Of a DNA stretch of 50,467 bases, positions 1 to 50,467 are shown piece by piece. This DNA is from Clostridia bacterium (GTDB lineage Bacteria > Bacillota > Clostridia > TANB77 > CAG-508). The notes beneath the pieces are model-generated. The model was given only the letters and a program-made list of their open reading frames with translations, searched no databases and was not told where the DNA came from. The position numbers and the translations under genes are program-made. The stretch covers positions 1-50,467 of the forward strand of contig JAFROW010000007.1 of the NCBI GenBank assembly GCA_017429505.1. Reading direction: 5' to 3'. Each line of letters begins with the position of its first letter. Position 1 is the stretch's first letter.

Positions 1-28
1 CCTCTTTGTGATAAGTTATCTCTACCAT
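1..28 (-). CDS. 5' end of a gene running off the window
   Basis: A GGAGG ribosome site at about 37-42 sits seven to eight bases ahead of an ATG at 28-26. The nine codons inside the window read MVEITYHKE. This opening resembles the first residues of TnpV-type transposon accessory proteins, but nine residues cannot prove a family. The neighbouring phage and nuclease remnants make a mobile-element gene plausible. Confidence 0.4.
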
Positions 29-123
29 AATAAAATCCTCCTAAAATTTAATTTTACTACTTTTTAGAACTATATTTTATATCGTTTTCAGCTATCTACA
101 AATATAAATTTTTAAAAGTGTAC

Positions 124-276
124 TTAACTTAAGTCTACTGGCGTTGGACTTTCTGACAATACACTAATTACATCTACTACACTAAAAAAATACTCCTCCT
201 TTTCAGCATCCCATACACTTCTTATTTCTTTCCCCTCAAACAACTTTGTTATTGTTTCTAATTTATTATTTTCCAT
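124..276 (-). pseudogene. Truncated BRO-N / phage antirepressor-type protein
   Basis: About 50 residues remain, starting at an ATG (276) with a good GGAAGGAG ribosome site. The segment KLFEGKEIRSVWDAEKEEYF followed by VVDVISVLSES matches the N-terminal BRO-N domain of phage antirepressor and DNA-damage-inducible proteins, which normally continues through a conserved N-P-R-x-Y-W stretch. Here the frame leaves the family after SPTP and stops, so the rest of the domain and any C-terminal part are missing. The ribosome site is intact, so a short peptide may still be made. It lies directly downstream of the nuclease fragment at 296-490 on the same strand. Confidence 0.65.
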
Positions 277-295
277 ATAATTTGCTCCTTCCTTT

Positions 296-490
296 TTATT
301 TTGATATGCGGTCACAATTTGTGATCACTTTTTTAAATTCATCATACATTCTAACATACATATCCATTTGTCCAACATCTTGATGTGTTATCTTTTTAGT
401 TTTTAAATCAATTAATACAAAGCATTTTAATATATAGTTATAAAAAACTAAATCGACATAGTATTCTTGTTTAATAATTTCTAAATCCAT
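296..490 (-). pseudogene. C-terminal remnant of a YhcG/DUF1016-type PD-(D/E)xK nuclease
   Basis: The 64 codons contain YYVDLVFYNYILKCFVLIDL followed by KTKK, then GQMDMYV. This is the PD-(D/E)xK core seen in the C-terminal domain of YhcG/DUF1016 proteins, with D in VDLVFYN and the D-x-K of IDLKT as likely metal and catalytic residues. The large N-terminal domain is absent. After DEFKK the frame runs into unrelated codons (VITNCD) and stops, where family members continue to a DNPTIG-like segment. A ribosome site (AGAAGGAA) precedes an ATG at 490, but open codons continue upstream without family similarity. I read it as a deletion remnant. Confidence 0.65.
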
Positions 491-801
491 TTTTATTCCT
501 TCTTTCTCTATTTTAATTCTACAATAAATATATAATTATTAATTATATTACTGATTTTCACCTACCTTTCCGAAATTTTTGCTTGATTTTAGAAAAATAT
601 CCTTCCCCTTAAAACATTAATCTATTGAATACAATAATCGAATTAAACTTCCCCATAAAAATTTAATTTATGATATAAAATTTTTTAAAAAAATTATTTG
701 CAATATTTAAATTATTTATTTCATATAAATGTTATAATTCACAGCCATATATCATTTTTTTATAATATACTATGAAAACTAACATATGCATATATTAACA
801 T
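491..801. other. AT-rich gene-free stretch
   Basis: More than 300 bases of strongly AT-rich DNA without a credible reading frame, ribosome site or RNA gene. It separates the mobile-gene remnants from the terminator of the prepilin/lectin gene. Confidence 0.6.
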
Positions 802-862
802 AAAAAAAGAACAATGTCAATAAAAAGTCTAACTAAAAATAAACTTTTTATCGACATTATTC
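802..862 (-). terminator. Rho-independent terminator of the prepilin/lectin gene
   Basis: Read on the minus strand, GAATAATGTCGATAAAAAGT pairs with ACTTTTTATTGACATTGTTC around a loop of about 14 bases and is followed by seven T. The stem is nearly perfect. It lies about 200 bases beyond the stop of the gene at 1060, so the transcript would include the palindromes at 930-991 and 1010-1027. Confidence 0.75.
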
Positions 863-929
863 TACATATTTCAACATATCAATATATTTATAATTTCTTA
901 CATTTTTTCCAATTACATATATTTTTTTA

Positions 930-991
930 CTACCATGGTAGGGAGCGAAAGCTTTTGCTTACATTTAAAATGTAACCTTTCGCTCCATACC
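930..991. repeat. Nested palindrome downstream of the DGR-like variable region
   Basis: A 12-bp palindrome (CTACCATGGTAG, 930-941) runs into a larger hairpin. Arms 937-951 and 977-991 match at 14 of 15 positions (GGTAGGGAGCGAAAG against CTTTCGCTCCATACC). Inside them lies a second hairpin, TTACATTT-A-AAATGTAA (959-975). The block stands out as GC-rich in very AT-rich DNA and has no T-run, so it is not an ordinary terminator. It lies 70-130 bases after the stop codon of the lectin-domain gene. Confidence 0.7.
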
Positions 992-1009
992 TATTTTAAT
1001 ATTCTATTC

Positions 1010-1027
1010 AAGGCTATTTACAGCCTT
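1010..1027 (-). other. Small hairpin just after the variable-region gene
   Basis: AAGGCT and AGCCTT (1010-1015 and 1022-1027) form a 6-bp stem with a 6-base loop, 33 bases past the stop codon. Known DGRs carry a short hairpin or cruciform just after the variable repeat that promotes mutagenic homing. The position fits loosely; the stem is shorter than the Bordetella phage example. Confidence 0.35.
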
Positions 1028-1049
1028 TTAAAATTTATCGCATGCAGTT

Positions 1050-1170
1050 CTTAGGTCTACTAATAAAGTGAAACACGCAACCCGATGCCGTAATTGGAAT
1101 TACTCGTAGGAAAGTAGAAACGGAAAGATGCTGGATAGACGTCTCCGCTACCGCCGAAAAGGCCTCCACG
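1050..1170 (-). other. Putative DGR variable repeat (VR)
   Basis: A counted 100-base stretch here (from the RGG codons to VS) is 51% GC, while the rest of the gene is typical AT-rich DNA. It encodes the pattern RGG-x(9)-PAS-x-R-x(3)-PT-x-S-x(3)-GIGLRVSLY, the end of a formylglycine-enzyme-like C-type lectin fold. This is where DGR target proteins diversify, with variable residues interspersed among fixed codons. No template repeat or reverse transcriptase lies in the window, so both would have to be elsewhere. Boundaries are approximate. Confidence 0.6.
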
Positions 1171-2407
1171 ATAAGCACATGGGAAACTAGTTCCGTTATA
1201 TGAATAAGTTGCATGTTCTAATGTCCATTCCCACATATTTCCTGCTAAATCATATATATTTTTCTTACTATTTGTATCTGATGCTCCTGTTGTTAATAGT
1301 ATTTTATCTGTACTTGTTGTTCCGATTTTTCTACTAACATTCCCTTCTACTGTTACTTTATTTTCTGTTGCTTGTGTATAGTCTATATATACGTTCCAAG
1401 GACTTGCTACACTATATTTTCCTCTATTGATTTCAAATGGTTGATTGTAATAATTTCCCCAAGTTTCACTATTATCATTTAAAAAGTTAGTTTCTACTCC
1501 TTTATTACTTAAAAATCTTAATACTAAATCCCATTGTATTCCAAACATTAAACTACTGTTAACACTTGCACTACTTGAAGCTTTTGATGCTATTGTTTGT
1601 GCTTGAAAACATTTTACATAGTTTATTGGATATAAATCTTGTTTTGACTCTGCTTTTAGAGCTTCTGTTGGATCATTTTTATTTCCTCTTGGAGATGTTG
1701 TTCCTGCTTCATATCTTCCTATCCAGAATCCTCCATTTGTATATACACTTTTTAACATTTTTTTGTATAACTCTTTATATTCATTACATGTTAGTCCACA
1801 TCCGTTTTTATCTTCTTTATTTGAACTTTCACCCTCTAATTTTCCAGTTCCATCATACCATACATCTGTATATCCATATGTAGATGTCTTTCCATAAGTG
1901 CCATCACTTGTTGTTCCATCTTTTATTAAATCTCCATCACTTGCATCCTTTGTGCAATAAGTTCTTAATGCTGTTGCTATTGCTCTATAATAGTCATCTG
2001 AATTTTCTTCTGCACTTGCAACTTCTGTATATACTGGTCCTGTTCCATCATTTGGTACTTCTATCCACACATATTCATTTCCTTCTGAATCTGTTATAAC
2101 CAATCCTTCGTCAACAGTGCTTTCTCCTTCTATTTTTGTTGCTGCATACCCTGCTGGAATCTTTACTCCATTGTAGTCTTCTCCATTTACATTTGATGCT
2201 GCTTCCAACATTGTTAATCTTCTTTGTTCTTCTCTTGATGATTCCTCTGTTTTATCTCTTGCTTGTCCCGCTCTACTTAGTATTGAATTATCTCCAGATA
2301 GCATTGAAATTGATATTCCTGCTAATATTAACAAAACAATGATTGTTATAACTAAGGCTATAAGAGTAATTCCGGTTATTTCTTTTTAAATTTATTTTTA
2401 TCTGCAT
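1060..2407 (-). CDS. Prepilin-like surface protein with C-terminal FGE/C-type lectin domain (5' frameshift)
   Basis: Downstream of the break the frame reads KEITGITLIALVITIIVLLI and LAGISISML, a class III-type prepilin leader with the transmembrane helix found in many clostridial pilin-like proteins. About 350 residues follow, ending in NIYDLAGNMWEWT and RGG...GIGLRVSLY, the formylglycine-generating-enzyme/sulfatase-modifying fold used by DGR targets. The likely product is an exported, surface-displayed binding protein. The only well-placed start (ATG 2407-2405, behind an AGGAGGA) is out of frame: a run of five A (2383-2387) needs six to give MQIKINLKKEITG. The in-frame codon just before KEITG is a stop, and the next start is a poor TTG at 2334. 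Sequencing error, phase variation or a true mutation are all possible. A terminator follows at 802-862. Confidence 0.75.
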
Positions 2408-2621
2408 TGTTCCTCCTTTTTTATATTTCTCTTGAGTTAATTTTTTGTTTCTAAATCAGCTTGATTTTTTATGCACATTTTTTTTTATAGCCTTTTTGGA
2501 ATAACTCTTATTTAATTTTCAATGTGCATAAATTTTCTGCTGATTTACTTTTTCATCTTATATTTAATCATATTATAAATTATTTTTCAAGAGATTGTTC
2601 ACTATTTTTAATTTTTTTATC

Positions 2622-2654
2622 AAAAAAGACAGAATATATTTTAATTATTCTGTC
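2622..2654 (-). terminator. uvrA terminator
   Basis: On the minus strand GACAGAATA and TATTCTGTC form a 9-bp stem with a 9-base loop followed by six T, about 40 bases past the uvrA stop codon. Confidence 0.85.
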
Positions 2655-2695
2655 CATTAAAATAATTCGTTTTTAGTTATTAAAACATATTTTAA

Positions 2696-5599
2696 TTAAA
2701 ACTTCAAAAACTCCCCAGTAAAGCTCTTTTCATTTTTAGCAACCTGCTCAGGAGTTCCAATTGCAACTACTGTTCCTCCTCCATCTCCACCTTCAGGTCC
2801 AAGGTCTATTATATGGTCACAAGTTTTTATTAAATCTAAATTATGTTCTATTACAATTATTGTATTTCCTGTATCTACCAATCTTTGCAAAATATTTATT
2901 AATCTATGAACATCTGCTATATGAAGTCCTGTTGTAGGTTCATCTAAGATGTATAGAGTTTTCCCTGTTGCTCTTTTTGAAAGCTCTGTTGCAAGTTTTA
3001 CTCTTTGTGCTTCTCCACCAGATAGTGTGGTTGAAGGTTGTCCAAGTTTAATATAGCCAAGTCCTACATCATATAAAGTTTGAAGTCTTTGCTTTATTTT
3101 TGGTATTTTATCAAAAAATTCTAATGCTTCTTCAACCGTCATATCAAGCACATCTGCTATATTTTTGTTTTTATATTTTACCTCTAATGTTTCGTAATTG
3201 TATCTTTTTCCTTTACATACCTCACATGGTACATAAACATCTGCCAAGAAGTGCATTTCTATTTTGTGAACACCATCACCATTACAAGCTTCACATCTTC
3301 CACCTGGAACATTAAAACTAAATCTTCCTTTGTTATATCCACGAAGTTTTGCTTCATTTGTTGTTGCAAATATATCTCTTATATCATCAAAAACTCCTGT
3401 ATATGTTGCAGGGTTTGAACGTGGAGTTCTTCCTATTGGAGATTGGTCAATATTTATTATTTTGTCTATATTCTCTAGTCCTTTTATCTCTTTGCATTTT
3501 CCAGGCTTTTCATTTGCTCCATTTAGGTCTCTTGCAATTGTTTTATATAAAATTTCATTTACAAGTGTTGATTTTCCTGAACCTGAAACTCCTGTTACGC
3601 AGTTAAATACTCCAAGTGGAAATTTTACACTTATATTTTTTAAGTTATTTTCTGTTGCTCCAACTATTTCTATATTTTTGCCTTTAACCGGTTTTCTACG
3701 TTTTTTTGGAATTTCTATTTTCTTTCTTCCACTTAAATATGCTCCTGTAATTGAACCTTCTACTTGTTTAATTTCTTCTGCTGTTCCTTGAGCTATTAAG
3801 TTTCCACCATGAACTCCTGCGCCTGGTCCAATGTCTATAATCTGGTCTGCTGCATACATTGTGTCTTCATCATGTTCTACAACTATTAATGTATTTCCTA
3901 AATCTCTTAACTTTTTAAGAGTTGCAATTAATTTTGCATTATCTCTTTGATGAAGTCCTATACTTGGCTCATCTAGGATGTATAAAACACCTGTAAGTCC
4001 TGAGCCTATTTGCGTTGCAAGTCTAATTCTTTGTGCCTCTCCTCCTGATAATGTTCCAGCACTTCTTGAAAGTGTTAAATAAGATAATCCTACATCTATT
4101 AAAAACTGAAGTCTTTTATCAATTTCTATTAAAATCATTTCTGCAATAAGCTTTTCTGTTTCTGAAAGTTCTATGCTTCTTAAATAACTTTGAATTTTTT
4201 CAATAGACATTGATGTTAATTCATTTATATTTTTATCTCCAATTCTAATTGATAAAACTTCTCTTTTAAGCCTTGCACCTTTGCATGTTGGACAATCAGA
4301 ATTGCTCATATACATTTCATAAAAATCTCTCATTCCTTGAGATTTTGTTTCACTATGACGTCTTTCGAGTGTTGGTAAAACTCCTTCAAATGGAGCAGTA
4401 AACTGCCTTGTTCCAATACTTGACTCATATTCAAAATCTATTTCTTCATCTCCTGTTCCATAAAGAATTTTTTCTAAAAATTCTCTTGGAAGCTTTTTGA
4501 TTGGCTTTTTTATATCTACTCCATAATGTCTTCCAATTGATTCAAAATACATCTTTGCCATTGTGTCTCCACGTTTCATTGTACTTGCTCCAAAAGCTTT
4601 TACTCCATCATATAATGTTTTGTTTTTATCTGGAATAATTAAGTCTTCATCCATTTTCATTAAAAAACCAATTCCAAGACATGATGGACATGCTCCCATT
4701 GGTGCATTAAAAGAAAACATTCTAGGAGTTATTTCAGGAAAACTAAATCCGCAATCTGGACATGCATAATTACAGCTAAATAAAATTTGCTTAGAACCAT
4801 TTGTTTCAGCATCTTTCATCTTTGAGCTTGCAGTATCTCTTGCTCCTAAATCATTTAATTTTTTCTTATTTTCTTCTAACTTATTTGCAACTTCTATTAC
4901 AACTAATTTTTCTGCATGAGATAAAGCTGTTTCAACAGATTCTGTAAGCCTACTTTTAATGTCTTCACGAATTACCAATCTATCTACAATAATTTCAATA
5001 TAATGCTTTTTATTTTTATCTATTTGAATATCTTCTGATAAATCGAAAACCTCACCATCTATTTGAACTCTTACAAATCCAGCTTTTCTGTAGCTTTCTA
5101 GTTCTTTTTTGTATTCACCTTTTTTACCACGAACAACTGGTGCTAAGACTTGTATTCTTGTTCCTTCTTCTAGTTCTAAAACTTTATCTACAATTTGGTC
5201 TAAAGTTTGTTTTTCAATTTTCTTGTTACAATTTGGACAATATGGAACACCTATTCTTGCATATAAAAGACGAATATAGTCATATATTTCTGTAACTGTT
5301 CCAACTGTAGAACGAGGATTTTTTGAAGTTGTTTTTTGGTCAATCGAAATTGCAGGCGAAAGACCTTCTATTTTTTCAACATTTGGCTTTTCCATTACTC
5401 CCAAAAACTGCCTTGCATAAGAAGATAAACTTTCTACATATCTTCTTTGCCCTTCTGCATAAATTGTGTCAAATGCTAAAGAAGACTTACCAGAACCTGA
5501 TAAGCCTGTTATTACAACCATCTTGTCTCTAGGAATTTCTACATTTATGTTCTTTAAGTTGTGCTCCTTTGCGCCTTTTATTACTATTTTGTCATTCAT
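2696..5599 (-). CDS. uvrA: UvrABC system protein A (excinuclease ATPase)
   Basis: UvrA dimers scan DNA and load UvrB at bulky lesions in nucleotide excision repair. The 967-residue product has the full family layout. A first P-loop GLSGSGKS lies at residues 32-39, a zinc-finger insert with CPDC and CPSC pairs near 280-310, and an LSGGEAQR signature follows. A second P-loop (GVSGSGKST, about 655), a CEAC/CEVC zinc finger and a second LSGGEAQR complete it. Length is normal, with no break. The fic gene lies 38 bases upstream on the same strand, so the two may share a transcript; a terminator follows at 2622-2654. uvrB and uvrC are not in the window. Confidence 0.98.
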
Positions 5600-5637
5600 T
5601 TTTTAATTTCATTCCTTTCTCGATTTGCATAATTTTG

Positions 5638-6243
5638 CTATAAATCTTCTGTTTTAAATTGTGTATATCCTTCATAAAAATAGCTTGCATCGATGCCTTT
5701 CATATATACTTCTCTATCATTAATCTTATCTGTTAATGCATCTTTTAGCAATTGCTTAATTTCAACATCTTTTATTGGACTACGTTCCATTGCAAGTAAA
5801 TAGTCGTTTTTATCTACCTTACTCCAGTCGATTACCATTTTTAGTTCTTTTTTTAGGATTAAATCTAGCCATATTCTTGTACTACGTCCATTTCCTTCTC
5901 TAAAAGGATGAGCCACATTCATTTCAACATATTTTTCTATTATTTCATCAAAAGTGGATTGTGGCATTTTTTCAATATTATTTAATGCTGTTTCTAAATA
6001 TGTAATTGGAGCAAATCTAAAATTTCCTTTTGAAATATTTACCTTTCTAATTTCTCCTGCAAAAGTATATATTTCTTCAAATAGATATTTGTGTATTTTT
6101 GAAAGGCACTCAAATGTACCTGGCTCTAATGTTTGTAAATATCCATTTTCAAATAGTTCGTTAGCTTTTTTCTTGCTTATTTTTTCTTCTTCTCTTGCTA
6201 ATTCAACTTCATCTGTAATATTTAATTTATTTTCTAATACCAT
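5638..6243 (-). CDS. Fic-domain AMP-transferase, class III (C-terminal self-inhibition)
   Basis: Fic enzymes move AMP, or sometimes another nucleotide part, from a nucleotide to a target protein side chain. The 201-residue product carries the catalytic loop HPFREGNGR at residues 112-120, matching HxFx(D/E)GNGRxxR with the essential His112. Near the C-terminus S187-YFY-E191-G192 matches the (S/T)xxxE(G/N) inhibitory helix motif. Its position at the C-terminus defines class III Fic proteins, such as the single-domain Neisseria enzyme. The protein should therefore be held inactive by its own glutamate until that helix is displaced. No antitoxin partner is adjacent. It lies 38 bases upstream of uvrA; the target is unknown. 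Confidence 0.92.
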
Positions 6244-6335
6244 ATTTACACCTTCTTTTTTATTTGAAACATCTTAAATCTCTCTTGAAAATATACTAAT
6301 AAATACATTCTAGCATCTTGTTGCATAGATACTTT

Positions 6336-6935
6336 TTATTCGATCAATTTTAAAATTTCTTCCATAATTTTTTCTGTAGTCTTCTCTACAACTTCTTTAT
6401 CTTTTCTATTTTTCTTTTCTTCAGAAAAATCTATTGGCTTTCCATAAGTTACATAAGCCTTTCTAAAAGGTTTATCTCCGCCTTTTACTCCTACTGGAAT
6501 GACTACTGCATCTGAATTTAACGCAAAAAAAGCAGCACCATCTTTAACTTTTTCACCTTTAGCTAAACCATTTCTTGTTCCTTCTGGAAAAATCGCAATT
6601 GCCTCATTGTTTTTAAATGCTTTTAAAACTTCCTTAACAGCTTTCATGTCTTTTGCATCTTTTTCCACCAATATTTCGCCAAACAAATTACCTAAATGAG
6701 CAAATAACTTATTTTTTGCAAGTTCTTTTTTTGCTAAAAACCTTACATCAGGTCTTTTGCAAGTTGATTCTATTAATGGTGGATCTAAAAAGCTTTTGTG
6801 ATTTGCGCAAAGTAAAATTGCTCCACTTCTTGGGATATTTTCTGTTCCTGTAATTTTTGCTCTATATACAATTTTGCAATACAAATATATTGCACCTCTA
6901 ACTATTGCTTTTCTAATATTTTTTATAACTTTCAT
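6336..6935 (-). CDS. plsC: 1-acyl-sn-glycerol-3-phosphate acyltransferase
   Basis: The enzyme adds the second acyl chain to lysophosphatidic acid at the membrane, giving phosphatidic acid for phospholipid synthesis. The 199-residue protein has the acyltransferase block I NHKSFLD, with His46 and Asp51 as the HX4D pair, and block III FPEGTR at residues 116-121. An N-terminal hydrophobic segment (about residues 10-25) probably holds it at the membrane. The start has an AAGGAG ribosome site. It follows cmk on the same strand after about 90 bases, the usual clostridial cmk-plsC order, so co-transcription is likely. The gap holds a GTCCC-type short repeat. Confidence 0.93.
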   Translation of the reverse strand: MKVIKNIRKAIVRGAIYLYCKIVYRAKITGTENIPRSGAILLCANHKSFLDPPLIESTCKRPDVRFLAKKELAKNKLFAHLGNLFGEILVEKDAKDMKAVKEVLKAFKNNEAIAIFPEGTRNGLAKGEKVKDGAAFFALNSDAVVIPVGVKGGDKPFRKAYVTYGKPIDFSEEKKNRKDKEVVEKTTEKIMEEILKLIE

Positions 6936-6960
6936 GTTTTCTCCTTCTTTAGGTTCTTTT

Positions 6961-6975
6961 TTGGGACGGAGGAAA
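6961..6975 (-). repeat. Short CCTCCGTCCC motif upstream of plsC
   Basis: TTGGGACGGAGGA on the plus strand (TCCTCCGTCCCAA on the minus strand) lies just upstream of the plsC ribosome site. The same core recurs at 48521-48535 upstream of mfd. Such GTCCC-ended short repeats resemble REP-type sequences; no full copy or transposase is present. Confidence 0.5.
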
Positions 6976-7028
6976 AAAGTAACCTCACCTTACCTCATCA
7001 CTTCTATCCTTATCGCACCTCAACTATT

Positions 7029-7700
7029 CTATTTTTCTAATTTTTCGTCTATTATTTTTAAAATTGTTTCAACTACTTCGTCTATGCTCATATTGGTTGA
7101 ATCTACTACTATTGCGTCATCGGCTTTTACAAATGGTGCAATATCTCTTGTGCTATTTATCCTCTCTCTTTCAATTACATTATTCAAAATTTCTTCATAA
7201 GATGTTTGTATTCCTTCTTTTTGATTTTGAATAAATCTTCTTCTTGCCCTTTCTTCTGCAGAACAATCTAAAAATATTTTCACATCTGCATTTGGAAATA
7301 CAACTGTTCCAATATCTCTTCCTTCCATTATAATATTTTGATTATCTCCCATTTTTTGTTGCATAGGAGTCACTTTATCTCTTACTTCTTTTATAGCAGC
7401 AAATAACGAAACATAATCATCTATTTTTTTTGTCCTTATTTGACTTCCAACATCTTTGTCATTTAAAAAGAACTTCTGCTCTCCATTTTCCAGCTTTAAT
7501 TCAATTTTTATTTTGTCAAGTATTTTATTAATTCCATCAATATCTGTTGGTTTAATATTATTGTTCAAACAATCTAATGTAATACATCTATACATTGCTC
7601 CTGTATCTATTGCTACTAAATTTCTTTTTTCTGCAACTAATTTTGTTATTGTTCCTTTACCTGAACCTGCAGGTCCATCTATCGCTACAACAAATCCCAT
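7029..7700 (-). CDS. cmk: Cytidylate kinase
   Basis: Cmk phosphorylates CMP and dCMP with ATP in pyrimidine nucleotide recycling and lipid-precursor supply. The 223-residue product begins with the P-loop GPAGSGKGT (residues 9-17). It continues with DTGAMYR, the CMP-binding segment, and MEGRDIGTVVFP with the lid region after it, and its length is normal for the family. The ATG has a GGGGAG ribosome site. A TTTACA-17-TATTAT promoter lies at 7828-7856 on the same strand. plsC follows downstream. Confidence 0.97.
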   Translation of the reverse strand: MGFVVAIDGPAGSGKGTITKLVAEKRNLVAIDTGAMYRCITLDCLNNNIKPTDIDGINKILDKIKIELKLENGEQKFFLNDKDVGSQIRTKKIDDYVSLFAAIKEVRDKVTPMQQKMGDNQNIIMEGRDIGTVVFPNADVKIFLDCSAEERARRRFIQNQKEGIQTSYEEILNNVIERERINSTRDIAPFVKADDAIVVDSTNMSIDEVVETILKIIDEKLEK

Positions 7701-7827
7701 ATTTATTACTCCCCTTTAAAAAACTATTGACAATTAATAATTAATCTTTTCGCGCAGTTTAGACTGATTTTTTTTGTCCGTGCATTCATTTTGTACCAGT
7801 TCTTTTCTGCTCGCTTTTACTTTCTAT

Positions 7828-7856
7828 ATAATATCATTTTTTTGACATTTTGTAAA
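7828..7856 (-). promoter_or_regulatory. Promoter of the cmk-plsC transcript
   Basis: Minus-strand -35 TTTACA (7856-7851) and -10 TATTAT (7833-7828) are 17 bases apart, about 130 bases ahead of the cmk start codon. Confidence 0.6.
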
Positions 7857-7875
7857 CATATTTTTTGTTTATTTC

Positions 7876-7907
7876 AAAAAAACAGACACCTTCCACAAGT
7901 GCCTGCT
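7876..7907 (-). terminator. Terminator of the 7941-9026 gene
   Basis: Minus strand CAGGCAC pairs with GTGTCTG (one G-U pair) around a 9-base loop and is followed by a run of seven T, about 35 bases after the stop codon. Confidence 0.8.
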
Positions 7908-7940
7908 ATTTTATAAAAAATGTTTATTTTTATATTATAA

Positions 7941-9026
7941 TTATCTATTCTCTCCTCTTCCTTCTGGAAGTGCATTACTTGGTAATTCGATTCTAACTTT
8001 AATTCTAAATACATAAGTTGCTGCTCTAACAATCTTACTATTTTTAAATCTTTGCCATAGTGATGGTTTAGCTTCAAATGTAGTTTCATCAATATATCGT
8101 TGTTGTTCAGTTTCAAATGTTCCTTCAGTTCCAATTATTTCACCTACACTAGTTTTTTCTGTTACTCCAGTTGTAGCTGTAGTAGTAGATGTTGTTCCTA
8201 TAACTTCTGTTTTTGCAACTTTTGCTCTATTTGTTACACCAACTGTTGTGTCAACAGTAGATGCTGTAGTTGTTTCAGCTAATGTTTCATTTACTAATTC
8301 TTCTAATGTTTCATCTGTTTCAGTTTCTTTAGTAATTGCAAGTTCAGTTGTCTTAGCTTTCTCATCTATTGAATTTTGAGCTGCCACAGCTTCTAATTGT
8401 TCTTCAGGTGCTGGAATTAGTTTTAATGCATCAGCAACTTCTATTCCTATGTAACTTAAAGCTTTTGAACTATCCTCTAGTCTTTCCATATCTATTTCTA
8501 TATGTAAGTTTGCTTCTAAGTTATTTATTCTTGCTTTTACTTTTTTTACTGCATCTTTATATTCTATAGAATCTGTTTCTTTAGAATTTCCAATTAATCT
8601 TAAGTTTGTTATTGTTTCCTCATCAAATTTTTTAGAAATCTTTGTAACCTCTTCTTCCCATTCATCTCCTGCTTCTGTTACTCTTTCCAATGTATCTTTT
8701 AAAACGCCTGATAAAATAATATTTTCTTCCCTTTGTTTGATTAATTTTTCTATTTTTTTGGTATTTTCTTCAAATTGTGATGTTGCAAACTCAACTAACC
8801 CGTAGGCAGATTTATATATGCCTATAGGAAAATTTTTCTTCTTTGGATATTCTATTAAATATGTTTTTATAGATTCTATTAAATCTTTAAAATAAGAATC
8901 TTCTTCTAATTCTATTATTTGTTTTTTACTATTTGGATTTATAAGTTTTTGAACTTTATCAATATTTGATAAAATCTTTTCCTCCGTAATTACCATGCTC
9001 ATATTTACTATGCCAAATTTAGACAT
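7941..9026 (-). CDS. Unrecognised 361-residue protein with helical N-terminal half and Thr-rich linker
   Basis: I do not recognise a family. Residues 1-210 are rich in Lys, Glu and Ile and look helical, possibly coiled coil (for example RLEDSSKALSYIGIEVADAL). Residues about 245-310 form a low-complexity linker dominated by Thr, Val, Glu and Ala. A short basic tail (SLWQRFKNSKIVRAATYVFR) ends in GRGENR. There is no signal peptide or clear membrane helix. The ATG has a GGAGG ribosome site. It stands alone: three 11-bp tandem repeats lie upstream (9121-9153) and a terminator follows at once. It could be a structural, cell-envelope or scaffold protein; this is a guess. Confidence 0.8.
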   Translation of the reverse strand: MSKFGIVNMSMVITEEKILSNIDKVQKLINPNSKKQIIELEEDSYFKDLIESIKTYLIEYPKKKNFPIGIYKSAYGLVEFATSQFEENTKKIEKLIKQREENIILSGVLKDTLERVTEAGDEWEEEVTKISKKFDEETITNLRLIGNSKETDSIEYKDAVKKVKARINNLEANLHIEIDMERLEDSSKALSYIGIEVADALKLIPAPEEQLEAVAAQNSIDEKAKTTELAITKETETDETLEELVNETLAETTTASTVDTTVGVTNRAKVAKTEVIGTTSTTTATTGVTEKTSVGEIIGTEGTFETEQQRYIDETTFEAKPSLWQRFKNSKIVRAATYVFRIKVRIELPSNALPEGRGENR

Positions 9027-9120
9027 TGTAAAGTTCCCTCCTTTGTTTTTTACTACATAATCTACTTTGATTATACAACAAGTTGCAAAATTCTACAAGT
9101 AAATTGACGTTTTTTCTTGT

Positions 9121-9153
9121 TTACATTTTAGTTACATTTTTATTACATTTTTA
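9121..9153. repeat. Three 11-bp tandem repeats (TTACATTTTta/g)
   Basis: Units TTACATTTTAG, TTACATTTTTA and TTACATTTTTA follow each other without gaps about 95 bases upstream of the 7941-9026 start codon. The 11-bp period is about one helical turn. The repeats sit about 45 bases upstream of a TATAAT-like -10 (about 9071-9076). A phased protein-binding site is possible. Confidence 0.5.
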
Positions 9154-9267
9154 TTTCGCAATTGTAATATTTTTGTAATATTTTATATATTCCTACGTAT
9201 TAAAGGATTTTAAGTATTACTATAACAACTAAATCAATTTTATTTTTAAAATTTCACTTTAAATATT

Positions 9268-9834
9268 TTAGTCCTTTAACCCTTTTATTAAAGTTGTTTC
9301 GAAAACATTATACATATCTGTTATATTAAATTTTTCTTGTTCTCTCATTTTATACACTAGGGTTGAACAGATTAAACCATATATTTCTGATGCAATAATC
9401 TTAGAATCTCCATTTTTTATTTGTCCATTAGATATCCCTAGTTTTACAATCTCTTCTATTTTATCTATGTAATCATATATGAGTTTTTGACATTTTTGAT
9501 TTCTTTTCTCTTTTCCCCATAATTGCGTAAGGATAATATTAATCAAATTTTCATATTTATTTACTATTTTTATTTGAATAAGAACTATAGCTTTTATTTT
9601 ATCTAAATAATTTGAGTATTTTGCAGTTTTTATATCAACACTATTTTGTAAAAGTTTAATTCCTTCTTCTATTAGAAAATCGAAAATTTCTTCTTTGCTT
9701 GTAAAATGATAATATAAAGTTCCTTTTGCAACACCTACAGTTTCTGTTATATCTTCTATACTTGTTGCATCATATCCTTTTTCTGCAAACAATTTCATTG
9801 AAGTTTCAAAAATTTTTCTCTTAGTTTTATTCAT
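9268..9834 (-). CDS. TetR/AcrR-family transcriptional regulator
   Basis: The 188-residue protein has the TetR N-terminal helix-turn-helix: KIFETSMKLFAEKGYDATSI followed by EDITETVGVAKGTLYYHFTS, the family signature at residues about 8-47. The C-terminal half is a helical ligand-binding domain with no recognisable specificity. It would repress a promoter until a small molecule binds. It follows the anchored protein at 9854-10717 by 19 bases on the same strand, so both are probably co-transcribed and the neighbour may be one of its targets. Confidence 0.93.
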   Translation of the reverse strand: MNKTKRKIFETSMKLFAEKGYDATSIEDITETVGVAKGTLYYHFTSKEEIFDFLIEEGIKLLQNSVDIKTAKYSNYLDKIKAIVLIQIKIVNKYENLINIILTQLWGKEKRNQKCQKLIYDYIDKIEEIVKLGISNGQIKNGDSKIIASEIYGLICSTLVYKMREQEKFNITDMYNVFETTLIKGLKD

Positions 9835-9853
9835 AAAATCATTCCTTTACTCT

Positions 9854-10717
9854 TTATTCAAATATTACAATATCTGTCTCGCTTGTGTCATCTTGATTTC
9901 CATAAGGATAAATTACATATAGCATTCCATTTTTTCCATATAAGAAATACTTACAATTTAAAGCATCATATATAGCCGAATTATAGTCTCTTTGATATAA
10001 TGAATATCCTGAATCTATTAATGCTTGATTTTGTTCTTGTATGCTTTTTATTTCTCTTCTTATTTTATTTGTAGCATCAGTATTTTTTAAATCTTTAATT
10101 TTTAATATTTCATCTATTGTCACTTCTCTCTGTTCCACAACATTGTAATTAAAAGTATCCACCATAATTTTTTGACTTTTTTCGCCTTCTTTGTATTCCA
10201 AACGAATTGCTAAAGATAAAATATTATTTTGCAAATAGGCTTTGTATTGTACTGTGTATATAATATTCATGCTACTTATTTGATTCTTTAAAGTCTCTGC
10301 TTTTTTCCTGTATATTTCTTTTACTCTTTTATTAAATTGCTTAGCTGATACATGATTAATATTTATATATGGTATCGCAACATCTATTGTACAATTTTCT
10401 CTGCTTTCTTTATAATTAAATGCTGTAACAACTACATCATAATCATTGCTAATTTTTTTTATGTTTATGTTTCCTTGCTGAAAATTTTCTATTTGATTAT
10501 TAAAAATTGTATCAAAATCATTTTTTAATTCATTATATTCATCTTCTTTTTCTGAGTCTTTATCTATTATACCTAATGCTCTTCCTACATTTTCTTCTTC
10601 AAAATACTCAGTTTTTGCAAGAGCTAAAGCAATTCCTACAGCACATATAATAAATATTACTATATATACAATTATTAATTTAAAACTCATTTTATTCTCT
10701 GGCAAAACAGGTCTCAT
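9854..10717 (-). CDS. Membrane-anchored extracellular protein, DUF3298/DUF4163-like
   Basis: The 287-residue protein has a single hydrophobic helix near the N-terminus (FKLIIVYIVIFIICAVGIAL, about residues 12-31), then a long external domain. The later part carries the pattern of DUF3298/DUF4163 domains in PdaC-type and RsiV-type proteins: a strand ILSLAIRLEYKEG, then TFNYNVV-E--EVTIDEIL, then a region ending in YVIYPYGNQDD. No catalytic deacetylase domain is present. A role in sensing or binding the wall is possible but unproven. The tetR gene follows within 19 bases. Confidence 0.7.
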   Translation of the reverse strand: MRPVLPENKMSFKLIIVYIVIFIICAVGIALALAKTEYFEEENVGRALGIIDKDSEKEDEYNELKNDFDTIFNNQIENFQQGNINIKKISNDYDVVVTAFNYKESRENCTIDVAIPYININHVSAKQFNKRVKEIYRKKAETLKNQISSMNIIYTVQYKAYLQNNILSLAIRLEYKEGEKSQKIMVDTFNYNVVEQREVTIDEILKIKDLKNTDATNKIRREIKSIQEQNQALIDSGYSLYQRDYNSAIYDALNCKYFLYGKNGMLYVIYPYGNQDDTSETDIVIFE

Positions 10718-10895
10718 CTTTTTGCTCCCTTCTATTTATGTTTGCTTTTTATTTTCCTAATTTAAAGTTATCTTGTTTTTATAATATATAAATCTATTTT
10801 ACTATAATCTTTCTTAAATATCAATAACATTTTTTAAAATACTGCATATACTACTTTATGAGAGGTTACGATTCACCGCTAATTATAGTACTACT

Positions 10896-11020
10896 AAAGT
10901 TAATATATAAATTATTTTACATTATCCCCATTCTAATGATTTCATAAAAAGTTTTTCAAACTTTTTGAAATCATTGAACGGTCCCCACATTTAATTACAA
11001 ATAATTTATACATTAACTTT
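10896..11020. repeat. Nested inverted repeat (MITE-like) upstream of asnB
   Basis: Outer arms of 22 bp (10896-10917 and 10999-11020, AAAGTTAAT-A/G-TATAAATTATTT and its complement, one mismatch) enclose a second hairpin. The inner arms are AATGATTTCA (10935-10944) and TGAAATCATT (10966-10975), continuing into AAAAGTTT/AAACTTTT around a TTC loop. GAACGGTCCCC follows the inner hairpin. The 125-bp block ends about 55 bases ahead of the asnB start. It could be a small non-autonomous element or a folded 5' leader. Confidence 0.6.
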
Positions 11021-11074
11021 TAACAATATAATAAATATATTAAACTATGAATTGTCCTTAATAAGGAGGAAGTT

Positions 11075-12922
11075 ATGTGTGGAATTGTTGGATTTGTAAA
11101 TTATAAAAAAAGTATTTTGCCATACAAAAATGTATTAACCCAAATGACAAATGAGTTAAGTAAAAGAGGTCCTGATGAAGATGGATACTACTTAAATGAA
11201 CATGTTGCATTAGGACATAAAAGGCTTATTGTAATTGACCCTGAAGGTGGAAAGCAGCCAATGATTGAAAATTATTCTTTTGGTGAATACGCAATTGTGT
11301 ATAATGGTCAAATTTACAATACAAAAGAACTGCGAAAAACTTTAATTGAAAATGGCTTTGAATTTGAAAGTCACTCAGATACAGAAGTTTTGCTAAAAAG
11401 CTATATTCATTATGGTAAAGATGTGGTTAACCATTTAAATGGAATTTTTGGTTTTGCAATTTGGAATTCTCAAACTGAAGAGTTGTTTTTAGCAAGAGAC
11501 CACTTCGGTGTAAAGCCTTTATTTTACACTATTTTTAATGATACATTTATATTTGCTTCTGAACTAAAAGCAATTTTCAAATTCCCAAATATGCCTAAAA
11601 TTATAGATAAACAAGGAATTTCTGAATTATTTGGCATTGGTCCTGCTCACACTCCAGGATTTACTGTTTATAAAAATATTTTTGAAATAAAACCTGCACA
11701 TTTTGCAGTTTTAAATAAATCCGGGCTTCATATTGAGAGATATTGGAAACTTGAAAGCAAACCACATACAGAAAATTTTCACGATACATGTGATCATTTA
11801 AGAAGTTTGCTTGAAGATTCTATTAATAGGCAACTTGTTTCTGATGTTCCACTTTGTACATTTCTTTCTGGTGGACTTGACTCAAGTATTTTGACAAAAC
11901 TTATTGGAAATTATAGAAAAGAAAATGACTTATCCCCAATTTTCACATATTCTGTGGATTATGTGGATAATGATAAAAATTTTGTTAAATCTGACTTTCA
12001 ACCAAATTCAGACAATTACTATATAAATTTGATGACAGAAAATAGCTATTCTGTTAATCAAAAAGTTGTGTTAGATACGCCTGATTTAGCAAAATATTTA
12101 GAAGACGCAATGATTGCAAGAGATGTGCCTGGAATGGCTGATGTAGATTCTTCTCTGCTTTTGTTTTGCAAAACTGTAAAACAAGAACAAACTGTAGTAT
12201 TAATGGGTGAATGTGCAGACGAAATTTTTGGCGGATATCCTTGGTTCTTTAGAAAAGACGCACTAGAATCTGGAACTTTCCCATGGTCAATTGCAATTAA
12301 AGAAAGACAACATATTTTAAATCCATCTATTGCAAAAGAGGTAAATTTACAAGAATATATTGATTATAGATATAACGAAATTTTAAATGAAGTAGAAATT
12401 TTAGATAGTGATTCTAAAGAAACAGCTGAAAAGCGAAAAATTTCTTATCTTACAATCAATTGGTTTATGCAGACTTTGCTAGAGAGAACTGATAGAATGG
12501 GAATGTATAATGGACTTGAAATTCGTGTACCGTTCTGCGACTATCGTTTAGCTGAATATATGTGGAATGTGCCTTGGGAAATGAAAGCTTTAAATGGACG
12601 TGAAAAAGGTTTGCTTCGTTATGTGTGCAAAGACTTCTTACCAGAAGAAATTGTAGAAAGAAAAAAATCTCCATACCCTAAAACTCACAATCCTACTTAT
12701 CTTGCAAAGGTTAAATCTATGCTTTCTAATATAATGTCTGATTCAAATGCACCTATTAATTATCTTTTGAATAGAGATTATATTTTGGAAATTTTAGAAA
12801 CTGATGGAAAGGCTTTTTCAAGACCTTGGTTTGGTCAGCTTATGACTGGTCCTCAGCTTATGGCTTATCTTTGCCAGGTTAATATGTGGCTTGAGAGGTA
12901 TGAGCCGGAAGTTAATTTGTAA
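11075..12922 (+). CDS. asnB: Asparagine synthetase (glutamine-hydrolysing)
   Basis: AsnB makes asparagine from aspartate, ATP and glutamine. The 615-residue product starts MCGIVGF, placing the catalytic nucleophile Cys2 of the class II glutaminase domain directly after the initiator Met. The synthetase domain has the ATP-pyrophosphatase P-loop SGGLDSS at about residues 265-271. GECADEIFGGYPWF and RVPFCDYRLAEYMW mark the rest of that domain. Length is normal for the family. An AAGGAGG ribosome site precedes the ATG, and a terminator follows at 12921-12950. I saw no T-box upstream, only the nested palindrome at 10896-11020. Confidence 0.96.
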   Translation: MCGIVGFVNYKKSILPYKNVLTQMTNELSKRGPDEDGYYLNEHVALGHKRLIVIDPEGGKQPMIENYSFGEYAIVYNGQIYNTKELRKTLIENGFEFESHSDTEVLLKSYIHYGKDVVNHLNGIFGFAIWNSQTEELFLARDHFGVKPLFYTIFNDTFIFASELKAIFKFPNMPKIIDKQGISELFGIGPAHTPGFTVYKNIFEIKPAHFAVLNKSGLHIERYWKLESKPHTENFHDTCDHLRSLLEDSINRQLVSDVPLCTFLSGGLDSSILTKLIGNYRKENDLSPIFTYSVDYVDNDKNFVKSDFQPNSDNYYINLMTENSYSVNQKVVLDTPDLAKYLEDAMIARDVPGMADVDSSLLLFCKTVKQEQTVVLMGECADEIFGGYPWFFRKDALESGTFPWSIAIKERQHILNPSIAKEVNLQEYIDYRYNEILNEVEILDSDSKETAEKRKISYLTINWFMQTLLERTDRMGMYNGLEIRVPFCDYRLAEYMWNVPWEMKALNGREKGLLRYVCKDFLPEEIVERKKSPYPKTHNPTYLAKVKSMLSNIMSDSNAPINYLLNRDYILEILETDGKAFSRPWFGQLMTGPQLMAYLCQVNMWLERYEPEVNL

Positions 12923-12950
12923 AGGTGCAACTATTGTGCCTTTATTTTTC
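12921..12950 (+). terminator. asnB terminator
   Basis: AAAGGTGCAA pairs with TTGTGCCTTT (two G-U pairs) around a short loop and is followed by ATTTTTC, starting right at the asnB stop codon. Confidence 0.65.
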
Positions 12951-12993
12951 ACATAAATATCTAATTTTTCATATAATATTCTAGGTGATTTAA

Positions 12994-14132
12994 ATGAAAA
13001 CTTTAAGAATTGGATCAACCGGTCCAATGGTAGAATTTTTACAAAATATACTTATTTATTTAAGGTTATATAATGGAAAAATTGATGGAATATTTGGTCC
13101 CAATTTAAGAAATGCAGTAATTAATTTTCAAAGGCAAAATGGGCTAGTTGCTGATGGAATTGTAGGTAGACGCACTTGGTTTGCTTTACGTCCATACATA
13201 GATGGTGGCTTAGGTTTTATTGTTCCAACAAATATACGATATAGCTCTTCTATTTTGCAAATTAATTTAAATAGCTTAAAAAGACTTTATCCATTTATAG
13301 AAAGTACATCTGCTGGAAAAAGCGTGCTTGGAAAAAGCCTTCCTGTTATAAAAATTGGAAATGGCTCAAAAGAAGTGTTTTACTCCGCTTCTTTCCACGC
13401 AAATGAGTGGATTTGCTCACCTCTTATCATGAAATTTTTAGCAGATTATTGTTACTGCTACACAAATAATTTGCCAATTTATGGAGTTAATGCAAGAAAC
13501 ATTTACAATTACTGCACAATTTATATAATGCCGATGGTTAATCCTGATGGAGTTGATTTGGTTACAGGAGAAATTAGCCAAAATTCTTCTTTATATACAA
13601 ATACAGAGCTTATTGCAAACCGTTATCCAAATATTCCTTTTCCTGATGGTTGGAAGGCAAACATCCGGACGGAATTGACCTTAATTTGCAATTTCCAGCA
13701 GGTTGGGAACAGGCAAGACAGATAAAATTTTCTCAAGGATTTACGTCCCCTGCTCCACGAGATTTTGTTGGATTTGGACCATTAACAGAACCAGAATCAT
13801 TAGCTATTTATAATTTTACATTGCAACACAATTTTAGCTTAGTTATAGCATTTCATACTCAAGGTGAAGTAATCTTTTGGCAATTTCAAAATTATAATCC
13901 ACCAAGAGCCTTATTCATTGGAAATGAATTCGCAAGAGTAAGTGGCTATTCTTTAGAAGAAACGCCATTTAACTCAAGCTTTGCAGGATACAAAGATTGG
14001 TTTATTCAGGATTATAATAGACCAGGATATACTGTAGAAGTAGGTGAAGGTCAAAATCCACTTCCAATATCTCAATTTGATACGATTTATAATGATATTT
14101 TAGGTATATTTGTTTTAGGGGCTATTTTATAG
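12994..14132 (+). pseudogene. M14-family zinc carboxypeptidase with peptidoglycan-binding domain, frameshifted
   Basis: Residues 1-70 form a PG_binding_1 domain (LRIGSTGPMVEFLQNILIYL ... FQRQNGLVADGIVGRRTWFA). A metallocarboxypeptidase of the type that trims cell-wall peptides follows, with SFHANEW (zinc His and Glu, about residue 135), then MVNPDGVDL. The frame breaks at about 13665-13670: the first frame runs ANIRTE and soon stops, while the second continues GIDLNLQFPAGWEQ. The second part keeps the third zinc ligand in AFHTQG and the catalytic Glu region YTVEVGEGQNPLP. Two extra bases or one missing base explain it. Because every catalytic residue survives, this is either a very recent mutation or a sequence error. 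The start has an AGGTGAT ribosome site. Confidence 0.88.
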
Positions 14133-14213
14133 GGCAAAGTAGCGTTGCAACTGCACAAATATAGAAAACTTTATCTTTTTACATGTGCTTTTAAGGAAAA
14201 ATAGTATGATTAA

Positions 14214-14237
14214 AGAGGATACGTAATTGTATCCTCT
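14214..14237. terminator. Hairpin between convergent genes
   Basis: AGAGGATAC and GTATCCTCT form a perfect 9-bp stem with a 6-base loop between the convergent carboxypeptidase and TOPRIM-like genes. Neither side has a strong T-run, so termination in both directions is inferred from position. Confidence 0.5.
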
Positions 14238-14285
14238 AATTATATATGTCAGTTTTAAAATATATAATAAATAATATAGTTATTT

Positions 14286-15037
14286 TCACATAAACTCCTT
14301 TACCTTCTCTAGCATTCTCGTTGAATTATATTCAACTATAAAAAATACAAAAGTATTTAGAACATCTACTACACCATCTTTTCTATTAGACCTCCATTCT
14401 ATATCATATATTTTAATGTAATCCAAATTTATAAATTCATCTCTATTCATTAATTCATATTTTTTGTTTAATATATAATTTGCTTTCATAAGATGATGAC
14501 CTATTATTCCCATAAAAATCGGATAATTATACTTGCTTAAATTTTTGTAACAGCTTTCATTGTTTACTATATCTTTATATTTTGATGCATCTTCCCTTGC
14601 TATTTTTCTATTCATAAAATCATTATCTGGCATTTTCTTTAAATGTTTATATGATTGCATCATAGGATAATTATTATATAATTTTCCCATATTTGATGAA
14701 TCAGTGAAGTATTCTAGCATCTTTTTTATTTTTTCAAATTCAGGAGAATCACAATGTGGTTCAAAGTCAAAAACTAAAATTATATCGGTATAGCTTTTTT
14801 TTAATATTCGTCTTTTAGACAAATCAGTTTCTTCTTCTTTTAAAACACCTTTAATATCCAAATCTTCATCAATCTCTCCATTTTTGCTAAATAGTTTTCT
14901 TGCTAATGTATGTATAGTTGTAGTATATGAGTATACATCATATTCTACATTAGGTAGGCATTTTTTTAACAATTTTTTATAAACTTTGGTTCATCGATTT
15001 CTCCTTCTGTTATAAATAGTAGATTCTTTTTATTCAT
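14286..15037 (-). CDS. TOPRIM/RloB-like partner of the AAA15 ATPase (one-base frameshift near the start)
   Basis: The start overlaps the ATPase gene by 8 bases (ATG 15037-15035, ATPase stop 15032-15030). The first codons read MNKKNLLFITEGEIDEPKF, a TOPRIM-type opening with the E-G-E-x(2)-E pattern of RloB-like proteins. After FIKN the frame stops. One more A in the six-A run at 14973-14978 would continue it as KKLLKKCLPNVEYDVYSY and on to the C-terminus. A conserved-looking acidic strand, DIILVFDFEPHCDSPEF, fits the second TOPRIM motif. The later sequence has no family I know. In AbiL/RloAB and PARIS systems an AAA15 ATPase works with such a protein as effector. If the frameshift is real, the effector is off. 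Confidence 0.7.
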
Positions 15038-16145
15038 TAAATTCCCCTTGTCTTAACATTTTTTCTAGATTATGACCTTCTCGTAATTCTCTATCTGTAC
15101 TATCTGCAAATGATTTCAAAGCTCCATCTTTTAATATAAAATAGCAATCTGGTCTTAATAAATTATTATCAGCTATAATTGTATTATGAGATGTTAATAC
15201 AGTTTGCATATTTTCATATTCAATTAAATGTTTTATTATATTAATAGACAATTCAAAATGATAAAATGCATCAAATTCGTCTATAAATAAAAATTTTACA
15301 TCTTTAAAATGTTTATACCAGTAAAAATACAATAATAGTGAATTAGTTCCAGATGATGCAACATTGTTAAACACTAATGGTCTGTGTTTATGTTTTTCTA
15401 TTAAAATATTAGTATTTTTAGTTCCCATTAATTCTGCATTTCCTACATTTAAATTCAGATTTGCATTTTCTATTAAAAATTTATTAAACTCTTTAACTAA
15501 ATTGTTCGATATAATCCATTCTGCTATATCTGTATTCTCTATTTCCATTCCAATAAAACTATTATCCCTTAATGATCTAAACCATAGCATTTTAGTTACA
15601 AATTGCATTATTTTTTTAACTATTGATTCATCTGTTTGAGTTGTATTATTAGCAACATATCTTAAGACTGCTATATTTGCTTCATAATATTCAAAATTTA
15701 ATGTTTCAGCCTCAATCATCTCCATATTTTGATGATTAAAACTTTTCTTTACAAAATCATATTCATATACTTTTTCATTGTTAATATATAATTCTTCAAA
15801 TGTCATCTTTTTAAATTCACTTTTTTTATAATTATATTGTACAATAATATTTCCAAATTTAAATGTGTATGAAAATTCAGCTTCTTTGCAGTCACTATCT
15901 GCATTAAGAAAGTCATTTGCTTGTGGAGGGATAGTATATTTGTCTGTTAATGTTCCAACAATATCAAATATTGCATATCCAATATTGCTCTTTCCTTCAC
16001 CATTATTTCCAAATATTATTACCTTATTTAAGACTCCATCTTTTATACAATTTTTGTTAAATTGATAATCGTGTTTTTCCTTAAAATCTACAGTTATTTC
16101 ATCTTTAAAATTTTTATAATTCTTTACACTAAATTTTTCTAACAT
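15030..16145 (-). CDS. AAA15/OLD-type ATPase of a putative two-gene defence system
   Basis: This 371-residue ABC-like ATPase has a P-loop FGNNGEGKS near residue 45, the signature-like VASSGTNSLLL, a Walker B FLFIDEFDAF and the switch histidine in LTSHNT. The C-terminus LREGHNLEKMLRQGEF is a typical AAA15 tail. I start at ATG 16145: it has an AGGTGAT ribosome site, and the promoter at 16162-16190 would begin transcription downstream of the alternative ATG at 16160. The TOPRIM-like gene overlaps its end by 8 bases, a translationally coupled pair. AAA15 ATPases paired with TOPRIM, RloB or DUF4435 proteins sense phage in AbiL and PARIS. Assignment to this defence class is inference from architecture. 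Confidence 0.85.
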   Translation of the reverse strand: MLEKFSVKNYKNFKDEITVDFKEKHDYQFNKNCIKDGVLNKVIIFGNNGEGKSNIGYAIFDIVGTLTDKYTIPPQANDFLNADSDCKEAEFSYTFKFGNIIVQYNYKKSEFKKMTFEELYINNEKVYEYDFVKKSFNHQNMEMIEAETLNFEYYEANIAVLRYVANNTTQTDESIVKKIMQFVTKMLWFRSLRDNSFIGMEIENTDIAEWIISNNLVKEFNKFLIENANLNLNVGNAELMGTKNTNILIEKHKHRPLVFNNVASSGTNSLLLYFYWYKHFKDVKFLFIDEFDAFYHFELSINIIKHLIEYENMQTVLTSHNTIIADNNLLRPDCYFILKDGALKSFADSTDRELREGHNLEKMLRQGEFNE

Positions 16146-16161
16146 ATTATCACCTATCATA

Positions 16162-16190
16162 ATTATACTCCTTCGTTTTGCATTTGTCAA
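16162..16190 (-). promoter_or_regulatory. Promoter of the AAA15-TOPRIM operon
   Basis: Consensus TTGACA (16190-16185) and TATAAT (16167-16162) are exactly 17 bases apart on the minus strand. The expected start point (about 16155) leaves a leader of only about 10 bases before the ATG at 16145. A CCGTAA-TTTTT-TTACGG inverted repeat lies just upstream of the -35. Confidence 0.8.
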
Positions 16191-16243
16191 TATTTGCCGT
16201 AATTTTTTTACGGATATTTATATTGTATTCAAAATAGGTATAA

Positions 16244-16807
16244 TTATGCATTTTTATTTTTTATATAATCTCCTTCAAACTCCCTCGCAAGAATATCCAT
16301 AAAAACATGATCATAGTATTTTCCATTTAAAAAATAAGCTTCTCTTCGTCTTCCATATTCCTTAAATCCTACTTTTTTATAACAAGCTATTGCCCTTTCG
16401 TTGAAAGACTTGACGCCTAAATGAATATTGTTTAAATTCAAATAATTAAAACCATAATCTAATAGAAGTCTTAAAGTTTCTGCTCCAATCCCTTTATTTC
16501 TACGTTCTTCATCTCCTATAAAAATTCCTAATTCTGCACACCTGTCTTTATGATCTATATGCATAATTCCACAATTTCCTATAAGTTCATCATTTTCTAA
16601 ATCTACAATTGCAAAATTCAAATCACCATTTTTATTATTATTTTCAATCCATTCTATTTCTGATTGAATTGTTGTAATACTACTGCTTTTTCCGATTCCA
16701 TCAGTCATTTTGAAATCGCAAAACCATTCTACATATTTTTCTGCATCTTCGGCATTCATTGGAGATAAGTATATTCTTTCTCCTATTAATTTTTTATAAT
16801 ATTTCAT
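16244..16807 (-). CDS. GNAT N-acetyltransferase, RimJ/RimL type
   Basis: The 187-residue protein has the GNAT acetyl-CoA core: strand LIGNCGIMHIDHKDRCAELG, the pyrophosphate-binding turn RRNKGIGAE, and the C-terminal NERAIACYKKVGFKEYGRRR typical of RimJ/RimL-like enzymes that acetylate protein N-termini, polyamines or small molecules. ATG 16807 is chosen because a TGGAG ribosome site lies 7 bases upstream; the longer GTG start would overlap that site. It is the last gene of a three-gene run (GNAT, S66 peptidase, GNAT) that starts at 18448. The substrate cannot be predicted. Confidence 0.9.
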   Translation of the reverse strand: MKYYKKLIGERIYLSPMNAEDAEKYVEWFCDFKMTDGIGKSSSITTIQSEIEWIENNNKNGDLNFAIVDLENDELIGNCGIMHIDHKDRCAELGIFIGDEERRNKGIGAETLRLLLDYGFNYLNLNNIHLGVKSFNERAIACYKKVGFKEYGRRREAYFLNGKYYDHVFMDILAREFEGDYIKNKNA

Positions 16808-16835
16808 TACGATCACTCCATTCTATTAATAAAAT

Positions 16836-17867
16836 TTACTTTACTATACTTTCTAATAATGTAATTTTTTTATTATCAATATCCAACTCACAATTAATTC
16901 CATAAGGAATAATTCCAATAGGAGAACTATGTCCAAAATTCACATTATACAATACAGGCATATCTGCTCTATTAAATTCTTTTAGAACTTTTTTATATAC
17001 ATCTTTATATTCTTCATAATATTTTTCATTTTGTGGTTTTCCAACTATAATTCCTTTAGCAATATTAAATATTCCTTGAGCTCCTAAATTTCTTAAATAA
17101 TATGTAATCAAATCTGGATTAGGTTTGTCTTCGCTTGTTTCTAAAAATAATATTTTATCTTTCCACTCTTCTAAAGATGGCCATATTTCTGTACCTACAT
17201 AAATAGGAAAAGCATCCAAACACCCTCCTAATAACTTTCCTGTAACTTTTCCCTTGCCTTGAATAACCTCATATCCTTTTTCATTTTTTATTCTTGTTTT
17301 TGCTTTATTCATATTCTCTTCACACCATGAAATATGTTCATTGGTCCAATAATCACATTTTTTTATTTCATAGTTTTCTTGTGGTTCAAATAACAATTTT
17401 CTTACTGCATTTTCTGTATAATCATACATATTAACATATTCAGCAAAATCAGGCATAAGTGCTGGCCCATAAAAAGAAACAAGTCCTGATTTATACATCA
17501 TTAAATGGTTTGCTGTTGTATCTGAAAATCCCATAAATATTTTGGGATTTTCCTTTATAATATTGTAATCAATATATGGTAATAATCTAATTGTATCATC
17601 CCCACCTATAGCACATATAATTGCTTTTATTATCTTATCTTTGAATGCAGTCATTAAATCTTCTGCTCTTTTCTCTGGATGTTCATATAAATATTTTATA
17701 CCTTTTAATGTATTTGGCATTGTTACAACTTCTAATCCAAATTTTTCTTCTAATCTTTGCTTTCCTAAATAGTATTTATGTATAAATTCTTTTTCTCCTA
17801 ACATTCCACTTGATAAACTTACTATTGCAACTTTATCTCCTTTTCTTAATCTTTCTGGTTTTATCAT
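16836..17867 (-). CDS. S66-family serine peptidase (LD-carboxypeptidase / MccF-like)
   Basis: S66 enzymes cut peptide or amide bonds in murein tetrapeptides (LdcA) or detoxify aminoacyl-nucleotide antibiotics such as microcin C (MccF). The 343-residue protein has the family opening KGDKVAIVSLSSG, the nucleophile turn GFSDTTANHL with Ser115, the acid region LETSEDKPNP and the catalytic His in NFGHSSPIG. The substrate-binding loop before GKVTGKLLGGC is longer than in LdcA, which is more like the MccF branch; I read that branch only from length and context. The start at 17867 has a GGAAGGAG site 9 bases away, unlike the ATG 60 bases upstream. It lies between two acetyltransferases, fitting a self-protection or detoxification operon. 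Confidence 0.88.
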   Translation of the reverse strand: MIKPERLRKGDKVAIVSLSSGMLGEKEFIHKYYLGKQRLEEKFGLEVVTMPNTLKGIKYLYEHPEKRAEDLMTAFKDKIIKAIICAIGGDDTIRLLPYIDYNIIKENPKIFMGFSDTTANHLMMYKSGLVSFYGPALMPDFAEYVNMYDYTENAVRKLLFEPQENYEIKKCDYWTNEHISWCEENMNKAKTRIKNEKGYEVIQGKGKVTGKLLGGCLDAFPIYVGTEIWPSLEEWKDKILFLETSEDKPNPDLITYYLRNLGAQGIFNIAKGIIVGKPQNEKYYEEYKDVYKKVLKEFNRADMPVLYNVNFGHSSPIGIIPYGINCELDIDNKKITLLESIVK

Positions 17868-17926
17868 AGTTCTAATCTCCTTCCCATTTTTTTCGCATTT
17901 TATAATGTGAATTTGTTTTCCTTTCA

Positions 17927-18448
17927 TTATTGCATTTTAGAAATATCATATTCGTATATTGTTTCTTCATACTCTTTATTTCCAACTGTTATTTTTTCTG
18001 TTTTTAAAACTTTGCCTCCCATTTTTTCATAGAAAGCTCTTGAAGAATAGTTTTCCTTTAAGCAACCTAAAATCATTTGAGTCTTTCCTTGATTTTGTAG
18101 TTTTTGAATTACATGTTGCATTAATTTTGTTCCAATCCCATTCCTTTTTAATGAACTTTTTACATAAAGAGATGATATCTCACAATTTGCATTAGGATAA
18201 CTTTCTTGGTCTTTAATACAATTTCTATATAAACAGAAACCTACAATTTCATTGTTAAATTCTGCTACAATAATATCTACACCATCTTTTATATTATTTT
18301 TTCTTTTTTCTATTTCTTCGTTAATATCCATGTTATCAAGAAAACTATCATCTATAATCCCACGATATGCTGTTTGCCAACCTTCTATTTTAATTTTTGC
18401 AACTTTTTCAGCATCTTTAGTTGTTGCATTTCTAATTACTATATTCAT
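17927..18448 (-). CDS. GNAT N-acetyltransferase under attenuator control
   Basis: This 173-residue acetyltransferase has IRNATTKDAEKVAKI at the start, CEISSLYVKSSLKRNGIGTK with the acetyl-CoA pyrophosphate loop R-x-N-G-I-G, and RAFYEKMGGKVL near the end. ATG 18448 is preferred: the GGAG lies 11 bases upstream, while the earlier GTG sits almost on top of it. The gene begins right after a long terminator hairpin and its T-run, behind a strong promoter and a leader of about 130 bases. It is therefore probably expressed only when termination is prevented. The substrate is unknown; the S66 peptidase and a second GNAT follow. Confidence 0.9.
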   Translation of the reverse strand: MNIVIRNATTKDAEKVAKIKIEGWQTAYRGIIDDSFLDNMDINEEIEKRKNNIKDGVDIIVAEFNNEIVGFCLYRNCIKDQESYPNANCEISSLYVKSSLKRNGIGTKLMQHVIQKLQNQGKTQMILGCLKENYSSRAFYEKMGGKVLKTEKITVGNKEYEETIYEYDISKMQ

Positions 18449-18464
18449 TACTATCACATCTCCT

Positions 18465-18643
18465 ATAAAAAAATAAGCCTCACAAAAGAATCTCTTTTAA
18501 GACTCCTTTGCAAGACTTTAATATATCTTACATAGTGTAGACAATTGTTTTATTATAATTGTCCTTTATCGCTCGGATTTTTAAATCCTAGATAAACTCT
18601 TAAATTATGTTTCTATTTTAACATATTATTTTTATTTTGTCAA
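18465..18643 (-). promoter_or_regulatory. Promoter and terminator-attenuator leader of the GNAT-S66-GNAT operon
   Basis: TTGACA (18643-18638) and TAAAAT (18620-18615) are 17 bases apart. The leader contains small hairpins GGATTT-AA-AAATCC (18575-18588) and GACAATT/AATTGTC (540-546 with 557-563 in the 18 kb block). It ends in a terminator of about 19 pairs, many of them G-U (18475-18518), followed by TTATTTTTTT directly ahead of the GNAT ribosome site. An ATG-TAA start-stop lies in the leader at about 18532. No known riboswitch class was recognised. The arrangement matches antibiotic-responsive attenuators of resistance genes in Firmicutes. Confidence 0.7.
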
Positions 18644-18663
18644 ATTTACATAATTTTTATTTT

Positions 18664-19698
18664 TCATTTGTTTCTTACAAAAGAATACCTTACATCAATT
18701 TCTTCCTCATTTGGTGTTTCCCAATTCTCAAGCAATTTTTCTTTAAGACCTTCTGTAACATAAAAGTCTGTTTTATTAAATCCTTTATCTATCTTTTCGT
18801 TTCTTTCTTTAATGTTCTCTTCCCATTCTCTATCTCCTATATCAATATAATGCCATTCAATATTTATATTTTTACTTTTAAAATATTCCGTTGTATATCT
18901 TCTATTATATGTTTTCCAAAATCCCCAATCTAAAATTACATTACAACCTGCTTTTGCAATTTCTACAGCTTTTTTTGATAAATATTCATTAGCTCTTTTA
19001 GCTAATTCTGTATATTTTTCGCCTTGCTCATTATCAAACATACTATATGTTAATTCATCTGTGTTTAAAATTACTGCATTTTCTTTTTCTTTTATTGTAT
19101 TTGCATAATATGTTTTGCCACTTGCAATTTTACCACATATAGCAATTATTTTTCCTTTTCCGAAATTTTTACATATATTTTCATTTAAATCTTTTGAATA
19201 ATAATTAACTAAAATTTTTTCTGGTTCTTCGTTTTCATTTTTAGCAGGGTAAATTTCATAAGCTGTTTTTATATAATTTGTAAATCCATAATTGAAATAA
19301 ATCTTTATATTTGTTGTTTCACAAGGTTCCACACCTAATGTTAGTTTTGAATATCCTCGATTTTTCAAATCTTTTTCCATAAAATTATATAATTTTGAAA
19401 AATACCCTTTTTCTTGATACTCTTCTCTTGTTCTAAATGCAGACAAATATGCTGTATTTTCATTTACTAATCCATCGCTATTTTGAACATTTACATTAGA
19501 AATAAATGCTGTTGCCTCTGATATTATTACTCCATTAAGTATTCCATAATAAACTATAGTATTTCCATTTTGCATATCTTTAATAGCTTTTTCTTTCCAG
19601 ATTCTCCAAGCATTATTATCCGGATGTATTTCAATCAAATAATTCCAGTTTCGTTCCATTTCTTCAAGTGTTGCTATTTTGCAAATATATTTTTCCAT
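18664..19698 (-). CDS. Bifunctional protein: GNAT acetyltransferase fused to a P-loop kinase
   Basis: Residues 1 to about 170 are a GNAT domain (AYLSAFRTREEYQEKGYFSK, then NIKIYFNYGFTNY). Residues about 180-344 are an AAA_33/zeta-type kinase domain: the P-loop CGKIASGKTYYANT, an NTDEL segment, VILDWGFWKTYNRR like the lid of small-molecule kinases, and DREWEENIKERNEK. The start at 19698 has AGGAGG six bases upstream; the longer version does not. The combination recalls AAC-APH aminoglycoside enzymes in principle, but the kinase fold is different. It is the last gene after APH-like, GNAT and NTF2-like genes on the same strand. The substrate is unknown. Confidence 0.88.
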   Translation of the reverse strand: MEKYICKIATLEEMERNWNYLIEIHPDNNAWRIWKEKAIKDMQNGNTIVYYGILNGVIISEATAFISNVNVQNSDGLVNENTAYLSAFRTREEYQEKGYFSKLYNFMEKDLKNRGYSKLTLGVEPCETTNIKIYFNYGFTNYIKTAYEIYPAKNENEEPEKILVNYYSKDLNENICKNFGKGKIIAICGKIASGKTYYANTIKEKENAVILNTDELTYSMFDNEQGEKYTELAKRANEYLSKKAVEIAKAGCNVILDWGFWKTYNRRYTTEYFKSKNINIEWHYIDIGDREWEENIKERNEKIDKGFNKTDFYVTEGLKEKLLENWETPNEEEIDVRYSFVRNK

Positions 19699-19708
19699 TA
19701 TTTTCCTC

Positions 19709-20110
19709 CTATTTTTCTGGCTCAAATGAACAATGTACATGCAATACTTTCCATTGGTCTTTTATTTTTTCAACATACATTGTAGTTCTTACAAAAGGTT
19801 TTGGAAAACTTTTATATTTTGCAATAAAGCATAAACAAGCTGTATCACCTTTGGAAAACACATTAAAGTTTTCTATAATTAGTTCTTCAACTTGTCCAGA
19901 TTCTGTCTTTTTCCCATTTGTTAAAAAATCTGAAACCAATGCTATATGTTCTCCTAAAGTATATGTATCATTATTCTTATGATTATCATAATATATTAGT
20001 CTATTGTCGTCTATATCATAAAATGTTTTTAATTTTTCAATATCTTTATCACACCACGATTGATTATATTCATTTAAATATTTTAAAAAGTATTCTTTTA
20101 TATCTTCCAT
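19709..20110 (-). CDS. NTF2/SnoaL-like small protein
   Basis: The 133-residue protein has the cone-shaped NTF2-like pattern: an N-terminal helix with YNQSWCDKDIEKLKTFYD, then a set of beta strands ending FVRTTMYVEKIKDQWKVLHV HCSF. SnoaL/DUF4440-type members act on small molecules or serve as binding domains. I prefer the ATG at 20110, which has AAAGGAG at 11 bases; the ATG at 20119 overlaps the previous stop codon (ATGA) and its ribosome site is too close. It lies between the AAC(3)-like gene and the GNAT-kinase fusion in one tight run. Confidence 0.7.
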   Translation of the reverse strand: MEDIKEYFLKYLNEYNQSWCDKDIEKLKTFYDIDDNRLIYYDNHKNNDTYTLGEHIALVSDFLTNGKKTESGQVEELIIENFNVFSKGDTACLCFIAKYKSFPKPFVRTTMYVEKIKDQWKVLHVHCSFEPEK

Positions 20111-20115
20111 AATAC

Positions 20116-20544
20116 TCATACTCCTTTCAAATATCTACTAAATATTACTTGCTCTTCTTTATTAGCAAATTTTTGATATACTTTACAAGCTCTTATATTA
20201 TCATTTTCTGCTAATACAAAAAACTTATAATACTTGTTTTCATTTTTTACATAATTTAAAACATATTCCATTAATTTTGTACCAATTCCATTATTTTGAT
20301 AATCTTGGAGTACATCTATTGAATGTATATAGAACATAGATTTTCCATCTGGTCTTAACATTCCATAGCTATATAAAAATGCAACTATTTTGTCCTCTAA
20401 TATTCCAACAAAGCAATAATTATCATCATCAATAATAAATTTTTCAATATCTTGCTTTGAAAGTTCTTCGTTATCTATTCTTACTACATTCGATATAATA
20501 TTTATATTTTCTTTACTTAATCTAATAAATTCAACATCTTTCAT
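20116..20544 (-). CDS. GNAT acetyltransferase resembling the AAC(3)-I family
   Basis: The 142-residue protein contains [20 protein letters not shown], with the acetyl-CoA loop Q-N-N-G-I-G-T, and [20 protein letters not shown]. Both segments have the spacing of AAC(3)-I aminoglycoside acetyltransferases and their many uncharacterised relatives. Its start overlaps the APH-like gene by 14 bases and its end touches the NTF2-like gene, so the three are one transcription unit. Resistance activity is possible but unproven; many relatives act on other amines. Confidence 0.82.
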
Positions 20545-21400
20545 TTAAAATTTTTCTTCCTTTTTTTATAAAATCATCTCTATTATTTTTTATTCCGTAT
20601 ATTATCGTTTCTATTGGATAATACATCTCTACTATATCTTGATATTCTTTTGCTTTATTAATATCTATATCTCCATATAATTGCAATATATCTTCTCCAA
20701 AGTCTTTTCCTATTTCTTCTTCGCTATCTTCCAGCAAATAAATAAAATCACAATATTCATCTATAATACCGCTATCACCAAAGTCAATTATTCCAACTAA
20801 CTTTTTATTGTTGTCTATTAACAAATGATTACAACTAAAATCATTATGGCATAAACATTTTTTATCATTAAATATAGTTGTATTATTTAGTCTTTCAAAA
20901 AACTTTTCAATATATTTCTTTTCTTTCTCTGTCAAATCATTATAAATCGTTTTTTGTAATAAGTCATATTCTTCAAAACAATTTTGCTTATTATCAATTA
21001 CATATTCTTTTATTTCAGCATAATCTAAGTTGTGCATATCCTTTAAAAACTTTGCAATATCCTTTTTTAAAATTTCTTGTTGTTTTACATTCATTTCTTT
21101 ATATATATCTGGGGTCAAAAAAGCACCATTGATTTTCTTATAACCCATTATAGATAATTCATTATCTATATAAATAAAGTCTATTTGAGGTATTTTTATT
21201 GTTGTTCTCAAATTCCTATTTAAGAAGTCTAACACAGCTTTCTCTTTTTTATATCCTTTTTTCTTGTTAGAACTTATTTTAAGTTTAAAAATATATTCAT
21301 CATTTATTAAATATGCTTTACTATCATATCCCTCTCCTATGATTTTGATATTTGCAACCTCTAAATCAAATTTACTTTTAATTAGATTTTCTATTTTCAA
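20531..21400 (-). CDS. Aminoglycoside phosphotransferase-family kinase, APH(2'')-like
   Basis: The 289-residue protein has the APH kinase core: YIFKLKIS with the ATP-binding lysine, the catalytic loop [15 protein letters not shown] with the base Asp, and [20 protein letters not shown] with the metal-binding Asp. HNDFS-x-H-L and GIIDFGD are closest to APH(2'') gentamicin kinases, although homoserine- and choline-type kinases share the fold. I place the start at a TTG (21400), because AGGAGGAG lies six bases upstream of it and inside the longer frame that begins at ATG 21418. It overlaps the AAC(3)-like gene, supporting a shared detoxification role. Confidence 0.88.
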
Positions 21401-21424
21401 GAAATCTCCTCCTAACACATACTA

Positions 21425-21898
21425 CTATTTGCTTTCAAATATAAATATTCCATCTTCAAAAGTATTATCATTTTGAGTATATTCATCTATAACACTTTTC
21501 CAAAATAATAATGCACTTTTACTGCCATAAGATGGCTTTACTTCCCAATTCCCTTTGTGCATATTAAATAATTCAATTGCTACTCTCTTGCCTATCTTTA
21601 ATCATCTATATTTAGGAACAATCATAAATTCCGCTATACTATGACCATCTTTGCTTTTCTGCATATATTGATTTACCATAGCAACTCCTAAAATTTTATT
21701 GGTTTCCTGTTCTTTTATAATATAAGCTTCTCTATTATTCTCTTGAAAATAACTATCAAACCACTTATATTCAAATATTGCCTCATTATTCATTTCATTT
21801 TGATCTGTTAAACTTTCTTCATACAATGAATATTGTAATAATCTGTATAATTTATCTTTATCTTCAATTTTTACTCGTTCTAATTTATATTGTATCAT
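21425..21898 (-). pseudogene. GNAT acetyltransferase interrupted by an in-frame TGA
   Basis: The first 98 codons (from MIQYKLERVKIEDKDKLYRL) give a GNAT N-terminal half ending EFMIVPKYR. An in-frame TGA at about 21602-21604 follows, and the same frame continues LKIGKRVAIELFNMHKGNWE and SALLFWKSVI to a stop at 21425. The continuation is the expected C-terminal half of this GNAT type. A single change from CGA or GGA to TGA explains it. No frameshift is needed. Confidence 0.85.
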
Positions 21899-21921
21899 TA
21901 TTACTCACTTCATATTCTCAT

Positions 21922-22096
21922 CTATCCTACAACTTTCGGCTTCTTATTTCCTTTTGTAGTTTCAACTGCAGATAAAGCTATTTCTTTACAATATGGATCA
22001 TTTATTTCACTCAAACTTCTTTCAAAGTATTGTGCATCATATCCATATGCACAAGCTTGTAATAAAAATTCGAGTTTATCATTATTTTTATTTCCT
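21922..22096 (-). pseudogene. 5'-truncated gene fragment
   Basis: About 57 codons read LGNKNNDKLEFLLQACAYGY then DAQYFERSLSEINDPYCKEI and end KPKVVG at a stop at 21922. The composition is that of a real soluble protein, but there is no start codon: upstream the frame runs into the end of the alpha/beta-hydrolase gene, which it overlaps by a few bases. I do not recognise the family. It is a remnant in a decayed stretch. Confidence 0.55.
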
Positions 22097-22748
22097 AAAT
22101 ATATTTCTTTATTATTTCATATATTTTATCATTATGAATTATATAACTTCCATGTTTTTCTTTTGGAATAATCTCCATTGTGCTATTTTTTATATTATCT
22201 GCAATCAGTTTAGTATGTTCTAACTTAATTACATCTTTTTCTCCCGCTAATACATGTGCTGGTATAGTGATCTTATGTAAATCTTCTAATGGAATATTAG
22301 GTTCATCAAGCATCATTTTTATATATTTACTTCTTGTAAAGAAATAAAATAATTTTGTCATTATAAAATCAAATGTTGTAAAAACATCTGGAGTAATATT
22401 TGCTCCACTTACAATTAGCTTTGATAATAAATTAGGTTCTTTAATTGCAACTAATATGCCTATAATTCCACCATCACTAAATCCATATAATATTGGCTTT
22501 TCTATATCTAATTCCTTTATAAATTGTATTACATCATCACACATTAAGTTATATGATATTTCTTTAGGATTTTCACTTTTTCCATGACATCTACTATCAA
22601 TAGCATAAACTTTATAATTATCTTTTAATTTATTTATTAGCTTATCAAATATTTCGTGTGTTTCTTTATTTCCATGTAATAATATTATAGGCTGTCCACT
22701 TCCATATTCTTCATAGTATAAATTTATATTATTAACTTTTATTTTCAT
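22095..22748 (-). CDS. Alpha/beta-fold hydrolase
   Basis: The 217-residue protein shows the standard fold: IILLHGNKETHEIFD with the oxyanion HG, YAIDSRCHGKSENP, the nucleophile elbow GFSDGGIIG, an acid region after VLAGEKDVI, and the catalytic His in KEKHGSYI. Its substrate cannot be told; it belongs to the broad esterase/lactonase/proline-iminopeptidase group. It starts one base after the stop codon of the decayed gene at 22750-23118, so it was probably translated together with it. Confidence 0.9.
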   Translation of the reverse strand: MKIKVNNINLYYEEYGSGQPIILLHGNKETHEIFDKLINKLKDNYKVYAIDSRCHGKSENPKEISYNLMCDDVIQFIKELDIEKPILYGFSDGGIIGILVAIKEPNLLSKLIVSGANITPDVFTTFDFIMTKLFYFFTRSKYIKMMLDEPNIPLEDLHKITIPAHVLAGEKDVIKLEHTKLIADNIKNSTMEIIPKEKHGSYIIHNDKIYEIIKKYI

Positions 22749-22749
22749 T

Positions 22750-23118
22750 CTATTCTTCCCTTTTTAGATTATCTATTAATATTTCTGCTTTTTTATAGAT
22801 ATTGGAATCCTCGCCATATCTTGCATTTATATCATCCAATCTCTTTTCGTAACCAACATCGTTACCATATTTATCAATTTGCATATCAGCTTGATTTAAT
22901 ATATCTAAATACATTGAATAGTATTCAGACGTTATTTCTCCATGATAGTATATCTCTTTCCAATACTTATAATTACTTACTTATAAAATACCACCGCCAA
23001 TAATTCTATGACTTTCATTGTTTCCAAACTCGTAATCAATATCATGATTATATCTCAAAGTAAATAATTCTTGTTATTGTTCATCATTTAAATTATATTT
23101 TTTGCCTATTTCTACCAT
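22750..23118 (-). pseudogene. Unrecognised gene with two in-frame stop codons
   Basis: From an ATG at 23118 the frame reads MVEIGKKYNLNDEQ, a TAA, QELFTLRYNHDIDYEFGNNE, a second TAA after GGGIL, then NYKYWKEIYYHGEITSEYYS and so on to the stop at 22750. All three parts share one frame and have ordinary codon use, so the gene was lost by point mutation, not by indels. I do not recognise the family. A GTCCC-type short repeat lies just upstream. Confidence 0.75.
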
Positions 23119-23124
23119 ATTTTT

Positions 23125-23149
23125 GGGGACGTCTTCCTAAAGCATCTCT
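23125..23149 (-). repeat. 25-bp GGAAG-N2-GTCCC repeat, copy 1
   Basis: The 25 bases match the copy at 23899-23923 at 20 positions. On the minus strand the shared pattern is AGAGATG-N-TTT-N-GGAAG-N2-GTCCC. It begins within the last codons or stop of the HAD gene and precedes the decayed gene at 22750-23118. Confidence 0.6.
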
Positions 23150-23846
23150 ACATAAACATATTTTTTAATTCTAATAAATTTTTAATTTCGTAATCTGGGA
23201 CAATTGCTGTATTATTGTCTTTTTGCTTTGGATTGTACCAAACTGATTTTATATTTGCATTTTTTGCACCTTGTATGTCTTTTTCTAAGCTATCTCCAAC
23301 CACTATTGCTTCGTTTGGTTTTAAATTACTCCTTTGTAGTAAAACATCAAATATTTTTGGATTTGGTTTTGCAACTCCCACTTCCTCTGAAACTATAATA
23401 TCAGAAAAATAATCTGCTATCGTACTATTTATAATTCTTGGCTTTTGTAGTCGTATTAATCCATTTGTAACTACATATAATTTATAATTTTTGTTATATA
23501 AATACTCTATAACTTCGTCGGCTTTTTCTATAAGAGCAACAGATTGTTCTAAACCGTCTTGAAATAATTGATTCGCTTTTTTATAATCATTATATTCTAT
23601 ATGTATTTTATCGAACAATACTTTAAACCTATATTCCGGTATAAGTTCTTTTGGAATACTACACTTATTTAATGCCACACCATCCCATAAATCTCTGTCC
23701 AACGGTCTAAATATTTCTTGATATTCTTGTTTATAACTTACTCCAATACTTTTAAATAAATATTCTAATGCTTGCCTTTCGCATTCTTTATGGTCAACAA
23801 TTGTATTATCTGCGTCAAAAAATATTGCTTTTATATTTTCTAACAT
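23148..23846 (-). CDS. HAD-family hydrolase, YjjG-like nucleotidase
   Basis: The 232-residue protein has HAD motif I FFDADNTIVDH (nucleophile and acid Asp), motif II VVTNG, and motif IV GDSLEKDIQGAKNANI. The helical cap after motif I and the phrase DADNTI--H are as in YjjG, a house-cleaning nucleotidase for non-canonical pyrimidine nucleotides. A broad-range phosphatase or haloacid-type activity cannot be excluded. The start has a GAGGAG ribosome site at a rather long distance. It sits between two copies of a 25-bp repeat. Confidence 0.87.
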   Translation of the reverse strand: MLENIKAIFFDADNTIVDHKECERQALEYLFKSIGVSYKQEYQEIFRPLDRDLWDGVALNKCSIPKELIPEYRFKVLFDKIHIEYNDYKKANQLFQDGLEQSVALIEKADEVIEYLYNKNYKLYVVTNGLIRLQKPRIINSTIADYFSDIIVSEEVGVAKPNPKIFDVLLQRSNLKPNEAIVVGDSLEKDIQGAKNANIKSVWYNPKQKDNNTAIVPDYEIKNLLELKNMFM

Positions 23847-23898
23847 TTTATTTAATTACTCCTCTTTATTTTAATCACATTATTTTAATTATGCTCTT

Positions 23899-23923
23899 AG
23901 GGACACCTTCCAAAATCATCTCT
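23899..23923 (-). repeat. 25-bp GGAAG-N2-GTCCC repeat, copy 2
   Basis: The partner of 23125-23149 (20 of 25 bases equal). It lies directly after the stop codon of the cupin gene and upstream of the HAD gene, in the same orientation as copy 1. Confidence 0.6.
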
Positions 23924-23925
23924 TT

Positions 23926-24248
23926 TTATTTTATAACTTCAAAAGCTGGAACGTTTATTGTTACTGCTTCAAAAGAACCTTCAGCTGAATAATTAGTATT
24001 TTTATCTAAATACAATACATCTCCACTTTCAAGGTGTACTTTTTCTCCATCTATAATAAAATTTACATTTGCACTAATAAAATAATACACTCTTTCATTT
24101 TTTAATTTAGTTAAATCTAATCTTCCATCTAATTTCGTAACTGCTAAACTAATATTTGCTGTAGTTTCTTTTGTTAAATAATTATCCGCAAAATGTACCT
24201 CGCTAATGTTTCTCCTCACTTTTTGGATATTTTTTTATACACAAACAT
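23926..24248 (-). CDS. Small cupin-domain protein (start uncertain)
   Basis: The product has the single cupin barrel: ISLAVTKLDGRLDLTK, then ERVYYFISANVNFIIDGEKV, HLESGDVLYLDKNT and an EAVTINVPAF end strand. The usual metal-binding histidines of the first motif are not obvious. Two starts are possible. A GTG at 24219 gives 97 residues but lacks a good ribosome site. An ATG at 24248 behind AGGAGA would be in frame only if the seven-A run (24230-24236) had eight A. As written, that ATG makes a 10-codon leader whose TGA overlaps the GTG (GTGA), which would allow coupled translation. A structured RNA lies upstream at 24335-24461. Confidence 0.8.
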
Positions 24249-24334
24249 TCTCCTATCTCTTTATTAATTCTCATTATAATTGTATTTATATCACATTTTA
24301 TCTATTTTGCATAGTACTTTAATAATATTTTTTT

Positions 24335-24461
24335 ATTGGGTTAGAGGTATTTTGCACTAGGAGGATTTCTCGTTATATCCTCATATTCTGGACAAAAAAG
24401 AGAAATAGACATATTATCTACTTCCCCTAGGCATCGTCCGAAGACTTCTACCGCCATCCTT
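24335..24461 (-). ncRNA. Unassigned structured RNA or leader
   Basis: A GC-richer block in AT-rich DNA begins about 5 bases after a TTGCAT-17-TATAAT promoter. Hairpin 1 pairs GGC with GCC and GTC with GAC around a UUCG tetraloop (430-455 in the 24 kb block), which supports the minus strand. Another hairpin pairs AAGTAGA with TCTATTT. The helices CTAGGGG/CCTCCTAG and GAGGAT/ATCCTC share bases 24361-24364, so they exclude each other, as in a switching leader. It ends about 90 bases ahead of the cupin gene and has no clear terminator. I could not match it to any riboswitch, 6S, tmRNA or SRP RNA that I know. Confidence 0.5.
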
Positions 24462-24465
24462 ATAT

Positions 24466-24494
24466 ATTATAATATATATTTTCATTATATGCAA
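24466..24494 (-). promoter_or_regulatory. Promoter of the structured RNA
   Basis: -35 TTGCAT (24494-24489) and -10 TATAAT (24471-24466) are 17 bases apart on the minus strand, placing the start point at about 24459-24461. Confidence 0.65.
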
Positions 24495-24517
24495 GTATTT
24501 TTTATTTTGAATTTTTT

Positions 24518-26017
24518 TTAATAATCCCTCAATTCCCCTATTTTCCCCAATTTCTCACTTATCTTTTTCTTTGCCAATATTTTAGAAAGATTGAAATCTC
24601 TAAAATCCATGCCTTCAGATTCTAAATCAAAATACATTTCCTGCAAATATCTTCTAGTCTCTGGCTTTATTCCAACTTCATTTTCATTTGCATCTAATAT
24701 TCTTACAATTTGTTTAATTGCATCTGTTCCTGTATCCATTTCCAAATAAAGCAAATCTATTTTTCCTGTTTGAAGGTATCTATCAACATTTCTTTTTGCA
24801 ATTATATTTTCAAAATTTGCAAAATTCATACATATATATACACTCATAACTATTACAAAATAAACAATTGGCAAATTTATCTTTTTGTCTATAATATACA
24901 AAATTGTTGGAATTAACATAACAGCTTCTGTAAATAATATACAATATACCAAAAGCCTTAAAAATGTATAGCCATACGCACTTTCATATAGATACATTCT
25001 ATATGCTGCAGAGATTAGTATTATAAATGTAAATACTATCATTGCTAAGCACATTATTTTTATATATTTATTTTTAATCTCATCTTGCATTTCTCTTTTT
25101 TTAGCAAGCAATATAGTATATAGATTTATTAAAGATACTATCATTAATTGAAAAAATCCTTGTCTTGCATATTCTGCGTAATTAATGTTTGTTTGTCTCA
25201 TAAATAATGATTTTATTTGTATATAACAAAATATTAAATAAATTACATTTAAAGCTCCAAGTATCATTTTTATAGTAAAGCTATCTTTTTTCTTATCGAT
25301 TTTTTCTTTATTATCTATTTCATATTTTGAAGAAATATAGTAGAAAAAGCCTAATAAATAGAAAAATGCAAATATTATAAGAATTGTAATTTCTGTTATA
25401 GTAGAAAGCTGAATTCCTCTAATTAATTCAAAAACATTTTCTATCATGTTTCCAAATACATTTCCAAAAATTTGATCTGCACTTGAAAGAAGACAAACTA
25501 TTACAAATACTACAGGTATGGTTATAATTAAAGCTTTTATAACTCTTTTTACATTTTTTCTTTTTTCTAAATCAATATTTGTATTTTCTTTTTGATTAAA
25601 AATCTTTCGTGATTTTTTTAAAGCTTCTCCAATGTTATCAAATGGTTTAAAAAATACTTTAAATAATTTTGAAAATATATTTAGTTTTAGTTCAAATTTT
25701 TCTTTAAATAACCCTAAAATCATTAACACAATTAATGTAGGTATTATTAATATATTTAATCCATTAAAAAACAAATTGTTATATATAAAATATGTAATTG
25801 ATAAAAGTACAATTGGTATCATTAAAAGTTTTGCATTTTTATTTAAACCATTGTTTCGTTTTTCTATAATATAAATTATAAATGAAGTGATTGGTACTAT
25901 ATATAGCAACATAGAAAGCCCTATTGCTTTACCATAAAATAGTGTTACACTCCATATAGCAAAAATTATTGCTCCTAAAAATATATCAGTCACTTTATCA
26001 TCATTCCTTTCCCTCAT
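24518..26017 (-). CDS. DUF4173 (DUF4153-type) polytopic membrane protein
   Basis: The 499-residue protein has about eleven hydrophobic helices (first at about residues 12-30), with a basic inner loop around residues 130-160 (NIGEALKKSRKIFNQKENTN). It ends in a soluble C-terminal domain with KRNVDRYLQTGKIDLLYLEM. This arrangement is that of DUF4173 proteins of Firmicutes; their function is unknown. The start overlaps the end of the HTH gene by 17 bases, so the two are coupled. Together with the DUF2975 gene upstream this is a recurrent clostridial trio. Confidence 0.88.
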   Translation of the reverse strand: MRERNDDKVTDIFLGAIIFAIWSVTLFYGKAIGLSMLLYIVPITSFIIYIIEKRNNGLNKNAKLLMIPIVLLSITYFIYNNLFFNGLNILIIPTLIVLMILGLFKEKFELKLNIFSKLFKVFFKPFDNIGEALKKSRKIFNQKENTNIDLEKRKNVKRVIKALIITIPVVFVIVCLLSSADQIFGNVFGNMIENVFELIRGIQLSTITEITILIIFAFFYLLGFFYYISSKYEIDNKEKIDKKKDSFTIKMILGALNVIYLIFCYIQIKSLFMRQTNINYAEYARQGFFQLMIVSLINLYTILLAKKREMQDEIKNKYIKIMCLAMIVFTFIILISAAYRMYLYESAYGYTFLRLLVYCILFTEAVMLIPTILYIIDKKINLPIVYFVIVMSVYICMNFANFENIIAKRNVDRYLQTGKIDLLYLEMDTGTDAIKQIVRILDANENEVGIKPETRRYLQEMYFDLESEGMDFRDFNLSKILAKKKISEKLGKIGELRDY

Positions 26018-26207
26018 AATCCAATATATCCCCTGGCTTGCAATCTAAAACTTCACATATTTTGTCTAATGTAGAAAATCTTATAGCTTTTCCTTTATTT
26101 GTTTTTAATATAGATAGATTGGCTGGGGTTATTCCAACTTTTTCTGCAAGTTCATAAGATGAAATTTTTCTTTTTGCCATCATTACATCTAAATTAACTA
26201 TTATCAT
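26001..26207 (-). CDS. YozG-like HTH regulator (Cro/CI type)
   Basis: The 68-residue protein is a single helix-turn-helix domain: MMAKRKISSYELAEKVGITP, then ANLSILKTNKGKAIRFSTLD and a C-terminal DCKPGDILDYE. This is the small HTH_26/YozG family usually paired with DUF2975 membrane proteins. ATG 26207 has GAAGGAGG five bases upstream; the longer start lacks one. It likely represses its own operon, and an inverted repeat overlapping the upstream promoter (26886-26921) is a candidate operator. Confidence 0.92.
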   Translation of the reverse strand: MIIVNLDVMMAKRKISSYELAEKVGITPANLSILKTNKGKAIRFSTLDKICEVLDCKPGDILDYEGKE

Positions 26208-26350
26208 TGTTTCCTCCTTCACATTTTGCGTCTATCATTTTTTTCGCACATATATTTACTATAGCTTTTTAATTATTTCATTTTAATAATCTTATATTTC
26301 TGATACAAGCTATTTGGTTCTATACTTAAGTTTTTATTGCCTTGACATAT

Positions 26351-26818
26351 CTATATTGTTAATTCATTTTCTTTTTTATACTCAGTTGCTTGTTTAAATA
26401 ATTCTGATAGAATATATAAAGCAATTGCAACTCCCAAAAATAATATACACAAAAATATTAGTGCTAAATTAGACACTATTGTTTCAGATTTTGCAAGAAA
26501 AACTTCATAAAGAAAATCTAATAACCATAAAAATGATCCTATTAAAGCTGCTATACCTGCTCTTTTTAAGATTTTTACATTTTTTTCACTAAATGGTTCA
26601 TTATTTTTCAAACTATCAAATAATTTAATAAATTTTCTTGCTATAATTAATAAGACAATTCCATTTGGATATATAACAAACATACATGCATTAAGGTTTA
26701 GTCCCATTAAATTTAAAATAAATGGTAATGCTATTAAAAACACTATACCTGCATAAAAACATACTTGTAAAAATATTTTTAATAAGTTACCTATTCCTTT
26801 TTTTCCTGTTAATTCCAT
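26351..26818 (-). CDS. DUF2975 membrane protein
   Basis: The 155-residue protein has four hydrophobic helices (about residues 12-34, 45-62, 90-108 and 118-142). The loop FDSLKNNEPFSEKNVKILKR after helix 2 is the recognisable DUF2975 feature. Function is unknown; family members are typically encoded next to a YozG-like HTH protein, as here (the HTH gene starts about 140 bases downstream). A consensus promoter lies about 100 bases upstream. Confidence 0.88.
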   Translation of the reverse strand: MELTGKKGIGNLLKIFLQVCFYAGIVFLIALPFILNLMGLNLNACMFVIYPNGIVLLIIARKFIKLFDSLKNNEPFSEKNVKILKRAGIAALIGSFLWLLDFLYEVFLAKSETIVSNLALIFLCILFLGVAIALYILSELFKQATEYKKENELTI

Positions 26819-26885
26819 AATAATCCTATCCTTTCATTCTTTATTAAAGGTATTGTATCTTGCTCTACAAGTTAGTCACACAAAA

Positions 26886-26943
26886 TAAAATACCTCCACT
26901 TTTATTATGGAAGTATTTTATCATACATTTTATTGTTTGTCAA
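26886..26943 (-). promoter_or_regulatory. Promoter with palindrome over the -10, upstream of the DUF2975 operon
   Basis: TTGACA (26943-26938) and TAAAAT (26920-26915) are 17 bases apart. The -10 is the first half of an inverted repeat with arms TAAAATACTTCCA and TGGAGGTATTTTA (26908-26920 and 26886-26898, one mismatch). On RNA the same repeat forms a hairpin at the 5' end; as DNA it could be an operator for the HTH protein. It might also stop transcription from the ABC gene. Confidence 0.65.
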
Positions 26944-27046
26944 TATCAAATTATTGTTTTTCGATATCTTGTTATTTTTACAATAGATTAAATGTATTAT
27001 TTTACAGGCATTTTTCAAATTTTTCAAAGTACCTTATTACATAATC

Positions 27047-30000
27047 TTATTCCGTCCTTAGCGCAATAACCGGATCTTTCTTAGAAGCAGCTTTTGCTGG
27101 AATAAGTCCACCAATTAAAGTTAAAACTACACTTAATACTACTAGCACAACCGCATTTTTGAAATAGAATGCTGCATTAAGAGGAATATTTCCTGTAAAA
27201 TGATGTAATACTTTATTAATAATTGGTACAACAGCATAAGTAAAGCCTATTCCAAATAATCCTGATAAAAGCCCAATTATAAATGTTTCTGCATTAAATA
27301 TTGACGAAATATTGTGTTTTGAAGCACCAATTGCTCTTAAAATTCCAATTTCTTTTGTTCTTTCATATACAGAAATGTATGTTATAATTCCTATCATAAT
27401 TGAAGATACCACAAGGGAAATAGATATGAATGCAATTAAAACATAAGTTACAGCATTTACAATTGTTTTTACAGAGCCCATAAGAATTCCTGTTGTATCT
27501 GTATAATTTATTTCTCTATCTTCATCTCCATCTGCTTTTACTTTTTCATTATATAAATTTATAAAATCTTTAAAATGTTCTTTTCCATCAAAACTTCTAA
27601 AGTAAAATGAAATATATGTTGGCTCTTCTTTATCTTGATATCCAAATTTTGTTAGATTGATTTTTGCATTTGTTTCAGTTTCTGTAAGCATTGCCGTTAT
27701 TACTCTAGTTATTTCTTCTTCTGTCATTTTCATTTTAAAAGATTTGGAAATTTTGTCTTGGTCAACTTTAAATGCTGAAGCAAAACTTTTTGTAAGGTTT
27801 GCTGTAAGTTCTCCTACTTTTGTAAGCACTGTCTTTTTCATCTTAGCTTCTGTCATTGCCTTTCCCATTGTATCAATTGTTTTTTGAATCGCAGTACTTT
27901 TTGTATACTCTTTTAATACTTTATTTTTAATTTCTTTATCAACTTTTGCTTTTAGATTAACATTTTGTAAATCTTCTTTTGAATCTGACATTGATTTTTG
28001 TAATTGTTCTAAAGTTTTTGAATCAACATTTCGTGCATTTTCTGTTGAACTCTGCAATGATTTTTGTAATTGTTCTAAAGTTGAAGAATCTATGTCTTTC
28101 GTCTTATCTAAAGTTGATTTATCTATATTTTCCATATTTGATGCTGTATATGATGCTACATACATCTGAAGCAATCCTTTTAGTAAGCCTGAATAAGCCT
28201 TTTGGTATACATCTTTTGGAATAACATATTTTGTTTCAAGTTCCTTTAAAGCCTTTTGAGCCTCTTTGCTTTTTAAATAATTATCTACTTTCTTATCAAC
28301 ATCATCTAAAGTAAATTCACCTTTTATACTATCAAACATTCCATCTGCCAATGTATTTAATTTATTAGAAAAAGCTTTTTTTGCAGGTGATGTATCTGTA
28401 GTAATAGCATTGTTTATTTGTTTCATATAATTCTCTGTTTGTCTTTTCATTGCATTCTCATCAATATTTATATTAAAAACATTTTTCAAATTTTCAGTAT
28501 CTACTTCCATTAAATCTTTAAAATCTATTCCTAAATCATTTTTCTTTTCATCAAATTTCTTACCAGAAAGCACATCAATCTTTTCATTTTTTTGTTGTTT
28601 TTTTACAATATCTGTTTTTGAAGATTCTTCTATAATATAATCTACCAAATCACTTGTATATGCAACTCCTGGGTTTAAAGCCATTGATGTAACACCCTCT
28701 TTTGCTGTAACTACACCAACTATTTTTAAATTCATTGCCTTTTCATAAAGTTTTTTCATATATTTTTCATCTTCAGACATATCTTCATAAATATCATATT
28801 TTTTGTTATATTTATAAGTATCTGCAGGCATTATAAGCTTCAACTCTTTATTCATCAAATCTTCATAAGTAAATGTCATTGCATCATTTTTTATTTTAAC
28901 TTTCTCACCACTCATTATTTTTTTGACAATATCATTTAATTCTTCTGTATCTCTAAAACCTAATGAATAAACCAATAAATCTGATATTGTACTTCTTTCC
29001 GAAAGAACAATTACCATTTCATCATATTTTTGTGGCCAACGTCCTGCCAAAACATTATAAGAATTATTAAGTGTTTGCCTATCATCTATCATTTGAGAAA
29101 AAACTGAAGATGAAAAAGAACTCATCATACTTGAAGAACCCATTGCTGAACTAAAAAGATTACTTGGATTTAGTTTTGCAATTTTTTTAGTTGCATCTAT
29201 CGAATATATGCTTGGCTCTATGCTATATGAATATTTTATTGAAGAGATGTCATCTTTTACTTCACTATAATTTTCTTCTAAATGTTTTTTAAAGCTTTTT
29301 AAATCATTTGTACTTAGGCTATCTAACATTTTTGAAATATATTGTTCTTCTTTAATCTCATCAGACTCTTCACTTTTATTTTCTTGAGTTGTCATTGAGA
29401 GCAACGCACTTGCAACATCTGTTGTTTCTTGCATTATTGTAAGTGGATAAGATGTTAAAGTATCTTCTTGTATGTGATCAACATAGGCTTGAAATCCATT
29501 TGAAACTGATTGAACAAGAGCGATTCCAATTATACCAATAGAACCTGCAAAAGCAACTAAAATTGTTCTTCCCTTTTTAGTTAATAAGTTATTAAGACTT
29601 AATCTAAATGCAGTCCAAAACTTCATTGAGGTTCTTCCTATTTTTTGTGTTTCTGTTTTTTCTTCTAAATTTTCAGTTATAGGATTAGAATCTTCTGTTA
29701 TTGTTCCATCTAAAATTCTAATAATTCTACTAGAATATTTTTCTGCTAAATCAGGATTATGTGTAACCATTATAATAAGCTTATCTTTCGAAATTTTCTT
29801 TAAAATTTCCATAACCTGAATACTTGTTTTTGTATCTAACGCACCTGTTGGCTCATCTGCTAAAATTATATCTGGATTATTAACTAAAGCTCTTGCTATT
29901 GCAACTCTTTGCATCTGCCCGCCTGAAAGCTGATTTGGTTTTTTATGAATATGGTCTTTAAGTCCAACATCTTCTAAAGCTTTTATTGCTCTTTGCTTTC

Positions 30001-30352
30001 TTTCTTTTTTAGAAATCCCACCTATAGTAAGTGCAAGCTCAACATTTGAAAGAATTGTTTGATGTCCAATTAAATTATAGCTTTGAAAAACAAATCCCAC
30101 TTTATAATTTCTATATGCATCCCAATCTCTATCTTTAAACTTTTTTGTTGACTTTCCATTTATAATTAAATCACCTGAAGTGTATCTATCTAGCCCTCCA
30201 ATTATATTTAAAAGCGTAGTTTTTCCACATCCGCTCTGACCTAAAATAGATACAAATTCAGATTCTCTAAATTTTAAGTTAATCCCTTTTAATGCTTCTA
30301 CCTTTTCATCACCTGTTACATAAATCTTTTTAATATCTCTTAACTCTAGCAT
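27047..30352 (-). CDS. MacB-type ABC transporter, ATPase fused to FtsX-like permease
   Basis: Residues 1-225 are the ATPase: P-loop GQSGCGKT (38-45), signature LSGGQMQR, Walker B IILADEPTGALD and H-loop VTHNP. A first membrane helix follows at about 265. A large external domain of about 550 residues is next, and three C-terminal helices with the FtsX motif YERTKEIGILRAIGASKHNI end the 1101-residue chain. Such proteins move peptides, lipids or antibiotics out of the membrane, or pass force to the envelope (mechanotransmission). The external part carries a 22-residue tandem repeat (STLEQLQKS... and KTLEQLQKS..., DNA period 66 at about 27990-28090). No sensor kinase is adjacent. A TTGATA-17-TATAAT promoter lies upstream. 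Confidence 0.93.
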   Translation of the reverse strand: MLELRDIKKIYVTGDEKVEALKGINLKFRESEFVSILGQSGCGKTTLLNIIGGLDRYTSGDLIINGKSTKKFKDRDWDAYRNYKVGFVFQSYNLIGHQTILSNVELALTIGGISKKERKQRAIKALEDVGLKDHIHKKPNQLSGGQMQRVAIARALVNNPDIILADEPTGALDTKTSIQVMEILKKISKDKLIIMVTHNPDLAEKYSSRIIRILDGTITEDSNPITENLEEKTETQKIGRTSMKFWTAFRLSLNNLLTKKGRTILVAFAGSIGIIGIALVQSVSNGFQAYVDHIQEDTLTSYPLTIMQETTDVASALLSMTTQENKSEESDEIKEEQYISKMLDSLSTNDLKSFKKHLEENYSEVKDDISSIKYSYSIEPSIYSIDATKKIAKLNPSNLFSSAMGSSSMMSSFSSSVFSQMIDDRQTLNNSYNVLAGRWPQKYDEMVIVLSERSTISDLLVYSLGFRDTEELNDIVKKIMSGEKVKIKNDAMTFTYEDLMNKELKLIMPADTYKYNKKYDIYEDMSEDEKYMKKLYEKAMNLKIVGVVTAKEGVTSMALNPGVAYTSDLVDYIIEESSKTDIVKKQQKNEKIDVLSGKKFDEKKNDLGIDFKDLMEVDTENLKNVFNINIDENAMKRQTENYMKQINNAITTDTSPAKKAFSNKLNTLADGMFDSIKGEFTLDDVDKKVDNYLKSKEAQKALKELETKYVIPKDVYQKAYSGLLKGLLQMYVASYTASNMENIDKSTLDKTKDIDSSTLEQLQKSLQSSTENARNVDSKTLEQLQKSMSDSKEDLQNVNLKAKVDKEIKNKVLKEYTKSTAIQKTIDTMGKAMTEAKMKKTVLTKVGELTANLTKSFASAFKVDQDKISKSFKMKMTEEEITRVITAMLTETETNAKINLTKFGYQDKEEPTYISFYFRSFDGKEHFKDFINLYNEKVKADGDEDREINYTDTTGILMGSVKTIVNAVTYVLIAFISISLVVSSIMIGIITYISVYERTKEIGILRAIGASKHNISSIFNAETFIIGLLSGLFGIGFTYAVVPIINKVLHHFTGNIPLNAAFYFKNAVVLVVLSVVLTLIGGLIPAKAASKKDPVIALRTE

Positions 30353-30387
30353 AAATTCGCCCTTTCTATTTTCTTTAATACCTTTGC

Positions 30388-30416
30388 ATTATACCATATA
30401 TATGCCTTAATATCAA
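30388..30416 (-). promoter_or_regulatory. Promoter of the ABC transporter gene
   Basis: TTGATA (30416-30411) and TATAAT (30393-30388) lie 17 bases apart on the minus strand, about 35 bases ahead of the start codon. Confidence 0.7.
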
Positions 30417-30701
30417 TTACATTCAATTTTTTTCACAGGATTTTTACATTAACCCCTACAAATTACATTTACATTTTCACTTGACCAGATTTTTACATTT
30501 ATAAATTTTTTATAGAAATCTGAAGCTCCTTTTTATATATAAAATTTTAATTATATTTTATAAATAATTGGAAGTATCCACATAACAGCATACATTCTTA
30601 ATAAATTTATGCTCATATACTATTCAAAATACGATATAAGCATTTTTTCTCAGAAATCTAATCATTTTTAATAAAACACATATAAAAAACTTCTTAAATA
30701 G
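30417..30701. other. Gene-free AT-rich stretch
   Basis: No reading frame, RNA or clear repeat is supported here beyond the ABC promoter on one side and the gtrA terminator on the other. A phrase like GATTTTTACATT occurs twice (about 30437 and 30488) without clear meaning. Confidence 0.5.
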
Positions 30702-30736
30702 AAAAAAAAACAATAGCTGGAAGTTTCCAACTATTT
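30702..30736 (-). terminator. Terminator of the GtrA-family gene
   Basis: Minus strand AATAGTTGGA and TCCAGCTATT form a 10-bp stem (one G-U pair) with a 4-base loop, then G and nine T. Confidence 0.88.
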
Positions 30737-30797
30737 ATCATTTATAACATAAAAAAATATATATAATCTCTTCATAAAGATTGTTTATTTATATAGT

Positions 30798-31202
30798 TTA
30801 TTTGTTTTTTGTATCTATGCTCCCTCTAAATACAACATATTTATCATATAAATATTCTAAAATAAAATTACATAACATATTTAAAAGTGTAACTAAAATA
30901 TCATTCCACCCTAAATTTTCTGCTAAATAATTTCCAGCAATTGTTGAAGCAGGAGTAAATATTGCATAAAAAATCACAACTTTTATCATAGCAATTGGTA
31001 CATTGTTTGCAGACTTAAATGTATATTCTCTGTTTAATGTAAAATTCCATATAACAGATGCAATTAATGCAATTAAATACTTTGGCCAATATGTCCATCT
31101 TGTAAATTTATCCAATATTGCAAATAATACTATTTCGATGATTCCTGCTGATATTGAAAATAGTGTGAATTTTATTGTTCTTATTAATTCTTTTTTATCC
31201 AT
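30798..31202 (-). CDS. GtrA-family membrane protein
   Basis: GtrA proteins are thought to help move polyprenyl-linked sugars across the membrane for glycosylation of wall polymers. The 134-residue protein has four hydrophobic helices, with the family features KFTLFSISAGIIEIVLFAIL in the first, NFTLNREYTFKS after the second, and NFILEYLYDKYVVFR at the end. ATG 31202 has GGAAGG nine bases upstream and is preferred over the in-frame ATG 27 bases earlier. No glycosyltransferase gene is adjacent, so its partner is elsewhere. Confidence 0.9.
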   Translation of the reverse strand: MDKKELIRTIKFTLFSISAGIIEIVLFAILDKFTRWTYWPKYLIALIASVIWNFTLNREYTFKSANNVPIAMIKVVIFYAIFTPASTIAGNYLAENLGWNDILVTLLNMLCNFILEYLYDKYVVFRGSIDTKNK

Positions 31203-31300
31203 TTTTTTATACCTTCCAACTGAATACAATTTGAAAATTGCAATAATAAGCCTATTTAAACTTTATATTAGCAAAATTTTGTCTACACAAATTTTTTTAA

Positions 31301-32181
31301 CTATTTATTAATTACTAAAAGATTTAAAAATTTTTCAATCTCATATCCAAGTTGTTCTTCTTTTTCATAATAAGTATGATCTGCCCCATCAATATAGCTA
31401 ATATCTTTATTTGGATTATGAATTTTAGTATTCATAAATTCTGCTAAATCTTTTGCGTCTTGATTTATAAGTTCATTAACATTTCCCCATCTCATAAAAA
31501 GTGGCACTTCTATTTTGTTAAAATTTCAAACTCATAATCCTTTTCATCAAATCTTGCAAAATCTATATCTTGATAATATTTTGCATATTGTAAATAACTT
31601 CTAACAGAAATTGGATGCATAAAACATTTAAATGGCATTAAATCCATTATCTCTCCCTTTGCTGCCTTTTCCTCTGCAATTTTTAAATATGTATCATCTT
31701 TTCCCATTTCAATAGTATCACTTGTATCACACAAAGATAATAAAATAATTGCCTTTACATTATTTAAATACTTGCTACTTTCTTCTTTTAATCTATTATA
31801 AGTATAAACCACTTTTGTTGAGCCCAAACTGTGTCCTTGTAAATATATATTCTCATATCCTAAACTTAATGCAAACTCCATTGCTCCTACTATATCATAA
31901 TAACAATCTTCAATTTTTTCGTAGGCTGTTCCTCCAAGAAAACTTGCTGTTTCACTTTTAATGTATCTTACAACTTCACTTCCTCTATTGTTAAAACACA
32001 ATGTATCTACTTTAATATTTTCTACTTTTTGTGCAATTGTTCTTTCTCTTTTTTTGAAACAATTACTTACCATTCCGTGTATTTGAATTAATATCTTGTT
32101 TGTTTTTTCTTCACATTTATTTAATATTCCATCTAAAATAATTCCATCTGAAGCTGTAAATTTAACTATTTCCGCGTTCAT
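31301..32181 (-). pseudogene. Alpha/beta hydrolase with a one-base frameshift
   Basis: The first 223 codons contain ILIQIHGMVSNCFK, DTLCFNNRGSE, the nucleophile elbow LQGHSLGSTKV and the cap segment up to FEILTK, where the frame stops. The second frame resumes as IEVPLFMRWGNVNELINQDA and carries the catalytic His in GADHTYYEKE, ending at 31301. Adding one A to the four-A run at 31513-31516 restores TKIEVPLF without loss of a residue. The family is the COG1073-like serine hydrolases of unknown substrate. Sequence error is as likely as a true mutation. Confidence 0.85.
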
Positions 32182-32191
32182 AAAATCCCTC

Positions 32192-34054
32192 CTATATTTT
32201 TTTACTTAACATTCTGAGTGAATTAAAAATCGCAATAACCGAAACTCCAACATCTGCAAAGACTGCAGCCCACAATGTAGCAATTCCTAATGCACTTAAA
32301 ACTAAAATTAAAATTTTAACAAAAATTGCAAATACTATATTTTCTCGAACAATTTTCATTGTCTTTTTAGAAATTTTTATTGCTGTATTTATTTTTGAAG
32401 GCTCATCTGTCATTATAACAATATCTGATGCCTCAATTGCGCTATCTGAGCCTAAAGCTCCCATTGCAATTCCTATATCTGCAAGAGCAAGCACTGGTGC
32501 GTCATTTATTCCATCACCCACATAAGCTATCTTCTTGTTTTCACCTTTTTCTTTTAATAATTGTTCCATCTTTTCAGTCTTTCCATCTGGCAAAAGCTCT
32601 GAATGAACTTTATCTATTCCTATTTTTTTTGAAATATGTTCAGCAATTTCTTTTTTATCTCCTGTAAGCATTATTGTTTGTTTTATTCCATTTTTCTTAA
32701 TCAGATAAATAGCTTTTACAGAATCATCTTTAATTTTATCAGAAATTAATATTGTACCTGAAAATACTCCATCTATTGCAATATACAAAATAGTCCCAAT
32801 TTCTTTACTTTTTTCAAAAGAAATATTATTTTCTTCCATTAATTTTTCATTTCCAACCAAAATCTGTTTTTCATGATTATTGACTTTTGCTTCTTCAATT
32901 TTTGCAATAATGCCCTTTCCTGAAATTTCCTTAACATCTTTTATTTTTATTTCTTCAGCATTTTTGTTATATGCTTTTTTTATCGATTTTGCAATTGGGT
33001 GATTTGAGTACCATTCTGCCAATGCTGCAATTTCTAATAACTCCTCTTTTGTTAATCCTACAGGCTCTATTTTCTGAACATCAAAAACTCCTTCTGTTAA
33101 TGTTCCTGTTTTATCAAACACAATTGTTTCAAGGCTTGCCAATGCTTCTAAGTAATTACTTCCTTTTATAAGAATACCATTTTTTGAAGCTCCTCCAATT
33201 CCTCCAAAAAAACTTAAAGGTATTGAAATAACTAAGGCACATGGACATGATACAACTAAAAATGACAATGCTCTATAAATCCATTCTGAAAAAGTCGCAC
33301 CATTTATTAATAATGGAGGAATTATTGCTAATGCCACAGCAATTATTACTACAATTGGAGTATAATATTTTGCAAATTTTGTAATAAATTTTTCTGATTT
33401 AGATTTTTTACTACTTGCATTTTCAACTAATTCCAGAATTTTGCTAACAGTAGAATCGTCATATTTCTTTGTAACTTTTATTTTTAAAATTCCATCTAAA
33501 TTTATGCAACCACTCAAAACTTCTTCATCTTTGCAAACTTTCTTAGGTGTAGGCTCTCCTGTTAATGCTTTTGTATCTACAAAAGATGTTCCCTCTTCTA
33601 TTACTCCATCTATTGGCACTTTTTCACCCGGTTTTACAATTATTATCTCACCTATTTTAACGTTATCAGGATCTACTTTCTCTTCTTTTCCATCTCTTAA
33701 AACATTTGCATGATCTGGTCTAATATCCATTAAACTTGAAATTGATTTCCTAGATTTATCAACTGCGTAGTCTTGAAAAATTTCTCCTATTTGATAAAAC
33801 AGCATTACTGCAACCGCTTCAGGAAATTCTCCTATTGCAAAAGCCCCAATTGTCGCAACACTCATTAGAAAATTCTCGTCAAATACTTTTCCTCTTTTTA
33901 TATTTCTTACAGCTTTTTTTAGAATTTCAAATCCAACTATTAAATAGCTCAGAATATATATAATTCTATTTATCCAAATATTTGGAAACATCACAAGCAA
34001 AGCAATTACAAACAAAACCGCAGAAATAATAATTTTATATAATCTTTTTTTCAT
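32192..34054 (-). CDS. Heavy-metal translocating P-type ATPase (Zn/Cd/Pb type)
   Basis: P1B ATPases export transition metals using ATP. The 620-residue protein has the membrane metal site SCPCAL (CPC), the phosphorylation motif DKTGTLT, the HP motif in SNHPIAKSI, the TGE loop ALTGEPTPKK and the hinge GDGINDAPVLALADIGIAMG. CPC plus a late D in the last helix (FADVGVSVIAIFN) points to the Zn/Cd/Pb subgroup. It lacks the usual N-terminal metal-binding domain, which is encoded as a separate 73-residue protein just upstream (34131-34352). Both are probably one operon. Confidence 0.94.
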   Translation of the reverse strand: MKKRLYKIIISAVLFVIALLVMFPNIWINRIIYILSYLIVGFEILKKAVRNIKRGKVFDENFLMSVATIGAFAIGEFPEAVAVMLFYQIGEIFQDYAVDKSRKSISSLMDIRPDHANVLRDGKEEKVDPDNVKIGEIIIVKPGEKVPIDGVIEEGTSFVDTKALTGEPTPKKVCKDEEVLSGCINLDGILKIKVTKKYDDSTVSKILELVENASSKKSKSEKFITKFAKYYTPIVVIIAVALAIIPPLLINGATFSEWIYRALSFLVVSCPCALVISIPLSFFGGIGGASKNGILIKGSNYLEALASLETIVFDKTGTLTEGVFDVQKIEPVGLTKEELLEIAALAEWYSNHPIAKSIKKAYNKNAEEIKIKDVKEISGKGIIAKIEEAKVNNHEKQILVGNEKLMEENNISFEKSKEIGTILYIAIDGVFSGTILISDKIKDDSVKAIYLIKKNGIKQTIMLTGDKKEIAEHISKKIGIDKVHSELLPDGKTEKMEQLLKEKGENKKIAYVGDGINDAPVLALADIGIAMGALGSDSAIEASDIVIMTDEPSKINTAIKISKKTMKIVRENIVFAIFVKILILVLSALGIATLWAAVFADVGVSVIAIFNSLRMLSKKI

Positions 34055-34130
34055 AAACTTAAATCCCTTCCATTGTTACATTCATTTATAATAAGTCTAT
34101 AAATCTTCTATTGTTACTTTATATTTTTAT

Positions 34131-34352
34131 TTAAATTTCTTCTATAGTAACATCAGGTTCTTCTTTTTTAATAACTTTTTTAACATTTTCCATTACTTCG
34201 TTTTTATTTTCTTCACTACACTCAATAATTAATCTTTCTGTCATAAAACTAATACTTGCCTCATCTACTCCATCAATTTTTTCTATTGCTCTTTCAAGCT
34301 CTGCAGCACAATTTGCGCAATCTAATCCCTTAATTTTAAATTTGTTTTTCAT
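34131..34352 (-). CDS. Stand-alone heavy-metal-associated (HMA) protein
   Basis: The 73-residue protein is one ferredoxin-like HMA domain with the metal site GLDCANCAAE (two cysteines, residues about 11 and 14). It has the usual pattern AIEKIDGVDEASISFMTERL. Acidic residues are frequent. It likely hands metal to, or senses it for, the P-type ATPase encoded 76 bases downstream. The promoter region ahead of it contains a nested palindrome (34423-34546). In many clostridia this domain is fused to the ATPase; here it is split off. Confidence 0.93.
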   Translation of the reverse strand: MKNKFKIKGLDCANCAAELERAIEKIDGVDEASISFMTERLIIECSEENKNEVMENVKKVIKKEEPDVTIEEI

Positions 34353-34422
34353 AATTTTTTCCTACCTCTCTATAATATCTTGTATATAGTATATTAAAAT
34401 TCCCGCTATCATTTCAATCTTT

Positions 34423-34546
34423 AATTTAGCATATGTACTAAATGAATTAATTTTTATATCTATTGCCTTAATAGATATACATTTTTTAATTTGAAAGATG
34501 AATTATTTTTCACCTTTATTATACTTGTATTTATGCTAAATTGTCA
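34423..34546 (-). promoter_or_regulatory. Promoter and nested palindromes of the metal-ATPase operon
   Basis: TTGACA (34546-34551 region, minus strand) and TATAAT, 18 bases apart, drive the HMA gene. The leader contains a perfect inverted repeat TATATCTATT-5-AATAGATATA (34455-34464 and 34470-34479). Outer arms AATTTAGCAT and ATGCTAAATT (about 34423 and 34534) begin within the promoter spacer. An ArsR/CadC- or Fur-type metal regulator site is possible; no regulator gene is adjacent. Confidence 0.55.
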
Positions 34547-34678
34547 ATACTAATTTTTATCTAAATTTTCTATCTTACGGCTTCAAGCATTTGATGTATT
34601 TTTTTTAAAATCTATTGAAAATTTTGTAATAATATTGTAAAATAATTTTAATAAAAATGTAACAAAGGAAAGAAAGAA

Positions 34679-35686
34679 ATGAAGAAAATATTTATACAAA
34701 TACGTACTTTAGTTAAATTTGCGCTTTTAATAACTATTTCTATATTCTTAATACTTGGAGTTGTTGCAATTGTTTATAAACCTATATATAGTGTAACTCT
34801 AAATGGTGAAGTAATAGGATATTGCAAAGATAAAAGTAAATTACAAGCAAGAATAAATAATTATATGGAACATGGAGATGAGTCTACGGAAAACTCAAAT
34901 CTAGCTTTTATTTCTATAGACAAACTTCCAAGTTATAAAATGTGTTTATTAAAAAGAGGCATAAACACAAATGATGAAGAAATCTTTAATATAGTTATTA
35001 AAAATGGAATTCCATATTATAAATATTATGCTATTTTAGATGATGACGACGAAAAGATATATGTTTCTAATTTTAAAAAAGCTGAAAAAATTATAAAGAA
35101 ATTAAAAGAAAAAGAAAGCAATAATATTAAAGATATATCTATAGTAGAAAAATATGAAAAAAAATTAAAAGATTTTACAGATGTAGATACTGCTGTTTCC
35201 AAGCTTTATGAGAAAAAGCCAGTAGTAAGAGTGGCAGCAACAAAAAACTATTCATCTGGTGGTAGAGTATCTACAGCACGAAATATGTCACGTTCAAAAA
35301 TTAACTTAGGTTTATCTTTATCTAAGCCTATATCAGGTACAATTTCATCAAGATTTGGATCTATGAGTAGAGTAAGATCAGGTGCACATACAGGTCTTGA
35401 TATAGCAGCACCTTATGGTACAAAAATAAAAGCAGCAGCACCTGGTAAAGTTGTTTTTGCAGGTTACAAAGGAGCTTACGGAAAAATGATAGCTATAGAC
35501 CACGGAAATGGTGTAATGACTTATTATGGACATTGTAGTAGTTTAATAGCTTCTGTTGGTCAAAAAGTTTCTCAAGGCACTATAATCGCAGCAGTTGGTT
35601 CAACAGGAAATTCTACAGGTAACCATCTTCACTTAGAAATTAGAGTTAATGGAGTTGCATATAATCCGCAAAATTATGTATATTAA
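34679..35686 (+). CDS. M23-family peptidoglycan endopeptidase, membrane-anchored
   Basis: The 335-residue protein has an N-terminal membrane helix (LVKFALLITISIFLILGVVA, about residues 12-31). A linker domain of about 160 residues follows, and then a LytM/M23 domain. The zinc ligands are visible in GAHTGLD and in HLHLEIR, with YGHCSSL between them. These enzymes cut peptide cross-bridges in peptidoglycan. The layout (anchor, coil-like linker, catalytic domain) is that of SpoIIQ/SpoIIIAH-era or cell-division wall remodellers; with both Zn motifs present it is probably active, unlike many SpoIIQ. It is monocistronic with its own terminator. Confidence 0.92.
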   Translation: MKKIFIQIRTLVKFALLITISIFLILGVVAIVYKPIYSVTLNGEVIGYCKDKSKLQARINNYMEHGDESTENSNLAFISIDKLPSYKMCLLKRGINTNDEEIFNIVIKNGIPYYKYYAILDDDDEKIYVSNFKKAEKIIKKLKEKESNNIKDISIVEKYEKKLKDFTDVDTAVSKLYEKKPVVRVAATKNYSSGGRVSTARNMSRSKINLGLSLSKPISGTISSRFGSMSRVRSGAHTGLDIAAPYGTKIKAAAPGKVVFAGYKGAYGKMIAIDHGNGVMTYYGHCSSLIASVGQKVSQGTIIAAVGSTGNSTGNHLHLEIRVNGVAYNPQNYVY

Positions 35687-35717
35687 AAGCCTTATCATTT
35701 AAGATAGGCTTTTTTTC
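35686..35717 (+). terminator. Terminator of the M23 peptidase gene
   Basis: AAGCCTTATC pairs with GATAGGCTT around a short loop and is followed by seven T, starting at the stop codon. Confidence 0.88.
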
Positions 35718-35725
35718 ATAAAGAT

Positions 35726-35771
35726 ATAAATCCGCCTTATAAAGATTAACGTATCTTGGCGGATTTTAATT
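35726..35771. terminator. Bidirectional hairpin after trxA
   Basis: AAATCCGCC and GGCGGATTT enclose a smaller AAGAT/ATCTT stem. On the plus strand it is followed by TTAATTTTTTT; on the minus strand the T-run is weaker. It sits 11 bases past the trxA stop codon. Confidence 0.65.
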
Positions 35772-35781
35772 TTTTTTATTA

Positions 35782-36090
35782 TTATTTTATAACTTCTTCA
35801 ATTTCTTGTTTCGGTGTTACCCCAACAAAAGTTTTTACAATATTTCCATTTTTAAAAACTAAAATTGTAGGAATACTCATAACATTGTATTTAATAGCTA
35901 GTTCTTGATTATCATCAACATTTACTTTTCCTACCTTTATATTTTCTGCATTTTCTTCTGCAATTGTATCAATTACAGGAGACATCATTTTACAAGGTCC
36001 ACACCAATCTGCATAAAAATCTACGATTGTTGTTTTATCAGAATTTATAACCTCGTTTTCAAAATTTTCTTCATTAAAAATATTTACCAT
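35782..36090 (-). CDS. trxA: Thioredoxin
   Basis: The 102-residue protein has the redox site DWCGPCK and the cis-Pro loop MSIPTILVFKNG, with a normal thioredoxin length. It reduces protein disulfides in the cytoplasm and is recycled by the reductase encoded just upstream. ATG 36090 is preferred because AAAGGATG lies about nine bases ahead, while the earlier ATG (36099) almost touches it. A nested palindrome (36139-36230) lies in the gap to trxB. The gene is the last of the gpx-regulator-trxB-trxA run. Confidence 0.96.
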   Translation of the reverse strand: MVNIFNEENFENEVINSDKTTIVDFYADWCGPCKMMSPVIDTIAEENAENIKVGKVNVDDNQELAIKYNVMSIPTILVFKNGNIVKTFVGVTPKQEIEEVIK

Positions 36091-36138
36091 TTTTTTCATC
36101 CTTTCATTTTTATATTTTTTCCTATTGAAAAAGAATTA

Positions 36139-36230
36139 AATTTTGACAAGGAAAATTGTATTTTAAATGCAAGGGCGCATACTTGTTGTATGTAACCGCG
36201 TTTTAAATATAATTTGACGTAGTCAAAATT
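36139..36230. repeat. Nested inverted repeat between trxB and trxA
   Basis: Outer arms AATTTTGAC (36139-36147) and GTCAAAATT (36222-36230) enclose ATTTTAAAT-type arms and a GC-richer core GCGCATAC-TTGTT-GTATG-TAAC-CGC. The whole can fold as one long imperfect hairpin on either strand. It has no T-run, so it is not a standard terminator; it may be a small mobile or REP-like element, or a processing site inside the trxB-trxA transcript. Confidence 0.55.
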
Positions 36231-36234
36231 GTAA

Positions 36235-37095
36235 TTACTTTTCAACTTCTGTTCTCACAAAATTTGTTGCAGCTAGCCCTGCCTCAGCTCCCTCATACAC
36301 TGCCTTACAAACTTGCAATAATCCACCTGTTATGTTTCCGCAAGCATAAATTCCTGGCACATTTGTTTCCATTTTTTCATTTGTATTTATATTATCTCCT
36401 TCTTGCATAATTCCTAAAGTTTTTGCAAAATCACTTGCACCTGCTTCTCCCAATGCTACAAAAACTCCATCTATTGGCATTTTGCTTCCATCTTCAAATT
36501 CCACTTCTGTGGCTATATTTTCTCCTTTAATTGCGCTAATTATTTTTGTGTTTACTTCAAATTCACATTCTGGCTTTTCTAATCCATTTGTAAGAATTGT
36601 AACTTTATTTGCAACATGAGAAAGCTCTGTAGCTTCATTTACTGCAAACTTCCCATTTCCAATAATTGCAACATTTTTATTTCTGTAAAAAAATGCATCA
36701 CAAATTGCACAATAGCTAATTCCTTTTCCTTCAAATTCTTTAATTCCTTTTATATTAGGCTTCACCTTCCTGTTTCCTGTTGCAATAATTACAGTTTTTG
36801 TCTCAAATATTTCGTTTTCTGTCTTTACTTTAAATGTTTCGCTTGTAGGCTCTATTCCTAAAACTTCCAACTTTTTTACTTCTACTCCTAGATTTTCAGC
36901 TTGCTTAATTCCATCTTTAAATAAATCTTTACCACTAATTCCATCTACAAACCCATAATAGTTGTCAATTTTAGAAGCTTGTTCTAAATTAGATTCTCCA
37001 AAATAAAGCACAAGCACATTTAAATTTGCTCTTTTTGCATAAAGTGCTGCAGAAATTCCTGCAGGTCCTGCACCTATAATTGTAACATCATACAT
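36235..37095 (-). CDS. trxB: Thioredoxin reductase-like flavoprotein
   Basis: The 286-residue protein has an N-terminal FAD-binding GAGPAGISAALYA, the redox pair C129-AI-C132 (SYCAICDAFF), a NADPH-type GNGKFAVNEATEL and the C-terminal FAD motif GIYACGNITGG. The nucleotide motif G-N-G-x-x-A departs from the GxGxxA/HRRxxxR pattern of NADPH-dependent TrxB. The HRRxxxR arginines are missing, as in clostridial ferredoxin-dependent (FFTR-like) or other low-molecular reductases; the electron donor is uncertain. It is transcribed with the OhrR-like gene and trxA. Confidence 0.88.
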   Translation of the reverse strand: MYDVTIIGAGPAGISAALYAKRANLNVLVLYFGESNLEQASKIDNYYGFVDGISGKDLFKDGIKQAENLGVEVKKLEVLGIEPTSETFKVKTENEIFETKTVIIATGNRKVKPNIKGIKEFEGKGISYCAICDAFFYRNKNVAIIGNGKFAVNEATELSHVANKVTILTNGLEKPECEFEVNTKIISAIKGENIATEVEFEDGSKMPIDGVFVALGEAGASDFAKTLGIMQEGDNINTNEKMETNVPGIYACGNITGGLLQVCKAVYEGAEAGLAATNFVRTEVEK

Positions 37096-37138
37096 ATAAA
37101 AATTATCCTTTCTATATAAACATTGTACATACTAAATT

Positions 37139-37597
37139 TTACTTATTTTTTGATTTTTCTTCTTGCTCTAATATTTTATATAAAATTCTATGAAGTTCTT
37201 TTGCTTCGTCTTGCTCTAATTTAAACTCTTTAGCCATTTTTTTAGGAATTTTCAAAGCTTTATCTCTTAATTCATACCCTTTATCTGTTAAATTTATAAA
37301 AAGAATTCGTTCGTCTTCTTCAAGTGGTCCTTTTTCTATATATCCCTTTTCCTCAAGTCTTCTTAAAACAGGAGAAAGTGTACTTGAATTCAAATGCAAT
37401 TTTTGATTTAGTTCTGCCATAATTAAAAGATCTTCTTCCCACAAAGCCATCATTGTAATATATTGTGTATAAGTCAAATCTAATTCTTTTAAATATGTTT
37501 TATATTTTCTTATTATTAAATTAGAAACTGCATATAAAGGAAAACACAATTGATTTTCTAATTTTAATTCTTCGTACTTTTCAGAATCATCGTGCAT
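37139..37597 (-). CDS. OhrR-like MarR-family peroxide sensor
   Basis: The 152-residue winged-helix protein contains ENQLCFPLYAVSNLIIRKYK, the OhrR signature with the reactive Cys18. The later HTH has YTQYITMMALWEEDLLIMAE and LNSSTLSPVLRRLEEKGYIE. In one-Cys OhrR proteins, oxidation of this cysteine by organic hydroperoxide releases the DNA. The gene lies 13 bases after gpx in a peroxide-defence operon. A 24-bp palindrome directly after the operon promoter (38279-38302) is the obvious operator, so negative autoregulation is likely. Confidence 0.93.
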   Translation of the reverse strand: MHDDSEKYEELKLENQLCFPLYAVSNLIIRKYKTYLKELDLTYTQYITMMALWEEDLLIMAELNQKLHLNSSTLSPVLRRLEEKGYIEKGPLEEDERILFINLTDKGYELRDKALKIPKKMAKEFKLEQDEAKELHRILYKILEQEEKSKNK

Positions 37598-37610
37598 TTA
37601 TTTCACCTCT

Positions 37611-38147
37611 TTAGATAAGTTCTTTAATTATTACTTCTATTTTTTCAGGTGCAATAGTGGATTCAAATCTTTCTACTACATTTCCTTCTCTGTCTACTAA
37701 AAATTTCGTAAAATTCCATTTAATATCACTTGAATTTTTGTAATTTGGATCCATTTTTTTAACAATAGGAATTAAAATCTTTCCTTTTAAATCAAATCCT
37801 TTAAATCCTTTTTGTGATTTTAAATATGCCCATAACGGGTCTTGATTTACTCCATTAACATCAACTTTTTTAAATTGGTCAAATTGTGTGTTATATTTAA
37901 AAGTACAAAATTCATGAATTTCTTCATCGTTTCCAGGGGCTTGATTTCCAAATTGATTACATGGAAAATCTAATACTTCTAAACCTTGTTCATGATAAGC
38001 TTCATATAGTTTTTCAATTCCTTCATATTGTGGTGTAAATCCACATCCTGTTGCTGTATTTACAATTAATAAAACCTTTCCCTTAAAATTAGACATAGGA
38101 ACATCATTTCCTTTTCTGTCTTTTACTGTGTAATCATATATTTGCAT
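37611..38147 (-). CDS. Glutathione peroxidase-family thiol peroxidase (Cys type)
   Basis: The 178-residue protein has NTATGCGFTPQYEGIEKLYE with peroxidatic Cys35 (a Cys, not selenocysteine), LDFPCNQFGNQAPG and KWNFTKFLVD, giving the Cys/Gln/Trp/Asn set of the family. Bacterial Cys forms usually take electrons from thioredoxin, and trxB-trxA are downstream in the same run. ATG 38147 has AAGGAGGAG four bases ahead; the longer start contains that site in its coding sequence. It is the first gene behind the palindromic operator. Confidence 0.94.
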   Translation of the reverse strand: MQIYDYTVKDRKGNDVPMSNFKGKVLLIVNTATGCGFTPQYEGIEKLYEAYHEQGLEVLDFPCNQFGNQAPGNDEEIHEFCTFKYNTQFDQFKKVDVNGVNQDPLWAYLKSQKGFKGFDLKGKILIPIVKKMDPNYKNSSDIKWNFTKFLVDREGNVVERFESTIAPEKIEVIIKELI

Positions 38148-38263
38148 GATACTCCTCCTTTTCATATAAATATTTTTTTATTATATCACCACTTGAAATA
38201 TTATATATTTTTTCTATTATATATCTCTATTTGAAGTAGTAATATATATTTTTTATTAAATAA

Positions 38264-38339
38264 AATTAAATCGCGCACAATTAAATCGCGCGCGATTTAA
38301 TTTTTTTTGTATTTTATAATATATTCCTTGCTTTGTCAA
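38264..38339 (-). promoter_or_regulatory. Promoter and palindromic operator of the gpx-ohrR-trxB-trxA operon
   Basis: TTGACA (38339-38334) and TAAAAT (38316-38311) are 17 bases apart. Directly downstream, over the expected start point, lies a perfect 24-bp palindrome (38279-38302, half-site AATTAAATCGCG) and a further half-site AATTAAATCGCGC at 38264-38276. The half-sites are 15 bp apart. The CGCGCG centres are rare in this AT-rich DNA. Position and symmetry fit a MarR/OhrR operator. Confidence 0.82.
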
Positions 38340-38408
38340 TAAAATTCACATGCTATTCACATAAATTGATTCAATTGTATCTAATAAAACAAATACATAT
38401 AAAAAAAC

Positions 38409-39137
38409 TTATATTCCCAATATTTTTTTAGCTCTTTCCACATCTTCTTCAGTTGCAGTTCTTACATCATCTAATTCATATTTAAAATGTAATTCTTCCC
38501 ACTTGTATTTTCCCATATTATGATAAGGCAAGATTTCGACTCTATCCACTGTTTTCAAGCTCGCTATAAAATCTTTTAGCTTTAATAAATCTTGCTCATC
38601 ATCAGTATATCCTGGAACTAGTACTTGTCTTATCCACATATGTTTATTGTTATCACTTAAATATCTAGCAAATTCAAGTTCTCTTTTATTACTCATGCCA
38701 ACTAATTCTTTACATTTATCTGGGTCAATATGCTTGATATCAAGCAAAAACAAATCTGTTAAATAAATAAGCTCTTTTATTTTATCATTCAAATCAACCA
38801 TTCCTGATGTATCTATACATGTATGAATTTTCTCTTTTTTGAGACGTTTAAAAAGTTCTATCAAAAACTCATGTTGCAAAAGAGGCTCTCCACCTGTAAC
38901 TGTGACCCCACCATTTGGATAAATATAGCTTTTATATCTTAAAATATTTTCAAAGATCTCATCTAAAGATTTAAATTCTCCACCTTTTATATCCCAAGTA
39001 TCTCTGTTATGACAATACTTACATTTCAAACTACATCCTTGCAAAAATAGTACAAATCTAATCCCTGGTCCATCAACTGTTCCAAAAGACTCTATTGAAT
39101 GCACTTTTGCATAATATTCTATATTTTCTTGTTCCAT
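38409..39137 (-). CDS. pflA: Pyruvate formate-lyase activating enzyme
   Basis: PflA is a radical-SAM enzyme that makes the glycyl radical on PflB. With the start at ATG 39137 the 242-residue protein carries the cluster motif C35-SLK-C39-KY-C42 (FLQGCSLKCKYCHN), the GGEPLL segment, and LLDIKHIDPDKCKELVG. The start has AGAAAGGA eight bases ahead; the longer frame begins in a repeated leader. That 47-bp leader (39144-39190) is nearly the same as the one ahead of the zinc-ribbon gene at 42334. pflB lies upstream on the same strand, in the reverse of the usual pflB-pflA distance but still same order of transcription. Confidence 0.96.
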   Translation of the reverse strand: MEQENIEYYAKVHSIESFGTVDGPGIRFVLFLQGCSLKCKYCHNRDTWDIKGGEFKSLDEIFENILRYKSYIYPNGGVTVTGGEPLLQHEFLIELFKRLKKEKIHTCIDTSGMVDLNDKIKELIYLTDLFLLDIKHIDPDKCKELVGMSNKRELEFARYLSDNNKHMWIRQVLVPGYTDDEQDLLKLKDFIASLKTVDRVEILPYHNMGKYKWEELHFKYELDDVRTATEEDVERAKKILGI

Positions 39138-39143
39138 TTTCAA

Positions 39144-39190
39144 TCCTTTCTGTGTTAATAGTGACCGGTTCTTTATCAGCACGTTTTGTC
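39144..39190 (-). repeat. 47-bp leader repeat, copy A (upstream of pflA)
   Basis: 43 of 47 bases equal copy B at 42342-42388. On the minus strand it runs GACAAAACGTGC, four variable bases, AAAGAACCGGTC, then CTATTAACACAGAAAGGA. Its last bases AGAAAGGA are the ribosome site of pflA. The AACCGGT-CCC core is of the REP-like GTCCC type. Confidence 0.8.
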
Positions 39191-39244
39191 AAATTTGGTT
39201 TAAATAAAGATCCGGCGCTATACTTTCGAGCACTACTTTTATAG

Positions 39245-39276
39245 AAAGACAGGTCTAGTTATTTGACCTGCCTTCA
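39245..39276 (-). terminator. pflB terminator
   Basis: Minus strand AAGGCAGGTC pairs with GACCTGTCTT (one G-U pair) around a 9-base loop, followed by TCTATAAAAG. The T-run is short. It separates pflB from pflA; read-through to pflA is possible. Confidence 0.65.
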
Positions 39277-39337
39277 TTATAATTAATCAACCAATATAAT
39301 GATTTGTATGTGGTAAAGCCACTAACATAATCATATA

Positions 39338-41575
39338 TTATATTTTTTCATGTATAGTTCTGTTTATTACGTCTAATTGTTGTTCTCTTGTTAAACTTGT
39401 AAATTTAACTGCATATCCTGAAACACGAATTGTAAGTTGAGGATATTTTTCTGGATGTTCCATAGCATCTTCTAACAAACTTCTATCAAATACATTTACA
39501 TTTATATGATGTCCTGTTTGTGTAAAATATCCATCAAGCATATTTACTAAATTGTTTACTCTAGTTTTTTGAGTCTTTCCAAGAGTATTTGGAGTTATAG
39601 CAAAAGTAAATGAAATACCATCTTCTGCACTTTCAAATGGAAGTTTCGCAATGGTGTTCATTACTGCTAATGCACCATGTGTGTCTCTTCCATGAAGTGG
39701 GTTTGCTCCAGGTCCAAATGGTGCTCCTGCTTTTCTTCCATCTGGTGTGTTTCCTGTTGCTTTTCCATAAACAACATTTGAAGTAATAGTTAAAATAGAT
39801 AAAGTGTGTTTTGCATTTTTGTATGTTGGATGTTTTCTTAAACATTCAATAAATTTTTCTATAATATGAACTGCAATTTGGTCAACTCTGTCATCATCAT
39901 TTCCATATTTAGGGTATCTTCCTTCAACTTCAAAATCTACAGCAACACCTTTTTCATTTCTAATAGTTTTTACTTTTGCATATTTTATTGCTGAAAGTGA
40001 GTCTGCTGCAACAGAAAGTCCTGCAACTCCACATGCCATAGTTTGTAAAATATCTCTGTCATGTAATGCCATTTCTAAAGATTCATAGCAATATTTATCA
40101 TGCATATAGTGTATTGCATTTAGTGCTTTAATATATATTTTTGCAACATAATCCATCATTTGCTCATATTTTGTCATTACTTCTTCGTAATCCAAATATT
40201 CTGATGTTATTGGTTCAAATAGTGGTGTAACTTGTTGACCTGTAACTTCATCTATTCCACCATTTATTGCATAAAGCAAAGTTTTGGCAAGATTTGCTCT
40301 AGCTCCAAAGAATTGCATTTGTTTACCAATTCTCATTGGAGAAACACAACATGCTATTCCATAATCATCACCTAAAGTTACTCTCATCATATCATCATTC
40401 TCGTATTGAATAGCAGAAGTTTTAATTGAAAGTCCTGTTGCAAATCTTTTAAATGCATCAGGAAGATCTACTGACCAAAGTACTGTTAAGTTTGGCTCTG
40501 GTGCAGGTCCAAGATTTGTTAAGGTGTGAAGCATTCTAAATGAATTTTTTGTAACCAATGTTCTTCCATCTATTCCCATTCCACCAATACTTTCTGTAAT
40601 CCATACAGGGTCTCCACTAAATAACTCATTATATTCTGGTGTACGTAAAAATCTAACTAGCCTTAATTTCATAACAAAATGATCCATTAGCTCTTGTGCT
40701 TTTGCTTCTGTCAATTCTTTATTTTTCAAATCTCTTTGAATATATATGTCTAAGAATGTTGAAGTTCTTCCTAAACTCATTGCTGCACCATTTTGATCTT
40801 TTATTGCTCCTAAATATCCAAAATATAGCCATTGTATAGCTTCTTTTGCATTTTTAGCAGGTTTAGAAATATCATATCCATATTTTTTAGCCATTCCTTT
40901 TAATGCTTTTAAAGCTTTTATTTGTTCTGCTATATGCTCCCTTTTTTCGATTATATCCTCAGTAAATTCATCTACATCAATTTCTTCTAACTCCTGTATT
41001 TTGTTATCTATAAGAGCATCTATTCCATATAAAGCAACACGTCTGTAATCACCAATAATTCTTCCTCTTCCATATCCATCAGGTAGCCCTGTTAAAAGTT
41101 TATTAGTTCTTGCAACTCTAATGTCTGGTGTATATACATCAAAAACTCCATCATTGTGTGTTTTTCTTATTGTATGGAAAATGTTATCAATTTCTGGATC
41201 AACATGACGACCATAAGCCTCACAAGATTTTTCTACAATTCTTATTCCACCATTTGGCATAATTGCTCTTTTTAAAGGGGCGTCTGTTTGAAGTCCTACA
41301 ATTTCTTCTAAATCTTTGTCTATATATCCTGCAGCAAATCCATCAACTGTTGAAGGTGTTTTTGTATCTATATCTAAAACTCCACCTTCAGATTCTTTTT
41401 CTTTTTTGTATAACTCTAAAACCTCGTCCCATAATTTTTTTGTCTTTTCTGTTGGCTCTGCTAAAAAGCTTTCATCTCCTTCATAAGGAGTGTAATTCTT
41501 TTGTATAAAATCCCTTACATTTATTTCTGTTTTCCAGTCTCCTTCTATAAATCCATTCCATTGTTTAAAATTCAT
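39338..41575 (-). CDS. pflB: Pyruvate formate-lyase (formate acetyltransferase)
   Basis: PflB splits pyruvate with CoA into formate and acetyl-CoA in anaerobic fermentation. The 745-residue protein has the catalytic cysteine pair in [12 protein letters not shown] (about residues 406-407) and the glycyl-radical loop RVSGYAV with Gly720 near the C-terminus, as in true PFL. Length is normal. The activase gene follows about 200 bases downstream. A TTGACA-like promoter element lies at about 41740-41765, but its -10 is not certain. Expression in a strict anaerobe would be high. Confidence 0.98.
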
Positions 41576-41841
41576 TTTTCTAATCCTTCCTTTCTCCTGG
41601 CAAAATTACAATTTAGGTCAATAAGATTTTTAATTTCAGTTTTTGAACTCATAAATATTACAAGTCATTCTTTTCTTACTAAAATTTTACTTTTTGCCTC
41701 TTAAATAGTATTTACCAATTTTTTAAAAATATGTTTCAATTATAGTATTTGTCAATTTTTTTGACTATGAGCTATAATTAAATATATTTTTCCTAGCGTT
41801 TCTTTTTTTAACGCATATTGATTATAGCACAGAAAAGCAAA

Positions 41842-41867
41842 TAATCTGTTGCATTTGCAACAGATTA
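41842..41867 (-). terminator. Perfect 12+12 palindrome after the zinc-ribbon gene
   Basis: TAATCTGTTGCA and TGCAACAGATTA are perfect arms around two bases. On RNA this gives a 10-bp stem with a 4-base loop followed by ATTTGCTTTTC on the minus strand, a plausible terminator about 50 bases after the gene at 41915. As DNA it also has the form of a regulator site upstream of pflB. I favour termination. Confidence 0.55.
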
Positions 41868-41914
41868 ACTTTAGTGTTCATCTTTTATTTATACATCAAT
41901 ATTTAAAAATTTTT

Positions 41915-42334
41915 TTAATTTTCTTCATCATCATTCCAGTCTAATTCTATAATGTTTTTGCACTCAGGGCAAAGAATTTCGACTTCATCTTCATCAATAT
42001 CTAAATTAAATTCATAATTACAATACGGACATGTAATTTTGAATTCTCCATCTTCATTTCCATAAATATCTTTTATTAGATAATCTAGATTTTCATCCAA
42101 ATATTGCATTTTACTCTCTAGCTCATCCATTCTTTTTTCATTATGTTTTTGTTTTTTTCTCATTTCTTTAAGTCTTTCCGCTTCTCTATCCGCTAATTTA
42201 TTAATCTCACTAAAAACAACGTCAAATAGAGTCTCGCTTCTTTTTAGAATATATTTTAAGTCTTTAGGATTTTCTATATTGTCTTCTAAGTCTTTAACAA
42301 ATTGTTTCATTTCATTAGCTAGTTCTTCAAACAT
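41915..42334 (-). CDS. CD1247-like protein with C-terminal zinc ribbon
   Basis: The 139-residue protein begins with a helical N-terminal domain (MFEELANEMKQFVKDLEDNI), continues as a charged coiled coil (about residues 45-85), and ends with a zinc ribbon CPYCNYEF ... CPECKNIIELDW. This is the arrangement of CD1247-N-type clostridial proteins, usually found near efp as here. Their function is unknown; a ribosome or RNA-linked role is a guess from position. The ribosome site AGAAAGGAG belongs to the 47-bp leader repeat that it shares with pflA. Confidence 0.85.
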   Translation of the reverse strand: MFEELANEMKQFVKDLEDNIENPKDLKYILKRSETLFDVVFSEINKLADREAERLKEMRKKQKHNEKRMDELESKMQYLDENLDYLIKDIYGNEDGEFKITCPYCNYEFNLDIDEDEVEILCPECKNIIELDWNDDEEN

Positions 42335-42341
42335 AAACTGC

Positions 42342-42388
42342 TCCTTTCTGTGTTAATAGGGACCGGTTCTTTTTGTGCACGTTTTGTC
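42342..42388 (-). repeat. 47-bp leader repeat, copy B (upstream of the zinc-ribbon gene)
   Basis: The partner of 39144-39190 (43 of 47 bases equal), with the fuller core AACCGGTCCC. It ends in the AGAAAGGA ribosome site, eight to ten bases ahead of the ATG at 42334. Confidence 0.8.
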
Positions 42389-42429
42389 GAATAATATTAT
42401 AGTTTAGAACTTACCCTTTCATGTATATT

Positions 42430-42480
42430 TTTTAAAAATATTAGAGGAGCTGTATTTTTCCCAACTCCCCTTTTCTTTAA
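42430..42480 (-). terminator. Possible efp terminator
   Basis: Minus strand GGGGAG and CTCCTC can pair (one G-U) around about 24 bases and are followed by TAATATTTTTAAA. The stem is short and the loop is large, so this is tentative. Confidence 0.4.
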
Positions 42481-42528
42481 TTAGCAACTACAAAAATATA
42501 GTTTCTCATAGTTACTTTTGCCCCTAAA

Positions 42529-43095
42529 TTAAACTCTTTCCATATATTCACATGTTCTAGTGTCTATTCTTAAAATATCTCCTATGTTTACAAACATTGG
42601 AACTTGAAGTTCTAATCCTGTTTCTAATGTAGCAGGTTTTCCTGAAGTTGTAGTTGTATTTCCTGCAAATCCTGGTTCTGTGTATGTTACTTCTAATTCA
42701 ACAAATATTGGTGGTTCAACTGCAAATACGTTTCCTTTATATGAAAGTATTTTTACCATCATATTTTCTTTTAAGTATTTTAAGCAATCCCCTAATTGCT
42801 CTTTATTTAATGGCATTTGATCATAAGTATCATTATCCATAAAATAATATAAATCTCCATCATTATATAAATATTGCATTTCTTTTTTCTCAATTTCTGC
42901 TCCTAGATATTTATCTGATGGGTTAAATGTTTTTTCTAAAACTGCCCCTGTTATAACATTTTTTAATTTTGTTCTTACAAATGCTGAACCCTTTCCTGGT
43001 TTAACATGTTGAAATTCTACTACTCTAAATACATTTCCTTCCATTTCGAATGTTGTACCATTTCTAAAATCTCCTGCTGAATATACTGCTGCCAT
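42529..43095 (-). CDS. efp: Elongation factor P
   Basis: EF-P rescues ribosomes stalled at polyproline. The 188-residue protein has [20 protein letters not shown], the tip loop [17 protein letters not shown] whose Lys is the site for modification in many bacteria, and a C-terminal OB domain ending [14 protein letters not shown] start at ATG 43095 (MAAVYS), which gives the standard family length. The longer open frame upstream has no ribosome site, and an AAAGGA lies 14 bases ahead of this ATG. A TTGACA-18-TATAAT promoter lies at 43236-43265. Confidence 0.97.
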
Positions 43096-43235
43096 ATTAA
43101 TTCTCATTCCTTTCTCGTTTAAAACAAAGACCTTTAGTTGTGAATACATACAACTTTTAAACTAATTCTCTTTGTATAAAATATTTAGGTTTTTTAAGGA
43201 ATACCTATAAACCTTTACTTTCTAAAGCTTTTAAT

Positions 43236-43265
43236 ATTATACAACATTCTTTAGCCTTATGTCAA
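43236..43265 (-). promoter_or_regulatory. efp promoter
   Basis: TTGACA (43265-43260) and TATAAT (43241-43236) are 18 bases apart on the minus strand. The -35 lies next to the spoIIID stop codon, so efp has its own start after spoIIID. Confidence 0.75.
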
Positions 43266-43268
43266 TAC

Positions 43269-43577
43269 CTAAACAGCTTTTTTATTACTCTCTATATTGC
43301 TATTGTTCTTTTTCATATTTATATTATTCTTATTTAAATACTTTAATTTTGTTGCCATTCCCCCTCTTATATGTCTCTCAGATTTATTTTCTTCTAATAT
43401 TTTTCTAACTTCTTTTGCTAAGGCTGGATTTATTTTTAGTAATCTTTCAGATACATCTTTGTGTACTGTGCTTTTACTTATCCCAAAAGTTTTTGCTGTT
43501 CCTCTTACTGTCTCTTTTGTTTCAATTATATAATGTGCAAGTTTTGTTGCACGTTCTTCTATTGATATCCCTTTCAT
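43269..43577 (-). CDS. spoIIID: Sporulation regulator SpoIIID
   Basis: SpoIIID is a small HTH protein that acts in the mother cell during endospore formation. The product contains IEERATKLAHYIIETKETVR, GISKSTVHKDVSERLLKINP and RHIRGGMATKLKY, each a close match to the family. The C-terminal tail (NKNNINMKKNNSNIESNKKAV region) is Asn/Lys-rich. ATG 43577 gives MKGISIEER. It has GGGGG six bases upstream, and that G-run lies in the right arm of a perfect 12-bp inverted repeat (43584-43621). A hairpin on the mRNA would hide it. The ATG 36 bases upstream lacks a ribosome site. Confidence 0.95.
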   Translation of the reverse strand: MKGISIEERATKLAHYIIETKETVRGTAKTFGISKSTVHKDVSERLLKINPALAKEVRKILEENKSERHIRGGMATKLKYLNKNNINMKKNNSNIESNKKAV

Positions 43578-43583
43578 ATACTG

Positions 43584-43621
43584 CCCCCATGAATACTTTT
43601 GTTTAAGTTTATTCATGGGGG
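43584..43621 (-). promoter_or_regulatory. Hairpin that could hide the spoIIID ribosome site
   Basis: CCCCCATGAATA and TATTCATGGGGG (43610-43621 and 43584-43595) are perfect 12-bp arms with a 14-base spacer. The right arm ends in the GGGGG used as ribosome site for the ATG at 43577. On mRNA the stem would block initiation; as DNA it could be a protein site. Confidence 0.65.
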
Positions 43622-43673
43622 AGTTCGTTTATGAATAAAATAATACTCTCGTTTTGAGAATATTTTTTATGAA

Positions 43674-43871
43674 TTATTTGTTTTTCATATATTTTTCAAA
43701 TTCTTCTATTGTAAATTCTTCTGGTTTTTCATATTTTTGTTTTGTATAATCTCCAGTACCATTACTTATAATTTGTAAAAATTCTATCAACTCTGTCGGA
43801 CTTAAATGTTCCTTTAATATTCTAAGTCCTTTTTCTCTAACTCTTTCTAATTCTCTTAATGTCTCTCCCAT
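43674..43871 (-). CDS. Small conserved-looking protein with FLQ...GTGDYT motif
   Basis: The 65-residue protein reads LRELERVREKGLRILKEHLS then TELIEFLQIISNGTGDYTKQ and ends in an acidic-basic tail. The pattern -L-ELG/S-x-x-x-x-x-FLQ-x-x-x-x-G-GDYT-K-R is shared by a group of small bacterial proteins that often sit beside toxin-antitoxin or nuclease genes. I know no assigned function and see no partner here. The ATG has GGAGGTGAT, a near-perfect ribosome site. Confidence 0.75.
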   Translation of the reverse strand: MGETLRELERVREKGLRILKEHLSPTELIEFLQIISNGTGDYTKQKYEKPEEFTIEEFEKYMKNK

Positions 43872-43994
43872 TTAAATCACCTCCATAATAAAATTAATTG
43901 GATTAATAACTTTTAATTTTAAATTCTATTTTATTTAAGTTTTCACTTTAAAAACCTTTATTTTTATGATATAATTCTACCAGATTATTCAAAG

Positions 43995-44023
43995 AAAATG
44001 TCGCTTGAAAGGCGACATTTTTA
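43995..44023. terminator. Symmetrical hairpin between divergent transcription units
   Basis: AAAATGTCGC and GCGACATTTTT enclose about six bases. It can end transcription in either direction. It lies upstream of both the small gene at 43871 and the LytTR gene, so nothing obvious needs terminating; it may mark the end of a leader or shield the LytTR promoter. Confidence 0.55.
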
Positions 44024-44064
44024 ACAATCAAATTTTGAAATTGCATTAAATTTATTATCTATTT

Positions 44065-44099
44065 TTGACATATTATCCTATTTTTTGTACAAATTATCC
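44065..44099 (+). promoter_or_regulatory. LytTR-gene promoter with 21-bp-spaced direct repeats
   Basis: TTGACA (44065-44070) and a weak TACAAA (44088-44093) are 17 bases apart. ATTATCC occurs at 44072-44078 and again at 44093-44099, exactly 21 bp apart. LytTR proteins bind direct repeats about two helical turns apart, so these may be the autoregulatory sites. Confidence 0.55.
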
Positions 44100-44154
44100 A
44101 TTTTATATTGAAAAAATTCCTAAAAATAGTAAAATAAAGTTAAAGGAGGGCAAT

Positions 44155-44610
44155 ATGGATATAAATTTAGTAGCAAATCTTTCGAAAGATTATACAAATG
44201 TTAAAGTAACAATTGAAGCACCTGAGATGAACGACGATATTAAAATGATGGTCGACATAATTGAAAGCTTTTCAAATTCAAAAAAGAACTTAATCAGCTA
44301 CTCTGATGGAAAAAAATATATTTTATCAACAAATGATATACTCTATTTTTATAGTGAAAGTAAAAAGAATTATTGCAAAACTGAAAATGGCATATATCAA
44401 GTAAAAGAAAAATTATATGAATTAGAAAATACGCTAAATAATAACTTTGTAAGAATATCAAGTTCATGCATAATTAATTTAAATTACATAAAATGCTTTG
44501 AATCTGCCTTTTCAAGAAATATAGAGGTTGTATTTAAAGATAATTCTGTACAATATGTTTCAAGAGGAAAAGTAAAAGAAGTCCTAAAAAAAATAAAAGA
44601 GTGGACTTAA
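44155..44610 (+). CDS. LytTR-domain DNA-binding regulator
   Basis: The 151-residue protein has a short N-terminal part and a C-terminal LytTR domain: STNDILYFYSESKKNYCKTE, then FVRISSSCIINLNYIKCFES and NSVQYVSRGKVKEVLKKIKE. There is no receiver domain, so it is the stand-alone type usually paired with a small membrane protein. ATG 44155 has AAAGGAGG six bases ahead, while the open frame 90 bases longer does not. The membrane gene follows after 16 bases. Together they fit the membrane-inhibited LytTR (LRS) design. Confidence 0.93.
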   Translation: MDINLVANLSKDYTNVKVTIEAPEMNDDIKMMVDIIESFSNSKKNLISYSDGKKYILSTNDILYFYSESKKNYCKTENGIYQVKEKLYELENTLNNNFVRISSSCIINLNYIKCFESAFSRNIEVVFKDNSVQYVSRGKVKEVLKKIKEWT

Positions 44611-44626
44611 AAAGGAGGAGATTTAA

Positions 44627-45001
44627 ATGAAAAAAATAATTTTTAAAATATTAAAAGATATTTGTATAGCTTATATGATTTTTAGCATAATAATTGTAAT
44701 AGTTGTAAATGTAGAAGCTCAAAATGAAAGCAAAAAGGTATCTCAAAATCAGGATTATGAAGGGTTGCCTTTAATAGAAACAATAGATGAAATGGTTTCA
44801 AAATATAAAAACGAAGAAAATACAATCTCTTCAGATTCATACTCGAAATTACTATCAAATCTTGCATTTTATACAACATTTATACCTTTAGCTAGCTTAT
44901 GGGCTGCAATTGTTTATACTATAGTTTCAAATGTAATCTTAGCAATTTTCGATAAAGTTTCTACAAATAAACTCAATAAACAACTGCAAAAACATCAATG
45001 A
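44627..45001 (+). CDS. Two-helix membrane protein, partner of the LytTR regulator
   Basis: The 124-residue protein has one hydrophobic helix near residues 12-30 (CIAYMIFSIIIVIVVNVEAQ) and a second at about 83-108 (FIPLASLWAAIVYTIVSNVI), with about 50 external residues between. Position after the regulator matches the membrane inhibitor of LytTR systems, which more often is a four-helix DUF3021 protein; here the topology is simpler. It has AGGAG in the right place. If it acts as an inhibitor, release would come from a signal at the membrane. Confidence 0.75.
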   Translation: MKKIIFKILKDICIAYMIFSIIIVIVVNVEAQNESKKVSQNQDYEGLPLIETIDEMVSKYKNEENTISSDSYSKLLSNLAFYTTFIPLASLWAAIVYTIVSNVILAIFDKVSTNKLNKQLQKHQ

Positions 45002-45043
45002 TATTAAACATGAGGGCTATTTATTAGCCCCCTATTCTCTAGC

Positions 45044-48000
45044 TTACAAACTCAAATACCCTTTAACTTCCTCCAAAATCGTATCTTCGCTATTGCTTCC
45101 AATCTTTAGCGTAATCATAGGTTTAACACCTGGCGAAAAGTTAATCCTGCTTTTATAATGGTCAATCATAGGCTGAACTCGTGAAGGGTCAAACAAGCTA
45201 TTATCATAAATAAACACCACAGATTCTCTCTTGCTCGAAATCTTAGATACACCTTGAGCTTTCGCCAATTGTTTTATTCTTGAAATTTCTAGCAATTTTT
45301 GAACTTCTTCTGGAAGATTTCCAAATCTATCTATTAATTCATCTATAACATCTCGAATATCTTTCTCATCTTTGCAAAGTGCAATGTCTTGATAAATCTC
45401 GATTTTTTGGTTTGAGTCTGGTATATAGCTGTCTGGTATATAACTTGTAACATTTAAGTCAATTTGAACTTCAAATTCTGGTTTTACTTCTAATCCTTGT
45501 TCTTCTCTTACAACTTCGTCTAAAAGTCTGCAATATGTGTCATATCCAACTTCTTCTAAATGTCCATGTTGTATTTCTCCTATTAAGCTTCCTGCACCTC
45601 TTATTTCCAAGTCTCTCATTGCAATTTTAAATCCTGAACCAAATTCTGTAAATTCTTTTATTGCTTTAAGTCTTTTATCTGCTTCTTCTGCCAAAACTTT
45701 ATCTTTTTTGTAAGTTATATATGCATATCCTTGTCTATCACTTCGTCCTACTCTTCCTCTAATTTGATAAAGCTGTGCTAATCCCATTCTATCTGCATTT
45801 TCAACAATAATTGTGTTTGCATTTGGAATATCAATTCCAGATTCTAAAATTGTTGTACATACCAAAACATTTATCTTTTTATCTACAAAGTCTTCCATTA
45901 TTTCTTCTATTTCTGAACCTGTCATTCTTCCATGAGCGAAACCTACATTTGCTTCTGGCACAAGTCTTGAAATCTCATCTGCTTTAAGCATTATGTCATC
46001 AACTCTATTATATATGTAAAATACCTGTCCATCACGTTCTAGTTCTTTTGTTATAGCTTCTTTTATAACTTCTGAGTCATATTCTAAAACATAAGTCTGG
46101 ACTGGCTTTCTGTTTTGTGGTGGCTCATAAATTACAGACATATCTCTTACTCCTACAACAGACATGTGAAGCGTTCTAGGTATTGGAGTTGCAGTCATTG
46201 TAAGTACATCTATATTTGCCTTGTATTGTTTAATTTTCTCTTTTGCTTTTACTCCAAAACGATGCTCCTCATCTATTATAAGAAGTCCCAAATCTCTAAA
46301 TTCTACTTCTTTTCCAAGTAATTTGTGAGTTCCAACTACAATGTCCACATCTCCTAATTTTAGGTCTCTTACAATTCTATTTTTGTCTTTTGTAGTTCTA
46401 AATCTATTTAAAAGCTCTACTGTAATTGGATAATCTTTCATTCTATCTTTAAATGTTTGATATTGCTGTTTTGCCAAAACTGTTGTTGGAACCAAATATG
46501 CAACTTGTTTTCCTTCCATTACAGCTTTAAATGCTGCTCTTATTGCAACTTCTGTTTTTCCATATCCAACATCTCCACATAGAAGCCTATCCATAGGTTT
46601 CTCGTTTTCCATATCTGTTTTAACTTCTTCTATGCAACGAAGTTGATCATCTGTTTCTACATAAGGGAATTTCCCCTCAAATTCTTTCTGCCACTCTGTA
46701 TCTGGAGCAAATGCATGACCTCTTGACTTTTCTCTTCTTGCATAAAGCTCTATCAATTCTTTTGCAACAGCTCTTAAATTATTTTTTACTTTTGTTGTAG
46801 TTTTTTCCCAGTCTTTTGATCCTAATTTATTAAGCTTAAGTCCAATTTCTTCCCCACCTACATATTTTCTAATACTATCTAAAGCATTTGTAGGGATGTA
46901 CAAAATATCATCACCTGCATATTTAAGTTTGATATAGTCTTTTGTTGTGCCATCTGCTGTAATAGTATTTACGCCAATATATATACCAATTCCATAGCTT
47001 CTGTGAACTACATAATCTCCAACTTTTAAGTCTGCAAAAACTACTTTTTCTCCTTGCTTAAACTCTTCAGATTTAAATTTTCTTTTTCTCCTATCAGCTT
47101 CTACAAGCTCATTTGCAACAATTACAATTTGGTCTAAATCATAAGATTCAAAGCCTTCTGAGATTTTTCCAACTGTAATTACAACATTATTATATGTATT
47201 TTTAGATATGATTGTCTGATTCAAATTTTCTTCAAATCTTGAAGAAATATCATTTTCGTTTAAAAGCTTTTCTATTTTACTTGCTTTTTCTTTCATATCA
47301 ACTACAACATAGACTTTTTTGTTATCTTTTAAGAAATTCTTAATATCACTAATAAACAAGTCAATTCCTGTTTTGTAATAATTTAGCTGTCTATATTTTA
47401 GATTAAACTTTTCTATACTAGATTTTGTAGTTGTATTTAATTTTTCTACAAATATTACTTTTTTCTTTTCAAGCTTTAGTTTAATATCCTCAAAACTTGC
47501 AGTATTAAGCAAAGTTTCTGGGACTATTTTTTCTTTTTCAACTAAAGCCTTTGTAAGTCTTTCTATATCTTCTTTTAAATTTAAATCTCTTGCTTCAACT
47601 TTATTTTGCTCATCAATAACTACTACATATTTATCTTCCAAATAATCTATAATAGTTTCTTGATTTTGATAAAAACAATTAAAATATTTGTCTACTTTGC
47701 TTAAATAGTTACCATTTCTTATTTCTTCAATATCTTTTTCAGCTATTTGTTGCTTCTTTTCATCATACACATTACTCTGGATAGAATTGCAAACTTCATC
47801 TAAAGATTTTTCTAAAATAAACTCATGAGCAGGATATATCTCTATTTTGTCAATCTGACTTGTTGACCTTTGACTTATAATGTTAAAATATCTAATAGAA
47901 TCAACTTCATCTCCCCAAAGCTCAATTCTAACCCCTGTTGTATCTGTAATAGAGATATCAATAATTCCACCTCTTATGCTAAACTCTCCTCTTGCATCTA

Positions 48001-48496
48001 TTAAGTCATATCTTGCATACCCTAAATCAACTAGCTTTTGTTTTATTTCATCAATATTGCATCTTGCTCCAATTTTAAAATTCAAAGTATTTTTGTAAAG
48101 CTCATTTTTAGCCAAAATTTTCTGCTCTAGCGCCTCTATTGTTGTAACTATGATTATATTTTTATTATCATATATTTTGTTTAGCACATCTATTCTTTCA
48201 TAAGGCAAATCTTTGCTTTCTGCAACATAGTCATAAGTTACAATTTCCTTTTTTGGAAATACATAAGCTTTGTCTGTAAAATATTTAATATTCTCTGCCA
48301 ATTTTTTTGCTTGAATCTCATTATATGTAACAAGTAAAATTGGCCTTTTTGTAAATTCATTTATTCCTGCAATTAAACTTGTTTCTGCCACGTCAGTTAA
48401 GCCCGATATTTCTATCGGACTTTTTTCATTTTCTATATTTTTAACTAAACTAACAAACTTTGGACTCTTACCTAGCTCTCCTATTATTGTATTCAT
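45044..48496 (-). CDS. mfd: Transcription-repair coupling factor
   Basis: Mfd pushes stalled RNA polymerase off lesions and recruits UvrA. The protein (about 1150 residues) has the UvrB-like N-terminal part, the polymerase-interaction domain around [17 protein letters not shown], the SF2 P-loop [37 protein letters not shown], and the RecG-like [12 protein letters not shown]. The TRCF C-terminal domain ends the chain. ATG 48496 is chosen because AAAGGATGA lies seven bases ahead. A small gene lies 79 bases upstream on the same strand. uvrA is elsewhere in the window (2696-5599). Confidence 0.97.
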
Positions 48497-48520
48497 TACG
48501 TCATCCTTTCTAAAGTGCAT

Positions 48521-48535
48521 TTGGGGACGGAGGAA
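48521..48535 (-). repeat. Short CCTCCGTCCC motif upstream of mfd
   Basis: The same core as 6961-6975 (TCCTCCGTCCCC-AA), between the small charged gene and mfd, oriented toward mfd. Confidence 0.5.
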
Positions 48536-48574
48536 TTTTTCACTCTCATAACTTCCACCTATGCATACTATTGC

Positions 48575-48949
48575 TTATTCCCTTTCTTTTTGGTTTTGTT
48601 TTTCTGTTTCTGTTTCTTTTTGTTCTATTTGTTTACTATTTGAAAATCCACCATTTTTACTAGCTTTAACATTAAGTTTAAGTTTTTCTTCACGGTCTTT
48701 AAATAGCTGTTCTTCTAACTTTTCTACTCTTTTTAATGAAGCTAGTAACTCTTTTTTTATTCTTCTTAAATGTTCTAGTTCTTCTGTTACATCCTCGTCA
48801 TCATCGCCACCATTATTATTTTTTTTCTTTTTTGGTTCTCCATATTTCATTATAGCTTCTTCTTGGCTAATTTCAGGCTCATCAGTTTCAACCAATTGCT
48901 TTATTGTTCCTTTTATATCTATTATTTTTTCTTCTTTTTGTTCTTGCAT
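48575..48949 (-). CDS. Small charged coiled-coil protein of unknown function
   Basis: The 124-residue protein is rich in Glu, Lys and Gln. A short N-terminal part with EPEISQEEAIMKYGEPKKKK, then an acidic linker (GGDDDEDV), then a predicted coiled coil (about residues 55-90, ELEHLRRIKKELLASLKRVE). The end is Gln/Glu/Lys-only. I do not recognise a family. It precedes mfd by 79 bases on the same strand. A role on DNA or RNA polymerase is only a guess. Confidence 0.7.
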   Translation of the reverse strand: MQEQKEEKIIDIKGTIKQLVETDEPEISQEEAIMKYGEPKKKKNNNGGDDDEDVTEELEHLRRIKKELLASLKRVEKLEEQLFKDREEKLKLNVKASKNGGFSNSKQIEQKETETEKQNQKERE

Positions 48950-49158
48950 TTAGGAATCACTCCTTTTTTATAATTAAATTTCATAGCCCATAGATTCTTT
49001 TCTATATTTAGAGCAATGAATATTACACTTTAATCTTGCTATACTAATACTTTAACATATTTTATCTAAAAAATCAAGAGATTTTGTTCAATTCGTTTAT
49101 GCCATATCTATGCAATACAAGATTATATTCAAAAAATTATATAACTAAAAAAATGATG
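48950..49158. other. Gene-free gap between divergent genes
   Basis: Contains the ribosome site of the 48949 gene on one side and nothing else that I can support before the plus-strand promoter at 49159. Confidence 0.5.
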
Positions 49159-49186
49159 TTGACAAATATTTTAAAAAGTATATAAT
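49159..49186 (+). promoter_or_regulatory. Promoter of the leader ORF and DUF6809-like gene
   Basis: TTGACA (49159-49164) and TATAAT (49181-49186) are 16 bases apart. The transcript would have a leader of about 165 bases containing a GTACAT/ATGTAC inverted repeat (about 49191-49223). Confidence 0.7.
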
Positions 49187-49358
49187 ATAAGTACATCTTT
49201 AGTTAGTATCGCTTATATAATGTACAGAAATTTCCTGCGTAAATTTCACACTTAAACAAATTTTTATTTTTTTCAAAATAGAATAATTTTTTTTATATAG
49301 CAAATAATATTTATATATTCAAAGAAGTTAAGCAATATTAAAGGAGCAAGTTTTTTTA

Positions 49359-49409
49359 ATGTTGTATCAAACTTTTTATTCTTTTAAAAGAAAGGATGTA
49401 TTTATATGA
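49359..49409 (+). CDS. Possible 16-residue leader peptide
   Basis: An ATG with AAAGGAG about 12 bases ahead opens a frame MLYQTFYSFKRKDVFI. Its TGA overlaps the ATG of the next gene (ATGA). Such an overlap often couples translation of two frames. The peptide is too short to judge by composition. Confidence 0.35.
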   Translation: MLYQTFYSFKRKDVFI

Positions 49410-49681
49410 GCAACTTAAGCGATCTATTTGATGAAGATAATGTCGAGAATATAAGCAATATTGTAGAAAGCAAAATGCCTTTGCTAAACAAAGTTCCTGA
49501 ATTTAAAGCCAAAGATCAAGAGTTAGGCACTACTATAGAAGAACTTGAAGATGCTTTATCTGAAGAACTAAATGCTAAACTTGACAAAGTTATGAGATTG
49601 CACTATCAAATAGACTCATATTACTTTACTCTTGCTTATTTTTTAGGAAAACAACACGCTGAACAAATTGAAAAGTTGTAA
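49406..49681 (+). CDS. Small DUF6809-like protein
   Basis: The 91-residue protein has a Leu/Glu-rich helical body and ends in KVMRLHYQIDSYYFTLAYFL followed by GKQHAEQIEKL, a pattern seen in short proteins of clostridial phages and genomic islands (DUF6809-like). It has no signal peptide. The ribosome site is AAAGGATG. A strong terminator follows at 49721-49767. Family assignment is from memory of the C-terminal pattern. Confidence 0.7.
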   Translation: MSNLSDLFDEDNVENISNIVESKMPLLNKVPEFKAKDQELGTTIEELEDALSEELNAKLDKVMRLHYQIDSYYFTLAYFLGKQHAEQIEKL

Positions 49682-49720
49682 CAAATGGTCAAGAGCCACA
49701 AAAAAATCTTCTTGCACCAT

Positions 49721-49767
49721 AAAAAATAGTTCTTTATTTTATACCTTAAAATAAAGAACTATTTTTT
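49721..49767. terminator. Bidirectional terminator
   Basis: A perfect stem of about 19 bp, AAAATAGTTCTTTATTTTA with its complement, with A- and T-runs on both sides. It can end the plus-strand gene at 49681 and the toxin-antitoxin operon on the minus strand. Confidence 0.92.
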
Positions 49768-49768
49768 A

Positions 49769-50035
49769 TTATTTATTATCATAGTGTCCTTTACATTGGA
49801 CAACTTCTACCCCAACTATTGTTATTTTATATACTAATCTATTGACATCATCTATACATCTACTCCAAAATCCACTTAAATCACCTTTTAAAGATTCAGG
49901 CTTTCCGATTCATGTAAAATTATTTCTACAAATATCAGCTAATAAAATGTTAATTCTTTTTAGAGTTTTCTTATCTTGAGTCTGCCAATAGCAATATTCA
50001 TCCTATGCTTTATCAGAAAATGAAATTTTACTCAT
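49769..50035 (-). pseudogene. YoeB/Txe-type mRNA interferase with two nonsense codons
   Basis: The frame overlaps the end of the antitoxin gene by 8 bases and reads MSKISFSDKA, TAG, DEYCYWQTQDKKTLKRINIL, on to NNFT, TGA, IGKPESLKGDLSGFWSRCID and CKGHYDNK. It has the length and catalytic residues of YoeB (Glu in KPESLKG, Arg in SRCID, His-Tyr in GHYD). The two stops sit where the family has Trp (TGG to TAG) and Gly (GGA to TGA). No frameshift is present. The toxin is therefore dead by point mutation, while the antitoxin is intact. Confidence 0.93.
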
Positions 50036-50300
50036 TCTCTAATTCCTTTAGTTCATCAAGAGTTTTTACAACTACCTTCCCTTGTTCTAGTTGTTTAATT
50101 GACTCTTTCAAAATTTTCATATTACTCTCTGAATAAAATGGATCAACAGATACTTCAAATGGAATTCTTTTTTCTCTGCTCATTTTTTTCGCAAAAATAG
50201 TAAATGCTGTTGTCATTGTCATTCCAAGCTCTTGGCAAATTTTTTCCATACTTTTCTTTAGTTTCTCATCCATTCGGATATTAACTAGTGTATGTGCCAT
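50028..50300 (-). CDS. RelB/DinJ-family antitoxin
   Basis: The 90-residue protein has the ribbon-helix-helix start MAHTLVNIRMDEKLKKSMEK and ICQELGMTMTTAFTIFAKKM, then a C-terminal toxin-binding tail (FYSESNMKILKESIKQLEQG). ATG 50300 has AAGGTGAT five bases ahead, and the 27 extra upstream codons have no ribosome site. It overlaps the dead yoeB gene and probably represses its own promoter through the ACAATATA/TATATTGT site at 50334-50351. It may still neutralise toxins from elsewhere. Confidence 0.94.
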   Translation of the reverse strand: MAHTLVNIRMDEKLKKSMEKICQELGMTMTTAFTIFAKKMSREKRIPFEVSVDPFYSESNMKILKESIKQLEQGKVVVKTLDELKELENE

Positions 50301-50322
50301 TTTTATCACCTTACCTTTCTTA

Positions 50323-50354
50323 AATATTATAGCACAATATAAATATATTGTCAA
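50323..50354 (-). promoter_or_regulatory. Toxin-antitoxin promoter with palindromic operator
   Basis: TTGACA (50354-50349) and TATAAT (50331-50326) are 17 bases apart. Between them lies the perfect palindrome ACAATATA-AA-TATATTGT (50334-50351), the usual site for the antitoxin or the complex. Confidence 0.82.
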
Positions 50355-50389
50355 TACATTATCTTTATATATTATATACAAATTTGCAT

Positions 50390-50467
50390 ATATTTTATAT
50401 TTTTTTTCTGCATATAGTCAATAGTTTTCTGCATATTTTTTTGCAATTTATATACAGAAAGAAAGGA
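50390..50467 (+). promoter_or_regulatory. Repeated TGCATAT motifs and ribosome site of a gene beyond the window
   Basis: TTTGCATAT, TTCTGCATAT and TTCTGCATAT occur at about 50392, 50408 and 50432. The window ends in AGAAAGAAAGGA, a good ribosome site on the plus strand, so a gene probably starts just outside. The repeats would lie in its promoter region. Confidence 0.4.

Follow-up and report, generated by a model that had tools for sequence, protein, structure and literature searches.

The gene on the minus strand near one end of the DNA analyzed here (the window, a stretch of 50467 bases from an uncultured Clostridia bacterium) is probably a leftover target of a diversity-generating retroelement (DGR), with a variable repeat (VR) that was frozen when the fitting cassette was lost. 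This reading is based on the signature of the VR, on the pairs of template repeat (TR) and VR and the cassettes of sister species, on the predicted fold of the product, and on the failure to find a cognate TR. A prepilin-type N-terminal helix would hold the product, which would present an FGE-subtype C-type-lectin domain, the C-terminal ~40 residues of which would have been rewritten by mutagenic retrohoming, i.e., the template RNA would be copied with random bases at its adenines and the copy pasted over the VR. Like those of sister species, the cassette responsible would have comprised a reverse transcriptase (RT), Avd, MutS_I and a TR of the 'RGGNYNNN..NPASNRNNNN..' type. This FGE-type cassette, which is not in the assembled genome, would have been lost, and another DGR, with a different template and a different target, now stands on contig C10. 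We infer both the past retrohoming at the window locus and the loss of the cassette.

Results

Target gene, translation start and relatives

The window is the entire contig C6 of genome G000, the assembly of which amounts to 1.98 Mb in 14 contigs and is 96% complete, and the target gene is located ~1 kb from the contig end. The gene is a 441-codon open frame (1063..2385, minus strand), read in the frame of the leader, with the stop codon at 1060-1062. An AGGAGGA sequence resembling a ribosome-binding site precedes an ATG (2405..2417 altogether, minus strand), and this ATG, at 2405-2407, is one base out of the leader frame. In the loci examined, 83 of the 86 leaders with a prepilin motif have an in-frame start, while the window gene has none. 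Either a real lesion or an error of the assembly may lie behind the off-frame start. If the shifted start marks a pseudogene, the gene would be dead and its VR merely decaying sequence, a situation that would be compatible with the leftover reading. The departure from the start of nearly all related leaders, together with the failure to find a cognate TR described below, speaks for a dead gene. On the other hand, no stop interrupts the 441 codons, among them those of the VR; the off-frame ATG would be accounted for by another start codon or by an assembly error at one base; and a related gene from a named record (L141) likewise is without an in-frame start. On balance, a dead gene is possible but falls short of probable.

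In another FGE-pilin gene (locus L139, gene start near position 5900), a GA-dinucleotide tract separates an upstream ATG from the prepilin leader, and the sequence ahead of that leader gave no ATG, GTG or TTG in its frame; it could be a phase-variable gene.

At E ≤ 1e-20, the window protein has matches in 13 of the 36 genomes searched, G000 itself being one of them. The relatives found in named records belong to MAGs of uncultured Clostridia and Clostridium sp., and the titles of some of these records name chicken or wild mice.

Prepilin-type leader

The sequence-only reading had placed a prepilin leader in front of the lectin-like part of the protein, and this was borne out, although the ATG behind the ribosome-binding site is off frame: the open frame contains GITLIALVITIIVLLILAG (2314..2373, minus strand), in which a Gly is followed by a long hydrophobic stretch, as expected of a prepilin-type leader with its hydrophobic helix. 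The assignment comes from the sequence, from an alignment of 34 sequences in which the leader columns are mostly invariant or nearly so, and from weak profile matches of the N-terminus to flagellin, geopilin, MshA and PilA (E 0.14-0.26). The window protein had no match to the Pfam family N_methyl at E ≤ 1, and the relative in genome G048 had one of only E 0.25, under the cut-off. Classic pilins carry Glu5, and the window leader has Ala at this position. Concerning the export and assembly machinery, G000 encodes a prepilin peptidase (PF01478 at C1:43349) and has two T2SSE matches above cut-off for an assembly ATPase (C10:54665 and C10:55872). The product is predicted to be anchored by its prepilin-type N-terminal helix and would be displayed at the surface.

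FGE/C-type-lectin domain

An FGE/C-type-lectin fold had also been proposed from the sequence, and three kinds of match agree with it. The FGE-sulfatase family of Pfam (PF03781) matches 1075..1284 (minus strand) with E 0.0038, under its curated cut-off; the C-terminus matches the profile of SUMF2 (1y4j) with E 0.0011; and the predicted fold of the window protein matches FGE and DGR variable proteins. The best fold match, clearly at the top, was the DGR variable protein TaqVP, with TvpA also high, although the Foldseek TM-scores against TaqVP were low (0.31/0.35, rmsd 7.2). The VR is at the C-terminus of this predicted C-type-lectin/FGE fold, the likeness to formylglycine-generating enzyme is one of fold, and the lectin domain would presumably bind a ligand. 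A phage origin of the gene was considered and discarded: no relative was found among viral contigs either by protein or by a 28-nt motif, and PHROGs gave only E 0.1. Phage tail-fibre models have the same fold (best E 6.7e-6).

Templates and cassettes in sister species

Sister species were screened for A-biased repeats, defined by at least 75% of the mismatches occurring at A of one copy; low-complexity A-rich matches and cross-locus rows were left out, and the pairs quoted here are those confirmed by gap-free alignment. These TR/VR pairs are of the same protein type as the window VR. The mismatches located at TR adenines were 24/25 in G019, 28/29 in G046, 23/23 in G002 (for the VR on the template's own contig), 22/24 in G066 and 16/20 in G018. 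Since the screen demands an A bias, the bias of these pairs is not by itself an independent proof. The sister templates are in short frames, and RT family matches occur on the same contigs. The G019 template, whose start is 1.4 kb apart from that of its VR, translates as RGGNYNNNGSNNPASNRNNNNTTNSNNN. The G021 locus reads VR, MutS_I-like, Avd-like, RT and TR, where only the RT is backed by a family match, and the cassette directly adjoins the VR on its downstream side.

A profile, named A1, was constructed with four templates (G019, G018, G046 and G002) plus the window VR, and was run over 58 genomes of the genus. Matches were found in 37 of them, the four input templates matching by construction; independent RT-adjacent templates in short frames were recovered in G021, G007, G038 and G001 (E 2.7e-18 to 3e-17). 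Taking a frame of less than 80 codons, read by eye, as a proxy for a TR, under which a gene truncated at the end of a contig would also pass for a template, 21 of the 37 genomes have at least one such match. The other 16 have matches only in longer frames, a number inflated by incomplete assemblies. One of the genomes with no short-frame match is G048, which parallels the window's genome in its pattern: it has a single A1 match, a VR in a long frame, and RT matches only in stop-bearing frames.

The window protein has 25 matches in G002 at E ≤ 1e-20. A single template of this genome, with 52 A and 84 non-A positions, fits as many as ten repeats, nine of them on five other contigs. The fit limit, set by us, was at most 12 non-A mismatches, and seven G002 loci were scanned, of which L018 gave none. 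The ten repeats differ from the template by 16-24 changes at A and 1-9 at non-A positions; one of them (C3:62804) is in a short frame. These comparisons of repeats support that one template may act in trans in this sister species.

Two other arrangements were observed in the genus. In L231 (G065:C41:1-9500), six extra TR/VR units of ~154 nt, spaced ~500 nt apart (5000-8198), adjoin one target with its VR at 8045-8198. The unit at 6603 fits this VR as a template, with 15/17 mismatches at the unit's A, and for the remaining five the fit is poorer (10-17 of 28-33 mismatches); the array possibly represents alternative templates. In G007:C26 (L057/L233), an RT gene (PF00078, E 7.7e-39), which resembles that of a group II intron, is found from about position 700 of L057, behind an FGE-type VR.

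Variable repeat of the window gene

The VR occupies 1063..1194 (minus strand) and displays an A-directed signature against the templates of sister species. The G+C content of 1060-1169 is 48%, a value reached by only 30 of the contig's 110-nt windows (0.06%), 29 of which start at 1060-1088 and the remaining one at 39647; the gene ahead of the VR has 32% G+C. The GC-rich end described in the sequence-only reading is therefore a real spike, but the value of 51% is that of the 100-nt segment richest in G+C (1077-1176), and in the final 100 coding nucleotides it is 46%.

In the gap-free comparison of the window VR with the G019 TR, 17 of the 19 Asn positions were changed versus 6 of the 24 others (Fisher 3.6e-5). 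By base, 31/48 A positions and 28/81 non-A positions differed (Fisher 0.001). With the G002 TR, the corresponding figures were 17/19 and 10/24 by codon, and 35/50 and 28/79 by base. The A-directed signature against sister-species templates is clear at the Asn positions and weaker by base, with about one third of the non-A bases of the window VR also differing from the G019 and G002 templates. Among the VR codons aligned with Asn, 18/19 end in C or T, compared with 140/396 in the gene ahead of the VR (p 9e-8), and codons ending in C are 13/40 in the VR versus 20/384 elsewhere in the gene. Such a footprint is what A-to-N rewriting of AAY codons would be expected to leave, and it accounts for the G+C spike. 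The past diversification of the VR is deduced from its codon pattern and the templates of other species rather than from a cognate TR. An FGE-like protein of the usual kind, without a relationship to DGRs and with a G+C patch that is just an oddity, is hardly conceivable given the Asn-position pattern, the C/T codon ends, the sister-genome TR/VR pairs of this family and the position of TaqVP as the clear top fold match.

3′ flank of the variable repeat

The stop codon and a conserved 3′ motif come right behind the VR, on its IMH side (1030..1062, minus strand, by sequence comparison). The window VR ends in CACTTTATTAG, as do the VRs of G019 and G066, the TRs of which read CACTCTAATA at this place; at the VR 3′ end, the sister pairs have CTCTAATA in the TRs and CTTTAT or CTTTGT in the VRs.

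Two palindromes followed by a terminator had been pointed out after the stop codon. Both palindromes are present, and a terminator-like stem-loop with a T tail was located beyond them, at 859-812 (812..859, minus strand). The smaller palindrome (1010..1027, minus strand) is short, with a stem of 6-7 bp, its region folds weakly (z -0.8), and it is not conserved, being absent from the G048 relative. The larger one (937..991, minus strand) is a hairpin with an asymmetric internal loop and arms of 18 nt that are 89% complementary, and its RNA fold (z -5.1) is far better than those of shuffled sequences. It is single-copy in the genome and, in the 58 genomes, a match covering the whole element was found only in the window and in G048 (E 1.3e-12), where the copy is likewise directly behind an FGE-type VR. 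In G048, the comparison with the flanks of other FGE-type targets, which the sequence-only reading had recommended, found a counterpart of 937-991 and none of 1010-1027.

The inner-stem bases of the large hairpin differ on both sides between the window and G048, as would be expected of a kept structure, two sequences being too few for a covariation test. The G048 stretch without the end of the outer arm scored only z -1.7. When the 150 nt behind 36 related C-termini were scanned, hairpins with z ≥ 3 turned up in 15 cases, and that of G048 reached z 1.4. Because of this proportion, hairpins behind related VRs can be called frequent but not universal, some of them may be terminators, and the idea of a hairpin as a rule behind VRs was abandoned. 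Nor is 937-991 a genomic repeat: some match with E ≤ 0.1 was found in 29 of the 58 genomes, but the next best reached only E 8.8e-4 over 45 nt. A search of Rfam with window positions 1-3000 gave no match up to E 5.

Synteny with G048 was rejected, as only the target, among the window frames of at least 120 codons, matched the G048 target locus; one more weak match of a window frame, 25% identical, is elsewhere on C5, and the two targets have different gene neighbourhoods. A preferential conservation of the 3′ flank over the coding sequence was not borne out, with identities of 93/122 in the flank versus 255/352 in the coding sequence ahead of the VR and 74/119 in the VR.

Close to the contig end, two short overlapping frames are found at 124-490 (minus strand). 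One of them matches the YhcG PDDEXK nuclease domain (YhcG_C, E 6.7e-18) and the other gave no Pfam family at E ≤ 1; by their sequences they look like gene remnants.

DGR of the own genome and search for a cognate template

The searches for RT families and with the template profile agreed with the earlier statement that the window contains neither an RT nor a TR. What that statement, made with only the window at hand, had missed is that both are present elsewhere in G000, on C10, with a TR that mismatches the window VR. The family searches of the genome gave one RT and one Avd above cut-offs, both at the C10 locus. The RT (C10:110676-111257) is an open frame with the motif IGNMTSQ, which we take to be a mark of DGR-type RTs; its best NCBIfam matches were to group II, Drt and retron models, all under cut-off. 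The Avd matches bAvd (PF22296). The parts of this DGR are a target with VR, MutS_I, Avd and TR besides the RT. In the locus (L001/L079, G000:C10:109176-112757), the RT is on the strand opposite to the TR and Avd, and there are two MutS_I-domain proteins, one on each side, the second beside the RT.

The C10 TR and VR differ at 21/51 A and 4/125 non-A positions, the latter four at positions 156-173 of 176, and the TR is of the ..SYAVRPV type, i.e., of another family than the window VR. When the template was scanned against the window plus 28 loci of G000 (164 kb, overlaps included), its best place in the window differed at 64/111 non-A positions, and it was discarded as the source of the window VR. 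Diversification of the window target in trans by the C10 DGR is accordingly very improbable: its open RT frame, Avd match and A-biased TR/VR pair, and the trans action suggested by G002, would be in its favour, but the template misfits. The proposal of a target diversified in trans can be maintained for the sister species G002 and not for the window gene, as the only template found in G000 is of another family.

No better template was found by other means. When the DNA of 1030-1220 was searched against G000, it gave only itself and one 16-nt match. Run on G000 with a limit of E ≤ 10, the A1 profile matched nothing besides the window VR and a weak C4 paralog, so that the assembled genome, which is 96% complete, yielded no fitting template. 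A scan with the A-masked VR over L001-L098 and the window gave no fitting TR, the best non-self places being A-rich runs; as a positive control, the G019 VR recovered its own TR with 1 non-A and 24 A mismatches. No second RT or Avd was found in G000 above cut-offs, the closest being an Avd match with E 0.16, under the cut-off. Thus, of the near-copy next to an RT that was to be sought in the rest of the genome, the RT was found and a fitting TR was not.

The C4 locus L097 (G000:C4:128438-129742, minus strand) encodes a second FGE-type protein of the own genome with a VR-like C-terminus, YRGGSYNYSNSPSGRDYSRPGNTYDDNGSRLSLYIK, for which no fitting template was found in the loci scanned; it is possibly another stranded target.

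Given an assembly that is 96% complete and a target situated ~1 kb from the contig end, a fitting RT/TR cassette could have been missed. The target would then be live, served in cis or in trans by a cassette contained in the unassembled ~4%, perhaps adjoining the contig end. The window being a whole contig, the distance of 1.4 kb between the TR and VR starts in G019, the cassette directly behind the VR in G021, and the breaks that DGR repeats could cause in assemblies would all fit such a target. However, the window VR is followed downstream by the hairpin, the terminator-like stem-loop and a fragment of a nuclease domain (YhcG_C), and the RT and Avd families were over cut-off only at C10 in the 1.98-Mb assembly. 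A live target therefore seems rather unlikely. Since the C10 DGR has another template and target, and the fitting cassette is not in the assembly, the data favour the leftover target over a live target diversified in trans.

Discussion

DGRs are a known bacterial means to hypermutate a chosen site, and variable proteins of the FGE type, as well as targets that are remote or left over, have been known before. A closely parallel leftover-target case is that of Treponema denticola SP32 (PMC4891356, consulted in part). Some TvpA-family targets of this species are, according to the part of the source available, in isolates without core DGR components; that part mentions no prepilin-type leader, which the window protein has, and the target family of G002 is much larger. 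TaqVP of Thermus aquaticus (5vf4) is described as a single-domain, monomeric protein, while the window protein adds a pilin-type helix and, in contrast to TaqVP, searches of the assembled genome gave no cognate TR for it. In Thiohalocapsa PB-PSB1, the excerpted source describes incomplete DGR loci, and targets for which diversification in trans is the best explanation, as here; the FGE-domain targets of its DGR 6 are on STAND-NTPase modules, whereas here the partner is a prepilin-type leader (PMC10907252). Variation of pilus subunits is likewise known from Bacteroides, where, from the portion available, DGRs diversify tip pilins (PMC12632263); those are type V (lipoprotein) pilins, in contrast to the prepilin-type leader of these uncultured Clostridia.

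With respect to the flank, the BPP-1 DGR target has, in the part of the source available, an inverted repeat behind the VR and outside the TR/VR homology, as the window target does, and the published DGR hairpin has a stem of 7-10 bp at a distance of 4-34 bp (PMC3240598). By this partial description, the palindrome at 1010-1027 is near the published hairpin in size and distance, with a loop that is not GRNA, and the one at 937-991 exceeds the published hairpin by far in size, is more distant and contains an inner loop. A literature search, weak in that subscription papers and preprints were outside its scope, gave no report of prepilin-type DGR targets in Clostridia, and so none of a family of this size on such a leader.

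In this genus, prepilin-type proteins would form families of DGR targets, with about twenty repeats in G002 alone. It may be speculated, without giving it much credence as yet, that large scattered families of pilin-anchored variable lectins are served in trans by one or a few DGR cassettes that come and go, and that the stranded targets are a memory of frozen binding variants, which keep the VR 3′ end and the hairpin for being rewritten by a new fitting cassette. With cassette-borne, trans-served and stranded targets distributed across its species, such a genus would allow tests of how a repertoire is gained, shared and frozen, and also of what the diversified lectins bind.
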